64,000 nt of DNA from Prochlorococcus sp. AG-409-A10 (GTDB lineage: Bacteria > Cyanobacteriota > Cyanobacteriia > PCC-6307 > Cyanobiaceae). The stretch covers positions 163,736 to 227,735 of the forward strand of contig QCJG01000002.1 in assembly GCA_003216175.1 (NCBI GenBank), read 5' to 3'. The translations under genes and the position numbers were made by a program. How positions within the stretch are numbered: the first letter of the stretch is position 1; each line of letters begins with the position of its first letter. A model generated the notes under the pieces. That model ran no database searches and was not told the origin of the DNA. It saw only the letters and a list, made by a program, of their open reading frames with translations. Shown piece after piece: positions 1 to 64,000 of this stretch.

Positions 1-233
1 TTTACTAAAAGTTTCAAACCGTCCGCCATTGGCTGAAGAATACCAAGTCCTCCTGCATATTCAGGACCAATTCTCTGTTGAGCTGCTGCAGAAATTTTTC
101 GTTCAAGCCAAACTGTAACTAATACACCAATGACAGCTGACACCAATACTAAAAGCATTGGAAGAGGGATCCATAAAAGATGTGCTAATTCATGAGATAA
201 ACCAAGGTTTTGAATACCTTGGGTAAAACTCAT
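1..233 (-). CDS. ndhA: NAD(P)H-quinone oxidoreductase subunit 1 (NdhA), N-terminal part, truncated by window edge
   Basis: Reverse-strand translation from ATG at 233 gives [76 protein letters not shown], typical of NdhA/NuoH. Confidence 0.93.
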
Positions 234-332
234 TTCAAGGTCTATACCTGAATTCACTTCTGATATTTAATCTATTAATAAGGTTAGTGTAATTTTGAAT
301 TAATTTTAAATTCAAAAAAAATAAATTTCAAA

Positions 333-1460
333 TTATCTGCTCTCAAGAGGCTGCCAATTTCTATTTGTTGCTCCTTCATAAATTTGTGATGGTCTAAAAA
401 TTCTATTTGCTCCAAGTTGTTCTCTCCAGTGAGCCAACCAACCAGCAACTCTGGAAATCGCAAATACTGGTGTAAACAAATCTCGAGGGATACCGAGCTT
501 TCGATAAACAAGTCCAGAATAAAAGTCAACATTTGGGAATATACCTTTTGGCCCCAGTCTGGAAATTGCTTCTTCTTCAAGTGCTTTGGCTACTTCATAC
601 ATTTCATCTTTACCAAATTCCAAGAAAAGTTCTTCTGCGAAGGCTTGTAAAATTGTTGCTCTAGGGTCTTTGACACGATACTCCCTATGCCCAAAGCCCA
701 TGATTTTCCTTTTTTTTGCAATTGCATTATTGAGAAATGATGAGGCTTTATCAGGTCTTCCAATCTCTTCTAGCATTGCTATCACATCTTCATTGGCCCC
801 TCCATGAAGAGGTCCAGCTAATGTCCCAACTGCAGAAGCTACGACAGCATAAGGATCAGTTAGTGTACTGGCAGTTACTCTTGCGCTAAACGTACTCGCA
901 TTGAGACTGTGCTCTGCATGAAGAATTAAACATCTGTCAAAAACTCTTGCTGCAAGAGGATTTGGCTCCCTCTCGGTGAGCATATAAAGGAAATTAGAAG
1001 AATACGGTAAGTCATCCTGGGGTTGAATTGGATCGTCTCCTTTTCTTATTTGCTCAAAAGCAGCAACCATAGTTGGAATTTTTGCAATCAACCTCACTAC
1101 TGCGTCGTAGATATATTTAGGATCATCAATTGCTCTTCGAGAATAAAAGAGGCCCAGAGATGCAGCACTTGCTTGTAAGGCATCCATAGGATGCCCTGAT
1201 TCTGGAAAACACTTGAGCATATCTCTAATTCGAAAGCTCACTCGTCTATGCATTTGAACGTCCTTTTCAAATTTCTGAAGCTCATTTTCAGTGGGAAGTT
1301 CTCCCCATATCAATAGAAATGCGGTTTCTAAAAAACTACTTTTTTGGGCTAGCTCAGATATTGGATAACCTCTATAGTTCAGATTTCCTTCTATCCCATT
1401 GATTTCACATATCCCTGATTTGGTTACTGGAACCCCTTCCAAGCCTGGTTTTAGAACCAA
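333..1460 (-). CDS. gltA: citrate synthase
   Basis: 375 aa; motifs LHAEHSLNASTF, GPLHGGANE, MGFGHREY, VDFYSG. Confidence 0.96.
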   Translation of the reverse strand: MVLKPGLEGVPVTKSGICEINGIEGNLNYRGYPISELAQKSSFLETAFLLIWGELPTENELQKFEKDVQMHRRVSFRIRDMLKCFPESGHPMDALQASAASLGLFYSRRAIDDPKYIYDAVVRLIAKIPTMVAAFEQIRKGDDPIQPQDDLPYSSNFLYMLTEREPNPLAARVFDRCLILHAEHSLNASTFSARVTASTLTDPYAVVASAVGTLAGPLHGGANEDVIAMLEEIGRPDKASSFLNNAIAKKRKIMGFGHREYRVKDPRATILQAFAEELFLEFGKDEMYEVAKALEEEAISRLGPKGIFPNVDFYSGLVYRKLGIPRDLFTPVFAISRVAGWLAHWREQLGANRIFRPSQIYEGATNRNWQPLESR

Positions 1461-1601
1461 ATTAGTTGTCTTTTGTTCGTTATCTATGGCTTTAGCTCCT
1501 GCAAAATAATTTTTCTGTACAATTGGAAAAAATAATTTTCATCTTAAACTTTATTATACATAATTAAACTATATGTTGAATATAGCACTTTAAACTTTTT
1601 A

Positions 1602-3188
1602 TTAACTTGTTTTTAAGTTGATTTTAACTTTAATGAAGTCTGGATAATTAATTGTAGGGACTGCAATAGAAATATCAATATTTTGCGGTGGGGTTAGCTT
1701 GTTTCCTAGCATAGTTTTAAATAAAATATATGGATAGAAATTATTTAAAACTGTCTTAGTTTTTTCTTCCCCTAAATGTATTTTTAGGACATCATCAAAA
1801 TCATCAACTTTATCTATCTTCTGTTCATTATTTGAATAATTTTGTAAGTAATTTGTATTGTCAAAATTTGAAATAGAAGATAAGCTTTGACTCCAAATGT
1901 ATGTCTCTTCATCTTCTTCAACAATTGCTTCAATATTTTCTTTCAGCTCATATTTTTCATTTTCATCTGTGCTTATTTTTGACCAAATCTCTAGCTTTTT
2001 GTTTTTGAAATCTAGATTTGAACTTAAAAAGTTCTCTTTTTCTAGAATTTTACTTATCTCCGTTTTACTCGTATCAGATTTCCTAGTCAAAACCAACCAG
2101 TCTTTATCATTTATCCAAATTAAATTTCCTTTAGAGTTTTCAAGAACTATTTTGAAAAGTTTAGAATAATCGAAGGTTGTTGATTCTTTTATAAGAGATG
2201 CTATAAGCTTTTCATACGGATGCTCAGAATCTTTTCTAAAATACTGCTTAGGATTATCAACTAATATAAAATCTTTAGGCAATTCAGATTCTTTGTTTAT
2301 ATCAATTAAATTATAATTAATATCTTGAACTGGCATTTTAGTTTTAACATTATAAGATAGTATACCTTCTAAATTTAATTTATTTTTATATAGATTTATA
2401 GAAGATATTAAATTATCTATCTCATTTATTTTAAATAAATTTTTTTCTTGACCTATTAGATTTGAAATTTTCTTTGGAGATATTTCTAATAAAAATAAAC
2501 CGTCTTTAAGATTATCCTTTAATTGAATATTTTTATACTTTTCTTTTGCATTTAATATTTTCCTATCTAATTTCTCTATTGACGATTGTATGATTTTTGG
2601 ATTTGATGCTATTAAAAAAGTATCCTTGTCATATGTAAAGTAAATTGAGTCGTTTGAATTAATTTTTTTTGAAATTATTTTAGTTTTTGAGATGCTTAAT
2701 TTATTGCCTGGGTTATTACTCTCAGCAATAATGTTTGAGCCTAAAATAGATTCTAATTCTTTCTCAATATTTACATCTTCTTTTATTGCTAAGATCATAA
2801 TCCAATCATTTAGAGGTTTTTCGTTTGAAGAAAGTAGGGCAAAGCTCCCATAATCTCCTACCCATTTTGATATGTCTTTTGCAAAATCAAGACTAATTAA
2901 TTTAAAAAAAGAATCTCGAATAAAACTTATTTTTTTATTTATTGTCTTTTTACTAACTTTATCTTGATAATTTCCGACATAGTTTGGAAGTATCGCTGGA
3001 TTCAGTTTCCAGTGAAACACGAGATCACTATCTGTTGGTATATATTTTGAGGAAACAGGCGCATTAAATGTTTGTTCATTTAACTTAGGGATTGGCTTGA
3101 GATGCTGATTGCGCCAGATAAATATTCCTGCGAAAATTGATAAAATGATTATTCCTGATATTAAAAAATAAGGTAGACGTGATTTCAT
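1602..3188 (-). CDS. DUF3352-like membrane-anchored protein of unknown function
   Basis: 528 aa ORF with N-terminal hydrophobic anchor; resembles cyanobacterial DUF3352 proteins. Confidence 0.75.
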   Translation of the reverse strand: MKSRLPYFLISGIIILSIFAGIFIWRNQHLKPIPKLNEQTFNAPVSSKYIPTDSDLVFHWKLNPAILPNYVGNYQDKVSKKTINKKISFIRDSFFKLISLDFAKDISKWVGDYGSFALLSSNEKPLNDWIMILAIKEDVNIEKELESILGSNIIAESNNPGNKLSISKTKIISKKINSNDSIYFTYDKDTFLIASNPKIIQSSIEKLDRKILNAKEKYKNIQLKDNLKDGLFLLEISPKKISNLIGQEKNLFKINEIDNLISSINLYKNKLNLEGILSYNVKTKMPVQDINYNLIDINKESELPKDFILVDNPKQYFRKDSEHPYEKLIASLIKESTTFDYSKLFKIVLENSKGNLIWINDKDWLVLTRKSDTSKTEISKILEKENFLSSNLDFKNKKLEIWSKISTDENEKYELKENIEAIVEEDEETYIWSQSLSSISNFDNTNYLQNYSNNEQKIDKVDDFDDVLKIHLGEEKTKTVLNNFYPYILFKTMLGNKLTPPQNIDISIAVPTINYPDFIKVKINLKTS

Positions 3189-3264
3189 TTTTTATTATTT
3201 GAGCATTTGTATACTTTTTGAGCTTTGATAATAGAAAGTTTAATCTTTACTTAGAATCTCAAGT

Positions 3265-3621
3265 ATGAACAAGCATATTCCTTTAAATATATCTCCAAAA
3301 GAGTTAAGTGAAATTTTAGAAGATGATTCTTCTGAAAAACCTTTCATTGTAGATGTGAGGGAGGATAATGAAATTGCTATTGCTTCATTTTCATTTTCAG
3401 TATTACATCTTCCTTTGAGTAAGGCTCCAAACTGGTCAGCTCAAATAGGTGAACTGTTGCCGAGTAATCGTCCTATTGTAGTTGTTTGCCATGCCGGTGT
3501 GAGAAGTTTTAATTTTGGTATTTGGCTTTTAGAACAAGGAATAACTAAAAGTGTTTGGAATCTTGTCGGGGGAATAGATGCTTGGAGTACTGATGTTGAC
3601 CAATCTGTTCCAAGGTACTAA
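3265..3621 (+). CDS. rhodanese-like domain protein
   Basis: 118 aa; VDVRED and VVVCHAGVRS active-site loop. Confidence 0.93.
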   Translation: MNKHIPLNISPKELSEILEDDSSEKPFIVDVREDNEIAIASFSFSVLHLPLSKAPNWSAQIGELLPSNRPIVVVCHAGVRSFNFGIWLLEQGITKSVWNLVGGIDAWSTDVDQSVPRY

Positions 3622-3634
3622 TAGGCTCTCTAAT

Positions 3635-4888
3635 TTATATTTTTGATCCTAGTTTTTCAGCAACTGTATTCACATCTTTATCTCCTCTACCAGAGCAGTT
3701 AATTACAATTTCTGAATTATGATTGAGAGTTGGGCAAAGTTTTTCGAGATAGGCAAATGCATGCGCAGTCTCTAGCGCAGGAATAATACCTTCCAATTTA
3801 CAAACTAATTGAAGAGCTTCTATGGCTTCAGTGTCAGTAACAGCTGCATATTCAGCACGTCCAATTTCTTTTAAGTAACTATGCTCTGGTCCAACTCCTG
3901 GATAATCAAGACCTGCACTAATGGAATGCGCCTCCTCAACTTGCCCATCTTTATCTTGTAGTAAGAGACTCATGGCTCCATGAAGAACTCCTACCCTTCC
4001 TTCAGTAATGGTCGCTGCATGTCGACCAGTTTCTACTCCATCTCCAGCAGCTTCCACTCCAATCATTCGCACACTTTTGTCTTCAACAAAAGAATGGAAA
4101 AGGCCCATTGCATTCGATCCGCCACCGACACAAGCTAAAAGAACATCGGGGGACCTCCCAAAAGCTTCTTTGCATTGTTGCTTTGTTTCTTCTCCAATAA
4201 CTGCGTGAAAATCTCTTACCAACATTGGATATGGATGTGGCCCCGCAACTGAACCTAGAATATAGTGAGTCGTTTCAACATTAGTAACCCAATCTCGAAT
4301 AGCTTCGCTGGTTGCATCTTTGAGTGTTGCAGTTCCACTCGTTACTGGTCTAACTGTGGCTCCAAGCAATTGCATTCGGAACACGTTTAAGGCTTGTCTT
4401 CGCATATCTTCTTTGCCCATATAAATAATGCATTCCAATCCAAAACGAGCGCAGACTGTTGCTGTTGCAACTCCATGCTGACCCGCTCCAGTTTCGGCAA
4501 TAATTCTTTTTTTTCCCATCCTTATCGCAAGAAGAGCTTGTCCAAGTGCATTATTTATTTTGTGAGCACCTGTGTGATTTAAATCTTCTCTTTTAAGCCA
4601 AATCCGTGGTCCTTTTAATGTATTTTTTCTGTAATGTTTAGTTAGTCTTGTGGCTTCATATAGTGGAGTGGATCTTCCTACGTAAGTTTTTAGTAAATGA
4701 TTCAGTTCTGAATTGAATGAAGAATCTTTCCATGCTTCTTTAGCAGCTTGCTCTAATTCAATAAGCGCCGGTATTAAAGTTTCAGGAACATATTGCCCCC
4801 CGTACTTTCCAAATCGACCGAGAGCATTTGGCCTTGTTAATGGAGATAAATCCGAATCTTTAAATTGTGTTGGGAGTGTACCTGTCAC
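3635..4888 (-). CDS. trpB: tryptophan synthase beta subunit
   Basis: 417 aa; [42 protein letters not shown]. Confidence 0.98.
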
Positions 4889-4928
4889 CTTAGATTAATA
4901 AAATAGTTCCCAGCCAAAAAACAAGAAA

Positions 4929-5252
4929 ATGTCCAAAGGTGGCTGGAGTGAATTCAATGACCCTCTTAAGACAATAGGGAATGACACTCAAAATAGTGTT
5001 ACTCCTAAAGGAAAGCGACAAGTTCGTCTAGAAAGAACTCGATCTGGAAAGAAAGGAAAACTTGTTACTGTTATTAAAGGACTTGAATTAAAGCAAGTAG
5101 AGGCAAAAAAAATTCTTAAGAATTTAAAAATAGCTTGCGGAACAGGAGGAGCTTTGAAAGGTGATTGTTTAGAGTTACAAGGAGATCAAATATCAAAAGC
5201 TCAAGAATTTCTTTTTAAGGAGGGTTTTAGGCCTAAACAGAGTGGAGGTTAA
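4929..5252 (+). CDS. SUI1/YciH-family translation initiation factor
   Basis: 107 aa; KKILKNLKIACGTGGALKGDCLELQGDQ motif. Confidence 0.92.
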   Translation: MSKGGWSEFNDPLKTIGNDTQNSVTPKGKRQVRLERTRSGKKGKLVTVIKGLELKQVEAKKILKNLKIACGTGGALKGDCLELQGDQISKAQEFLFKEGFRPKQSGG

Positions 5253-5304
5253 TAATCAATTGTGTCTATCAACATGGAGAATAGTAAACAATTAGTCTGA
5301 ATTC

Positions 5305-5940
5305 ATGGATCAAAAATTTCAAAGTCCTCTATCAAAAGCCACCAATATAGTTTGGCATCAATCTTCAGTTGATAGGGAAGCTAGATCTCAGCAAAGAGGA
5401 CATCGCAGTGCAATACTTTGGTTTACAGGTTTATCTGGTTCAGGGAAAAGCACGCTAGCCAATGCAGTAAATGTAGCTCTACACAAAAATGGTTATTCAA
5501 CTTATGTGCTAGATGGCGACAACATCAGACATGGTTTATGCAAAGATTTAGGATTTTCTGATGTTGATAGAGAAGAAAATATCAGAAGAATTGGCGAAGT
5601 CTCTAAACTCTTTCTTGACGCTGGAATAATTGTTTTAACTGCATTCGTATCACCATTTAGAGTTGATCGCGATAATGCAAGATCATTAGTTGGAGAAAAT
5701 GATTTTATAGAAATATATTGTTCAGCTGATTTAGGGGTTTGTGAAACAAGAGATACAAAAGGACTTTATGTAAAGGCGAGAAATGGAGAAATCAAAGACT
5801 TTACTGGAATCTCAAGTCCTTATGAAGATCCTAAATATCCAGAATTGAAAATTGATACTGGAAATTTAGAGATTGATAAATGTGTAGACATAGTTACTAA
5901 CTTGCTTGTGAAGAAAAAGATTATTTCAGAAATTTCTTAG
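5305..5940 (+). CDS. cysC: adenylylsulfate kinase
   Basis: 211 aa; P-loop GLSGSGKST, DGDNIRHGL, CETRDTKGLYVKAR. Confidence 0.97.
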   Translation: MDQKFQSPLSKATNIVWHQSSVDREARSQQRGHRSAILWFTGLSGSGKSTLANAVNVALHKNGYSTYVLDGDNIRHGLCKDLGFSDVDREENIRRIGEVSKLFLDAGIIVLTAFVSPFRVDRDNARSLVGENDFIEIYCSADLGVCETRDTKGLYVKARNGEIKDFTGISSPYEDPKYPELKIDTGNLEIDKCVDIVTNLLVKKKIISEIS

Positions 5941-5966
5941 TAAATTAGTAATGAATTTCATGTTCA

Positions 5967-6503
5967 TTACATTTTTTCTAGATACTTTTTAGCTCCAATC
6001 TCTTTAAGTTTTTGATCTTTTTTTACGACAAGGTCGTGAAGCTCAGATCTGTAAATTTTTAATTTATTTGTCAATTCAGTATTGTTAATTGCCAAAATTT
6101 GAGTAGCTAAAAGGCCAGCATTTAGGCCTCCTTCTATGGCAACCGTTGCTACTGGGATGCCTGAGGGCATTTGCAAGATTGAATACATAGAATCTATTCC
6201 TGAAAGCACCTTGCTTTTGACTGGAACGCCTATTACTGGAAGGGTTGTAAGAGATGCGATCATTCCAGGTAAATGAGCAGCCCCTCCAGCTCCAGCAATT
6301 ATGACTCCAAAACCATTTAATTCTGCCATTTGAGCAAAATCCATCATTTCTTTTGGAGTTCTATGAGCAGATAAGATCCTTACTTCATTAGATATGCCAA
6401 ATTGATCTAGAATTGCAACCGCAGGCTGAAGAGTTTTAAGATCTGAATCACTACCCATTACTACTGCCACTTGCTTAAATGTATTAGCTTCGGTTAAAGA
6501 CAA
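5967..6503 (-). CDS. purE: N5-carboxyaminoimidazole ribonucleotide mutase
   Basis: 178 aa; VVMGSDSDL, SAHRTP, AGAGGAAHLPGM. Confidence 0.97.
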   Translation of the reverse strand: MSLTEANTFKQVAVVMGSDSDLKTLQPAVAILDQFGISNEVRILSAHRTPKEMMDFAQMAELNGFGVIIAGAGGAAHLPGMIASLTTLPVIGVPVKSKVLSGIDSMYSILQMPSGIPVATVAIEGGLNAGLLATQILAINNTELTNKLKIYRSELHDLVVKKDQKLKEIGAKKYLEKM

Positions 6504-6582
6504 TTCTCAATTTTATAAATCTCATACTTAATAATGCCAATTATTTATGAATTCTGCATTAATTATTTTTAGTTTTTAAGAA

Positions 6583-7743
6583 ATGAGAAAAATTAAAAAC
6601 ATAAAATTACCTCAACCAGTTAAAAGTGAAGATGAAAATAATTTATTCTCACTAGTTTTAGATGAACATGGGATTATTCTGTCGATTGATAAAAGTTCCA
6701 AGAGTAAATCAATTTATGACGAAGATTGGTGTGGTGATTGGTTAAGTCCAAGAGCGATTGATCTTCAAATAAATGGAGGTTTAGGGATCTCATTTACAGA
6801 TTTAACTTTTAACAAAATACCTAAATTATTAACATTGCTTGATCGACTTTGGCTTGATGGTGTTGAAGGAATTTGTCCAACGTTTGTTAGTTGTTCTAGT
6901 GATCAATTCCAATTAGGAATGAAGGTCTTAAAGGAAGCTAAAAAACATACTTCGATAAATAGATGTCGACTTCTTGGTGCTCATATGGAAGGACCTTTTT
7001 TATGTGAATCATATTCTGGAGCACATGATTTAGACAGTGTTTGTAAGCCAAGTATTTCTGCTTTAAATGAAAGAATAAAGGGATTTGAAGAAGACATAGC
7101 ATTAATGACATTGGCTCCAGAATTAAAAGGTTCTTTTGATGTCATTTCTCGTCTAAGAGAATTAAATATCGTGGTTTCACTAGGACATTCTTCAGCTGAT
7201 TTTGATTCGGCGATGAATGCTTTTCATAATGGAGTGACTATGGTTACACATACTTTTAATGCAATGAAAGGTTTGCATCATCGAGCTATTGGGCCTATCG
7301 GAGCGGCGGCAAGAAGAGAGGATGTCTTCCTAGGATTGATTGCTGATGGGGTTCATGTTCATCCAGATATGATTAGGCTTTTAAAGATACTTGCACCAAA
7401 GCAAATTGTCTTAGTTAGTGATGCAATATCAGCTTATGGTTTAGGAGATGGATCGTTTAATTGGGACAAACGCTTGATAACAGTGGACAATGGTTTATGC
7501 AGACTTCAAAATGAAACCATTGCAGGATCCACTTTGCCTTTACTAGATGCATGCATAAAAATAGCTAGTTGGATTAATGATCCTTCTGCTGCTATTTGGA
7601 TGGCAACACTTGCTCCACGTATGGTATTAAGTCAGAACAAAATGACTTCAAAAGCTTTTTTTATTGGAAAAAATATTCAGTCTTTACTTCGATGGACAAT
7701 GAATTCTTGTAATCATCAGTTGTCTTGGCATTTGGCTGCGTAA
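6583..7743 (+). CDS. nagA: N-acetylglucosamine-6-phosphate deacetylase
   Basis: 386 aa; DLQINGG, GAHMEGPFL, HTFNAM, LVSDAIS. Confidence 0.93.
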   Translation: MRKIKNIKLPQPVKSEDENNLFSLVLDEHGIILSIDKSSKSKSIYDEDWCGDWLSPRAIDLQINGGLGISFTDLTFNKIPKLLTLLDRLWLDGVEGICPTFVSCSSDQFQLGMKVLKEAKKHTSINRCRLLGAHMEGPFLCESYSGAHDLDSVCKPSISALNERIKGFEEDIALMTLAPELKGSFDVISRLRELNIVVSLGHSSADFDSAMNAFHNGVTMVTHTFNAMKGLHHRAIGPIGAAARREDVFLGLIADGVHVHPDMIRLLKILAPKQIVLVSDAISAYGLGDGSFNWDKRLITVDNGLCRLQNETIAGSTLPLLDACIKIASWINDPSAAIWMATLAPRMVLSQNKMTSKAFFIGKNIQSLLRWTMNSCNHQLSWHLAA

Positions 7744-7771
7744 GATTGGTAAGAGGTAATTATCTGATTAA

Positions 7772-8473
7772 ATGACAACGAAAATTGAGAACAATGAAAA
7801 GGCGGAAGTTACTGAATATTTTAATGGGACTGGCTTTGATAGATGGAATCGAATATATAGCGAAAGTGATGATGTAAATAAAGTGCAAAAAAATATAAGG
7901 ATAGGTCACCAAAAGACAGTGGATGATGTCATTAGTTGGTTGAAAGAGTATGACAACATTAAGGATAAAAGTTTCTGTGATGCTGGCTGCGGTGTTGGTA
8001 GTTTAAGTATTCCATTGGCAAAATTGGGTGCTAAATCTATTCATTTAAGTGATATTTCTGAAGCCATGATAAATGAGACAAAAAGAAGAGCAAAGGAAGA
8101 AGATTTGGATTTGAATAAGCTTAATTTTCGAACATCTGATTTACAGAATTTAACAGGTTCATTTAATACAGTTATTTGCTTAGATGTTTTCATTCACTAT
8201 CCTCAACAGGAGGCTGAAGCAATGGTGAAACATCTATGTCAATTATCTGATGAGAGATTAATTGTTAGCTTTGCTCCTTACACTCCTTTATTAGCCCTTT
8301 TGAAAGGTATTGGCCAACTATTCCCGGGACCAAGTAAAACTACTCGAGCATATACATTAAGGGAGACTGGAATTATCGAAGCTGCAAAGCAATCTGGTTT
8401 TAAAGTAGTCAAAAGAAAGTTGAATCAAGCTCCTTTTTATTTTTCGAAATTAATAGAATTTGTGAAATCCTAG
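7772..8473 (+). CDS. chlM: magnesium protoporphyrin IX O-methyltransferase
   Basis: 233 aa; VTEYFNGTGFDRWNRIYSE start and SAM-binding DAGCGVGSLSIPLA. Confidence 0.96.
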   Translation: MTTKIENNEKAEVTEYFNGTGFDRWNRIYSESDDVNKVQKNIRIGHQKTVDDVISWLKEYDNIKDKSFCDAGCGVGSLSIPLAKLGAKSIHLSDISEAMINETKRRAKEEDLDLNKLNFRTSDLQNLTGSFNTVICLDVFIHYPQQEAEAMVKHLCQLSDERLIVSFAPYTPLLALLKGIGQLFPGPSKTTRAYTLRETGIIEAAKQSGFKVVKRKLNQAPFYFSKLIEFVKS

Positions 8474-8505
8474 AGAATTAAAATTTTTATTTTTCAAAAA
8501 TACAT

Positions 8506-9234
8506 TTAGGTAACTAAATGATTTTCAAGTGCATATCTAACTAGTTCTGTTCTACTAGAAGTCCCTGTTTTAATAAATAATCGACTCACATATTTCTCTA
8601 CATTGCGGATAGAAGTCTCAAGTTGCCTTGCAATTTCTTTGTTCATTAAACCTTCCGCTACTAGTTGCAAAACGCTTGCCTCTCTTGGGGTGAAATTAGG
8701 AATCGATTCATCTTTCCGTGAGTTATTTTTATCCCCATGGCTAAGCATTGATTTGATTTCTGTAATCTGTTTTGCCATTTGGCCAACATCAGCATTGGCA
8801 AATCTGGCTGCTTCAGTTAATAATCGCTCTTGCCGCTGAACTACATTTTTAACTCTTGCCACTAGCTCATCGGGATCAAATGGCTTTGGCATGTAGTCGT
8901 CTACACCTGCTTGATACCCCTGAGTTCTATCAGCAGTCATGCCCTTAGCAGTAAGAAAAATGACAGGTGTCCCTCCAAGTCTTTCATCTTCTCTAATTTT
9001 TTTTAAAAGCCCATAACCATCACATCTAGGCATCATAACGTCACTGATAATTACATCAGGGATCATTTTTTGAGCTTTATCCCATCCCTCGTCTCCATCT
9101 ACAGCGGTTGTAACTTGAAATCCTTCATCTTCAAGATAAGCCTGAACAGCAGTTCTTAAACCAGGCTCGTCATCGACAAGTAAAATCCTTGGAGTCTGAG
9201 AAACTTCTTTTGTTGATGGATTTGGGTCACTCAT
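8506..9234 (-). CDS. two-component response regulator with LuxR/NarL-type HTH output domain
   Basis: 242 aa; receiver LVDDEPGLR, DVMMP, PKPFDPDEL and C-terminal LTPREASVLQLVAEGLMNKEIA-type HTH. Confidence 0.95.
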   Translation of the reverse strand: MSDPNPSTKEVSQTPRILLVDDEPGLRTAVQAYLEDEGFQVTTAVDGDEGWDKAQKMIPDVIISDVMMPRCDGYGLLKKIREDERLGGTPVIFLTAKGMTADRTQGYQAGVDDYMPKPFDPDELVARVKNVVQRQERLLTEAARFANADVGQMAKQITEIKSMLSHGDKNNSRKDESIPNFTPREASVLQLVAEGLMNKEIARQLETSIRNVEKYVSRLFIKTGTSSRTELVRYALENHLVT

Positions 9235-9312
9235 AAAAATTGGACTTTTACAGTTTTTAAAGAGGATATTAGCCTTTATTCCTCTCTATTATTTAGCTTA
9301 ACGAATGAATCA

Positions 9313-10458
9313 ATGGATAATAATCATCTGATTTTTGATTTTCAGTCCTCAACACCATGTTGTACGAAGGTCGTTGAGGCGATGGCTCCTTATTGGAGTG
9401 AGTTGTGGGGTAATCCCTCTAATACTAATAATCGATCCGGTTTTTTTGCTTCAGCTGCAGTAGAAGTATCTCGTGAAAAAATAGCTTCATATCTGAACAT
9501 CAATCCGAAAAGATTAATTTTCACGAGTGGGGCAACAGAAGCAAATAATTTGGGTTTAGTTGGACATGCAAGAGCTAAAGCACAACTCCTTGGAAAACCT
9601 GGACACATAATTACCGCTTCAACTGAACATCATGCAGTCCTTGACCCGCTTAGGCAGCTTCAAAAAGAAGGATTCCGTTTATCAGAATTACAACCGAATA
9701 AAGATGGTTTAATCAATATTGAACAACTGTCTGAAGCTGTTGAAAAAGATACTTTTTTGGTTAGCGTCATGGCTGCAAATAATGAGATAGGAGTTTTTCA
9801 ACCTATTGCTGAAATTGGGTCTTTTTGTAAGAAAAAGGGAATCGCTTTTCATACTGATGCCGCTCAAGCCTTGGGATACTTAGATTTAGACCCTGACAAA
9901 TTTCTCATTGATTTGATGAGCTTGAGTGCTCACAAAATCTATGGACCTAAAGGAATTGGGGCTTTGGTGATTAGGGAAGGATTCCCTCTTGAACCATCTC
10001 AATATGGAGGTGGTCAGGAGCTTGGATTAAGATCTGGCACGCTCCCTGTCCCTTTAATTGTAGGCTTTGCAAAGGCAGTCGAAATAACAAGAAATGATCA
10101 GGATCAGAGGAATAAGAGACTTTTATTTTTTAGAAACTTATTGTTGAGTGGATTAAAAAAGAATATTTCAGGATTGATAGTTAATGGATCTATTGATCAA
10201 AGATTGCCTCATAATCTCAATATCACTTTCCCTGGTGTAAAGGGAAGTCAATTGCATGGTCAATTAAGAAGGTTTATTTTTTGTACTAGTGGTTCAGCTT
10301 GCAGTAATGGTGAAGCTTCTCATGTTCTGAAGGAGATAGGGCTCTGTAAAAAAGATGCTGAAGCATCAATAAGGCTGAGTATTGGGAGAAACACTACTGA
10401 GAAAGATATCACTCAGGCTATTGAGATTATTACAAATATAGTGATTAATCTTAGATAA
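9313..10458 (+). CDS. cysteine desulfurase (NifS/IscS family)
   Basis: 381 aa; TSGATEANNL, HTDAAQ, SLSAHKIYGPKGIG, SGSACSNG. Confidence 0.96.
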   Translation: MDNNHLIFDFQSSTPCCTKVVEAMAPYWSELWGNPSNTNNRSGFFASAAVEVSREKIASYLNINPKRLIFTSGATEANNLGLVGHARAKAQLLGKPGHIITASTEHHAVLDPLRQLQKEGFRLSELQPNKDGLINIEQLSEAVEKDTFLVSVMAANNEIGVFQPIAEIGSFCKKKGIAFHTDAAQALGYLDLDPDKFLIDLMSLSAHKIYGPKGIGALVIREGFPLEPSQYGGGQELGLRSGTLPVPLIVGFAKAVEITRNDQDQRNKRLLFFRNLLLSGLKKNISGLIVNGSIDQRLPHNLNITFPGVKGSQLHGQLRRFIFCTSGSACSNGEASHVLKEIGLCKKDAEASIRLSIGRNTTEKDITQAIEIITNIVINLR

Positions 10459-10468
10459 TAATTTAAGT

Positions 10469-11383
10469 TTATTTTAAAAATTTCTTTGCAGAAATTCTTA
10501 ACTTTGCACTTTTACTTCTTGGATTTAATTCTATCTCTTCAGGGCTTGCTCTCATGGGTTTCTTAGATAGCACTTTTAATCTATTGTCAGTTTTAAAACT
10601 CGACTTTACTCTTCTATCTTCTAGTGAATGAAAACTCATTACCATAAATAGTCCATTCTCTAATAACCAGTTTGGAGCTTTCAAAAGTAAACTTTCGAGT
10701 GAGACTAATTCATTATTTACAGCTATTCTTAAAGCCTGAAAAGTTCGTGTTGAGGGATGAATCCGACCATATCTTTGCTTGGGTGGGAAGCATCCGGCAA
10801 TTGCATAAGAAAGGTCTTGAGTTCCAGAGTATGGTCCATTTTCTGCTAGATCATTTTTTATTTTTCTTGCAATACGCCTAGATCGTTTTTCTTCTCCTAA
10901 TTTATAGATTAAATCAGCAAGATCCTGCTCAGAGAGAGTTTCAATAAGTTCGGCTGCACTTGAACCCTCTTTGGGATTCATGCGCATATCTATTGGACCA
11001 TTTAAACGAAAGCTAAAACCTCGTGAAGGCTCATCAAGTTGATGACTACTAACACCAAGATCCGCTAAGACGCAAATGGCTTTTTCGTTAATTGAAAAGT
11101 CTGCGAAGTTTGTAGAGATTATTTCTATTCTTGTTCCAAATTTTATTAATTTTTTTGATGCTGCTTCTCTAGCCATTGGATCTTGATCAAGTCCAATAAT
11201 TTTGATTCCTGGGAAATTTTCTAGAATTTGAGCTGAATGCCCCCCTCCTCCAATAGTGGCATCAATAATTAGTCCTTGTTTTGTTAATTCACTTGGTAAT
11301 TCCTTTAGTGATTGAATTATTTCTTTCCCCATTACAGGGACATGATTAAAGTTAGAACATGAACTAATTGGCCCTTCTTTCAT
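10469..11383 (-). CDS. rsmH: 16S rRNA (cytosine(1402)-N4)-methyltransferase
   Basis: 304 aa; [54 protein letters not shown]. Confidence 0.97.
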
Positions 11384-11424
11384 AAGTTTTCACTAGTATT
11401 TAGACATTGCTTTGGTTGGGCCCA

Positions 11425-12609
11425 ATGACGCAGCTTGAAACGCGTACGGAGCCAATGGTGGTCAACTTTGGGCCACATCATCCATCAATGCATGGGGTAT
11501 TGCGATTGGTCGTAACCCTTGATGGAGAGGATGTTGTTGATTGTGAACCAGTTATTGGATACTTGCATCGAGGGATGGAGAAAATTGCTGAGAATAGAAC
11601 AAACGTCATGTTTGTTCCTTATGTGAGTCGCATGGATTATGCGGCTGGTATGTTTTATGAAGCCATTGTTGTTAATGCCCCTGAGCGTTTAGCAAATATA
11701 AAGGTACCTAAGAGAGCAAGTTATATCAGAGTGATAATGCTTGAGTTGAATAGGATCGCTAACCATTTGCTATGGTTAGGTCCATTTTTGGCTGATGTCG
11801 GGGCTCAAACACCTTTCTTCTATATTTTTAGAGAAAGAGAGATGATTTACGATTTGTGGGAGGCTGCAACTGGTCAAAGATTGATTAATAATAATTATTT
11901 TCGTATTGGTGGCGTTGCATGTGATTTACCTTGGGGCTGGTTAGAAAAATGTAAAGATTTTTGTGACTGGTTTGGTCCAAAAATTGATGAGTATGAAAAA
12001 TTGATAACTAATAACCCTATCTTTCGTAGACGTATAGAAGGTTTAGGAGTTATAGGTAGAGAGCAAGCGATTAACTGGAGTCTTTCTGGACCAATGCTTC
12101 GAGCAGCAGGTGTCCCATGGGATTTAAGAAAGGTAGATCATTATGAATGTTATGACGATTTTGAATGGGATATTGCATGGGAGAAAGAGGGTGATTGTTA
12201 TGCAAGGTATAGAGTTCGTATTGAAGAAATGAGGCAGTCATTAAAAATATTACGACAAGCTTGTGAGATGATCCCTGGGGGGGCGACAGAAAATCTTGAG
12301 GCAAAAAGGACAGTTGAGGGAAAAAAAGGTGATATGTCAGGCTTTGATTATCAATATGTAGCTAAGAAAGTTGCACCTACTTTTAAGATTCCTAATGGTG
12401 AATTATATACACGCCTTGAGTCTGGAAAAGGAGAGATAGGAGTATTTATTCAAGGTAATAATGATGTAACTCCTTGGCGGTTTAAAATCAGAGCAGCTGA
12501 TTCTAATAATTTGCAGATACTTCCTCACATACTGAAGGGAGCTAAGGTCGCTGACATCATGGCTATCTTAGGTTCTATTGATGTGATTATGGGTTCTGTC
12601 GATAGATAG
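11425..12609 (+). CDS. ndhH: NAD(P)H-quinone oxidoreductase subunit H
   Basis: [28 protein letters not shown]; the ORF track extends to 11407 but the internal ATG at 11425 is the likely start. Confidence 0.97.
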
Positions 12610-12614
12610 GTCTT

Positions 12615-13067
12615 TTGGGAAAGCGTAATCCTAAAGAATGGTTATGTTTGAAACGAACAGTTCGTTTTGGTGAGACAGATGCTGCTGGCGTTGTGTATTT
12701 TCTTGAATTATTCAGATGGTGTCATGAAACTTGGGAAGAAAGTTTAGAAAAATATGGAATAGTTTTACAAGACATTTTTCCTACAAACCAAATCAATACA
12801 AGCCAACTGGATGTAGCCTTACCAGTAACTCATTGTGAAGCAAATTATTTTCAACCACTTTATGTTGGAGATACTATCAATATCGAACTAAATCCAGAGA
12901 AGATAAATGATTCTTCATTTGTACTTCGATTTAAATTAAAAAAAAATGGTGAGAAAATAGGCACGGCAAATATAAAACATGTATCGATAAATCCGATTAC
13001 AAGAGAAAAATGTGCATTATCTAAGCAAATAAATTTGTGGCTCCATGAATCTAGTTTGAATTTTTAG
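12615..13067 (+). CDS. 1,4-dihydroxy-2-naphthoyl-CoA hydrolase (4HBT thioesterase)
   Basis: 150 aa; VRFGETDAAGVVYFLELFRWCHETWEE hotdog motif; adjacent to men genes. Confidence 0.93.
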   Translation: MGKRNPKEWLCLKRTVRFGETDAAGVVYFLELFRWCHETWEESLEKYGIVLQDIFPTNQINTSQLDVALPVTHCEANYFQPLYVGDTINIELNPEKINDSSFVLRFKLKKNGEKIGTANIKHVSINPITREKCALSKQINLWLHESSLNF

Positions 13068-14299
13068 TTAATAGGTCTATTAAAGGCTATCCAATCGTGC
13101 CATTTTTTTATTTCCCATTTTTTATTGATATTTCTTGAAAGGTTTGGACAATCGTACCATTTCAGTGGTTTTTTAGATGGTTGCCAGTCTTTAATGAGAT
13201 CAGACAGAAGTGAGATGATTGGATATCTGTTGATTCCTTTTTCTTTGAATTTCGTTAAGACAACTAAACGTTGTCCCCATTTCTTATCCCTAACTCCTAA
13301 TACAAAAATGTCTTTAATTGGGATTTGATTTTTCAAGATTATTTTCATTAATTCCATCTCGATTTCTTCGGGGAAAATCGTTTCACCACCTGAATTTATA
13401 GCTGAATCTCTTCTGCCTAGGATTTGTATTGCTTTTCTATTGTTGAGAGTGATGTATTGCGCTAAATCGCCTGCTTCCCACCATCCATTTGTGTCTGTAA
13501 TTGATTCGAATTTATTATTCTTCCATTTTGAAGTTGCAATCCTACTAGTTTTTATCTTAAGGGAATTGCTTTTGTTGATTTCTATCTCAACATCTTCGAG
13601 AGGGAAGCCAACACTATTACTTCCTTTTAAAAAATCGTTGGGACTCAGGCAAGTCACCATTGCAACAGTTTCGGTGGCCCCATAACAAGGAGCTAAATTA
13701 ATAGACTTTCTTCGCGCTTTCTCAGCAAGATCTTTGGAGATCAAAGCCCCTCCAACCCAGATTATAGCTAGAGATTGAAGCCATTTTAATCCATCAGAAT
13801 CATCAATCAAAGACGATAATTGAGTTGGAACTAGGGATGTAATCAATGAATGTCTATAAGTATTAGTTAATGTTTCACTAAACTGCTTAAGTTGAAGTGG
13901 TTTATGCATTAAAGAGGGTGGAATCCAGTAATACATCGATCGCCACGTCTGATGTCTCCACCAAGGCATGAAACCACTTATATGGTGTAAAGGTAGTGAA
14001 TTGAGAATAATGCACTCATTTGGCTTAAGACCATGATTCTTTAACCACATTCCGGTTGCTAAAGCCGAATTAGTTAGATTTTTAATTGATTGTAAACAAA
14101 GATTCGGTCCTCCAATACTCCCCCCGCTTGAAATGATTATTCCTTCTCCTTCAGGTAAAGTTGACGATGTAGGAATTTTCGTTTGATCTTTTGGAGGTGC
14201 TAGATATACCCAGTTATGCTTTTCAAAATTCTTCAAAATTTCTTTTGAACAGTCCAGGTTTTTTTCAGGAATACATTTTACAATTGCAATTTTGGTCAT
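13064..14299 (-). CDS. menE: 2-succinylbenzoate-CoA ligase
   Basis: 411 aa AMP-forming ligase; SSGGSIGGPNLC, CYGATETVAMV, GRRDSAINSGGETIFPEEIE; men context. Confidence 0.93.
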   Translation of the reverse strand: MTKIAIVKCIPEKNLDCSKEILKNFEKHNWVYLAPPKDQTKIPTSSTLPEGEGIIISSGGSIGGPNLCLQSIKNLTNSALATGMWLKNHGLKPNECIILNSLPLHHISGFMPWWRHQTWRSMYYWIPPSLMHKPLQLKQFSETLTNTYRHSLITSLVPTQLSSLIDDSDGLKWLQSLAIIWVGGALISKDLAEKARRKSINLAPCYGATETVAMVTCLSPNDFLKGSNSVGFPLEDVEIEINKSNSLKIKTSRIATSKWKNNKFESITDTNGWWEAGDLAQYITLNNRKAIQILGRRDSAINSGGETIFPEEIEMELMKIILKNQIPIKDIFVLGVRDKKWGQRLVVLTKFKEKGINRYPIISLLSDLIKDWQPSKKPLKWYDCPNLSRNINKKWEIKKWHDWIAFNRPIN

Positions 14300-15267
14300 A
14301 CTGCTTCCCAGACTAATTTTGGATTGTTGTTAAAGAGTGGGCCTTTTGGGCACCATCCAGGTGCAAGTCCAGGTGCACAAGGATTACCCCCTTTGATTTG
14401 CCTGGCAGCGAGGTGATTAATCCATCTTCTCCCAATACCAGTTTCAAAAGCTGTGCTTATGACTGTTTGACTATTCTCTTGTTCTATTTCTTTTAACAGT
14501 AGTCTAGGATCACCATCTAATGCAGGGCGACGTATTTGCCAACTTTTCCATGTTTTTCGTAAATATGGATATTCAACCAAAGATTCATCTAGTGCGATTG
14601 GAATTTGATTAGCTAATGAAAATAAACCCTCAATATCTTTTGATGGTAGTGGCTGTTCAATCCATTCCAAACGAGGTTCGTTTTTGAGTTCGTCAACCCA
14701 TTCTTGCGCTTTTGAGCGACTCCATCCTCCATTTGGATCAATTCTAAGTTTAAAATTATTTGGTAAAATATCTAAGATTTTTTGTAATGTTTTCTCTTCC
14801 TTAAAGTTCTTTTCTTGGTGAGATACTTTCCATTTTATTGTACAAGAACTTTTCTTGTTATTTGATCCATCTACATATTTCACTATTGACTCTAATGGAT
14901 CAATATGTGTAGGTAAAAGATAAGCTGATTTTGCGCTGTCAAAACCTTCGAAATTTAACTTGCTTTTAGTGAGATTTTCTAAATCTGCTAAGCAGGCTCC
15001 TAATCCAAAAGCCAGTGGTCCAGGCAATTCACATAAATAATTTTCTATTGAATCTTTTGTAGTTTGTTTCCCAATAAAATCGAGACTTTCGATACTTTTT
15101 TGTAATTCCTTTTTCTCAATAGGTGAGACTTCACCCCATCCGTAATTTCCATCTGAGTCTTTTATTTGCAACAATAAACCTACCTTGTTACGAATACTTC
15201 CTTGAGAGGTTATTAACTTTCTTGTTAGTTGAAATGAAAATGGCTTGATATTAATTATTAATTTCAT
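14296..15267 (-). CDS. menC: o-succinylbenzoate synthase
   Basis: 323 aa enolase superfamily; GWGEVSPI, LRIDPNGGWS, WIEQPLPS, IALDESL. Confidence 0.94.
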   Translation of the reverse strand: MKLIINIKPFSFQLTRKLITSQGSIRNKVGLLLQIKDSDGNYGWGEVSPIEKKELQKSIESLDFIGKQTTKDSIENYLCELPGPLAFGLGACLADLENLTKSKLNFEGFDSAKSAYLLPTHIDPLESIVKYVDGSNNKKSSCTIKWKVSHQEKNFKEEKTLQKILDILPNNFKLRIDPNGGWSRSKAQEWVDELKNEPRLEWIEQPLPSKDIEGLFSLANQIPIALDESLVEYPYLRKTWKSWQIRRPALDGDPRLLLKEIEQENSQTVISTAFETGIGRRWINHLAARQIKGGNPCAPGLAPGWCPKGPLFNNNPKLVWEAV

Positions 15268-15286
15268 GATTCAACAAAATCAAAAA

Positions 15287-16210
15287 TTAATTATAAAAAA
15301 ATGAGGATATAGCAAAACCTACACTTAAGGATAAACCATTTATTGTCTGAAAGCGTAAAGCTAAAAACTTACTGTTTTTAATACGCTCAGGCTGGTTGTG
15401 ATGTCTTTTAATTAATTTGATCAGATCTATACCTGAAGGAAGGCTAATTAAACATATAAGTGTCGTTATTGGCCATATTCCAATTAATACTGGTAATAAT
15501 TCTAATAAAAATATTAGAGCAACGAACCACGGTAAAAATTCTGCCGCTCGATGAGTGCCTAAAATAACTAAGGGTGATTTTTTACCTACAGCAGCATCTT
15601 GATTGATTTGATGAAAATGCGAACAGAATAGAACCAAAGTGGTCGCCATCGCAGGGCCTGCCCCAATCATCAGTGCTGTCCCCCAGGGGATGGCATGAAA
15701 ATTAGATTTTGGAGAAACAACAATTAGTGCTGCAGCTGTAGCAAGCGGGCCAAAGGCAATCCAGCAGAGAGGTTCTCCCAACCCCTTATACCCCAGCCTA
15801 AATGGTGGTCCTTGATATAAATATCCAAGGAAACAACAAATTAAGACCAAAAAAAGTACTGTTATTTTACTTTTTAGAGCAAGTATAAATATGATAAATA
15901 AACCTAATAAAAGAGAAAAATATGCAACTCGACTTACAGTGGTTTTATTACCCGTTAAAGCAACTACGGAGTGGAATTTGTATTTGTCAACGCCAGTTTC
16001 ATCGTCAAAAAGATCATTGGTAAGATTTTCCCACAGCAAAATTAAAATAGAGGCAATTAGAAAACCGATGAATTGTCCTAGACGAATATTGCCCCTATTC
16101 CCTAGCTCCCATGCTACAGATAAAATTACAGGCATTATTGCAACTGAATATAATGGCCATTTAATTGCAGCTTGCCAAAGATGTTTCTTTTCAGTTGTAG
16201 AAGACTTCAC
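15287..16210 (-). CDS. menA: 1,4-dihydroxy-2-naphthoate prenyl/phytyltransferase
   Basis: 307 aa membrane protein; NDLFDDETGVDKYKFHSVV prenyltransferase motif; men cluster. Confidence 0.95.
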   Translation of the reverse strand: MKSSTTEKKHLWQAAIKWPLYSVAIMPVILSVAWELGNRGNIRLGQFIGFLIASILILLWENLTNDLFDDETGVDKYKFHSVVALTGNKTTVSRVAYFSLLLGLFIIFILALKSKITVLFLVLICCFLGYLYQGPPFRLGYKGLGEPLCWIAFGPLATAAALIVVSPKSNFHAIPWGTALMIGAGPAMATTLVLFCSHFHQINQDAAVGKKSPLVILGTHRAAEFLPWFVALIFLLELLPVLIGIWPITTLICLISLPSGIDLIKLIKRHHNQPERIKNSKFLALRFQTINGLSLSVGFAISSFFYN

Positions 16211-16303
16211 TGATAAAATAACCTGTTTTGTTTGTTTCTTGGTTCCTTCCTTAAGACTAGGCAGCAGTTCAGGTATTGGTTTATTTATGTCTAAAGGCTC
16301 TAA

Positions 16304-17710
16304 TTGGTTATGAATTTAGAACCTGTCTTTAGTGAGCTTTTAGTTAGTTCTCTTCGGAAATGGAGTGAACGAAAAGTTGATCAATGTATCTTGAGCATTT
16401 CTGTTCCTGTAAGTCAAACAGACCCTTTAACGACATTACCTTTAATTGCTGAAAAACATCAGTTTAGATTTCTTTGGGATCTATCTCCCGGATTGTGTAT
16501 TTCTGCCGGAGGACATTGTCAATCTTTGGATTTATCTGGACCAAAGAGGTTTGAAAATGCACAAAGGTTTAGTGATGAAATTTTTACTCGATTGATAGAT
16601 ACTTCTCCAAGTCCATCATTTTCAGCATCAAGGATTCTATTTTCATTTTCTTTTTTTGATCAAATTAAGAGTAATGAAAAGTCAATAGATGATAAATTTT
16701 CTCTGCAGGCTGTTTTGCCTAAGTGGCAATTAACTGCAAAAGATGGATTGACATGGTTACGTTTAAATTCAGTTGCCCTAAATCCTTCAGATGTTCGTGA
16801 ATCCGTAGAAAGGTTATGGTCAATTCGAGAAAAGATAAATAGATCACCAGCCCAAATTTTCCATGATGAAAAAGAAAATTTCTTAGTAGATAATTTTTCT
16901 AATGATTGGAAATCTCAATATCGAGATGCTTTGGCTAAAGGGATCGAATTAATCAATGCAGGTGATTTGGATAAGCTTGTATTGGCTACGAGACAACGCC
17001 TTTCCCTCAGAAAACCATTAGATCCGCTGAACTTACTTGCTCGCCTAAGAGTTCAGCAAACTAATAGTTGTCGATTCCTATGGCAAAAAAATCATGATGA
17101 GTCATTTTTTGGTGCGTCACCTGAGAGATTGATAAGTCTCAATCACAATCAATTACTAATCGATGCTTTGGCTGGTACTGCAAAAAAGGGTGATGATGGA
17201 AAAGAATTACTTGCTTCTTCTAAAGATTTAAGAGAACACCATTTTGTAGTTAACTCTATTGTCGAACAACTTGTAAGAAAAGGTATTAAAGCAAGTCATT
17301 CCCCTCAACCAAAATTAATTACTCAAGGCCATTTAATTCATTTGCATACTCTTATTCAAGCGTGTGTCAAAGAAAAATCTCCTCTTAACTTAGTTGAAGC
17401 TCTTCATCCAACTCCTGCAGTAGCTGGATTGCCTTTGAGTAAATCTTTGAGTTGGTTGAGAGCTTTGGAACCATTTGATCGTCAAACATATGCTTCTCCA
17501 ATTGGATGGATAGATAAAAATCAAAATTCAGAATTTAGGGTGGCCATTCGTTACGGACATGTTAGAGGCTATGAACTTAAATTGTTTGCTGGTGCTGGTC
17601 TAGTAAAAGGCTCAACTGTTGAGGGGGAAATGCAAGAAGTGGCTTTGAAATTTGAAGTTTTAAGAAATCAATTAAACTTAGATAGGGTTAGTTGTTCAAA
17701 TGATCTATAA
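16304..17710 (+). CDS. menF: isochorismate synthase
   Basis: 468 aa; [48 protein letters not shown]. Confidence 0.95.
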
Positions 17711-18617
17711 GATAATCAATCACTTGATCTGCTAGTGGAACATTCATGAGGTTTTCTACTTCTCTAATACCAGTTGGACTCGTAACATTAATCTCACTTA
17801 GCATTCCTCCAATAACATCAATACCAACAAAAAAGAGCCCTTCATCTTGTAAAGCAGGCTTTATTTGATCACATATCTCTATCTCTTTAGGAGTTAATTT
17901 AGTTGTCTCAGCTTTTCCTCCTAAAGCGAGGTTGCTTCTGAAGTCTCCTTTTTTCGGACGTCTATTAATTGCACCTAATGGCTCTCCATTAACCAAAAGG
18001 ATTCTTTTATCGCCATTTATTACTTCTGGTAAGAATTGTTGCATCATAACTGGCAAATGTTCTTGTGAAGTAACCAGTTCGAGTAATGCCTCTAAGCCTG
18101 GAGCGTCTTTTGCAATTCGTATAACTCCTTGCCCACCTTTCCCTCCAAGTGGCTTCAAAACAACTTCTCCGTACTCTTTTGCAAATGTAATTAATTGCTC
18201 CACCCGACTCGCCACAAGAGTGGGAGCCATTAAATCACTAAACCTTAAAGCTCCTAACTTTTCATTCCAAGCTCTCAGTGATGCAGGCTTATTAATTACA
18301 TTGACACCATCTCTTTCCGCAACTTCTAATAAATGAGTTGCATATAAAAAAGCCTCATCAACAGGTGGATCTTTGCGCATCCAAATGCATGAGAAATCTC
18401 TTAAAGGAAGGCTTTGAGATGAATGGACAGTTATCCATGGTTCACAATTGATTTTATTAGAAACCACCCATGCATCGTCCCCTCGGGCTTGCAGGTCAGA
18501 AGGAGTACAGACCCAAACATCTATTTTAGCTCTAGATGCGGCTTGCATAAGTGCTGCTGATGAATCCTTGTTGGGATTAATATTTTCAATTGGATCTAGA
18601 ACAAATAGTTGTTTCAT
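17688..18617 (-). CDS. gshB: glutathione synthetase
   Basis: 309 aa; [46 protein letters not shown]. Confidence 0.98.
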
Positions 18618-18620
18618 GAA

Positions 18621-18911
18621 TCAATTTCTAATTCCAATCAGTGCATTTAGTTCGTTATTGCTCTCAAGTTCGTAAAGCTCGTCGCAACCTCCAATACTTT
18701 CTCCATTAATAAAAATTTGTGGAACAGTGCTGCGACCTCCTGCTCTTTCAGACATTTTTGTTCTTGCATCATTGTCTCCATCAATAGAATATTCTTTGAA
18801 CTGGACTCCTTTTTCATTTAGTAGTGCTTTTGCGCGTAGGCAAAATGGGCAAAATCTCCAAGTGTATATTTCCACTGTAGGGATGTCTGAATCGTGAATT
18901 GATCTGTTCAT
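18621..18911 (-). CDS. grxC: glutaredoxin
   Basis: 96 aa; WRFCPFCLRAKALL, STVPQIFINGESIGGCDEL. Confidence 0.97.
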   Translation of the reverse strand: MNRSIHDSDIPTVEIYTWRFCPFCLRAKALLNEKGVQFKEYSIDGDNDARTKMSERAGGRSTVPQIFINGESIGGCDELYELESNNELNALIGIRN

Positions 18912-18930
18912 TTATAGTTTTTGGGTTGAT

Positions 18931-20080
18931 ATGCTGATAGCTTTTAATGTATTAATTCTATTACCTCGTTTGCAAGACCTGACTGATTTTAAAAGAGACC
19001 TTTCTTTATTGACTGCTCGCCTGGTTACAGCCCAGGATTGTCTTTGACGAACCTGCATTGCTAGCTAGAAAAAAGGACTTAGAGCAAGTTGCATCGCAAC
19101 CTGAATTTTGGAACGATCCCAAAAATGCACAAAAACAGATGCGTCAACTTGATGAGGTTAAAGCAGAGTTAGAAAAACTCATTACATGGAGAGGTGCTAT
19201 TGAGGACGCAAATCTTTCGTTAGAACTTTATGAGTTAGACCCTGATGAAGAAATGCTTGCGGAGGCTCACCAAGGACTGGAGAAATTAAAACAAGAACTT
19301 GAACGTTGGGAGATGGAGCGTCTCTTGAGTGGCACATATGATAAGGAGGGTGCAGTTCTCTCAATTAATGCTGGTGCTGGCGGAACTGATGCCCAAGATT
19401 GGGCCCAAATGCTTCTACGGATGTACACCCGTTGGGCTGAAAACAATGGTATGAAAGTAATTATTAATGAACTTTCTGAGGGAGAGGAAGCGGGAATCAA
19501 AAGTGTCACCATCGAAATAGAAGGTGTATACGCATATGGTTTTTTACAAAATGAAAAAGGGACTCATCGTTTAGTCAGAATTTCCCCTTTCAATGCGAAT
19601 GGAAAGCGACAAACTAGTTTTGCTGGGGTTGAAGTTATGCCTAAACTTGATGAAGAGGTTGAACTTGAAATCCCTGAAAAAGATTTAGAAATCACGACAA
19701 GTCGCTCAGGTGGTGCAGGAGGACAAAATGTAAATAAAGTTGAGACTGCAGTTCGGATTCTTCATGTGCCTACAGGTATTGCCGTTCGATGTACACAAGA
19801 AAGATCCCAGCTTCAAAATAAAGACAAAGCAATGGCTCTACTAAAATCAAAATTGATGGTAATAGCAGTAGAGCAAAGAGCTGCAGAGATTGCAGATATT
19901 CGAGGGGATATTGTTGAGGCTGCGTGGGGCAATCAAATTAGAAATTATGTTTTTCACCCGTACCAAATGGTAAAAGACTTACGAACTGAACAAGAGACAA
20001 CAGATGTAGATTCAGTAATGAATGGGGAAATAGATATTTTTATTCAGTCTCTTTTAAGGCAAAATATTGAAGAATCATAA
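18931..20080 (+). CDS. prfB: peptide chain release factor 2, programmed +1 frameshift at 19042-19048 (CTT TGA C)
   Basis: Zero frame [38 protein letters not shown] then TGA; +1 frame continues [45 protein letters not shown] catalytic motif. Start uncertain (ATG 18931 or TTG 18970). Confidence 0.94.
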
Positions 20081-20091
20081 ATTAACTGGAT

Positions 20092-20283
20092 ATGAATAAT
20101 AAAATTATTTCTGATGATGTCACCAAGAAAGCTACTCCACCTCCAAGTTTTGTCAAACTTGCGATGAAAAATATGGTTCGGAAAGGCAGTCAAAGTCTTT
20201 CTCACTTTGGGTTAACAGCTTTGGGTTTCCTTGGATTTATTCTTTTAGTTGCTGTTCTTGGAAAACCTCATATCCCTCAATAA
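20092..20283 (+). CDS. small membrane protein (DUF3285-like)
   Basis: 63 aa with C-terminal TM segment LTALGFLGFILLVAVL; between prfB and ybeY. Confidence 0.8.
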   Translation: MNNKIISDDVTKKATPPPSFVKLAMKNMVRKGSQSLSHFGLTALGFLGFILLVAVLGKPHIPQ

Positions 20284-20287
20284 CTTT

Positions 20288-20842
20288 ATGGAGAATTTTT
20301 CGACTAGCTTTTCTAAATTGGATGTTGACCTTTCTTTTACACCCTTCCCGGTTCAAGATTTAGATGTGTTCGTGAACAGTGAGTCTTTGGAGTTGATGAA
20401 AAATCCAAGTCAATGGATTGAGGAAATAGGAAGCTGGATTAGATTCATACAAATAAATTCAGCATTTAAGTGTCCGGAAATAGTTCTAAATGCTTCTCAA
20501 TTTAGCTTGGGGTTGGAATTAACTAATGATCAGAAAATTCTTGATTTAAATGATACCTGGCTCGGGCAATCAAAAAGTACAGATGTGCTGTCATTTCCAA
20601 TAATTGATGAGACATTTTTTGGAGTAAGTAATGAATGTATCGAATTGGGTGACATAGTTATCTCAGTCCCGACAGCAATCAGGCAAGCCAAAGATAATAA
20701 TGCTGATTTATTTAGAGAACTAAGATGGCTTGCTACTCATGGTCTCTTACACCTTTTGGGTTGGGACCATAGTGATGAAGAGAGCCTTAATAAAATGCTT
20801 TTGATTCAAGAGCAACTTCTTGATATTAGAGGTATTCTTTAA
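20288..20842 (+). CDS. ybeY: endoribonuclease YbeY / rRNA maturation factor
   Basis: LNDTWLGQSKSTDVLSFP and HGLLHLLGWDH zinc motif; likely start ATG 20288. Confidence 0.96.
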   Translation: MENFSTSFSKLDVDLSFTPFPVQDLDVFVNSESLELMKNPSQWIEEIGSWIRFIQINSAFKCPEIVLNASQFSLGLELTNDQKILDLNDTWLGQSKSTDVLSFPIIDETFFGVSNECIELGDIVISVPTAIRQAKDNNADLFRELRWLATHGLLHLLGWDHSDEESLNKMLLIQEQLLDIRGIL

Positions 20843-20864
20843 ATTAAAGAGAAAGTTCACAAAT

Positions 20865-21323
20865 ATGGTTCCTGAGATATCCAATGACTCTGAGAGAGAA
20901 ATGAGGGACATGTCTAAAACTCTTCAAAGACACAATACAAGGTCATCGTGGAAGATAGCTAAAGATTTACCAACTAGCTTTTTGTATGCAGCTAAAGGCT
21001 TAAGATATGCTTTATCGACCCAGAGAAATTTTCGGATTCATGTTGGCTTTGCATTGGGTGCGTTTGGCTTTAGCTTTTTTTTAGGTCTTAATAAAAGTGA
21101 TTTGGCAATAATGGCCCTTACAGCCACTAGTGTGTTAGTAGTTGAATTGCTTAATACAGCGATTGAATCTGTTGTTGATTTGGCCATTGGGAAACGATTT
21201 CATCCTCTCGCGCAAATTGCTAAAGATTGTTCAGCTGGGGCAGTTTTAGTAGCTTCAATCAGTTCGGTGCTGATTGCTGGTTTATTATTATTTCCTCCAT
21301 TACTCAAACTTTTAGGAATTTAA
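20865..21323 (+). CDS. dgkA: diacylglycerol kinase (DgkA family)
   Basis: AAKGLRYALSTQRNFRIH, VVELLNTAIESVVDL, AKDCSAGAVL; ORF opens at 20820, start at 20865 likely. Confidence 0.93.
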   Translation: MVPEISNDSEREMRDMSKTLQRHNTRSSWKIAKDLPTSFLYAAKGLRYALSTQRNFRIHVGFALGAFGFSFFLGLNKSDLAIMALTATSVLVVELLNTAIESVVDLAIGKRFHPLAQIAKDCSAGAVLVASISSVLIAGLLLFPPLLKLLGI

Positions 21324-21336
21324 TGGTTTAAAAATT

Positions 21337-21933
21337 ATGTTTTTGGTGATCGACAATTATGACAGTTTCACTTATAACCTCGTTCAATATTTGGGCGAAT
21401 TAGCTTCTCAGCATCCTATTGCATCAGAAGTAAGAGTTGAACGTAATGATGCTCTAACGATCAGTGAGATTAAAGATTTAAATCCTGATGCGATTTTGTT
21501 ATCTCCTGGTCCAGGAGATCCTAATCAATCTGGAGTTTGTCTGGAAATTTTATCTAAGCTATCAATTGATATACCAACTCTTGGTGTCTGTCTTGGTCAT
21601 CAAGCTATTACCCAAGCGTTTGGTGGAAAAATAATTAGAGCTAATGAATTAATGCATGGTAAAACATCTAATGTTTTGCATAGAGGTACTGGAATATTTA
21701 AAGATTTGCCTAATCCCTTAGTAGCGACTAGATACCATAGTTTAATTGCGGAGAGAGAGGGGTTTCCAGAATGCTTAGAGGTTATAGCCTGGTTAGAGGA
21801 TGAAACAATTATGGGGATAACTCATAAAGATTATCCGCACATATACGGGGTGCAATTCCATCCAGAGAGTGTATTGACCGAATCTGGTCATAAGTTACTC
21901 TCTAATTTCTTGGATATAGCAGATGCAAGCTAG
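21337..21933 (+). CDS. trpG: anthranilate/aminodeoxychorismate synthase glutamine amidotransferase component
   Basis: 198 aa; DNYDSFTYNLVQYLGEL, LSPGPGDP, GVCLGHQAI, GVQFHPES. Confidence 0.95.
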   Translation: MFLVIDNYDSFTYNLVQYLGELASQHPIASEVRVERNDALTISEIKDLNPDAILLSPGPGDPNQSGVCLEILSKLSIDIPTLGVCLGHQAITQAFGGKIIRANELMHGKTSNVLHRGTGIFKDLPNPLVATRYHSLIAEREGFPECLEVIAWLEDETIMGITHKDYPHIYGVQFHPESVLTESGHKLLSNFLDIADAS

Positions 21934-21972
21934 ATTGTCTCAAGTTCTATAGACGTGATAAATTAATTTAAA

Positions 21973-23088
21973 CTACACTTTATCGACAATCTTGAAAGCT
22001 GACCAGAATCTTTTCATCTGCTCTATTGTTCCAATGCTCACTCTGATAGAGCCTTTTAAATTTTTTTTCTTATCCATATTTCTAATTAGAATTCCAGATG
22101 ACTTTAATTTTTGCTCTATTTGTTTTGGGTTTGATTTTGGCCAAAGTAGAAAATAGTTTCCTCCATCAATATGATGCTTAACGTGGTACTTCTTGAATTG
22201 ATCTTTGATCCAATTACGAGCCTCAAGTACTTCGTTCACATACGAATCAATATAGGATTGATCTTTAAGTGCTGCAAAAGCAGCAATCACAGCGAAGCTA
22301 TTGACGTCATAAGGACCAGTGACTCTATTCACTATATTAATTACTTTAGAATAACCAATAGCAAATCCAATTCTTAAACTTGCCAAACCAGCAGTTTTAG
22401 AAAGCGATCTTAATACAACAAGATTTGGTGTCTTTTGGAAATTCACAAATGGTAGAACACTATCACCTGTAAACGCCTCGTAAAGTTCATCGACAACAAC
22501 TAGTGTTTTAGATGAAAGTTTGGTGATTTCTATAATTCTTTCTGGGCTTAATCTTGTTCCAGTAGGGTTATTAGGGTTACAGATGAGTAAAATTTTCGGA
22601 TTATTTTGTGCGATGAATTCGCAAATACTATCAAATGGATATTGAAAATCTTTCCCCTCATAAGGTATTGAGTTGATTTTCATTCCTCGCATTTGTGCGC
22701 AAGGAGTATAATACCCAAAAGTAGGCGATGTTGTTAGCATTAGATCATCAAAATCGCCATAGGCATGAAAAATAGCATTTATTGCTGCGTCTACCCCATT
22801 AAAAATACCAACTCCAGATGAGTTTATATCCACGCTTGAATTTTGCTTAATGAGATTTTCTACGACTTGTTCTTTTAAACCTGAGTATTCAGGATAAATA
22901 GAGATTTCATCTCTGCTTATTTCTCTGAGAGCTTTAATTACTAGTGGGCTTGGTCCAATGGTGTTTTCATTAAAGTCTAGTCTTAGTAAATTTCGTCTTC
23001 CTTCCAGTGGTGCAGAATATGGCTGTAAATCTTCGATATCTTTCCTGGGATTGGGTAGGTCAATAAATGAATTTTCTGTTTTTTCCAT
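21973..23088 (-). CDS. hisC: histidinol-phosphate aminotransferase-like class I/II aminotransferase
   Basis: 371 aa; RLDFNENTIGPSP, CNPNNPTG, VVDELYEAF, RSLSKTAGLASLRIGFAIG. Confidence 0.87.
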   Translation of the reverse strand: MEKTENSFIDLPNPRKDIEDLQPYSAPLEGRRNLLRLDFNENTIGPSPLVIKALREISRDEISIYPEYSGLKEQVVENLIKQNSSVDINSSGVGIFNGVDAAINAIFHAYGDFDDLMLTTSPTFGYYTPCAQMRGMKINSIPYEGKDFQYPFDSICEFIAQNNPKILLICNPNNPTGTRLSPERIIEITKLSSKTLVVVDELYEAFTGDSVLPFVNFQKTPNLVVLRSLSKTAGLASLRIGFAIGYSKVINIVNRVTGPYDVNSFAVIAAFAALKDQSYIDSYVNEVLEARNWIKDQFKKYHVKHHIDGGNYFLLWPKSNPKQIEQKLKSSGILIRNMDKKKNLKGSIRVSIGTIEQMKRFWSAFKIVDKV

Positions 23089-24914
23089 TACATTCTTTCC
23101 AGAGTAGGGATGCCTAACAAACTCATTCCCAGTTTAAGTGTATTTGCAGTGATAGAGCATAAAGCAAGTCTACTGGTTCTTTCAGGTTCACTTGCTTTTA
23201 AAATAGGAACTTGATCATAGAACCTGTTAAAAATCTGACTTAATTCAAATAAATACCCGCAGAGACGATTAGGAAGCAGTTCTTTTTCAACTTCAGCGAT
23301 AGCACAATCAAGTTGCAATAGCTTGCGAATTAAGGTCCATTCTTGTGGTTCATTGAACTGAATATTCTGACTTGATACATTTAAATCCCCTCCATTGCGA
23401 GATATTCCGGCTATTCGTACTAATGCATAAAGTAAATATGGAGCTGTATTCCCCTGTAAAGAGAGCATCTTATCAAAACTAAATTGGTAATTAGAAACTC
23501 TATTTTGACTTAGATCCGCATACTTGATGGCTGCAATCCCGACAGTCGTAGAAACTTTATCTATAAAACTTTCATTTTCGGACCTATTTTCAGTCTTGAG
23601 ACGATCTTTAAGATCTTCTCTTGCTCGTTGAATTGCTTCATCCAGAAGGTCTACTAATCTAATTGTTTCTCCCGAACGAGTTTTTAACTTCTTACCATCT
23701 TCTCCTTGAACAAGACCAAAGGGGACATGCTCAATTTGACAATCTGTAGGAATCCAATTCGCAAGCTTTGCAATTTGAAAAACCCCAGAGAAATGTGATG
23801 CTTGTCCAGCATCTGTGACATAAATCAAGCGGAATGCTCCATCTCCATGCGGAGGAGTAGTTAATCTGTATTTAATCGCTGCCAAATCAGTGGTTGCATA
23901 ATTAAAACCTCCATCACTTTTTTGAATAATAATTGGTTGAGGTTTGCCGTCTTTTCCTACTACGCCATCAAGGAAAATACATTGAGCTCCTTGATCTTTT
24001 ATTAGTAAATTTTTACTTTTTAAATCATTAATAACATCTACTAAAAATTTGTTATAAAAGGATTCACCTCTTTCAGTCAGGTTGATATCAAGTCGATCGT
24101 AGATCTTTTGAAATTCCTTTCTGGATTGTTTGCAGAGTAATTGCCACGCAAGTAGACTTTCTTGCTTACCTGCTTGCAAATTAACAACCTCACTTCTAGA
24201 TTTATTTTGAAAGATTTGATCTTCATCAAATCTTTTTTTTGCTTGACGATAGAAATTTACGAGATCGCTTATTTCCACTATATCTTTTGTATGGAGTGCC
24301 TCAGGAACGACCTCTTTTAGATGAGTGATGAGCATGCCAAATTGTGTACCCCAATCCCCCACATGATTGAGTCGTAAGACTTCATAACCGCAGAATTCAA
24401 GAACCCTTGCTAAGGAGTCTCCAATGATTGTTGATCGTAAGTGCCCAACATGCATTTCTTTAGCAATATTTGGACTGGAAAAATCAATAATCACGCGGTT
24501 ATTGTTTTTTCCTTCTTCTATTTTTTTTTCACTACTGAATTTTTTAAGAGGGACTCCCAATCTTTTATCATTTAGACGAAAATGGATTTCCGATATAAGT
24601 GTTTTTGAATTTACAGATAGGTTTATGAAACCTGGACCTGCAATGTGTGGTGGATTACATATTTTAACGAAATCATTATCTTTTTGTAGTTGATCAGCTA
24701 TTTGTTGCGCAATATCACGAGGAGGTTGTTTTATTTCTTTTGCCAGAGATAAAGCACAATTTATTTGAAAATCTCCAAATTCCGGCTTGGATGCGGGGAC
24801 TAAATGAGAACCTGTAAGTATTGAAGAAGTTTTTGAATTTCGAGCCTCTTTTGGGAATACTTTGATGAAAGCTCTATTAAGGGCTTCTTCTAATCTGGCG
24901 GATATTTCAAGCAT
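23088..24914 (-). CDS. argS: arginyl-tRNA synthetase
   Basis: 608 aa; [25 protein letters not shown]. Confidence 0.98.
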
Positions 24915-24949
24915 GATGTTTATGGTTAGGTAGATACTTTTAAAATTTT

Positions 24950-25813
24950 TTAGTCAAAGCGCATACTGAAATCTATCCATTTGCTTTTAGTGATTGGTGC
25001 ACTAGTTGAGATGATATCAATACCTGTGAAAATATAGTCTGATAAATTATTAGGGTTTATTCCAGAAACTTCAATAACAATATTTTGTGAGACGTATTTG
25101 TAATTACTATTTTTTGAAAGCCGACGTAATTCTGGAACTAATTTTGCTATAGTTTCAATAGACATTTCATCAAGTAAAACTCCATCAGCACCTGCCTCTA
25201 CAGCTTCTTTTGCTTGGGAGGGAGTTTCTGCTTCGACTATGATTTTTTTTGTCCATGGAATAGTATTTTTTAAGATTTTGATACTCTCGCTAATCCCTTG
25301 AGACCATTCAATATGATTCTCTTTCAACATAGCCGCATCATCTAATCCAAGTCTATGATTAATTCCGCCACCACAATGAAAAGCATATTTTTCGAATATT
25401 CTCATACCTGGAGTCGTTTTACGGGTGTCTGCTAACTTCACATTGGATCCTGATAGTTTAGTTACTAGTAACGCTGTAGCTGTAGCAATACCAGAAAGAT
25501 TCATGGCTACATTCAGAGTTACTCGCTCTCCTGCTACTAAGGAAGAGGATGAGCCTTTTAATTCTATGAGTCTTTGATTCTTTTTAAACTTCTGACCATC
25601 TTTTATTAGAAGTTTAATATCAACTTGGGGATCAATTTTTCGAAATATTAGTTTGACTAGATTTCCACCACAGAAAGTTCCTTCCTCTTTTGCAACCCAA
25701 TGAGCTGATGTTCTTCTGTCGTTGAGGACAAATCTTGTGAGATCTCCATCACCGAGATCTTCCTCAATCCAGGTGTCTATTATTTTATGTAGCTTTGGTG
25801 AGCGGAGATCCAC
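24950..25813 (-). CDS. nadC: nicotinate-nucleotide pyrophosphorylase (carboxylating)
   Basis: [45 protein letters not shown]. The ORF opens at 25894, but GTG at about 25813 fits the family start better. Confidence 0.94.
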
Positions 25814-26030
25814 AATACAACAAATACATCTATTACTATACCAATGCTTAAACCATTTATAAAAATATCTTTTTTTATTTTTTAATTTCATCAACTTATT
25901 TTTGTCTTCAAAATTTTTAAGAAAATAGAAATTTTTTATTATTTTTCTTTGTGATATGTGAACTTTATGCTTTAATTAACTTACTATAAATTATTTGGAT
26001 CAAGTGGACGTTGTTCATAGTGTGAATATT

Positions 26031-26099
26031 ATGGTTGCGCTATTGATTGGAGGGGTTTGCTATTATTTATATTATATTTTTACAATTGACAATCACTAG
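26031..26099 (+). CDS. putative small single-pass membrane peptide in the nadC-mnmE gap
   Basis: ATG at 26031 gives MVALLIGGVCYYLYYIFTIDNH; in-frame upstream GTG/TTG codons at 26022, 26004 and 25995 would extend it. Confidence 0.3.
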   Translation: MVALLIGGVCYYLYYIFTIDNH

Positions 26100-26117
26100 T
26101 ATATAAAAATTGGTTAA

Positions 26118-27512
26118 TTACTTTCCAATACAAAATTTTGAAAATATATTATCAAGTAAGCTTTCTGTTAAATCTTCTCCTGTGAGTTCTCCTAAATAAT
26201 TAATAGCTTGTCTTAAATCGATTGTCCAGAAATCCCATGGTAGCTTTTCATCAAAAACTTTATTAATATTTTGCAGGGATCCCATCGTTAATTTTGCTAG
26301 ATCAAGTTGTCTTTCATTTAGAGCAATATGCAATCCATGCGTTTGAGAAGAACCACATATTTTTAGTAGGTAATTAATTAGATCGTCTTCTCCATTTCCA
26401 GTTTTTGCACTCATAATCACTATATTTTCTTTTTCTAATATATCTTTTGGAACTTTTTCAAAGGATATATTATTCTTTAAATCAGATTTATTTCCAACAA
26501 TTAATAATGGAATATTTATGGGTAATTGGTTTAGTATTGATTCATCCTCGCTAGTCCATCCTTTTGAATAATCAAAGATTAATATGATGAGATCAGCTTG
26601 AATTAATGTTTTTTTAGTTCTAGAAATACCAATTTTTTCGATGATATTTTTAGTCTCTCTTAGACCTGCTGTATCAATAAAAGTTACTGGTATTCCCTCT
26701 AAAACAATTTCACTTTCCAAAAGATCTCTAGTAGTTCCAGGTAGATCAGTCACAATAGCCTTTTCTTGTTTACAAAGCCTATTTAGTAAGGAGCTCTTCC
26801 CTACATTAGGCTTCCCGGTTAGTGCAACTTTTAATCCAGAGCGAACCCAAGATCCTCTTTTAGCATTATCAATTAGTTCATTAAGATCTTTTTTGATAGA
26901 GACAATTTCATTCTTTACATGTTTTTCATCTAAAATTGGAAGATCTTCTTCAAAATCTATTCTTGCTTCAATTTCTGTTAGTTGCTCTATCAATCGTTCC
27001 CTGATTGATTGAATCGTAGTTTGAATATTTCCTTCAATTCCATTAATCGCTAGTTCTGCTGCTTTTCGACTTCTTGCTGACACGAGCTCACTAATTGATT
27101 CTGCTTGAGTAAGGCTAAGACGACCATTAAGTACAGCTCGTTGACTAAATTCACCTGGTTCTGCTCTTCGAACGTTTGGCATATCCAGTATCCTTTCAAG
27201 GATCTTTTGGACTGCAATGATTCCACCATGGCAATGAATTTCTACTACATCTTCACCTGTAAAGCTTCGCGGTCCTTTCATTATTAGTATTAATACTTCA
27301 TCGATATATATTGTTTGATTTGCTTCGGTTACATGTCCGTACAGCACTTTGTGAGTGCTCCAATCATGCGTTCCAGGGATATGAACAATAGTTTTAGTTA
27401 TCTCAATGGCTGAAGAGCCAGAGATCCTAATGACAGCGATACTTCCTTGGCCGGGAGAAACGGCAGTCGCAATTGCGGCAATAGTATCTTCAGTAGGGGA
27501 AAACGAATTCAT
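26118..27512 (-). CDS. mnmE: tRNA modification GTPase MnmE/TrmE
   Basis: 464 aa; GQGSIAVIRISG, GEFSQRAVLNGRLSLTQAE, GKPNVGKSSLLN, C-terminal CIGK. Confidence 0.98.
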   Translation of the reverse strand: MNSFSPTEDTIAAIATAVSPGQGSIAVIRISGSSAIEITKTIVHIPGTHDWSTHKVLYGHVTEANQTIYIDEVLILIMKGPRSFTGEDVVEIHCHGGIIAVQKILERILDMPNVRRAEPGEFSQRAVLNGRLSLTQAESISELVSARSRKAAELAINGIEGNIQTTIQSIRERLIEQLTEIEARIDFEEDLPILDEKHVKNEIVSIKKDLNELIDNAKRGSWVRSGLKVALTGKPNVGKSSLLNRLCKQEKAIVTDLPGTTRDLLESEIVLEGIPVTFIDTAGLRETKNIIEKIGISRTKKTLIQADLIILIFDYSKGWTSEDESILNQLPINIPLLIVGNKSDLKNNISFEKVPKDILEKENIVIMSAKTGNGEDDLINYLLKICGSSQTHGLHIALNERQLDLAKLTMGSLQNINKVFDEKLPWDFWTIDLRQAINYLGELTGEDLTESLLDNIFSKFCIGK

Positions 27513-27582
27513 TAATCAATAATCACGCAATCTTCACTAAGATCAAATCTAGTTTCTTTTTTGGACCAAGATTTTTTAATAT

Positions 27583-28038
27583 ATGAAAAAAATCTTCCTA
27601 AATCTAATACAAAGAATTCGTAAATTTATCTCTTGGCTCTGGGATCAGGAAGGTTCTCCCTCTCAGAGAGCATTAGGATTGGGCGTGGGGATATTTAGTG
27701 GTTGCTTTCCATTTTTTGGTTTCCAAACCTTGATGGGTGTGTTTTTAGCAAAAATCTTCAAGGGAAATAGTATTTTGGCGGCTGTTGGAACCTGGATTAG
27801 CAACCCATTTACTTATTTTCCTCTTTATTATTTTAATTATAGACTAGGCTCTTTAATACTCAATAAAGATATAAATACAGTAGATTTTAGTCATACAATT
27901 ACTAATGAGTTGTGGTCTCAAGGTTGGTACTTGAGTTTTCGATTGATAATAGGCTCGATATGTATGGGTCTTTTTACTGGTATTGTTGGTGGACTGGGTC
28001 TATATTTTTTACTCAAAAAACTTTCTAAAAAAAATTGA
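27583..28038 (+). CDS. DUF2062-family membrane protein
   Basis: 151 aa; ALGLGVGIFSGCFPFFGFQTLMGVFLAKIFKGN, NPFTYFPLYY. Confidence 0.85.
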   Translation: MKKIFLNLIQRIRKFISWLWDQEGSPSQRALGLGVGIFSGCFPFFGFQTLMGVFLAKIFKGNSILAAVGTWISNPFTYFPLYYFNYRLGSLILNKDINTVDFSHTITNELWSQGWYLSFRLIIGSICMGLFTGIVGGLGLYFLLKKLSKKN

Positions 28039-28071
28039 ATTTTTATATATGAGATATCTTTATTTAAAAAG

Positions 28072-30405
28072 TTAATTAATCCCTGTCCTTGCGATATCTA
28101 AGACATCAGCCATTGAGCGTATTTGATTGATAGTAATTTCTAATTGATTAACACTTTCAAGTTCAACTCTTAGGTCTATGCAAGCAGGTTTACCATAAGA
28201 TGTCTTAACTCTTGCATCGATTACATTAATACCTCTATCAGAAAGTCTCATTAATATATCTTTCAGTACGCCCACTCTATCAATAACTTCAATTCTTAAT
28301 TGAATAGGGAATTTCTCTTCTTTGATATGTGTTTTACTATTCCACTTGACTGATAGTCTTCTATTATTAGGCACTGACTGTATATTGACACAATTAGTTC
28401 GATGTATAGTGATTCCATGATTACCAAGTGCAACTGTTCCAAGTATTGATTCGCCTGGTAAAGGGCTGCAACATCTCCCTAGTCGATAGTCAAGTCCTTC
28501 TAAGCCAACTATTGGCGCATATTTTGTTTGAGATGTTTTTGGAGCTAGATTTGCTTGTGACCCAATTTGGTTCGCTAGCTCGATATCGCTTAATTCAGTT
28601 TCAGGTGGTTGGTTTTGTATTTTTAGCTCCTCTCTAAATCTATTGACTACTTGATGTAGGGTTAATGCCCCAAATCCAAGTGCAGCTAATAAATCTTCCG
28701 TAGACTTTAGATTACATCTCTCAGCAACTTTGATTATTGCTTCACCTTTCAGTAAATTATCAATTCCTTTACGACCAAATTCTTGTTCTAGTAGTCCCTT
28801 CCCTCTTAATATAGTTTCTTGACGATGACTTTTTTTGTACCATTGTCTAATGCGATTTCTAGCTGTAGGTGTGGCTACATAGTTTAACCAATCTAAGCTT
28901 GGATGAGAGCTCTTGTGAGTCAGAATCTCAACGAAATCTCCATTCTCAAGCGGTGTTGATAGCATGCAGAGACGATCATTAATTCTAGCACCATTGCAAT
29001 GATTCCCTACTTCAGAGTGAATACGATAAGCGAAATCGATTGCTGTTGAACCATTCCTTAATCCCAAAACATCTCCTTTTGGAGTAAAAACAAATACTTC
29101 TTCATCAAATAAATCCTCTTTAATTGATGCAAGGTAGTCATTGTGATCATTAACCCCGTCTTCTTGTTGCCATTCAACTAATTGACGTAACCAATTAAAT
29201 TTTTCTGAATCAGGATTAGCAGGAGATCCTCCTTCTTTATACTTCCAGTGAGCTGCAATTCCAAATTCTGAAACCCTATGCATTTCTGGAGTCCTGATTT
29301 GCACCTCAATAGGCCTATGTCTACCAATTACTGCTGTATGTAGGGACTGGTAGCCATTTGGCTTTGGGAGACCTATATAGTCTTTAAATCGACCAGGTAT
29401 AGGCCTGAACGTGTCATGGACAACAGCAAGAGCTCGATAACATGTCTCGACATCCGAGACAAGAATTCTTAGAGCAGCAACATCAAAAATTTCATGAAAT
29501 TCTTTTTGTTGTCTTTGCATTTTGCTCCATATTCCATATAAATGCTTCGGCCTTCCACTAACTTCACATTGGCTAAGTCCTGCTGAGTTCAAGCGATCTT
29601 TTAGTAATTGAACAGTTATATTTAATCTCTCTTCTCTTTCGCTACGTTTACTAGCGATTTGCTGTTGAATTTCTCGGAAAGGATCTGGCTCTAAAAGTTT
29701 AAATGCTAAGTCCTCTAGTTCCCATTTGAAGCGTCCTATTCCTAAACGGTTTGCGAGCGGGGCATAAATTTCTCTCGTTTCTTTAGCTATTCGGGTTTGC
29801 TTCTCTTTGTCTAAGTAACTAATAGTTCTCATATTATGAAGCCTATCTGCAAGCTTCACAAGTACAACTCGAATATCGCTAGCCATAGCTAGAAACATTT
29901 TACGTAGGTTTTCTGCTTGAGCTTCTGTCCGATTATTAAAATGGATTCCGCCTAATTTAGTCACACCTTCAACTAGATATCTAACTTCACTTCCAAAATA
30001 CCCTTCCAGTTGTTCTGGTGTTATGTCTGTATCTTCGACGACGTCATGTAAAAAACCTGCTGCAATTACACTCGCGCTTGCACCTATCTCTCTTAGTAAG
30101 TCAGCTACTGCAACTGGATGGATTATGTAAGGTTCACCACTTTTTCTGTATTGCCCTTTGTGCAATTGAAATGCAAGATCAAAAGCAGCAACTAAAAGTG
30201 CTTCAGAATCTCTTGGGCAACTTTCTCCAATCCCCGGCGGAATATTTTCGATGCAATTTTTTAACCACTCTGGCAAAATAATTTCATAATCATCAATATT
30301 TTTGATCTGATGAGTTTTAAGTTGCGGCTGGCCATCAAAAAATTCATCACAGACGAGATGAGTCTGGTTTGAATTGTGTGCAGAGGTTACTTTAGGCATC
30401 AGCAC
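28072..30405 (-). CDS. spoT: bifunctional (p)ppGpp synthetase/hydrolase
   Basis: 777 aa; HD domain AAGFLHDVVEDT, synthetase KPNGYQSLHT, TGS domain, C-terminal ACT. Confidence 0.97.
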   Translation of the reverse strand: MLMPKVTSAHNSNQTHLVCDEFFDGQPQLKTHQIKNIDDYEIILPEWLKNCIENIPPGIGESCPRDSEALLVAAFDLAFQLHKGQYRKSGEPYIIHPVAVADLLREIGASASVIAAGFLHDVVEDTDITPEQLEGYFGSEVRYLVEGVTKLGGIHFNNRTEAQAENLRKMFLAMASDIRVVLVKLADRLHNMRTISYLDKEKQTRIAKETREIYAPLANRLGIGRFKWELEDLAFKLLEPDPFREIQQQIASKRSEREERLNITVQLLKDRLNSAGLSQCEVSGRPKHLYGIWSKMQRQQKEFHEIFDVAALRILVSDVETCYRALAVVHDTFRPIPGRFKDYIGLPKPNGYQSLHTAVIGRHRPIEVQIRTPEMHRVSEFGIAAHWKYKEGGSPANPDSEKFNWLRQLVEWQQEDGVNDHNDYLASIKEDLFDEEVFVFTPKGDVLGLRNGSTAIDFAYRIHSEVGNHCNGARINDRLCMLSTPLENGDFVEILTHKSSHPSLDWLNYVATPTARNRIRQWYKKSHRQETILRGKGLLEQEFGRKGIDNLLKGEAIIKVAERCNLKSTEDLLAALGFGALTLHQVVNRFREELKIQNQPPETELSDIELANQIGSQANLAPKTSQTKYAPIVGLEGLDYRLGRCCSPLPGESILGTVALGNHGITIHRTNCVNIQSVPNNRRLSVKWNSKTHIKEEKFPIQLRIEVIDRVGVLKDILMRLSDRGINVIDARVKTSYGKPACIDLRVELESVNQLEITINQIRSMADVLDIARTGIN

Positions 30406-30454
30406 AGAAACTTAATTTATTTTATTCAAACTCAACATTTCTTGCTACCTTTTT

Positions 30455-32059
30455 ATGAATAATTCATCAAAAGAAGTTTTAAAGATAAATAAACTAAATG
30501 CTATTTATCCAAAAACTACTACTTACGTGTTAAGGGGATTAAATCTAAAAATGAATCATGGCGACAGGCTTGCATTAGTTGGCAGTTCAGGATGTGGTAA
30601 AAGTACTGTTGCTAAGGCTGTAATGCAGCTTCTTCCTAATGAATGTGTTTGTGACGGTGAGATTGTTTTGAATGGAAAAAATGTTTTGGACCTAGATAAG
30701 GTTGCTTTGCAAACTATTCGAGGGAAAGAGGTTGGATTGATATTTCAGGATCCAATGTCACGATTGAATCCTTTAATGACTGTTGGCGAACATTTGGTTG
30801 ATACTTTAAAAGCTCATGATAATTCTGAATTAATTGATAAGTTAGTAAAAAAAGCTAAAATCTTATTAGAAAAAGTTGGAATAGATCCTTTAAGATTTAA
30901 CTCTTTTCCCCATGAATTTAGCGGAGGAATGCGACAACGTGTAGCAATTGCTTTGGCGATTTGTTTAAGACCTCCTTTGATAATTGCTGATGAACCTACA
31001 ACTAGTTTAGATACAATAGTTGCTGACCAAATCATGAGTGAATTGAGTTTGCTTTGTGATGAGATTGGGACTGCTTTACTATTAATTAGTCATGATTTAT
31101 CAATGGCCTATAAATGGTGTAATAAAATAGCAATACTTGATTGTGGACATATAGTTGAGTCTGGGAATATTAAAGAGATAATTAGTAATCCAAAAACTCA
31201 TATTGCTCAAAGATTAGTTAACTCAGCTAAAATTTTAGAGGGTTCAGAGAGAGAAATAATGTATAAAAGTACTGCATTATTGAAAGTAAATAGATTACGT
31301 TGTTGGCATAATTTAGGCTTTTGGCCTTTCAATTCTTTTTGGTTGAAAGCTGTAAATGAAGTTACCTTTTCTCTGTATGAGGGTGAAACTCTTGGTATCG
31401 TAGGGCCATCAGGATGTGGTAAGAGCACTCTATGTAGAGCTTTGACTGGTTTATTACCTACAAGAGGTGGAAGTGTTTTTTTTCTTGGAAAGAATATTTC
31501 AACTATCAATAGAAAATCTTTAAAACAATTGCGTAAATATATTCAAATTATTTTTCAAGATCCTTCTGCATCTTTGAATCCTAAGATGTCCATAATGGAT
31601 GCAATTATAGATCCAATTCTTATCCATAAATTGTTAAGTCGATCTAAAGCTAGGGAAAAAGCTCGTAATCTTTTAGAACTAGTTGGTTTAACGCCTACAG
31701 TAATGTATGAACAACGCTTACCTTCTCAACTTTCAGGAGGTCAACAGCAAAGAGTAGTGATTGCGAGAGCACTGGCACTTAGTCCCAAAATACTCATCTG
31801 TGATGAAAGTGTAAGTATGTTAGATGCAGAAATTCAGGCAGAAGTTTTGGAGTTACTACGTTCTTTGCAGGAAAAATTAAAACTGTCTATGTTGTTCATA
31901 ACTCATGATTTATCTGTTGCGGCAGGCTTTTGTCACAGAGTATTAGTTTTTGATAAAGGGAAAATTATCGAAGAGAATTCTGGAAATAATTTGTTAAATC
32001 ATCCTCAAAAATACCTGACAAAAAAGATGGTGAAGGCTTGCCCTAGACTTCCGAAATAA
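30455..32059 (+). CDS. tandem-ATPase ABC transporter protein (dipeptide/oligopeptide, DppD-DppF-like fusion)
   Basis: 534 aa with two P-loops (GSSGCGKST, GPSGCGKST), two signature motifs (EFSGGMRQRV, QLSGGQQQRV) and two Walker B motifs. Confidence 0.93.
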   Translation: MNNSSKEVLKINKLNAIYPKTTTYVLRGLNLKMNHGDRLALVGSSGCGKSTVAKAVMQLLPNECVCDGEIVLNGKNVLDLDKVALQTIRGKEVGLIFQDPMSRLNPLMTVGEHLVDTLKAHDNSELIDKLVKKAKILLEKVGIDPLRFNSFPHEFSGGMRQRVAIALAICLRPPLIIADEPTTSLDTIVADQIMSELSLLCDEIGTALLLISHDLSMAYKWCNKIAILDCGHIVESGNIKEIISNPKTHIAQRLVNSAKILEGSEREIMYKSTALLKVNRLRCWHNLGFWPFNSFWLKAVNEVTFSLYEGETLGIVGPSGCGKSTLCRALTGLLPTRGGSVFFLGKNISTINRKSLKQLRKYIQIIFQDPSASLNPKMSIMDAIIDPILIHKLLSRSKAREKARNLLELVGLTPTVMYEQRLPSQLSGGQQQRVVIARALALSPKILICDESVSMLDAEIQAEVLELLRSLQEKLKLSMLFITHDLSVAAGFCHRVLVFDKGKIIEENSGNNLLNHPQKYLTKKMVKACPRLPK

Positions 32060-33023
32060 TATTATTTTTAGCTTGTAATACTTTTAAAAGTCGTTCAAAA
32101 TCTTTAGGTAATGGAGCTGTAAATTTCATTTTTTCTAATGTTATTGGGTGTATTAAACCCAATTCAACTGCATGTAAAGCTTGGCCACCAAGTTTAATAG
32201 GCAATTTTTTACACCTACTGTAAGTTTGGTCTCCAATAATAGGATGACCTATGTGTGCACTATGAACACGAATTTGATGCGTTCTACCTGTATCAAGTTT
32301 GAATTTAAGAAGAGAAAAATTTCCTAGATTTTCAACTAATTTCCAATGTGTACAAGCATATCTACCAGATTCCTCATCAACCACAGCATATTTTTTTCGA
32401 TCTTTTGGATGTCGACCAATACATCCGACAATCATACCTTCATTGTCTTTAATTGCTCCATGAACAACAGCAATATAATTTCTTGAGGCTACTCTCTTTT
32501 GTATTTGAATTTGTAGCTTAACTAAGGCTTCTTGAGTCTTTGCTACGACAATACATCCAGTTGTGTCTTTATCTAAGCGATGAACTATTCCAGGCCTTAA
32601 TTTACCTCCGATGCCTGGTAAGTCTGGGCAATGTTTGATTAATCCATTTACTAAAGTGCCTGATTTATTTCCTGGTGCAGGATGAACTGCTATCCCTGCT
32701 GTTTTGTTAATGACTATTAAATGATTATCTTCATATAAAATATCTAAATCAATTTCTTCTGGTTTTAAGTAAGGAAGAGGTTCAGGTGGTGGAACCCAAA
32801 GTTGAATTATGTCACCTGGTCTAACGGGAGTTTTTGCTTTTCCAGTTTTACCGTTCACTTTTGCGAACCCCGCTTCAATAAATTTCTGAATATGAGCCCT
32901 ACTTTGCTCGGCTCGTTGACTTACCAGCCATCTATCAAGTCTCATAGGCAAAGGTTTGTTATATTCACCTTCAAATAATTCACCAGGTCCCTGACCAAAG
33001 TCATATTTGATTTCTTTATTCAT
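32043..33023 (-). CDS. rluD: RluA/RluD-family 23S rRNA pseudouridine synthase
   Basis: 326 aa; N-terminal S4 domain, PGIVHRLDKDTTGCIVVAK, DTGRTHQIRVH. Confidence 0.94.
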   Translation of the reverse strand: MNKEIKYDFGQGPGELFEGEYNKPLPMRLDRWLVSQRAEQSRAHIQKFIEAGFAKVNGKTGKAKTPVRPGDIIQLWVPPPEPLPYLKPEEIDLDILYEDNHLIVINKTAGIAVHPAPGNKSGTLVNGLIKHCPDLPGIGGKLRPGIVHRLDKDTTGCIVVAKTQEALVKLQIQIQKRVASRNYIAVVHGAIKDNEGMIVGCIGRHPKDRKKYAVVDEESGRYACTHWKLVENLGNFSLLKFKLDTGRTHQIRVHSAHIGHPIIGDQTYSRCKKLPIKLGGQALHAVELGLIHPITLEKMKFTAPLPKDFERLLKVLQAKNNIISEV

Positions 33024-33886
33024 TAGGGGAGTTCAAGAGAGATATTGCCCAACAAATTTTTGCGATAATCATCAAGTAATCTTTGAGACATTCTTCGAGT
33101 ATCTCCGGAAGTGTGACGTTCTGCTGCTGAAAGTAGCCATAGAGATTTGTCTTTAATGGTTTCATTGACAAATACTCCATATCTACTTTGAAGACACATT
33201 GACTTGATTCCTGCTCCTTTGGTGTTTTCTAATGTCTCTAGGAGTTTCATAAAGTTAATGGCTACTTGTTCAGTATCGTATGCGGCTTGGCCAATATCAT
33301 CACAAATAGCTAATTTTAATGCGGCATTTTGATCTTCCAATCTAGGTGGCAGAACTCCAGGAGCATCCAATAGATCCAGATCTTGTCCCAATCTTACCCA
33401 TCTCAAACTTCTTGTGACCCCTGGTTTCCTTGAGCTAGATACAACTTTCTTTTTAACTAGTCTGTTAATCAGAGCAGATTTTCCAACATTTGGGAAACCA
33501 AGAGTTAGAACTCTAATTGCACGATTTTTCATCCCTCGATCGAGACGTCTTTGATTTAACTCTTGCCCTGCACGAATAGCTGCTTGCTTTATTTGGAAAA
33601 CCCCTGTTCCAGCTTTTGCATCACACCACCATGGGACTTTGCCTTCTGATCTTAATTTTTTATCCCAAGCTTTATGGGCATCGACATTGATCATGTCTTT
33701 TCTATTAATAACTAATATTTGCTTCTTTCCTTTTAACCATTTTTGAAGATATGGATGAGAAGTGGCAAGAGGTATCCTGGCGTCTCGGACTTCGAAAACC
33801 AGATCAACTTTATTCAGATGCTCCTTTAATTGTTTCTCTGCTTTCGCAATATGCCCTGGATACCATTGTATAAGCTGCTTGTTCAC
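33023..33886 (-). CDS. rbgA: ribosome biogenesis GTPase RbgA/YlqF
   Basis: 287 aa; WYPGHIAKAEKQL, circularly permuted GTPase motifs NRKDM and GFPNVGKSALIN. Confidence 0.95.
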   Translation of the reverse strand: MNKQLIQWYPGHIAKAEKQLKEHLNKVDLVFEVRDARIPLATSHPYLQKWLKGKKQILVINRKDMINVDAHKAWDKKLRSEGKVPWWCDAKAGTGVFQIKQAAIRAGQELNQRRLDRGMKNRAIRVLTLGFPNVGKSALINRLVKKKVVSSSRKPGVTRSLRWVRLGQDLDLLDAPGVLPPRLEDQNAALKLAICDDIGQAAYDTEQVAINFMKLLETLENTKGAGIKSMCLQSRYGVFVNETIKDKSLWLLSAAERHTSGDTRRMSQRLLDDYRKNLLGNISLELP

Positions 33887-34366
33887 GGAATTTTAAAAAG
33901 AAGTTGGTTGAAATTCATTAAATCTAAAAATTTTAAAAGTTGATTTTTGATTTATTTGATTGATTTTAGTTTTGAAAATTTTAAGTTCAATTTATCATCT
34001 GAAAAGATTAAACAAGTTGATGATAATAATTGAATTATTCAGAATATCCTGATGGGGGTTAAATTTTATTGATCAATATAGATTAATAGAATTACAATAT
34101 TTAATAACTGGCTAGTGAAAAATATTCTTTATATAGCGGTCTCAAAAAAAAAATTTTTTTGGACTTATATTCCAAATTTATTTTTCCCAGTGATTGCAAG
34201 CATTTGAGGGATAATTAATTATTTTAACCATGGTGTTTTAATATCTAAAAAGCCGTTTGTAGTTTCTCGAAGGTTTAGGTAGATTTTTTCTGTGTCTTAG
34301 TAATCACCCATTTGGTGCCTTTCAAGAGCTATGGTCACTCAGTTTCCTTTCTGAATCCCATACATT

Positions 34367-35572
34367 ATGTCTAAGCGTTCCCTGTCAAGTCTCGGCGCTG
34401 AAGACTTATGCGGCAAGCGTGTTTTAGTTAGAGTTGATTTTAATGTCCCATTAGGAGATGAGGGGCAAATAACTGATGACACAAGAATTCGTGCTGCTTT
34501 ACCAACTATTAATGACCTTCTTGAGAAGAGTGCAAGAGTTATTCTTTCTGCTCATTTTGGTAGGCCAAAGGGACAGGTTAATGAAACAATGCGTTTGACT
34601 GCTGTTGCTCAAAGACTCAGTGAATTGCTTGGTAAAACAGTTGTAAAAACTGAAAGTTGTGTAGGAGCTGAGGCTAAGACAAAAGTAGATGCGATGTCCA
34701 ACGGAGATGTTGTCCTTTTGGAAAATGTTCGATTCATTGCTGGTGAAGAAAAAAACGATACAGAATTTGCAAAGGAATTAGCTTCTTTGGCAGAAGTATA
34801 TGTTAATGATGCTTTTGGAGCTGCCCACCGCGCTCATGCCTCAACTGAGGGAGTTACAAAGTTCTTAAGTCCTTGTGTGGCTGGTTATTTAATGGAAAAA
34901 GAACTTAAGTATCTTCAAGGAGCGATAGATCAACCTAAAAGACCCTTGGCAGCAATAGTTGGTGGTTCCAAAGTAAGTAGTAAGATTGGTGTTTTGGAAT
35001 CTTTGATTGATAAATGCGACAAGATAATTGTTGGTGGAGGGATGATATTTACTTTTTATAAGGCTAGAGGATTATCTGTTGGTAAAAGTCTTGTAGAGGA
35101 AGATAAGCTCGAATTAGCAAGTGCTTTGGAGAAAAAAGCAAAAGATAAAGGAGTTGAGTTTCTTTTGCCAAGTGATGTTGTCTTGGCTGATAATTTTTCT
35201 CCTAATGCAAATAGTAAATCTTCAAAAGTAGATGCTATTAGCGAAGGTTGGATGGGATTGGATATTGGTTCAGAATCAGTTGAACTTTTTCAGGATGCTC
35301 TAAAAGATTGCAAAACTGTTATTTGGAATGGACCGATGGGTGTCTTTGAATTTGAAAAATTTGCAAATGGAACAAATGCAATAGCCAATACTTTGGCCGA
35401 ATTAAGTGAGCAAGGATGTTGCACTATTATTGGAGGTGGAGATTCAGTGGCAGCAGTTGAGAAAGCAGGTTTAGCGAAAAACATGTCTCATATCTCGACT
35501 GGGGGTGGAGCTAGCCTTGAACTTTTGGAAGGGAAAGTTCTTCCTGGAGTTTCTGCTCTAGATGATGCTTAA
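34367..35572 (+). CDS. pgk: phosphoglycerate kinase
   Basis: 401 aa; [51 protein letters not shown]. Confidence 0.99.
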
Positions 35573-35599
35573 TAATTGCAATCTAATTTTATGATTTCT

Positions 35600-35627
35600 A
35601 AAAGTAGGTTTTTATAAACCTACTTTT
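35600..35627. terminator. bidirectional hairpin terminator between pgk and the convergent hypothetical gene
   Basis: AAAAGTAGGTTT-TTAT-AAACCTACTTTT, 12-bp perfect stem with A/T-rich flanks on both strands. Confidence 0.8.
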
Positions 35628-36331
35628 ATTGTTTTTGTAATTAAATAAATACCTTTAGGATGAGTAATGATTGCAGAAATAGTTTGGGAACCAGGTTTTA
35701 AGGGGGCTTGAATATATTTAAATAAACCACCTGATTGATTCGGCTTAATCCCAAAGATATCATTTGATATTTTCTTCTTATCTTCGTTTTGAAGTACGAT
35801 TATCCCACTAGCAGTTAATGAATTGTCTAATGGTTTTTCAATAATTAAATTCATTTCATATTTTTCACCAGTAAGAACTTTGTTTGGAGATATAATTTTT
35901 ATAATAAGAGGTGACTTTTGGCTATTCAGAATTGATTCTTCATCAATAACTTCATACCCTTTTATTTTATTTTTGTAAGTCTCTACCCTAACGGTCTGCT
36001 TGGTACGTAGATTATAAATTTGATCATTTATTTCTCTTGTAGATATGATTTTTATATCTAGCAATGATTCATTTTTACCATTTTTAAGCGGTTTAATGGA
36101 CCATTTTGCATCTTTATATTTTACCTTAAAAGCTTGATAATGTTTATTAAATTGATTGAATGATTTTTGTAGAAATATCTCTTTTAGCAAATCATCCTTC
36201 CTCTGGTTGAGGAGTCCCTCCAATTGATTGATTAATAACTGATTATCTATATTTTTACTTAAAACAGAATTGATGATTAGAGGATTGAGCAATACAAAAA
36301 CTAATGATTTCGTTATCAGTGAATGTCGCAC
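35612..36331 (-). CDS. hypothetical secreted protein
   Basis: 239 aa ORF with N-terminal hydrophobic signal-like segment; no recognised family. Confidence 0.7.
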   Translation of the reverse strand: MRHSLITKSLVFVLLNPLIINSVLSKNIDNQLLINQLEGLLNQRKDDLLKEIFLQKSFNQFNKHYQAFKVKYKDAKWSIKPLKNGKNESLLDIKIISTREINDQIYNLRTKQTVRVETYKNKIKGYEVIDEESILNSQKSPLIIKIISPNKVLTGEKYEMNLIIEKPLDNSLTASGIIVLQNEDKKKISNDIFGIKPNQSGGLFKYIQAPLKPGSQTISAIITHPKGIYLITKTIKVGL

Positions 36332-36386
36332 GCCTACCTTTTTTACTCAATATAACTTAGCCTCCAAACATAAGGTTATTTAATTC

Positions 36387-37445
36387 ATGTCTCGCCTATT
36401 AATTGCTGCAAGCGGAACGGGTGGGCATATTTATCCTGCATTGTCTTTTGCAGATTCACTTTCAAATTCTTGGGAAATTGAGTGGTTAGGTGTGCCAAAT
36501 AGGCTAGAGATTGAACTGGTTCCCAAAAAATACAAATTAATAAAGCTAAAAGTCGGAGGTTTACAGGGAAATATTTTTAGAAAAATCTTTGATTTATGCA
36601 AATTACTCTTTGCTTCTATTCGGGTTTCTTTTCTATTACGTCAAAAAAAAATTAACGTTGTTTTTACTACTGGTGGGTATATATCTGCTCCCAGTATTCT
36701 CGGCGCAAAACTTACTGGCATACCTATTGTTTTGCATGAATCTAATGCTATTCCTGGAAAAGTAACTAGGCTATTGGGTAGGTTTTGTGACCATGTTGCG
36801 TTAGGAATCCCGTCTGCTTCTGAGTATTTGCCAGGGTGTAGAACAAGTTTTACTGGAACACCTGTAAGGCCAGAATTTTTTTTAGATCAGTCTCTTCCAT
36901 CTTGGGTGCCGATAGGAGATGGTGTATTGATTGTAGTTATGGGAGGTAGTCAAGGAGCAATAAAAATGAATGAGATGGTGAGGAATATCTTGCCTTGGTT
37001 GCTTGATAAGGGTTGTAGAGTTATTCATTTGACTGGTAAAAACGATTGCTTCTATAAAAGATTAGATAAAGTTGATACTCACGCTAATTTGGTTGTCAGA
37101 CAATTTAGTAATGAAATATCGGCATTGCTGCGAAATGCCGATCTTGCAATAAGTAGAGCAGGATCTGGGGCAATTTGTGAATTAATGGTAACTAAGACCC
37201 CCTCAATTTTAATACCTTTTCCATCTTCTGCTGATCAACATCAAGAACTAAATGCTGCTTATATGGCTGGATATGGAGGTGCTGTAATAGTTAATCAACA
37301 TGATCCAGAAAAAGATATTTTGAAAAACACTATATCTAATTTACTAGATTCTAATTCTCTCAGTGAAATGAAATCAAATATGAATACTTATGATTGTCTA
37401 AATTCTGAAAATAAGATATTTGAGATTATAAATTCAATTAGATAA
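36387..37445 (+). CDS. murG: undecaprenyl-PP-MurNAc-pentapeptide N-acetylglucosaminyltransferase
   Basis: 352 aa; AASGTGGHIYPALSFA, TGGYISAPSILGAK, HESNAIPGKVTRLL, SRAGSGAICEL. Confidence 0.97.
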   Translation: MSRLLIAASGTGGHIYPALSFADSLSNSWEIEWLGVPNRLEIELVPKKYKLIKLKVGGLQGNIFRKIFDLCKLLFASIRVSFLLRQKKINVVFTTGGYISAPSILGAKLTGIPIVLHESNAIPGKVTRLLGRFCDHVALGIPSASEYLPGCRTSFTGTPVRPEFFLDQSLPSWVPIGDGVLIVVMGGSQGAIKMNEMVRNILPWLLDKGCRVIHLTGKNDCFYKRLDKVDTHANLVVRQFSNEISALLRNADLAISRAGSGAICELMVTKTPSILIPFPSSADQHQELNAAYMAGYGGAVIVNQHDPEKDILKNTISNLLDSNSLSEMKSNMNTYDCLNSENKIFEIINSIR

Positions 37446-38520
37446 TATAATCTTTTAAAGTATTAATAATTTGAATATTTTGTTTTCGTTTTTGGAGACT
37501 TATTCTGACCCATTTTTCATCTAGAGTTATAAATGATCTGCAGTCTCTTAATAAAATTCCTTTTCTTTTTAAATTCTCAATAAGATTTAATATAGAAATA
37601 TCACTTTTAATTAATTGAAAATTTGTAGTTGTTGGTAGAGGCTTAATAGTAGAAAATTCTGACAAACTTTGATGTAACCAGTTCCCTTCTTCTTCTACCC
37701 ATCTATGGATTTTATTTAATCTTTTTTTATGCATTTGAGAATCTTTCATGATCATATTAGTTGCATTTATTGCCAGCGTATTTACTGGCCATGGATCTCT
37801 TATCTCTTTCCATTTTAATAATCTATCTGGGTTCGTTACCGCGTATCCAACCCTTAATCCAGCAATACCTAGAAACTTAGTTAAACTTCTTATCACTACT
37901 AGGTTTTTATGGCTCTTAGTTAAATCAATGATTGATTGATTTTCACCCCCCGGTGTAAGAGAAATAAATGCTTCATCGCAAATTACGAGTTTATAATTAG
38001 TTAGTAATTTTTCTATTGATGAACGACTCCATAATTGCCCAGTTGGATTGTGTGGGTTTGTAATCCATAAGACATGGGTTTTTGGTTTGATTGGAAATGG
38101 CTGAGGATTGCTATTAGTCCAAGATAAAGGAATAGGATTAAATATATAAGAAGCATTCCAACAATTTAAAGCTCTTTGATAGTCTCCAAAACCAGGAGAT
38201 GGTAGAGAACTTATACCATTTAAACTTGCATCTCTTGCTGCCCAAGTAAATAATTCTGAAGCTCCATTACCAGGTAAAACCATTGATGGTTCAATATTAT
38301 GCCATTTCGAAATAGAATTTTTGACTTCAAAATAACTTCTATCAGGATAAGATTTTATAGATCCATTCTTTATACTATTGATGATATGATTATTTAACTT
38401 CTTAGGTAATTTAAAAGGCACTATTGATGCACTTGCATCGATTATTTTATCTGTAGATAGTCCTAACTTTCTTGCTTCTTTTTCAATATTACCTCCATGA
38501 ATATCAAAGTCTTGTTTCAT
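37438..38520 (-). CDS. CobC/CobD-like PLP aminotransferase (threonine-phosphate decarboxylase-like)
   Basis: 360 aa; HGGNIEKEARKLGL start, PGNGASELF, NPHNPTGQLW, RSLTKFLGIAGLRVGYAV. Confidence 0.88.
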   Translation of the reverse strand: MKQDFDIHGGNIEKEARKLGLSTDKIIDASASIVPFKLPKKLNNHIINSIKNGSIKSYPDRSYFEVKNSISKWHNIEPSMVLPGNGASELFTWAARDASLNGISSLPSPGFGDYQRALNCWNASYIFNPIPLSWTNSNPQPFPIKPKTHVLWITNPHNPTGQLWSRSSIEKLLTNYKLVICDEAFISLTPGGENQSIIDLTKSHKNLVVIRSLTKFLGIAGLRVGYAVTNPDRLLKWKEIRDPWPVNTLAINATNMIMKDSQMHKKRLNKIHRWVEEEGNWLHQSLSEFSTIKPLPTTTNFQLIKSDISILNLIENLKRKGILLRDCRSFITLDEKWVRISLQKRKQNIQIINTLKDYII

Positions 38521-38588
38521 TATATATTAGATAATATTGTAATCAGTTGAAAAATAATTGTAATTATTTATTGAAATCATTTGTGTTT

Positions 38589-39746
38589 TTATTTCCATGG
38601 TTCTTCGGAACCGATGACCTCTTTAATATTTTGGAATCCGTGTTTTTTCATTTGCAGGGTTAACCCATCTAAAATTTCTGGAACTAAATTTGGTCCCTCA
38701 AATATCCAACCTGTATAGATCTGAACAAGTGATGCTCCAGCGGCAATCCTTTCCCAGGCTGTTTGTGCTGAACTTATTCCACCAACACCAATAAGTGGTA
38801 AAGAATTATTAGTACTTTTTCTAAGCCTTCTAATAACTTCCAGACCTCTTTTTTCTAAAGGGAGTCCACTTAAACCTCCATTTTCTTGCTCTAAAGTATT
38901 TCCAGTTTTGATTCTTAAGTTTTTTAGGTTAAATCTATTTAAGCTTGTATTGATTGCAATTATTCCATCAATACCATTCTCAATTGCAACTTTCGCAAGT
39001 TCATCAATTTCTTCATTTGATAGATCTGGAGCAATTTTTACAAGCAAAGGAGGACAATTGGATAAATTTTTTAGTGTGCGTATTAAATTTTTTATTTGTT
39101 TTGTTTCTTGTAATGAGCGAAGGCCTGGGGTATTCGGAGAACTAACATTGATAACTGCATAGTCTGATAAAGGAGCCAATAGTCTTAAAGATGAAAAATA
39201 GTCTTTACTGGCTTCATCAAGAGGTGTAATTTTTGATTTTCCTAAATTTATTCCCAGAACACATGGTCTATTTCCTGGTGCAGGGATTTTTTGTTTTTTT
39301 ATAGTGCTTAAGAACTTTTCTGCGCCTTCATTATTAAATCCCATTCTATTCAGTGCAGCTTTTTCTTTGGCAATTCTGAAAAGTCTGGGTTTTGGATTAC
39401 CTTTTTGGGCATGCCAAGTAATAGTTCCTAATTCGGCGAAACCAAATCCAAAATAATTCCAAAGACCAGCTCCTACTCCATTTTTATCAAATCCAGCAGC
39501 AAGTCCTACAGGGTTTTTAAAGTGCGAGCCAAATATTATTTGATTTAAGCTTGAATTGCTTCTTTGAAATTCATTTGACGTTTTTAATAGGATATTAGAA
39601 ATTATTGGAAAATTTCTATTTAATGATGCAAATTTAATAGCATTAAGAGCTGAATTAGTAAGTATTTCTGCATCAATACCCTCGTCTTGAGATAGAAGCT
39701 GACCAAGCAGAATATTGTATAAGTCGTTTTTTTTATTCTTTGACAA
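38589..39746 (-). CDS. pyrD: dihydroorotate dehydrogenase (class 2)
   Basis: 385 aa; [35 protein letters not shown]. Confidence 0.97.
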
Positions 39747-40218
39747 AATCTTTTAGTTGTATGTTTCGCCCTTTAGAAAAAGCTACCGCAATTGCATCAA
39801 CTCTATCATTATCCTTTTCTCCGCTATGTCCCTTGACATATTGAAGTTTGATTTTTGGCAGTTCAGGGTGGTCAAGAGCTTTCCATAAATCTTGATTGAG
39901 AACTTGTTTACCAGATGCAGTTTTCCATCCTTTTTTTTTCCAATTCGACATCCATTTTTCCATTCCATCAATTAAATATTTGCTATCAGTTTTGATGGTC
40001 AATGAAGGGTGGAATTTTATTTCTTTTAATTTTTCAAGAACAAATAATGCAGCCTGTAATTCCATGCGATTATTTGTTGTCTTAGGGCTGAAGCCACCAA
40101 ATTCAACTTCGCTTCCATCTTGGAATCTAATTAATGCTCCCCAGCCACCTGGACCAGGATTTCCGCTACAGGCACCATCAGTTGCTGCAGCAATCGCCAA
40201 TTTTTCTTCTTTAGACAT
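39733..40218 (-). CDS. rnhA: ribonuclease HI
   Basis: 161 aa; [51 protein letters not shown]. Confidence 0.98.
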
Positions 40219-40246
40219 AAAAAAACCGGTCTGAATAGACCGGTTT
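40219..40246 (-). terminator. factor-independent terminator downstream of rplL
   Basis: Minus strand AAACCGGTCT-ATTC-AGACCGGTTTTTTT: 10-bp GC-containing stem followed by T7. Confidence 0.87.
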
Positions 40247-40284
40247 CATATAAGCAGAAAACAGGTGCTTTTCTAGTAACGATT

Positions 40285-40680
40285 TTATTTTAAAGTTACT
40301 TTTCCACCAACAGCTTCAATTGCTTTCTTTAAAGCTTCAGCATCTTCTTTTGTTGCTCCTTCTTTGATTGTTTTTGGAGCAGCTTCAACTAGCGCTTTAG
40401 CTTCGCCAAGGCCTAGACCTGTAGCATTTCGAACTTCTTTAAGGACTTTGATTTTAGATGAAGCGTCAAAGCTTTCTAAAACTACCTCAAATTCAGTTTT
40501 TTCTTCGGCAGCATCAGCACCATCGCCACCAGCAGCAGCTCCGGGAGCTGCCATGACAACGCCAGCAGATGCGGCGGCAGATACACCAAAAGCTTCTTCT
40601 ATTTGCTTAACAAGCTCTGAAGCTTCAAGCAAAGAGAGGCTTTTTAATGAATCTAAGATTTCATCGGTTTTTGCAGACAT
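40285..40680 (-). CDS. rplL: 50S ribosomal protein L7/L12
   Basis: 131 aa; [28 protein letters not shown]. Confidence 0.99.
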
Positions 40681-40732
40681 GGTTTAAATCAGCAACTAAG
40701 TAAGTAGAAAACAAATTGTGAAACAAGGAGTA

Positions 40733-41260
40733 TCAGCTCTCGCCGCTCTCAGAATGTTGCTTAAGAGACCTTGCAAGTCCAGATGGGACCTCATTTATAC
40801 CAATAGCGATTTTGCTTGTTATGGAATTCATTGCACCAGCAATTTGTGCCATAAGTACTTCCTTGCTAGGAAGTTTTGCAATCGCTTTGATCTCATCTTG
40901 AGATAAAAGTTTGCCTTCGAAAAGACCTCCTTTAGTCTCAGACTTTTGAGTTTCCTTTTGAAATGCTTGTACAGCTTTAACAGCACTCCCAACATCTCCT
41001 TTGATTAAAACAAAGGCGTTAGTGCCAGTAAGTAATGACTCCAAACCAGTCCAGGATTCTTTTCCTTTTATGGCTTGACGCATCAAGGTGTTTTTAGTGA
41101 CCTTGCAAATGCCATCGCTTTTTTGCAATCTTGAGCGCAAGTCAGACATCTCTTTTGTGGATAAGCCCTTGTAATCAAGAACTAAAGCCATTTCAGAGTT
41201 ATCTAATAGACCCTCTATCGTTTCGACGATCTGTTTTTTGCTTTCCAGCGTGCGGCCCAT
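40733..41260 (-). CDS. rplJ: 50S ribosomal protein L10
   Basis: [45 protein letters not shown] opens at 41311 but ATG at 41260 is the likely start. Confidence 0.97.
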
Positions 41261-41483
41261 AGTAATTGGATCGAATCGGGGGAAGAACTGGACATACGGC
41301 CATATTCCCATTGGGGAATCGAGGCCGCTAACGATTCAATCCAAAAAGATAAAAACCCTGCGTATACCTCGGCGGGTATTAGAAATTCTATTAAACGAAA
41401 GGCTTAACAGAATAAGACCTGCTGTCTTTGGCTGGGCGCATGCCCTTGTGGTTATACCACATAGCTAATTTACAACAAAAAGG
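41261..41483 (-). promoter_or_regulatory. probable structured 5' leader of rplJ-rplL (L10-leader-like)
   Basis: 223-nt non-coding gap between rplA and rplJ with inverted repeats, e.g. GTGGTTATACCAC at 41448-41460 and ATACC-tcggc-GGGTAT; position matches known L10 leaders. Confidence 0.55.
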
Positions 41484-42191
41484 TCACTTTTCTTTTTGTA
41501 AGTCTTGTAATTCGTTGATATCTACTTCTACGGATGGTCCCATGGTGGATGTAATAAAAAAGCTTCTCCAGAATTTTCCTTTTGCTCCGCTTGGTTTATT
41601 TTTTTCTATTGTTACTTGCAAAGTCTTCAGATTTTCAAGGAGTGCCTCTTCCGAAAAACTTGCTTTACCAAATCGAACATGCACAATTCCTGCCTTGTCT
41701 GCTCTGAATTCAAGTTTTCCTGCTTTAAATTCTTTGATAGCTCCTGATAGATCGGTCGTAACTGTTCCTGCTTTTGGATTTGGCATCAGCCCTCTTGGAC
41801 CAAGAACTCTTCCAAGTTTGGCGACCTTGGGCATCATATCTGGAGTTGAAATTAGAAGATCAAAGTTCATCTCTCCTTTGTTGATTGACTCAACTAAGTC
41901 CTCCTCTCCAGCCAGATCAGCCCCTGCTTTCGTTGCCTCAGCCACTTTTTCACCGCGTGTAACGACTGCTATTCGTATTTTCTGACCGGTGCCACTTGGT
42001 AAGGCAACTGTGGTTCTTAATTGCTGGTCAGTATATTTAGGGTCAATACCGAGTCTTATATGAGCTTCAATAGTCTCATCGAATTTTGCATTGGCATTTT
42101 CCTTTACTAGTTTTATTGCTTCAATTGGAGAATATGAACGTTCTTCCACTCTGGAAAGTAACGTTGTCATTCTTTTGGAAAAATTTTTCAT
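41484..42191 (-). CDS. rplA: 50S ribosomal protein L1
   Basis: 235 aa; [42 protein letters not shown]. Confidence 0.99.
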
Positions 42192-42265
42192 AATAAATCG
42201 GGGTACATTCGACTCTATTTAGGTCTCCCCCTTAAAAGAGAACATTTTTTAATTTTACGATTTAA

Positions 42266-42691
42266 TTAGTCCTTTATGGAAACTCCCATATTTTTGGCCG
42301 TGCCCTCAATAACTTTCATCGCTGATTCTATGCTGCTGCAATTGAGATCTGGAAGTTTTGTTTTAGCAATTTCTTCAAGTTGACTTTTACTAATCGAACC
42401 AGCAGTTCCTTTTGCTGACTCTCCTGAACCTTTGGTAATTCCTGCCGCTTTAGTTATTAAAACTGAAGCAGGAGGGGTTTTTGTTATGAAAGTAAAACTT
42501 CTATCTTCGAAAACTGATATTTCTACAGGGATAACAAAGCCAGCTTTGTCTTGGGTTCGCGAATTGTATTCCTTACAAAACGCCATTATGTTAACCCCAT
42601 GTTGACCCAGAGCAGGCCCAACGGGAGGAGCTGGGTTCGCTTTGCCAGCCTGTAAGGCCAACTTGATCAGGGCTACTACTTTCTTTGCCAT
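42266..42691 (-). CDS. rplK: 50S ribosomal protein L11
   Basis: 141 aa; [33 protein letters not shown]. Confidence 0.99.
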
Positions 42692-42793
42692 CGGCTGAAA
42701 ATTGAACTAATGCGGAAAACCTGAAACTAATCAGATTAAATTATCTAATAAACTTAACTCCTAGACTGACCAGACAGCAAAAGGAAATTAAAA

Positions 42794-43444
42794 TCAATTT
42801 TGTTTAGTTATTTGCGAAAATTCAAGTTCAACAGGAGTTTCTCTACCGAAAATTGATAAAAGCGCCTTAAGTTTGTTTCTTTCTCCTGAAACTTCTATAA
42901 CTTCTCCTTGGAAATCTTTAAAAGGACCTGAAGTAACAACAATCTGATCACCTTCTTCTACATCCAACTTAACAACAGTTTTCTTTTCAGCTGCTCGTTT
43001 GAAAATTCTATTAACCTCTTGCCTGCTAAGAGGGCGGGGCTTTATATGCCCGCGTGATTTTCCAGTGGCTCTTCGGTCTTCTGCACCAACAAAATTAATT
43101 ACATTTGGAGTACTTCTTACAGCCATCATTGTATCTTCATCTAAAACCATACGAACCAGAACATATCCAGGGAAAACTTTTTCCTCTGTGGTCTGCCTAC
43201 TACCATCTTTTTTTAGCTTAACTGCTGGTGTCTGAGGGATTTCTATCTCTATGATTCTGTCACTAACACCAAGAGTTATTGCTCTTTGTTCAAGTGTCGC
43301 TTTTACTTTCTTTTCACAACTTGAGGCAACTTGAATAGCGTACCAACGTGCAATATTTGTCTTGATTGTTTGATTTGCAAAATGTGATTGATCATCCTCA
43401 ATTATTTTTGAATCTTCAGTAGGAGTGGTTTCAATATCTGACAC
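42794..43444 (-). CDS. nusG: transcription termination/antitermination protein NusG
   Basis: 216 aa; RWYAIQVASSCEKKVKATLEQRA, FPGYVLVRM, KOW EEGDQIVVTSGPFKDFQGEV. Confidence 0.98.
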   Translation of the reverse strand: MSDIETTPTEDSKIIEDDQSHFANQTIKTNIARWYAIQVASSCEKKVKATLEQRAITLGVSDRIIEIEIPQTPAVKLKKDGSRQTTEEKVFPGYVLVRMVLDEDTMMAVRSTPNVINFVGAEDRRATGKSRGHIKPRPLSRQEVNRIFKRAAEKKTVVKLDVEEGDQIVVTSGPFKDFQGEVIEVSGERNKLKALLSIFGRETPVELEFSQITKQN

Positions 43445-43486
43445 TGTAAAAAATTGTGAGTGGTTTAAAAATTTTGGTTAGTCAAC

Positions 43487-43729
43487 TCAGCGGAATATCT
43501 GAGTAGAGGCCCATCCATAAAAACGGCTAACAGCGGCTATTGATACTGCTGATAAAGTGACCATTAAAATCACAGCAACAGATTCGCTGAAAAGTTGTTG
43601 GCGTGAAGGCCAGACAACAAGTTTCATTTCATCAATTGTAGAGGATAAAAAACTTTTTTTTAAGGCAGTCTTTTCCTTTTTTGTAGGAATTACCTTTTCT
43701 TGATCCTCTTTAGAAGTTGGACTTGTCAC
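43487..43729 (-). CDS. secE: preprotein translocase subunit SecE
   Basis: 80 aa; FLSSTIDEMKLVVWPSRQQLFSESVAVILMV. Confidence 0.95.
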   Translation of the reverse strand: MTSPTSKEDQEKVIPTKKEKTALKKSFLSSTIDEMKLVVWPSRQQLFSESVAVILMVTLSAVSIAAVSRFYGWASTQIFR

Positions 43730-43801
43730 TTTGGGAAGACTAAAAGGAAGGTGCTTTTAAAAAGAATGGCTATAAACCTACACTAACTTATGTTTGATGG
43801 A

Positions 43802-46567
43802 TTAGTTATCTATTAAAAAAAGAAGTTTTTTTGACTCATCATCTTTAGTGGAAACCTTTATTGATTTTGCATCTTCAAAAGCCTCTTCTAAAATTTGTGT
43901 TGCAAGTGGGTTTTCTAATCTTCTTCTAATCACTCTTCTTAGCGGTCTGGCCCCATATTCAGGTTCATAGCCTTCATCAGCAAGAGTTTTGACTGTGTTT
44001 TCATCAACATAAAGATCTAAACCTTGGTGTTTGAGAAGCTTCTTTAATTCATCAAGTTGAAGTCGCACTATTTGTTCTAAACTTTCAGGCTTTAGTGGGC
44101 TAAATCTTATTACTTCATCAATTCGGTTCAAAAATTCCGGTCGAAAATGTTTTATTAGAGCTTCGTTGATTTTTTGATCTAATTCTTTAGCAAGAATATT
44201 TTTATTTGAATTTTCGCCTTGAACTTGAAGTGAATTACTTAAGATTGCTTTGCTGGCAAGATTACTGGTCATAACGATAACTGTATTTCTAAAATCTACT
44301 GTCCGACCTTGAGAGTCGGTTAGCCTTCCATCATCTAATACCTGTAAAAGGATGTTGAAAACTTCTGGATGAGCTTTTTCAATCTCATCAAGTAGTAAAA
44401 CTGAATAAGGTTTTTTCCTGATTGCTTCTGTTAATTGCCCTCCTTCTTCGTAACCCACGTATCCTGGCGGTGCGCCTAAGAGTCTTGAAACAGCATTTCT
44501 CTCCATATATTCGCTCATATCTAGTCTCAATAAAGCGTCCTCTTCATCAAACAAAGAACTTGCTAACGATTTTGCAAGTTCAGTTTTTCCAACACCAGTC
44601 GGGCCTAGGAAAAGAAAGGATCCGATTGGCCTTCTGATGTCCTGCATTCCAGCTCTTGCTCTACGAATTGCTGCTGAGACTGCTTGAACAGCATTTAATT
44701 GACCAATGACTTTTTTTCCTAAGTCTTGTTCTAAATTTAAAAGCTTTTGTCTTTCACCTGATAAAACTTTTCTAACAGGAATTCCTGTCCATCTTGAAAC
44801 AACATCAGCTATGTCTTCTGGGTCAACTTGGTCTGTCAATAAGGACTCACCATACTCATTGTCTTCTTGTATGGAAACTTCTATATTTTTTATTTTTTCT
44901 TGGATTTGAAAAAGTTGTTCATATTTAATTCTTTCTGCTTCTTCAATATCACCAGAGATTTCTGCTTCTTTTATTAAAGTTTTTAATTCTTCAACTCTTA
45001 TTTTTGATTTTTGTAATGCAGCTGATTTATCAATTTGAGCTTGCCATCTTTGTTTGATTTGAACTAGCTCAACAAGCAGTAGCTCTCTCTTCTTTTCAAG
45101 ATTATCAATAGTCTCTAATGTTGTCTCTTTACTGGCATTTAGGATTAATGATTCTAAATGATTAATTTGAGATTCTTTCTCTTCTATTAATTTTGGTTTT
45201 GAAGAAGATTCAATTTTTACTTGAGCTGAAGCCTCATCAATTAAGTCAATAGCTTTATCAGGTAGACATCTATCACTTATATATCTATTGGCTAAACGAT
45301 TTGCTGTAATTAGTGCTTCATCAGTAATAGTTACTCCGTGATGAGACTCATAATGTTCTTTAAGTCCTTTTAAAATTTCCAAACTTAAATCTAAGCTGGG
45401 CTCTTTGATTAATACTTGTTGAAATCGTCTATCTAGCGCTAGGTCTTTTTCAATTGTACGTCTGTAATTGTCAGGAGTTGTTGCACCAATACAACGTAAG
45501 TCTCCACTGGCTAATAATGGTTTTAATAGACTACCAGCATCAGTATTTGATCTGTCTTTGCTAATAATTGTGTGCAATTCGTCTATAAATAAGATTACTC
45601 CTTTTTCGCTATTGCTGATTTCACTTAACAATGATCTAAATCGTTCTTCAAATTGCCCACGGAATTTAGCTCCAGCGATTAAAGCACCGATATCAAGTGA
45701 AATCAGCCTTAAGCCTTGAAGAGAATCTGGAAGTTCGTTGGCTATGATTTTTTGAGCTAGTAATTCTGCAACTGCTGTTTTCCCGACACCTGGAGCTCCA
45801 ATCAGTACAGGATTATTTTTACCTCTTCTAGATAAAACTTTTGTAATTGCTTTTATTTCCGACTCTCTGCCAATCACGGGGTCTAATTTCCCATTTTCAG
45901 CTTCGGCTGTAAGATCTTTGCAGTATAAATCCAATGCATTTGGCATCTCATTTAGATTTAAAGATTCTTGTTTTGATGTGATCTCTTCCGTAGTGAGAAG
46001 AGTATTTGGCTCGACGGCAGGATTTTTTGAAGTGTTTTTGGTAGATAAAGAAGACTTGGAATCTTTTTTGGGTCTAACTTCTTTTTTTTGAGTTGTATTC
46101 CTTTTTGACTGTTTAAATGATTTAGGTGCTGGTAGTCGTCTCAATTCCCCTTCGAGAATTTCACTAGGGAGACCTGCTTGATAAAAAAGATCTTCTCCTA
46201 AGCGATTGTCTCTACCAATTGCACTAAGGATATGAGATATCTCTATTTGATTGGATCCCCATCTAGAGCGAAAATCATCAGCTGTTTCAAGAAGAATTTC
46301 TAAATCTTCTCCAATAAATAGGTCTGATTGATTGTTTATTGGAAGTTCAGCGATGAAGTTTTCTAAAATTTCATTTATTTCTTCATGGTTTACAGGTAAG
46401 GAATTTGTATATTTTTGAAATTTTTTATTTCTAAAAAGTACTTGAATAAGATGTTCAACATCTAAATTCTGATGTCGCCACCTTCTGGCTGATTGTTCTG
46501 CTATTAATAAAAGACTCCAAGCTTCATCGCTAAAAGAATCTGGTTCTGTAGTTAGACTTACATTCAT
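43802..46567 (-). CDS. ClpB-family AAA+ ATPase (ClpB2-like)
   Basis: 921 aa; two AAA modules (GAPGVGKTAV, GPTGVGKTEL), VVSRWTGIPVRKVL, LDMSEYMERNAVSRLLGAPPGYVGYEEGGQLTEA. Confidence 0.95.
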   Translation of the reverse strand: MNVSLTTEPDSFSDEAWSLLLIAEQSARRWRHQNLDVEHLIQVLFRNKKFQKYTNSLPVNHEEINEILENFIAELPINNQSDLFIGEDLEILLETADDFRSRWGSNQIEISHILSAIGRDNRLGEDLFYQAGLPSEILEGELRRLPAPKSFKQSKRNTTQKKEVRPKKDSKSSLSTKNTSKNPAVEPNTLLTTEEITSKQESLNLNEMPNALDLYCKDLTAEAENGKLDPVIGRESEIKAITKVLSRRGKNNPVLIGAPGVGKTAVAELLAQKIIANELPDSLQGLRLISLDIGALIAGAKFRGQFEERFRSLLSEISNSEKGVILFIDELHTIISKDRSNTDAGSLLKPLLASGDLRCIGATTPDNYRRTIEKDLALDRRFQQVLIKEPSLDLSLEILKGLKEHYESHHGVTITDEALITANRLANRYISDRCLPDKAIDLIDEASAQVKIESSSKPKLIEEKESQINHLESLILNASKETTLETIDNLEKKRELLLVELVQIKQRWQAQIDKSAALQKSKIRVEELKTLIKEAEISGDIEEAERIKYEQLFQIQEKIKNIEVSIQEDNEYGESLLTDQVDPEDIADVVSRWTGIPVRKVLSGERQKLLNLEQDLGKKVIGQLNAVQAVSAAIRRARAGMQDIRRPIGSFLFLGPTGVGKTELAKSLASSLFDEEDALLRLDMSEYMERNAVSRLLGAPPGYVGYEEGGQLTEAIRKKPYSVLLLDEIEKAHPEVFNILLQVLDDGRLTDSQGRTVDFRNTVIVMTSNLASKAILSNSLQVQGENSNKNILAKELDQKINEALIKHFRPEFLNRIDEVIRFSPLKPESLEQIVRLQLDELKKLLKHQGLDLYVDENTVKTLADEGYEPEYGARPLRRVIRRRLENPLATQILEEAFEDAKSIKVSTKDDESKKLLFLIDN

Positions 46568-46723
46568 TTTCGATCAATTTTGATTCAAAGTGGTGATTTG
46601 CCTTCTGAATTTTGGTTGAGACCTTTTATCTATAAGTTTATTTATTGTCAAGACAAATTTGATTGATTAGGTCTTGGAAAGCAAGCCAGATTGGCAATTC
46701 AGGAACATATAGGAATAATGTAG

Positions 46724-48055
<1,332 letters not shown>

Positions 48056-48128
48056 TTCTCACTAATTCAAGCCTTTTCTTCGTTGAAAATTATCTAAACG
48101 ACTTTCGCTTCTCATCTTAAATTTTAAT

Positions 48129-49742
48129 TTAATCCAGCTTAGAGCTATTGGAAATCCGATAGTTACAGGTATGAGAAATAAAAAAAGGTCTATTAGTTGA
48201 AGCTAGTAAAGCTGAGGATATTATAAGTGAGCCTAGAAGAACAGAATTACCTAATGATTGCTGAGCATTAATCATTCTTCTGAGTTGTCTGTCAGATTCC
48301 CCCATTCGTACTTGGAGTTGCAAGTCACCTTGCTCCAGTCTTTCTAGATTTTCATCCAAGCGTTTTGGCAACCCAACAGCTTTAGTTCCTATTTCAGTAA
48401 CTTGTCTTCCTAGTTCATTAAATAAATCATTAGATTCAGGATTTTTGGAAGTCATTAGAGGAAGAAGGAAGGGTTTTGCAATTGCTATTAAGTTAAATTC
48501 TGGGTCTAAATATCTTCCAACTCCTTCAAAAGTTGATAATGCTCTAAAAACAAAAATCAACTCAATTGGTATTCTAAAGGGTTTCCCATAAGCAAGTTCA
48601 GATATATCCCCAGAGAGTTTTTCTATAATCTGAGAATTAAATGGAGGAGTGAGAGCTTCATTTAACATAATTCTTATTAATCTTCTAACTGGACCTATTT
48701 CAACATCTCTTTCTATCAACCCAGCGATTTGTAGTTCTTTTACTAGTCCACTAACATCTCTCAGCGCTGCGGCTTTGATCATTGAATTGAGCCTGCCTCT
48801 AATACGCTCAGAGACAAAACCCATCATCCCAAAATCATAGTAAATAAGAGAACCACCTTTAGAAACAGCTAGATTGCCGGGATGGGGATCAGCATGGAAA
48901 AAACCGTAGTTAACCAATTGTTTTAAATAACTTGTAGCTCCAATTTTTGCGATTAAAGAAGTATCAATATTATTGCTTTGTAGAGATTTAATATCATTTA
49001 TCTTGATTCCTGGTAAATATTCCAAACATAAAATTTTACTGGTACTTAAATCCCAAAATACACTTGGGATTAAAATATCTGAGTCTTCTATAAATTGTTG
49101 TTTAAATCTTGCAGCATATTGAGCTTCAATTCGAAAATCCAGCTCTCTGAGTAATACTCTCTTAGATTCTTTTGCAATACCTACCCAGTCGTTACCTCTA
49201 CTAAGAGACTTTATTCTTTGAACTACTTTTGCGACTTGATTCATTACATCTAAGTCAAGCCTGAAAAACTTTTCTATGTCTGGTCTCTGAACTTTGAAAA
49301 TAACATTTTTGTCATTTATTAATCTAGCTTTATGAACTTGAGCTAGCGATGCTGAACCAATTGGAACTTCTTCAATACTAATAATTTTTTCATATGAATT
49401 TCCAAGTTGCTTGGTTAATATTTCCTTAACTTTTTCAAATGCAAAAGATGGAACTCTATCTTGAAGAGTGGTAAGCTCATTTACCCATGCAGATGGAATA
49501 ACATCAGCTCTTGCAGATAAAAGTTGGCCTAATTTTATAAATGCTGATCCTAGATTAACCAGTTCTTTTGTAAGCCATTTTGCTCTTAAGATATTTCTTT
49601 TTTCTCTTTTTTTAGTGGAGTATCCTTTTAAATAAGTCCATTTTTTTGAATCAAACCATATATAGAAAAGTAAGCATAATAATATTATCCAAATCCTAAT
49701 TGCTCTAATAAATCTTTGAAGTTGACTGGCTAAAAATATCAA
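48129..49742 (-). CDS. ABC1/UbiB-family kinase-like protein; apparent frameshift near the 3' end
   Basis: AFIKLGQLLSARADVIP, VPIGSASLAQVHKARL, FHADPHPGNLAVS. The alternative frame after T7 (48180-48186) extends the gene to 48062. Confidence 0.95.
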   Translation of the reverse strand: MIFLASQLQRFIRAIRIWIILLCLLFYIWFDSKKWTYLKGYSTKKREKRNILRAKWLTKELVNLGSAFIKLGQLLSARADVIPSAWVNELTTLQDRVPSFAFEKVKEILTKQLGNSYEKIISIEEVPIGSASLAQVHKARLINDKNVIFKVQRPDIEKFFRLDLDVMNQVAKVVQRIKSLSRGNDWVGIAKESKRVLLRELDFRIEAQYAARFKQQFIEDSDILIPSVFWDLSTSKILCLEYLPGIKINDIKSLQSNNIDTSLIAKIGATSYLKQLVNYGFFHADPHPGNLAVSKGGSLIYYDFGMMGFVSERIRGRLNSMIKAAALRDVSGLVKELQIAGLIERDVEIGPVRRLIRIMLNEALTPPFNSQIIEKLSGDISELAYGKPFRIPIELIFVFRALSTFEGVGRYLDPEFNLIAIAKPFLLPLMTSKNPESNDLFNELGRQVTEIGTKAVGLPKRLDENLERLEQGDLQLQVRMGESDRQLRRMINAQQSLGNSVLLGSLIISSALLASTNRPFFISHTCNYRISNSSKLD

Positions 49743-50050
49743 TTTTTCCCCTCAATATCTTTATTAAGATCGATAACCTTTGATCTGAGACTATCTATTT
49801 GAATTTGAATTAAATCTTCTTTACTTAATTGTTCTTGAGGACTTTTTTCTTTTGATGCATTACTCTTTTTTTCTAGACGTACAGATTCTTCAATTACCTC
49901 TTCTTTAAAGCTAGACCATTCATTTTGGAGCTTCTTAGGAAAATCTTCAGCAATTTCAGTGAATTCTTGAGCAGAATTGATCATTTGCTCAGTAATTCGA
50001 GCTGCTATTCGATTCATAGCTGCTTTTAGCAGTATTTCTGAGTCGCTCAA
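49739..50050 (-). CDS. hypothetical coiled-coil-like protein, overlapping the UbiB-like gene by 4 bp
   Basis: 103 aa ORF, charged/helical composition, translationally coupled position upstream of the kinase gene. Confidence 0.75.
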   Translation of the reverse strand: MSDSEILLKAAMNRIAARITEQMINSAQEFTEIAEDFPKKLQNEWSSFKEEVIEESVRLEKKSNASKEKSPQEQLSKEDLIQIQIDSLRSKVIDLNKDIEGKN

Positions 50051-50320
50051 TGGTCTAATGAATCAGCTTTCACTTTAGAAGATTCAGGGTTTTTTGTGTC
50101 TTCAGATTGAAACTGGATATATGCAGATTTGCTCTTAATCAATTAAATCTATTTAGAAGATTGTTTGTTATCGCTCAACCTAGAATATTTTCATTAGAGT
50201 TGAAGAATACAAACATTTGATTTGATTTGGGGTAAAAGTCTAATCTATTAACTCAAGTGATCTCAAAACATCCTTTTCTCTTCTTGAAAGAGAACAAAAA
50301 CCTAACTAAGAGATTTTCCA

Positions 50321-51277
50321 TTGGAAACCATTGAAACTGATGTTGTCATAGTTGGTGGTGGCCCTGCTGGTTGCAGTTGTGCGCTTTACACTTCCCGAGC
50401 AGACTTAAAAACAGTAATTCTAGATAAGAATCCTGATGTAGGTGCCCTAGCAATAACACATCAAATTGCCAATTATCCAGGTGTTTCTAGTGAAATGAGC
50501 GGAGAGGCCTTGTTGAAATTGATGAGAGATCAAGCTACTCAGTATGGGGCTGATTATCGCAGAGCCCAAGTTTTTGGAATTGACGCTAGTGGTGACTGGA
50601 AAACTATTTACACCCCAGAAGGGACTTTTAAAGCAAAGGCACTTGTAGTTGCTAGTGGTGCAATGGGAAGACCTGCATCTTTTAAAGGTGAGGCTGAATT
50701 CCTGGGTAGAGGAGTAAGTTATTGCGCTACTTGTGATGGCGCTTTTTATAGAGATCGTGAAGTCGCCGTTGTTGGTATTAATAAAGAGGCAATTGAAGAA
50801 GCAAATGTTCTTACAAAATTTGCTTCCAAAGTTCATTGGATTACATCAAATGATCCAAAACAAGATGATCAGCATGCTCAAGACCTCTTGTCTAAATCAA
50901 ATGTAATCCATTGGAGTAAGACGAGATTAATGCAGATTGAAGGTAATGATTCAGGGGTAACTGGTATAAAGATTAAGAATCGTTCAATTGATACTCATCA
51001 AGATTTAGCTCTTGAAGGTGTTTTTGTTTATATGAGCGGCTCAAAGCCTATTACTGACTTTCTTGGTGAACAGGTTGCTTTTAAGGAGGATGGAGGAGTT
51101 TTGGTGGATGACTTTATGTCGACGACTGTCGAAGGGGTTTGGGCTATTGGCGACATTAGAAATACTCCTTTTAAACAAGCTGTTGTTGCAGCATCGGATG
51201 GATGTATTGCTGCTATGGCAATAGATAGATATTTAAATAGTCGGAAGTCAATTCGTGTCGATTGGGTTCATGCTTAA
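50321..51277 (+). CDS. thioredoxin reductase-like FAD/NAD(P) oxidoreductase
   Basis: 318 aa; VVIVGGGPAGCSCALYTSRADLKTVILDK, SYCATCDGAFYRDREVAVVG, VWAIGDIRNTPFKQAVVAASDG. Confidence 0.95.
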   Translation: METIETDVVIVGGGPAGCSCALYTSRADLKTVILDKNPDVGALAITHQIANYPGVSSEMSGEALLKLMRDQATQYGADYRRAQVFGIDASGDWKTIYTPEGTFKAKALVVASGAMGRPASFKGEAEFLGRGVSYCATCDGAFYRDREVAVVGINKEAIEEANVLTKFASKVHWITSNDPKQDDQHAQDLLSKSNVIHWSKTRLMQIEGNDSGVTGIKIKNRSIDTHQDLALEGVFVYMSGSKPITDFLGEQVAFKEDGGVLVDDFMSTTVEGVWAIGDIRNTPFKQAVVAASDGCIAAMAIDRYLNSRKSIRVDWVHA

Positions 51278-51299
51278 TTCGCGCAATTAATAATTATTT

Positions 51300-51581
51300 T
51301 TAAAGAGGAGTCGCTTCAGAAACATATGCCACACCACCGTAGTAACTAAGAACGGTTTTTATATTGTCTCGTATCTTTTCGATTATCTCTTGCTCACAAA
51401 AAATAATTACGTGTGCATTTGATCCAAATCCAGTGAATTCCATGTCTTCTGTGATAATTCTTTCTGGACCTCTTCCCGTTGCATGTTTCATAACTGTGTA
51501 GCCAGGAACTTCAGCTTTTTCTAATGCAGAGAGAACATCATTTAGTTCTCTTTCACTAAAAATCAAGTCAAGTCTTTTCAT
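51300..51581 (-). CDS. PII-like regulatory protein (SbtB-like)
   Basis: 93 aa; GYTVMKHATGRGPE... and C-terminal SYYGGVAYVSEATPL; directly downstream of SbtA. Confidence 0.85.
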   Translation of the reverse strand: MKRLDLIFSERELNDVLSALEKAEVPGYTVMKHATGRGPERIITEDMEFTGFGSNAHVIIFCEQEIIEKIRDNIKTVLSYYGGVAYVSEATPL

Positions 51582-51590
51582 GAAATTGAG

Positions 51591-52586
51591 TTACCCAATT
51601 GATGGAATCATTGTGTTTACTAAGCCCATATATACAGGTATCCCTATGATTATGTTAAAAGGAAAAGTTAATCCAAGAGTTGTAGAAATGTAATAGCTAG
51701 GTCGTGCTTCAGGAACAGTCATTCTCATTGCTGTTGGTACAGCTAAGTATGAAGCACTGGCGCATAGCACTACAAATAAAAGTGCATTGCCTGGATCTAA
51801 ATTTAGAAATCTAGCTACTACTGATCCTAGTATTGCATTAACTATTGGCATGAATATTGAAAACATAATAAGAAATAAACCGGTCTTATTTAGACGAGCG
51901 AGGCGTTGGGCCGCAACAATCCCCATGTCAAGAAGGAAAAAACATTCAGCTCCATAGAACAATTCAGCTGTGAATGGTTCCATTTTTTTTATGTCAGATG
52001 GATCAATCGCGGATGTTAAAAAACCTATTAGAAGGCTACCGAGTAACAAATAGACAGAACCATTTAACATCGACTCATGAAGAATTGATCCCCATTTCAT
52101 TTTCCTTTTGATGGGCCTATCTTTGGGCGCTCCAAATTTGACTAAGAGAAGACCAATTATTATTGCTGGAGATTCCATTAGTGCTAAAGCTGCAACCATA
52201 AATCCATCAAAGGGGATATTTTGACTTTCGAGAAAGCTTTCAGCAGTTATAAATGTCACTGCACTGATTGAGCCATATGCTGCTGATATTGCTGCTGCAT
52301 TGAAAACATCGAATTTAATTCTCAGTAATAAAAAGCAAATAAGTGGTATTAATAGGGACATTAATATTGCTGCTAACACAGTTGGAAGCACTGGATATCC
52401 AAAGCCACTTTTTTGAAGCTCAATACCTCCTCTGAAGCCTATTGCAAGTAAAAGATATAAAGAAAATAATTTTGGTAGCGGAGCTGGGATCTCGAAATCA
52501 GACTTTAATGCATATGCAATTGCACCCAAAAAGAAAAAAAGTATTGGAGGACTTAAAGCATTTTGTATGAAAAGGTTTTGTCCCAT
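51591..52586 (-). CDS. sbtA: sodium-dependent bicarbonate transporter SbtA
   Basis: 331 aa membrane protein; SPPILFFFLGAIAYALKSDFEIPAPLPKLFSLYLLLAIGFRGG. Confidence 0.93.
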   Translation of the reverse strand: MGQNLFIQNALSPPILFFFLGAIAYALKSDFEIPAPLPKLFSLYLLLAIGFRGGIELQKSGFGYPVLPTVLAAILMSLLIPLICFLLLRIKFDVFNAAAISAAYGSISAVTFITAESFLESQNIPFDGFMVAALALMESPAIIIGLLLVKFGAPKDRPIKRKMKWGSILHESMLNGSVYLLLGSLLIGFLTSAIDPSDIKKMEPFTAELFYGAECFFLLDMGIVAAQRLARLNKTGLFLIMFSIFMPIVNAILGSVVARFLNLDPGNALLFVVLCASASYLAVPTAMRMTVPEARPSYYISTTLGLTFPFNIIIGIPVYMGLVNTMIPSIG

Positions 52587-52632
52587 TTCTTTTTAATTAT
52601 TAAGGCAAGCTATTAGATAAATATGATGATTA

Positions 52633-54300
52633 TCAACCATTGATGTTGTCAATTGCCGCTGTGAGTGCTTCTTTTCTAGTACCAATTACATCAACTCCAA
52701 ATTTAGCAAGTCTATCTTTGACTCTTCCTGTTGCACCAGCAACATATGCTTTCCTTGAGTTGTTTAACGCTTCCTGAACCATATCTTCTATTGCGAGAGT
52801 CGCAGTAACTCCAAGTCTGGGAACATCAGTGATATCAAGAATTAGAACTTTATAGTTTCTTACAAGCATCATTCTTTCAGTAATTCCTTTTGCTGCTCCA
52901 AAACTAAGAGGTCCTTTTAATCTGAATAGCATTACTTCTCCGGCACAACGATCTAGAAGTGCTTTTTCGTCTGATGGGAGTTGTGCATTTGCTGCATTAT
53001 TGTCTGATGTTGAATTAAATGGATTGTCAGCTTCCATTCCCTCCAATTGGGTCTCAGTGATTGAATCGATCGTGAGCATATTTGCTATGAATACTCCAAC
53101 TAGTACAGCCCATATCAAGTCCCAGAAAACTGTCATCAAGAGGACTCCATACATCACACTTGCAGTTTTTAGTGAAAGTCTATGAGCTCTTAACAAAAAT
53201 CCCCAATCAATAATATCTAAGCCAACTTTTATTAGGATTCCGGCAAGGAGAGCTGTAGGAATTTGTGAGGCTAAGGGACCAGCACCTACAAGAACGAATA
53301 GCAATACAATTGAATGAACCATCCCTGAGATTGGTGTGGAACCTCCTGATTTGACATTTATTACTGTTCTCATGGTTGCCCCAGCTCCAGGCAAACCTGT
53401 AAAAATCCCAGCTACTGCATTTCCAATACCTTGTCCAATTAGCTCTCGATCAGAATTGTGTCTTGTTTGAGAAATATTATCTGCTACGAGAGAAGTAAGA
53501 AGGGAGTCAATAGCGCCAAGAACAGCAAGAACTAGTCCAGCTTTAAGAATGATTGGGAAAAAATTATCAAAGCTTGGATCTGGGAGACTTAAAGAAAGAC
53601 CACCCTCTGGTATTGCTCCTATTCGATCTATGGAACTATCGCCAAAAAGAACTATTGATAATGGAGTAACTATTAATAATGCTAAAAGAGGAGAGGGGAC
53701 CCATTGACTGATGTTTCGGGGGGTTAGAAATACTATCCCAAGTGTCATTGCTGCAACTGCTATTGCCGCTCCATTTGGTTCGAAATTATTAATTAAAGTT
53801 GAAAGAGACTCTAATACTCCTCCTCGAGTTGATATCCCAAGTAAAGGACCTATTTGAAGCGTAATTATGATTACTCCAATTCCAGACATAAAGCCTGAAA
53901 CAACTGAGTATGGAACAAGTGTGATGTATTTACCAAGCCTTAGTAGGCCAAATAAAATCTGAAATAACCCTCCAATGACCACAGCAGCCATTACTAAAGG
54001 AAGAATTTCGCCAGCAGATAAATCTCTTGGTACTCCTACAGCCGCCAAGCTTGCAACTACTCCAGCAACTGTAACGCTCATCGGCCCAGTCGGACCACTT
54101 ACTTGAGCAGGAGTTCCTCCAAACAATGCGGCGAGAAATCCAACTACAACTGCTCCATAAAGGCCGTAAATAGCGCCTCCAGGGCCAAGTGCCGCATTAC
54201 CAAATGCTAAAGCTAATGGTAGGGCTACAACCGCAGCAGTTAACCCGCCTAATACATCACCTCTAATATTTTTCAGGTGAAAGCCATTAATTAACGCCAA
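52633..54300 (-). CDS. bicA: SulP-family anion (probably bicarbonate) transporter with STAS domain, BicA-like
   Basis: 555 aa; RGDVLGGLTAAVVALPLALAFG, QVSGPTGPMSVT, GLPGAGATMRTVINVKSGGSTPISG, C-terminal STAS domain; adjacent to sbtA. Confidence 0.88.
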   Translation of the reverse strand: MALINGFHLKNIRGDVLGGLTAAVVALPLALAFGNAALGPGGAIYGLYGAVVVGFLAALFGGTPAQVSGPTGPMSVTVAGVVASLAAVGVPRDLSAGEILPLVMAAVVIGGLFQILFGLLRLGKYITLVPYSVVSGFMSGIGVIIITLQIGPLLGISTRGGVLESLSTLINNFEPNGAAIAVAAMTLGIVFLTPRNISQWVPSPLLALLIVTPLSIVLFGDSSIDRIGAIPEGGLSLSLPDPSFDNFFPIILKAGLVLAVLGAIDSLLTSLVADNISQTRHNSDRELIGQGIGNAVAGIFTGLPGAGATMRTVINVKSGGSTPISGMVHSIVLLFVLVGAGPLASQIPTALLAGILIKVGLDIIDWGFLLRAHRLSLKTASVMYGVLLMTVFWDLIWAVLVGVFIANMLTIDSITETQLEGMEADNPFNSTSDNNAANAQLPSDEKALLDRCAGEVMLFRLKGPLSFGAAKGITERMMLVRNYKVLILDITDVPRLGVTATLAIEDMVQEALNNSRKAYVAGATGRVKDRLAKFGVDVIGTRKEALTAAIDNING

Positions 54301-54443
54301 TCGACTCTCCTTACTTGATTTGCTTGAATAAGCCTATCTCTTCAAGGTTCCATTACGTTCTTCAATCTCTACTTTTAAATACTTAATATTGAAGAAAAAT
54401 CATTGAAAAGATTGATTTTTACTAAGGAAAGAGCTGGAATTCT

Positions 54444-55379
54444 ATGTCATTCGATGGTTTTAAGGATTATTTCAAAATTCTTGGTATTAGTAGAAATGCT
54501 ACGAATGAAGAAATCAAAACTGCCTTCAGGAAACTTGCTAGACAAATGCATCCTGATTTACATCCACATGATGAGAAGGCTGAATCGGAATTTAAAGAAA
54601 TCAATGAAGCTTATGAGATCCTCTCTGATGAAGAGAAAAAAAAGTCTTATGAAGAATATATAAGTTATAGGTTCAAAAATGCGGATGGAAAGACTAGAGA
54701 TTTTGATAGAGACAATAACGACAAGCGCTTTGATGAATATCTAAACTTTGATGATTTTTTGAGTGATTTAATTGGAAGATTTAGTGAGGTTGGTCAAGAG
54801 ATTTACTCAAATATATCCTCAAATAAGAATACTCAATCGTTAAATCTTGATGCTGAATTTAATTTGCAGATTAGTTTTTTTGAAGCTTTAAATGGAGCAA
54901 AAAAGTATCTTTTAGTGAATGATGAACGTATCGAGGTTGAAATTCTAAAAGGAATTGAATCGGGATCAATAATACGTATTGAAAATAAAGGTAATATACA
55001 GCCTGGAAAAGGAAAAAGAGGAGATTTATTGATTGAAATCAATATTAAATCTCATCCGATTTGGAAAGTGAAAGGTTTAGATATTTATGCAGATTTACCT
55101 ATCTCTTTAGATGAATTAGCTTTAGGAGCAAATATTTCGGTTGCCTCTCCTCGAGGAGATACATATTTATCAATACCTTCTGGAAGTTTACCTGAGAAAA
55201 AGATAAAAATAGCAGGCCAAGGATTACATAACTTAGATACCCAAGGAGATTTGTTTTTTACTCTAAAATTAAAATTACCTGAAAACTGGTCAGATGATGA
55301 GTTGAGACTTCTTGACAAGCTCAGGTCTGTTCGAATAGATGAACCTCGATCAAGTTGGTTCGATCAGGCTAGGACTTAA
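54444..55379 (+). CDS. DnaJ-family chaperone (CbpA-like, no zinc-finger)
   Basis: 311 aa; J domain YFKILGISRNATNEEIKTAFRKLARQMHPDLHP with HPD; DnaJ C-terminal domain. Confidence 0.94.
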   Translation: MSFDGFKDYFKILGISRNATNEEIKTAFRKLARQMHPDLHPHDEKAESEFKEINEAYEILSDEEKKKSYEEYISYRFKNADGKTRDFDRDNNDKRFDEYLNFDDFLSDLIGRFSEVGQEIYSNISSNKNTQSLNLDAEFNLQISFFEALNGAKKYLLVNDERIEVEILKGIESGSIIRIENKGNIQPGKGKRGDLLIEINIKSHPIWKVKGLDIYADLPISLDELALGANISVASPRGDTYLSIPSGSLPEKKIKIAGQGLHNLDTQGDLFFTLKLKLPENWSDDELRLLDKLRSVRIDEPRSSWFDQART

Positions 55380-55419
55380 AGGAAGTAAAATGTAGTTATC
55401 TCTAATGTAGTTATTTCTA

Positions 55420-56430
55420 TTGGACAATATGGATCTTACTTATCGGCCCCGTCGTCTTCGTAGAACAAACTCTTTAAGAGATATGGTTAGAGAGAATAGT
55501 GTCTTTGCCTCTGACTTTATTTATCCTCTTTTTGTTCATGAAGGTTCAGATATTCAAGAAATAGCAGCGATGCCAGGTGCATTTCGCTGGTCAATGGATG
55601 GATTGGTTGATGAAGTGAAACGTGCTTGGAATCTAGGTATTAGATGTGTCGTTCTATTTCCAAAAGTTCCAGACGATCTAAAAACAGAAGATGGAGCTGA
55701 ATGTTTTAATGAAAAAGGTTTAATACCAAGGGCTATTGAAAGATTAAAAATAGAGATACCTGAAATGTGTGTCATGACTGATGTAGCTTTAGATCCTTAT
55801 TCTTGTGATGGTCATGATGGAATAGTTAGTAGTGAAGGAATAATTTTGAATGATGAAACCGTTGATTATTTATGTAAACAAGCAGTGGTCCAAGCACAAT
55901 CTGGAGCAGATTTAATTGGACCTAGTGACATGATGGATGGGAGAGTGGGAGCTATAAGAGAAGCCTTAGATGATGAAGGTTTTGAACATGTAGGAATAAT
56001 TAGTTACACCGCAAAATATTCATCTGCCTATTACGGGCCTTTTAGAGAAGCTTTAGATTCTGCTCCAAGATCATTATCAAATAAGCCTATCCCTAAAAAT
56101 AAAAACACTTATCAGATGGATCCAGCGAATGCTAGAGAAGCCATAACAGAAGCTCAACTTGACGAACAAGAGGGATCGGACATCCTAATGGTTAAACCTG
56201 GTTTGGCTTACTTAGATATTATTTATCGTTTAAGGGAAGAATCAGAATTACCAATCGCTGCGTATAACGTTAGTGGAGAGTATTCAATGGTCAAAGCTGC
56301 TGCTCAAAGAGGTTGGATAGATGAAAAGGCAATCGTTTTGGAAACTTTATTGAGTTTCAAAAGAGCTGGAGCAAATCTAATCCTTACATATCATGCGTGT
56401 GATGCCGCAGGATGGTTAAAAGGACAATAG
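55420..56430 (+). CDS. hemB: delta-aminolevulinic acid dehydratase
   Basis: 336 aa; YPLFVHEG, MTDVALDPYSCDGHDG, MVKPGLAYLDI. Confidence 0.98.
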   Translation: MDNMDLTYRPRRLRRTNSLRDMVRENSVFASDFIYPLFVHEGSDIQEIAAMPGAFRWSMDGLVDEVKRAWNLGIRCVVLFPKVPDDLKTEDGAECFNEKGLIPRAIERLKIEIPEMCVMTDVALDPYSCDGHDGIVSSEGIILNDETVDYLCKQAVVQAQSGADLIGPSDMMDGRVGAIREALDDEGFEHVGIISYTAKYSSAYYGPFREALDSAPRSLSNKPIPKNKNTYQMDPANAREAITEAQLDEQEGSDILMVKPGLAYLDIIYRLREESELPIAAYNVSGEYSMVKAAAQRGWIDEKAIVLETLLSFKRAGANLILTYHACDAAGWLKGQ

Positions 56431-56477
56431 AGTTAATTAAGAAAATTATTAAAAATTTCAATTTTTAATCAAAAGTA

Positions 56478-56882
56478 ATGCTAGAGAAACAGTCTGATTT
56501 AAATATTGATAGTGTTCATCGCCTTGGCCATGTAGCTATAAGAGTGGATGATGTTGATAGGGCTAAAAGTTTTTACTTGAGCTTGGGAATGAAGCTTGTT
56601 TGGGATGATCCTGATTGGTGTTACTTAGAGACAGGAGAGAATAAAGATGGCCTTGCTTTGCTTGGGCCGGGCTATAAAGCTGCTGGACCTCACTTCGCGT
56701 TCCATTTCACTAAAAGGGATGAAGTAGAGAGAATTCATGATTCTTTGAAAAATCAAGGTATTAAGGTTGGAGCTTTACATGATCATCGCGATGGGACCTC
56801 CTCTTTTTACTTGAAAGATACAGAAGGTAATTGGTTAGAAATGCTTTATCACCCATTAACAGGAATACCAACAAATCAATAG
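56478..56882 (+). CDS. glyoxalase/VOC superfamily protein
   Basis: 134 aa; RLGHVAIRVDDVDRAKSFYLSLGMKLVWDDP, DTEGNWLEMLYHP. Confidence 0.9.
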   Translation: MLEKQSDLNIDSVHRLGHVAIRVDDVDRAKSFYLSLGMKLVWDDPDWCYLETGENKDGLALLGPGYKAAGPHFAFHFTKRDEVERIHDSLKNQGIKVGALHDHRDGTSSFYLKDTEGNWLEMLYHPLTGIPTNQ

Positions 56883-56896
56883 ACTTTATTGAACGA

Positions 56897-59311
56897 ATGG
56901 GATTAACAATAAATCATGATGATTCTAAAAAGACACAAATAATATCAGAGTCTTTGGACTTGCTGGAATGGCCAACTATTTGTAGCCATTTGTCTACATT
57001 CGCGCTTACTCAGCAAGGTCGTAATAAATGTGAAAGCTTTGATTTACCAGTAAATATATCTCTAAGCCAAGAGTTATTGTGCCAAACATTAGAAATTGGA
57101 TCATTAGATATTTCTCTTGAGGGAGGAATATCTTTTGAAGGTGTTCATTATTTGGAAAATATTCTTTTGATATGCTCCAAAGGTGGGGTCGCTACAGGTG
57201 AGGATTTGTTAAAAGTTGCTGATACTTTAAGAGCTGCTAGAAAATTACGAAAACTAATATTTGATCAATTAATACGTCCAAGATTATCTGAATTACTCAA
57301 AGACATTGCAACTTTGCCTGATTTGCAAAAACTCCTCGAATTTGGGCTGGATGAAGGTGGGCGAATTGCAGATCGTGCTAGTCCAAAACTAGCTGAATTA
57401 CGAAGTCATAGGAATTCGGTACGGCTTCAAAGAAAAGATATTCTTCAAGATATTATCCGGAAAAATGGTGGATTACTTCAAGATAATATGATCTCAGAGA
57501 GGTATGGAAGGCCTGTTTTAGCATTTAAAGCAGGGACTTCTGACCAGATTAAAGGAATAGTTCATGATAGTTCAGCTTCAGGAAATACGACCTATGTCGA
57601 GCCACAAGTTGTCATATCAATAGGGAATCGTTTGGCTAAAATAGATTCTGAAATCTCAGATGAAGAGAGGAGACTTTTAGCTAATTGGAGTAAAGAGGTT
57701 GGTTTTAATGCCGATGTAATAGCTCATCTAGGAGAGATTCTTTTACAGATTGAGTTTGCATTGTCAAGAGCACGTTACTCTAAATGGCTTAATGGGGTGC
57801 CAGCAATTCTTGATGAACAAGAAAATACACTATTTGAGATTAAGGATTTTCGTCATCCTTTATTAGTATGGAATGATTTCCATGAGAAAAAAAGTACAGT
57901 AGTTCCAACTAGTTTTGATGTCCCATCTGATTTAAAAGTTGTTGCAATTACAGGTCCTAATACTGGAGGCAAAACAGTTGCGTTGAAAAGTATTGGGCTA
58001 GCAGTTTTAATGGCAAAAGCAGGTTTACTTTTGCCTTGTACAGGCTCACCAAGATTGCCCTGGTGTAAAAATGTTTTGGCTGATATTGGTGATGAGCAGT
58101 CATTACAGCAAAATTTATCTACATTTAGTGGACATATCCTTCGTATAAGTCGAATACTCGATGCGATAGCTTTTTCTCCTGGTACTACTCTCGTTCTTTT
58201 AGATGAGGTTGGAGCAGGAACTGATCCCTCTGAAGGTACAGCTTTAGCTATGGCTCTGTTAAAGATTATGGCGGATAGAGCACGATTAACTATCGCGACT
58301 ACTCATTTTGGAGAATTAAAAGCACTCAAATATAGTGATACAAGATTTGAAAATGCTTCAGTTTCTTTTGATAGTGAAACAATAAAACCAACCTTTCATT
58401 TGCAATGGGGAATTCCTGGTAGGAGTAATGCAATTGAGATTTCAAAAAGACTTGGTCTCGATTCGGAAGTGATAAAACGTGCTCAAGAGTTTATCAATCC
58501 GGCAAGCGTTGATAATGTAAATCATGTTATTAAAGGCCTAGAAAAACAAAGAGAGCGGCAACAATCAGCAGCTGAAGATGCCGCGGCTTTATTGGCAAAA
58601 ACTGAATTATTACATGAAGAATTACTTGATAGATGGCAGAAACAACGTCAACAAACGGAGAAGTTTAATGAACAAGGAAGGTTCAAGCTGGAGTCATCAA
58701 TTCGAGAAGGTCAAAAAGAAGTTAGACATTTGATTAAACGCTTGCGCGATCAAAATGCTAGTGGTGAAACAGCAAGAATTGCTGGTCAACGATTACGGCA
58801 AATGGAGAAGGGATATGGGAGCGATAGGCGGATTCAGCGTATGCCTGGCTGGGTCCCCAAGATTGGGGACAAAGTTAGATTGTCTTCTATAGGTAAAGCA
58901 GGTGAAATAATTTCTTTCTCAGATGATGGAATGCAATTAACAGTATTATGCGGTGTATTTCGAAGCAAAGTGAGCTTATCTGCAGTAGAAAGTCTTGATG
59001 GTCAAAAAGCGGAAATAAATACAACGGTGAAAGTTAAAACTTCGCAAGTAAGAAAGAATTTTTCCTTGGTTCGCACTACGAAAAATACTCTAGATGTAAG
59101 AGGTTTACGAGTGCATGAGGCAGAGGGGGTAATTGAAGAAAAGCTGAGGAATTGTTCTGGAGCTTTGTGGGTTATTCATGGAATTGGTTCTGGGAAACTG
59201 AAAAAAGGTTTGAGGAAATGGTTAGATTCACTTTCTTATATTGAGAAAGTAGTCGATGCAGAACCTCATGATGGTGGTCCAGGATGTAGTGTTATATGGA
59301 TGCTTGAATAA
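56897..59311 (+). CDS. mutS2: MutS2 family DNA mismatch/recombination ATPase with Smr domain
   Basis: AITGPNTGGKTVALKSIGLAVLMAKAG, LLDEVGAGTDPSEGTALA, C-terminal LDVRGLRVHEAEGVIEE Smr; ORF opens at 56831, likely start 56897. Confidence 0.97.
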   Translation: MGLTINHDDSKKTQIISESLDLLEWPTICSHLSTFALTQQGRNKCESFDLPVNISLSQELLCQTLEIGSLDISLEGGISFEGVHYLENILLICSKGGVATGEDLLKVADTLRAARKLRKLIFDQLIRPRLSELLKDIATLPDLQKLLEFGLDEGGRIADRASPKLAELRSHRNSVRLQRKDILQDIIRKNGGLLQDNMISERYGRPVLAFKAGTSDQIKGIVHDSSASGNTTYVEPQVVISIGNRLAKIDSEISDEERRLLANWSKEVGFNADVIAHLGEILLQIEFALSRARYSKWLNGVPAILDEQENTLFEIKDFRHPLLVWNDFHEKKSTVVPTSFDVPSDLKVVAITGPNTGGKTVALKSIGLAVLMAKAGLLLPCTGSPRLPWCKNVLADIGDEQSLQQNLSTFSGHILRISRILDAIAFSPGTTLVLLDEVGAGTDPSEGTALAMALLKIMADRARLTIATTHFGELKALKYSDTRFENASVSFDSETIKPTFHLQWGIPGRSNAIEISKRLGLDSEVIKRAQEFINPASVDNVNHVIKGLEKQRERQQSAAEDAAALLAKTELLHEELLDRWQKQRQQTEKFNEQGRFKLESSIREGQKEVRHLIKRLRDQNASGETARIAGQRLRQMEKGYGSDRRIQRMPGWVPKIGDKVRLSSIGKAGEIISFSDDGMQLTVLCGVFRSKVSLSAVESLDGQKAEINTTVKVKTSQVRKNFSLVRTTKNTLDVRGLRVHEAEGVIEEKLRNCSGALWVIHGIGSGKLKKGLRKWLDSLSYIEKVVDAEPHDGGPGCSVIWMLE

Positions 59312-59412
59312 TTTTGGGGTGAAAAATTGTAAAAAGTGTCTTCAAATTCTTTGATTTAGCAAGTATGAATTTAAGAATTATTATTTAGTTTATTGATCAA
59401 ATATATTCCTAA

Positions 59413-60402
59413 ATGCAATTTATTGATCAGGCCATTATTGATGTTAGAGCAGGTTCAGGTGGTGATGGCATCTCTGCTTTTAGAAGAGAAAAGTATGTTC
59501 CAGCAGGTGGACCTGCGGGTGGAGATGGAGGACAAGGAGGAAATGTTGTTTTAGAGGCTGACGATAACTTGCAAACTCTTCTGGATTTCAAATTTCAGAA
59601 ATTAATTTCTGCTGAGAATGGTCATAGGGGCGGTCCCAATAAATGCACTGGAGCATCAGGAAAAGATACTGTACTTAAAGTTCCATGCGGAACAGAGGTG
59701 AGACATCTTTCTACAAATATCATTTTTGGTGACTTAACTCACAAAGGCCAGCAACTGATTGTCGCTTTTGGCGGGAAAGGAGGTTTTGGTAATGCTCGCT
59801 ATCTATCAAACAGCAATAGAGCCCCAGAAAAATTTACTGAAGGGGGAGTTGGGGAAGAATGGTCATTGCAATTGGAATTAAAACTTCTAGCAGAAGTTGG
59901 AATTATTGGCTTGCCCAATGCAGGTAAAAGTACGTTGATTTCTGTACTCTCCTCTGCAAGACCAAAAATTGCTGATTATCCTTTTACAACTTTAATTCCT
60001 AATCTAGGAGTAGTAAGAAGACCTTCAGGAGATGGAACAGTTTTTGCTGATATTCCTGGTTTAATTTCTGGAGCCTCAAAAGGTATTGGACTAGGGCATG
60101 ATTTTCTCCGACATATTGAAAGAACAAAGGTTTTACTTCATTTAATTGACTCAACATCAAATGATCCGATAAATGATTTAAAAACTATTAATCAGGAATT
60201 AACGTCTTATGGTCATGGTTTAATTTCTAGGCCTAGAATATTTGTACTTAGTAAAAAAGAACTATTAAATGAGAATGAAATAAAAAATCTTTTAAATAAA
60301 ATTGAGAAATTAACTAGAAAAAAGGTACATATAATTTCTGCAGTAACGAAATTTGGTCTGGATGATTTGTTGAGTTCTATTTGGAGCGAACTTGGACATT
60401 AA
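59413..60402 (+). CDS. obgE: Obg-family GTPase
   Basis: 329 aa; [55 protein letters not shown]. Confidence 0.99.
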
Positions 60403-60479
60403 TTAATTGTTATGAGTGAATCATACCTACTTGTCTTGTCGTTAATTCTTGGTCATAACTAAAGAGAGTTTTTAAAATT

Positions 60480-60662
60480 ATGGATTTTTACAGTTGTTTT
60501 GATGGACAAGGCGAAATTATTGCTCGTTGTCAGACTGATCAAGATATTAATGTTTTAAAGAAAATGGGGAGACCTATCGCTGAGGTACGTCAAATGAAGA
60601 ACGAGGAGGCAGTTGTCTGTTCTTTAACTAGTAGCCCTTCAGATTTTAATATGGATTATTAA
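60480..60662 (+). CDS. small hypothetical protein
   Basis: 60 aa ORF ending just before a strong terminator; coding-like composition. Confidence 0.72.
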   Translation: MDFYSCFDGQGEIIARCQTDQDINVLKKMGRPIAEVRQMKNEEAVVCSLTSSPSDFNMDY

Positions 60663-60671
60663 TTATCTCAG

Positions 60672-60705
60672 AAAAAAAGGGGCAATCGAATTGCCCCTTT
60701 TTTTT
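60672..60705. terminator. bidirectional factor-independent terminator
   Basis: A7-GGGGCAAT-CGA-ATTGCCCC-T8; lies between convergent genes. Confidence 0.93.
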
Positions 60706-60723
60706 CGTCTTTATTTTCTTGTA

Positions 60724-60942
60724 TTAATCGTCGTATACTAAGCACTCTGGTTCGTCAGGATTAGCATCGCAGAAAAGTTCAAGCGCATTTGGATCATGCT
60801 TGTCTTCAGGATGATGCTCTTTATATTCCTTAAGAGAATTAAGTTCATCTTCTAAGTGATGGAGCTTAGATTCATTCCCCTGAGCTTTAGCTTCTTGGAT
60901 CTCAGATTCATCCTTTTTAATATGCTCGTCAATGGTTTTCAT
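60724..60942 (-). CDS. CP12-like Calvin cycle regulatory protein, C-terminal module only
   Basis: 72 aa; C-terminal LELFCDANPDEPECLVYDD matches the CP12 C-terminal Cys-pair motif. Confidence 0.9.
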   Translation of the reverse strand: MKTIDEHIKKDESEIQEAKAQGNESKLHHLEDELNSLKEYKEHHPEDKHDPNALELFCDANPDEPECLVYDD

Positions 60943-61117
60943 GGCTTCTTGTTAAGAGCAGGATAATTTGATTTATACATTAATTATGTCGGAGGAATAA
61001 TGCACGTGGTTTGTAAATTTGGTTGGATTTCCTCACCATTCCCTGACTTAAGACATCAAAAAGGGGTCTTTTGTAAGTTTCCTCCTTGAATTTAAAATTG
61101 ATCATTGGTCGATTTAT

Positions 61118-61780
61118 TCAACTATTAGATTCTTTTAGTTTCCTTTGGCTTTCTAGAAAATCAAAAACGCTCTTATCTCCTATATCTGCTTCTGCTGGCA
61201 AGTTGAATTTCCTTATTCCAAGTATTAGCAATAGCAAGGACGATATCCCTAGCATTGCAAAAGTGAAACTTGCATTAGCTAATTCAGTTAAATATCCAAT
61301 TAAAGCAATTGGAATAAATATTGTTATACCTATTGCCTCCATTCTTCTAAAGCAGAAAAACTCTTTGAAGCCTACTCCTGTTATGGAGGCAAAAAGCGGT
61401 CCAACGAGAAATATCCACTTTGGATTTTCTTTAAGACCATAGACAAAGTTTGTTAATCCAAAGTGGTATGCAACAATTCCTAAACCAATGCAACCAATTG
61501 CCCAAAAGAATACAAGTGCTTGATGTAAAGGTCTTAAATATATGTGTATCCACTTAAGACCTGAGCCTAGACTGATTACCAATCCAGCAAAATAAATCCA
61601 TACTTGGCTAGATCCATTGGTAAACCATTGGACTAGACCTAACGAAAAAAATAAGCCACAAGAAAGAATAGACAAGCGATAGAAGAGTACTTCTTTCTTG
61701 TCTTTGGGAGTTACGATGAAATCACCATAAACTCCTTTAACAGGATTAGAGGGTTTAAAATAAGAATTTTTTTCTTTCAT
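61118..61780 (-). CDS. conserved integral membrane protein (DUF2301-like)
   Basis: 220 aa, multiple hydrophobic segments; VYGDFIVTPKDKKEVLFYRLS, ENPKWIFLVGPLFASITGVGFKEFFCFRR. Confidence 0.8.
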   Translation of the reverse strand: MKEKNSYFKPSNPVKGVYGDFIVTPKDKKEVLFYRLSILSCGLFFSLGLVQWFTNGSSQVWIYFAGLVISLGSGLKWIHIYLRPLHQALVFFWAIGCIGLGIVAYHFGLTNFVYGLKENPKWIFLVGPLFASITGVGFKEFFCFRRMEAIGITIFIPIALIGYLTELANASFTFAMLGISSLLLLILGIRKFNLPAEADIGDKSVFDFLESQRKLKESNS

Positions 61781-61789
61781 AGTTGATAA

Positions 61790-62764
61790 TTAACTGTTGA
61801 TAATTGTTATAATATTTTCTCCTTTAGGAATAATATTACTTGGATTTAGAGGGAATAAAGCTCCAAAATAATCTTTTCTCCAAGTATCAACATCACATGT
61901 TTTCTTAATATTATACATATTAAAAATCTTTTTCCTCCACTTAATTATATGTGGATATGATTTAATTTGTTTTTGACTGCATTTGAATAGTGGTGAATAA
62001 ATTGCTTCCCATCTAATAATTGTAGGGAAAAGTTTTATATCAGCAACGGAAAGATTTTTCCCACAGAGCCAAGGCCCATTCAATTTAAGATGTTCTTCTA
62101 TAATATCTAGAGCTGTGAACATATTATTTGAAGCTTTTTCATAAGCTTTTTGATTTCTAGCAAATCCACATTTATAAACTCCATTGTTAATATTTTCTTG
62201 AATTAGATTCTGCCATTTAACTATTTGTTTTTGATACTTGCTTGGATTAAGCTCTATTGCTTGATCGCATATAGGCCAGTTATTTAATATCTCGACAAGC
62301 TCAGAACTTTCATTATTTATAAGTCTTAATTTTGATTCTGGTTCATTCCCTGGATCGAAAAGCATTGGTACTGTTGCTCTTCTTGATTGATAATTTCCGC
62401 ATTTTCGATAAAGCTCTTGAAGGGTTTTACAACCGTATATTGAAGGATCTAATATCCATCTTCCACCAGCATTGTCTACTTGAGCAATATGCAGATTGAT
62501 TGATTTCTTTAATCCTTTGACCTCATAAATCATCCATGCTCTATGGGCCCAAGGGCAGCTTTTGCCAATAATCAGGCCTGGCATTTGATTGGAAGCTCTA
62601 CTTTTTAAATCTTCCTTGGTTGGGATTTGAATTTGTTTTTGGAAATTAATTGGCCTCTTGTAATTTCCACTAGAATCTGATGGGGCAAGCCCATCCATTA
62701 GAATTCTCCACTCAAAGCTCCATATTTGTCTCGCAGCTTTTACAAATATTGGTGGTATGGCCAT
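61790..62764 (-). CDS. glutathione S-transferase, xi-class / glutathionyl-hydroquinone reductase-like
   Basis: 324 aa; CPWAHRAWMIYEVKGL motif; C-terminal GST helical domain. Confidence 0.87.
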   Translation of the reverse strand: MAIPPIFVKAARQIWSFEWRILMDGLAPSDSSGNYKRPINFQKQIQIPTKEDLKSRASNQMPGLIIGKSCPWAHRAWMIYEVKGLKKSINLHIAQVDNAGGRWILDPSIYGCKTLQELYRKCGNYQSRRATVPMLFDPGNEPESKLRLINNESSELVEILNNWPICDQAIELNPSKYQKQIVKWQNLIQENINNGVYKCGFARNQKAYEKASNNMFTALDIIEEHLKLNGPWLCGKNLSVADIKLFPTIIRWEAIYSPLFKCSQKQIKSYPHIIKWRKKIFNMYNIKKTCDVDTWRKDYFGALFPLNPSNIIPKGENIITIINS

Positions 62765-62806
62765 GAATTCCTTTTAAGATTATTTTTATCTATGGGATAT
62801 TGATTA

Positions 62807-63724
62807 ATGATGCAGCTACAGGTACTTCTAGTGGCTGGTACTCATGGTAATGAAATAAACGGTATCTGGCTTTTTGATGAATGGAATAAATCATCTTTAT
62901 TAATAAATACTCATGGGATTAAAACTTTTAAGGTAATAGGAAATCCTGAGGCAAAAAAGGCTGGGAAAAGATACATTCACAATGATTTGAATCGGAGTTT
63001 TCAAAAAGAATTATTTCTATCTATCAACTCTTCAAATTTTGAAAGAAGTAGAGCAAGTGAGTTAGTGAATCTTTATGGAGAGAAAGGAGAAAACCCCTGC
63101 CAAATAGCATTAGATTTTCATACAACGACAGCCTCAATGGGAAGTTGCTTAGTCGTTTATGGCAGAAGAGAGGCAGATTTAGCGTTGGCTTCTTTAATTC
63201 AAAATCAATTAGGTTTGCCAATATATCTTCATGAAGCTGATCAAAAACAAACAGGTTTTTTAGTTGAGTCTTGGCCTTGTGGCCTAGTTGTAGAAATTGG
63301 ACCCGTAGGACAGGGCCTCTTGAATTCGAGAATTATTTCGCAAACAAAATTGATTCTTGAGGCGTTGATGGAACAAATTCATCAAGTTAAGAATTTAAAT
63401 CTTTTTTTTCCTGATAAGTTGATAATTCACAGACATATTAAAAGTATCGATTTCCCAAGAGATAAAGAAGGCAACATTGATGGATATGTGCATTCTCTAC
63501 GTCAATCAAAGGATTGGCAGAAATTAAATAAAAAAGATGAATTGTTTTGTAAGTTAAATGGCGAAATAATTAGGTTTGAAGAAGATGAATCTTACATTCC
63601 TGTTTTCATAAACGAAGCAGCGTATGTGGAAAAAAATATTGCTATGAGCTTCACTAAAAGAGAATTATGGAATTTAAAAAAAGAATGGAAACAATCACTT
63701 ATTGAGCTAGTTCATCAGAAGTAG
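62807..63724 (+). CDS. aspartoacylase / succinylglutamate desuccinylase family
   Basis: 305 aa; VAGTHGNEINGIWL, NPEAKKAGKRYIHNDLNRSF, ALDFHTTTASMGSCLVVYG. Confidence 0.93.
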   Translation: MMQLQVLLVAGTHGNEINGIWLFDEWNKSSLLINTHGIKTFKVIGNPEAKKAGKRYIHNDLNRSFQKELFLSINSSNFERSRASELVNLYGEKGENPCQIALDFHTTTASMGSCLVVYGRREADLALASLIQNQLGLPIYLHEADQKQTGFLVESWPCGLVVEIGPVGQGLLNSRIISQTKLILEALMEQIHQVKNLNLFFPDKLIIHRHIKSIDFPRDKEGNIDGYVHSLRQSKDWQKLNKKDELFCKLNGEIIRFEEDESYIPVFINEAAYVEKNIAMSFTKRELWNLKKEWKQSLIELVHQK

Positions 63725-63849
63725 GTTCTCTCGCTCCAATAAACAACTGCCCCTTGAGCCTCTAATTCATATTTTCTGTGACGTGCATCACTTAGAGGCA
63801 CTCTCTCCTCAAGCCTATTACCATTAATTAGCCATTTGATTAGAACCAA
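63715..63849 (-). CDS. putative small protein (44 aa, TTG start)
   Basis: Own translation: MVLIKWLINGNRLEERVPLSDARHRKYELEAQGAVVYWSERTYF; coding-like composition, not in supplied ORF track. Confidence 0.5.
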   Translation of the reverse strand: MVLIKWLINGNRLEERVPLSDARHRKYELEAQGAVVYWSERTYF

Positions 63850-63911
63850 TTCGCGACCTCAAAGACTAAATCTTAAAAGAACCTTAAGGCCTCTTGAGCG
63901 CCCCTTTGGTT

Positions 63912-64000
63912 CTATTTACTGATTCTCTTCATAAATTGTCCTACATATTGGCCACAGAAAGGATCATTCTCCTCTAATATCACCTCTGGCAGTCTAATTA
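63912..64000 (-). CDS. C-terminal end of a gene continuing beyond the window
   Basis: Own translation, open to window edge: ...IRLPEVILEENDPFCGQYVGQFMKRISK*. Confidence 0.45.
   Translation of the reverse strand, partial: IRLPEVILEENDPFCGQYVGQFMKRISK

Follow-up and report, generated by a model that had tools for sequence, protein, structure and literature searches.

A private one-base frameshift in the C-terminal membrane hairpin of an ABC1/UbiB-family kinase gene of a draft Prochlorococcus genome, probably an amplification or assembly error

Atypical kinases of the ABC1/UbiB/ADCK family are recognized by four motifs, namely KxGQ, an A-rich loop, a catalytic loop of the HxDxHPGN type and DFG. 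One-base indels in draft genomes are a known product of single-cell sequencing, and the workflow used for such Prochlorococcus genomes gave, when benchmarked on cultures, a mean of 3.0 indels and 5.0 mismatches for every 100 kbp (PMC6122165). Frameshifts in A/T runs can also be bypassed by transcriptional slippage, as described for bacterial genes with 9A/9T runs (PMC1088944) and in endosymbionts, and insertions during transcription are concentrated in A/T runs (PMC5574713). The locus described here resembles the bypassed genes in having a one-base indel with the other frame left intact, and the errors of single-cell assemblies (PMC6122165, PMC5519541) in being an indel of a single base that is private to a draft assembly and is followed by no decay. 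Unlike the benchmarked assemblies, this genome is presumed to be of single-cell origin, and an error here is probable.

The gene lies on the minus strand of a stretch of 64,000 nucleotides (the window) and occupies, as read, positions 48129 to 49742, encoding 537 aa from a TTG start that overlaps the stop of the upstream ORF. Its product matches Pfam PF03109 (ABC1) over residues 93-335 (E 2.5e-73; 246.6 bits against a gathering cut-off of 22.9) and shares with the ABC1/UbiB/ADCK family, besides this domain, KLGQ at residues 70-73, SASLAQVH at 130-137, HADPHPGN at 283-290 and DFG at 303-305, in columns that are mostly invariant. The sequence relatives with solved structures are COQ8A/ADCK3 (4ped, 5i35) and MABP-1 (5yjz), and the same genome carries two more ABC1-family genes elsewhere. 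The initial annotation as a UbiB/ABC1 kinase thus holds at the family level, but not for UbiB proper, since the NCBIfam equivalog cut-offs of TIGR01982 (334.2 vs 487.55) and NF003404 (261.5 vs 667) were missed. Relative to the family, the orthologues of this gene carry a C-terminal two-helix hairpin, which is truncated in the window gene as read.

The truncation occurs at a run of seven T (minus strand, 48186-48180; A7 at 48180..48186 on the plus strand) in the context ...AAT AGA CCT TTT TTT ATT TCT CAT..., which is one base longer than the matching stretch in each aligned orthologue. As read, the ORF continues from the run into an out-of-frame polar tail (48129..48182, ending ISHTCNYRISNSSKLD), so that the 537-aa protein ends in NRPFFISHTCNYRISNSSKLD at the stop at 48129. 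With six T, the frame reads on as NRPFLFLIPVTIGFPIALSWIKLKFKMRSESRLDNFQRRKGLN, ending in LFLIPVTIGFPIALSWIKLKFKMRSESRLDNFQ..., and stops at 48062; this leaves 6 bp to eno, which finishes on the plus strand at 48055. On re-reading, the T7 run, both stops, the sequences and the distance to eno were all as first annotated. This displaced frame (48062..48184, minus strand, stop 48062-48064) is intact except for the shift and encodes a second C-terminal membrane helix and a basic tail, LFLIPVTIGFPIALSWIKLKFKMRSESRLDNFQRRKGLN. The first C-terminal hydrophobic helix, SLGNSVLLGSLIISSALLA (residues 496-514; 48201..48257, minus strand), is supported by hydropathy and by the model of an orthologue, and its frame is still kept. 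This helix also carries, some 37 bp upstream of the run, a private change of two adjacent bases, GCA to ATA (48222-48224, minus strand), which gives A507I; this position is A in the relatives of the genus and S in the two most distant ones. Two unusual private changes so near each other could reflect poor local assembly or relaxed constraint.

That the lost part is a membrane helix with a basic tail, as initially proposed, was borne out by hydropathy, structure prediction and the C-termini of relatives. Two C-terminal hydrophobic segments are found with the six-T frame and one as read. AlphaFold models were built on about 41 relatives and have moderate overall confidence (mean pLDDT 72.9 and 70.7). 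In the model of the intact orthologue L042, the C-terminus folds into a two-helix hairpin (helices 474-515 and 519-554; block pLDDT 77-87 over 491-540), whereas in the window protein as read the first helix is kept (pLDDT around 60), the second is gone and the tail has a pLDDT of 33-45. Of the two-helix hydrophobic hairpin and basic tail that characterize the cyanobacterial orthologous group, the protein as read therefore has only the first helix complete.

Comparison with relatives shows that the six-T frame is the ancestral one, as had been suggested from the window itself. In the DNA alignment, all 29 same-genus orthologues are one base shorter at the exact T7 column, and all 29 encode the hydrophobic and basic C-terminus, an agreement beyond chance. 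The stretch is T6 in many of them and is interrupted or replaced in several (GTTTTT, CTTTTT, ATATTT, ACTGTT), but it is never seven long in the 29 aligned. The same hairpin pattern is kept at 78 loci of Prochlorococcus, Synechococcus and Cyanobium-like genomes, as read from conceptual translation of their C-termini; this set shares part of its genomes with the 29 orthologues. P525, P531 and W536 (numbering of L042) are invariant in an alignment of 41 sequences. Protein matches of same-genus relatives break off at query residue 520-523, that is, at the T run, and in the wider family nearly all end at residue 518-523. The polar tail ending ISHTCNYRISNSSKLD is the C-terminus of no relative, and no sequence of the SHTCNYRISNSSKLD type, which would have argued against a displaced frame, ends any of the 29 orthologues or the 78 wider loci. 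The exact T7 string occurs in one of 41 genus genomes, the window's own, and the extra T is thus private to this assembly among the genomes compared, one per species. The cause initially given, a single-base insertion in the T run, agrees with these alignments, which also rule out conserved dual coding.

The displaced frame carries no trace of decay. Pairwise Nei-Gojobori counts were made upstream and downstream of the T7 run; as the terminal branch is not isolated in them, they give a bound and not a date. For the upstream part, comparisons with relatives give a dN/dS of about 0.08-0.14. Over the 33 codons that follow the run, read in the ancestral frame, there are no nonsynonymous differences from L015 or L023 (upstream dS 0.38 and 0.42, respectively) and one from each of L004, L003, L011 and L019, with 2-6 synonymous differences in these pairwise comparisons. 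For these pairs, 25-33 nonsynonymous differences would be expected under neutrality along the entire path from one genome to the other, so the pairwise counts over these 33 codons give no sign of relaxed constraint or decay. The insertion is therefore either very recent or not real, the frame having been lost very recently or not at all.

The explanation that we consider the most probable, with reasonable though not high confidence, is that the extra T in the T6 run of the relatives is an amplification or assembly error of a draft, probably single-cell, genome. The gene would then be an ordinary membrane-anchored atypical kinase of the ABC1/UbiB family, its true C-terminus being the two-helix hairpin seen in all relatives, and the living cell would make a normal 559-residue protein. 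The genome consists of 29 contigs and is 90% complete; within its genus, single-cell assemblies with AG numbers predominate, and its nearest named neighbours are of this kind too. It is therefore likely to be a single amplified genome itself, and the extra base is presumably not in the cell. It is this resemblance to a single-cell genome that favours an error over a recent mutation. The lack of the base in all 29 aligned orthologues and the unrelaxed constraint downstream also speak for an error. At the benchmark mean, about two assembly indels would be expected in a 64-kb window, so a lone, clean and private indel needs no biological cause. Homopolymer indels do arise in real cells, however, and the contig is otherwise clean, with about two coding indels in 228 kb, which is under the benchmark mean. 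Moreover, single-cell assemblies of P. marinus tended to have the fewest indels (PMC5519541).

To gauge the background of frameshifts, the window's 228-kb contig and syntenic stretches of five relatives were surveyed. Among about 60 window genes compared with the ORFs of three closed relatives, the present gene has the sole interior frameshift found in every comparison. Apparent frameshifts at 3137, 56.8k, 59.3k and 60.9k were discarded, as each was found with only one or two relatives; on alignment, those at 3137, 59.3k and 60.9k proved to lie at the start of a gene or in an intergenic stretch. The short mismatches at C-termini (18648, 21278 and 27999) involve no one-base coding indel. Outside the window, on the same contig (G000:C2, around 37266, locus L149), the loss of one base, GATATAGAACT to GATATAAACT, breaks up a short ORF (about 110 aa) when it is set against three closed relatives; two other relatives lack this ORF on the contigs that were compared. 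The three closed genomes (280 kb each, 840 kb in total) have no case as clean inside a conserved gene, a contrast that also speaks for an error in the window's assembly. Their multi-reference cases lie near gene ends or together with other changes, as judged at single-base level for the G002 case only. Of the two draft relatives, one gave a single case in a conserved gene, amid many other changes close by, and the other gave none. In the draft relative G010 (contig C1, around 136225, L187), a gene of some 386 aa, intact in five others, has a one-base deletion and many private substitutions nearby.

The next most likely explanation, a tentative one, is a real and very recent one-base insertion, produced by replication slippage on T6 in the lineage of this cell. 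If so, the hairpin would be cut to one membrane helix and a polar tail, a change either tolerated or on its way out. Homopolymers are the usual site of real indels, the kinase domain is intact, and the lack of decay past the run is what a very young mutation would leave; the private A507I change may also hint at local relaxation. However, the hairpin is kept in all of the approximately 80 genomes read by sequence, so its loss should be costly. The gene has no other signs of decay either, and no second genome has the T7 run in the comparison of one genome per species.

It is rather improbable that the T7 run is real and that full-length protein is partly made by passive transcriptional or ribosomal slippage, as an accidental bypass with no programmed device. 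In its favour, the displaced frame is intact, Escherichia coli RNA polymerase reportedly slips on runs of seven or more T (PMC6260861), and laboratory measurements exist of indel bypass in repeats of 3-8 bases (PMC3812077). With this requirement of the bacterial polymerase, though, T7 is at the lower limit, and repairing the frame requires the loss of one U, while deletions during transcription are rarely tied to homopolymers, and in Buchnera no case that restored a frame was detected (PMC5574713). Selection against runs becomes evident at about nine in a large share of genomes (PMC1088944). The window has 68 A/T runs of at least seven, 61 of them inside coding ORFs, which also weighs against a bypass; with so many, the T7 run as such is not notable. 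Runs of 7-9 are frequent in coding ORFs of the window and include four A9 (12938-12946, 24521-24529, 36643-36651 and 39931-39939), a length at which other bacteria have been reported to use slippage for expression. Minus-one ribosomal frameshifting was discarded as a route to the full-length protein: it leads to the third frame, which closes within a few codons, whereas the ancestral frame needs a one-base skip.

A conserved and functional programmed slippage site making two C-terminal isoforms is very improbable: both frames do stay open over a short distance, but the run is not conserved, being interrupted or replaced in several orthologues and seven long in none, and the polar tail serves as C-terminus in none (29 aligned, 78 loci). 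We would give equally little credence to a real T7 run acting as a slippage switch in this lineage, with mostly single-helix protein, a minority of full hairpin from slipped transcripts, and thus two membrane topologies of an ABC1 kinase. Among the options initially listed (recent insertion, slippage or sequence error), recent insertion and sequence error both stand, with error favoured, but functional slippage is not supported, given that the run is shorter or interrupted in relatives, that T7 is at the limit and that many intact window genes have similar runs.

Taken as a probable amplification or assembly error, and otherwise as a recent frameshift, private and of a familiar sort, the case is probably ordinary and not a new mechanism. 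It mainly calls for caution in annotation: the 537-residue protein and the polar tail at its end should not be passed on, and where a draft, probably single-cell, Prochlorococcus genome shows a single-base frameshift, support from reads is needed before any biological reading is given. The gene itself is best treated as a probably intact member of the ABC1 family with the conserved C-terminal membrane hairpin.
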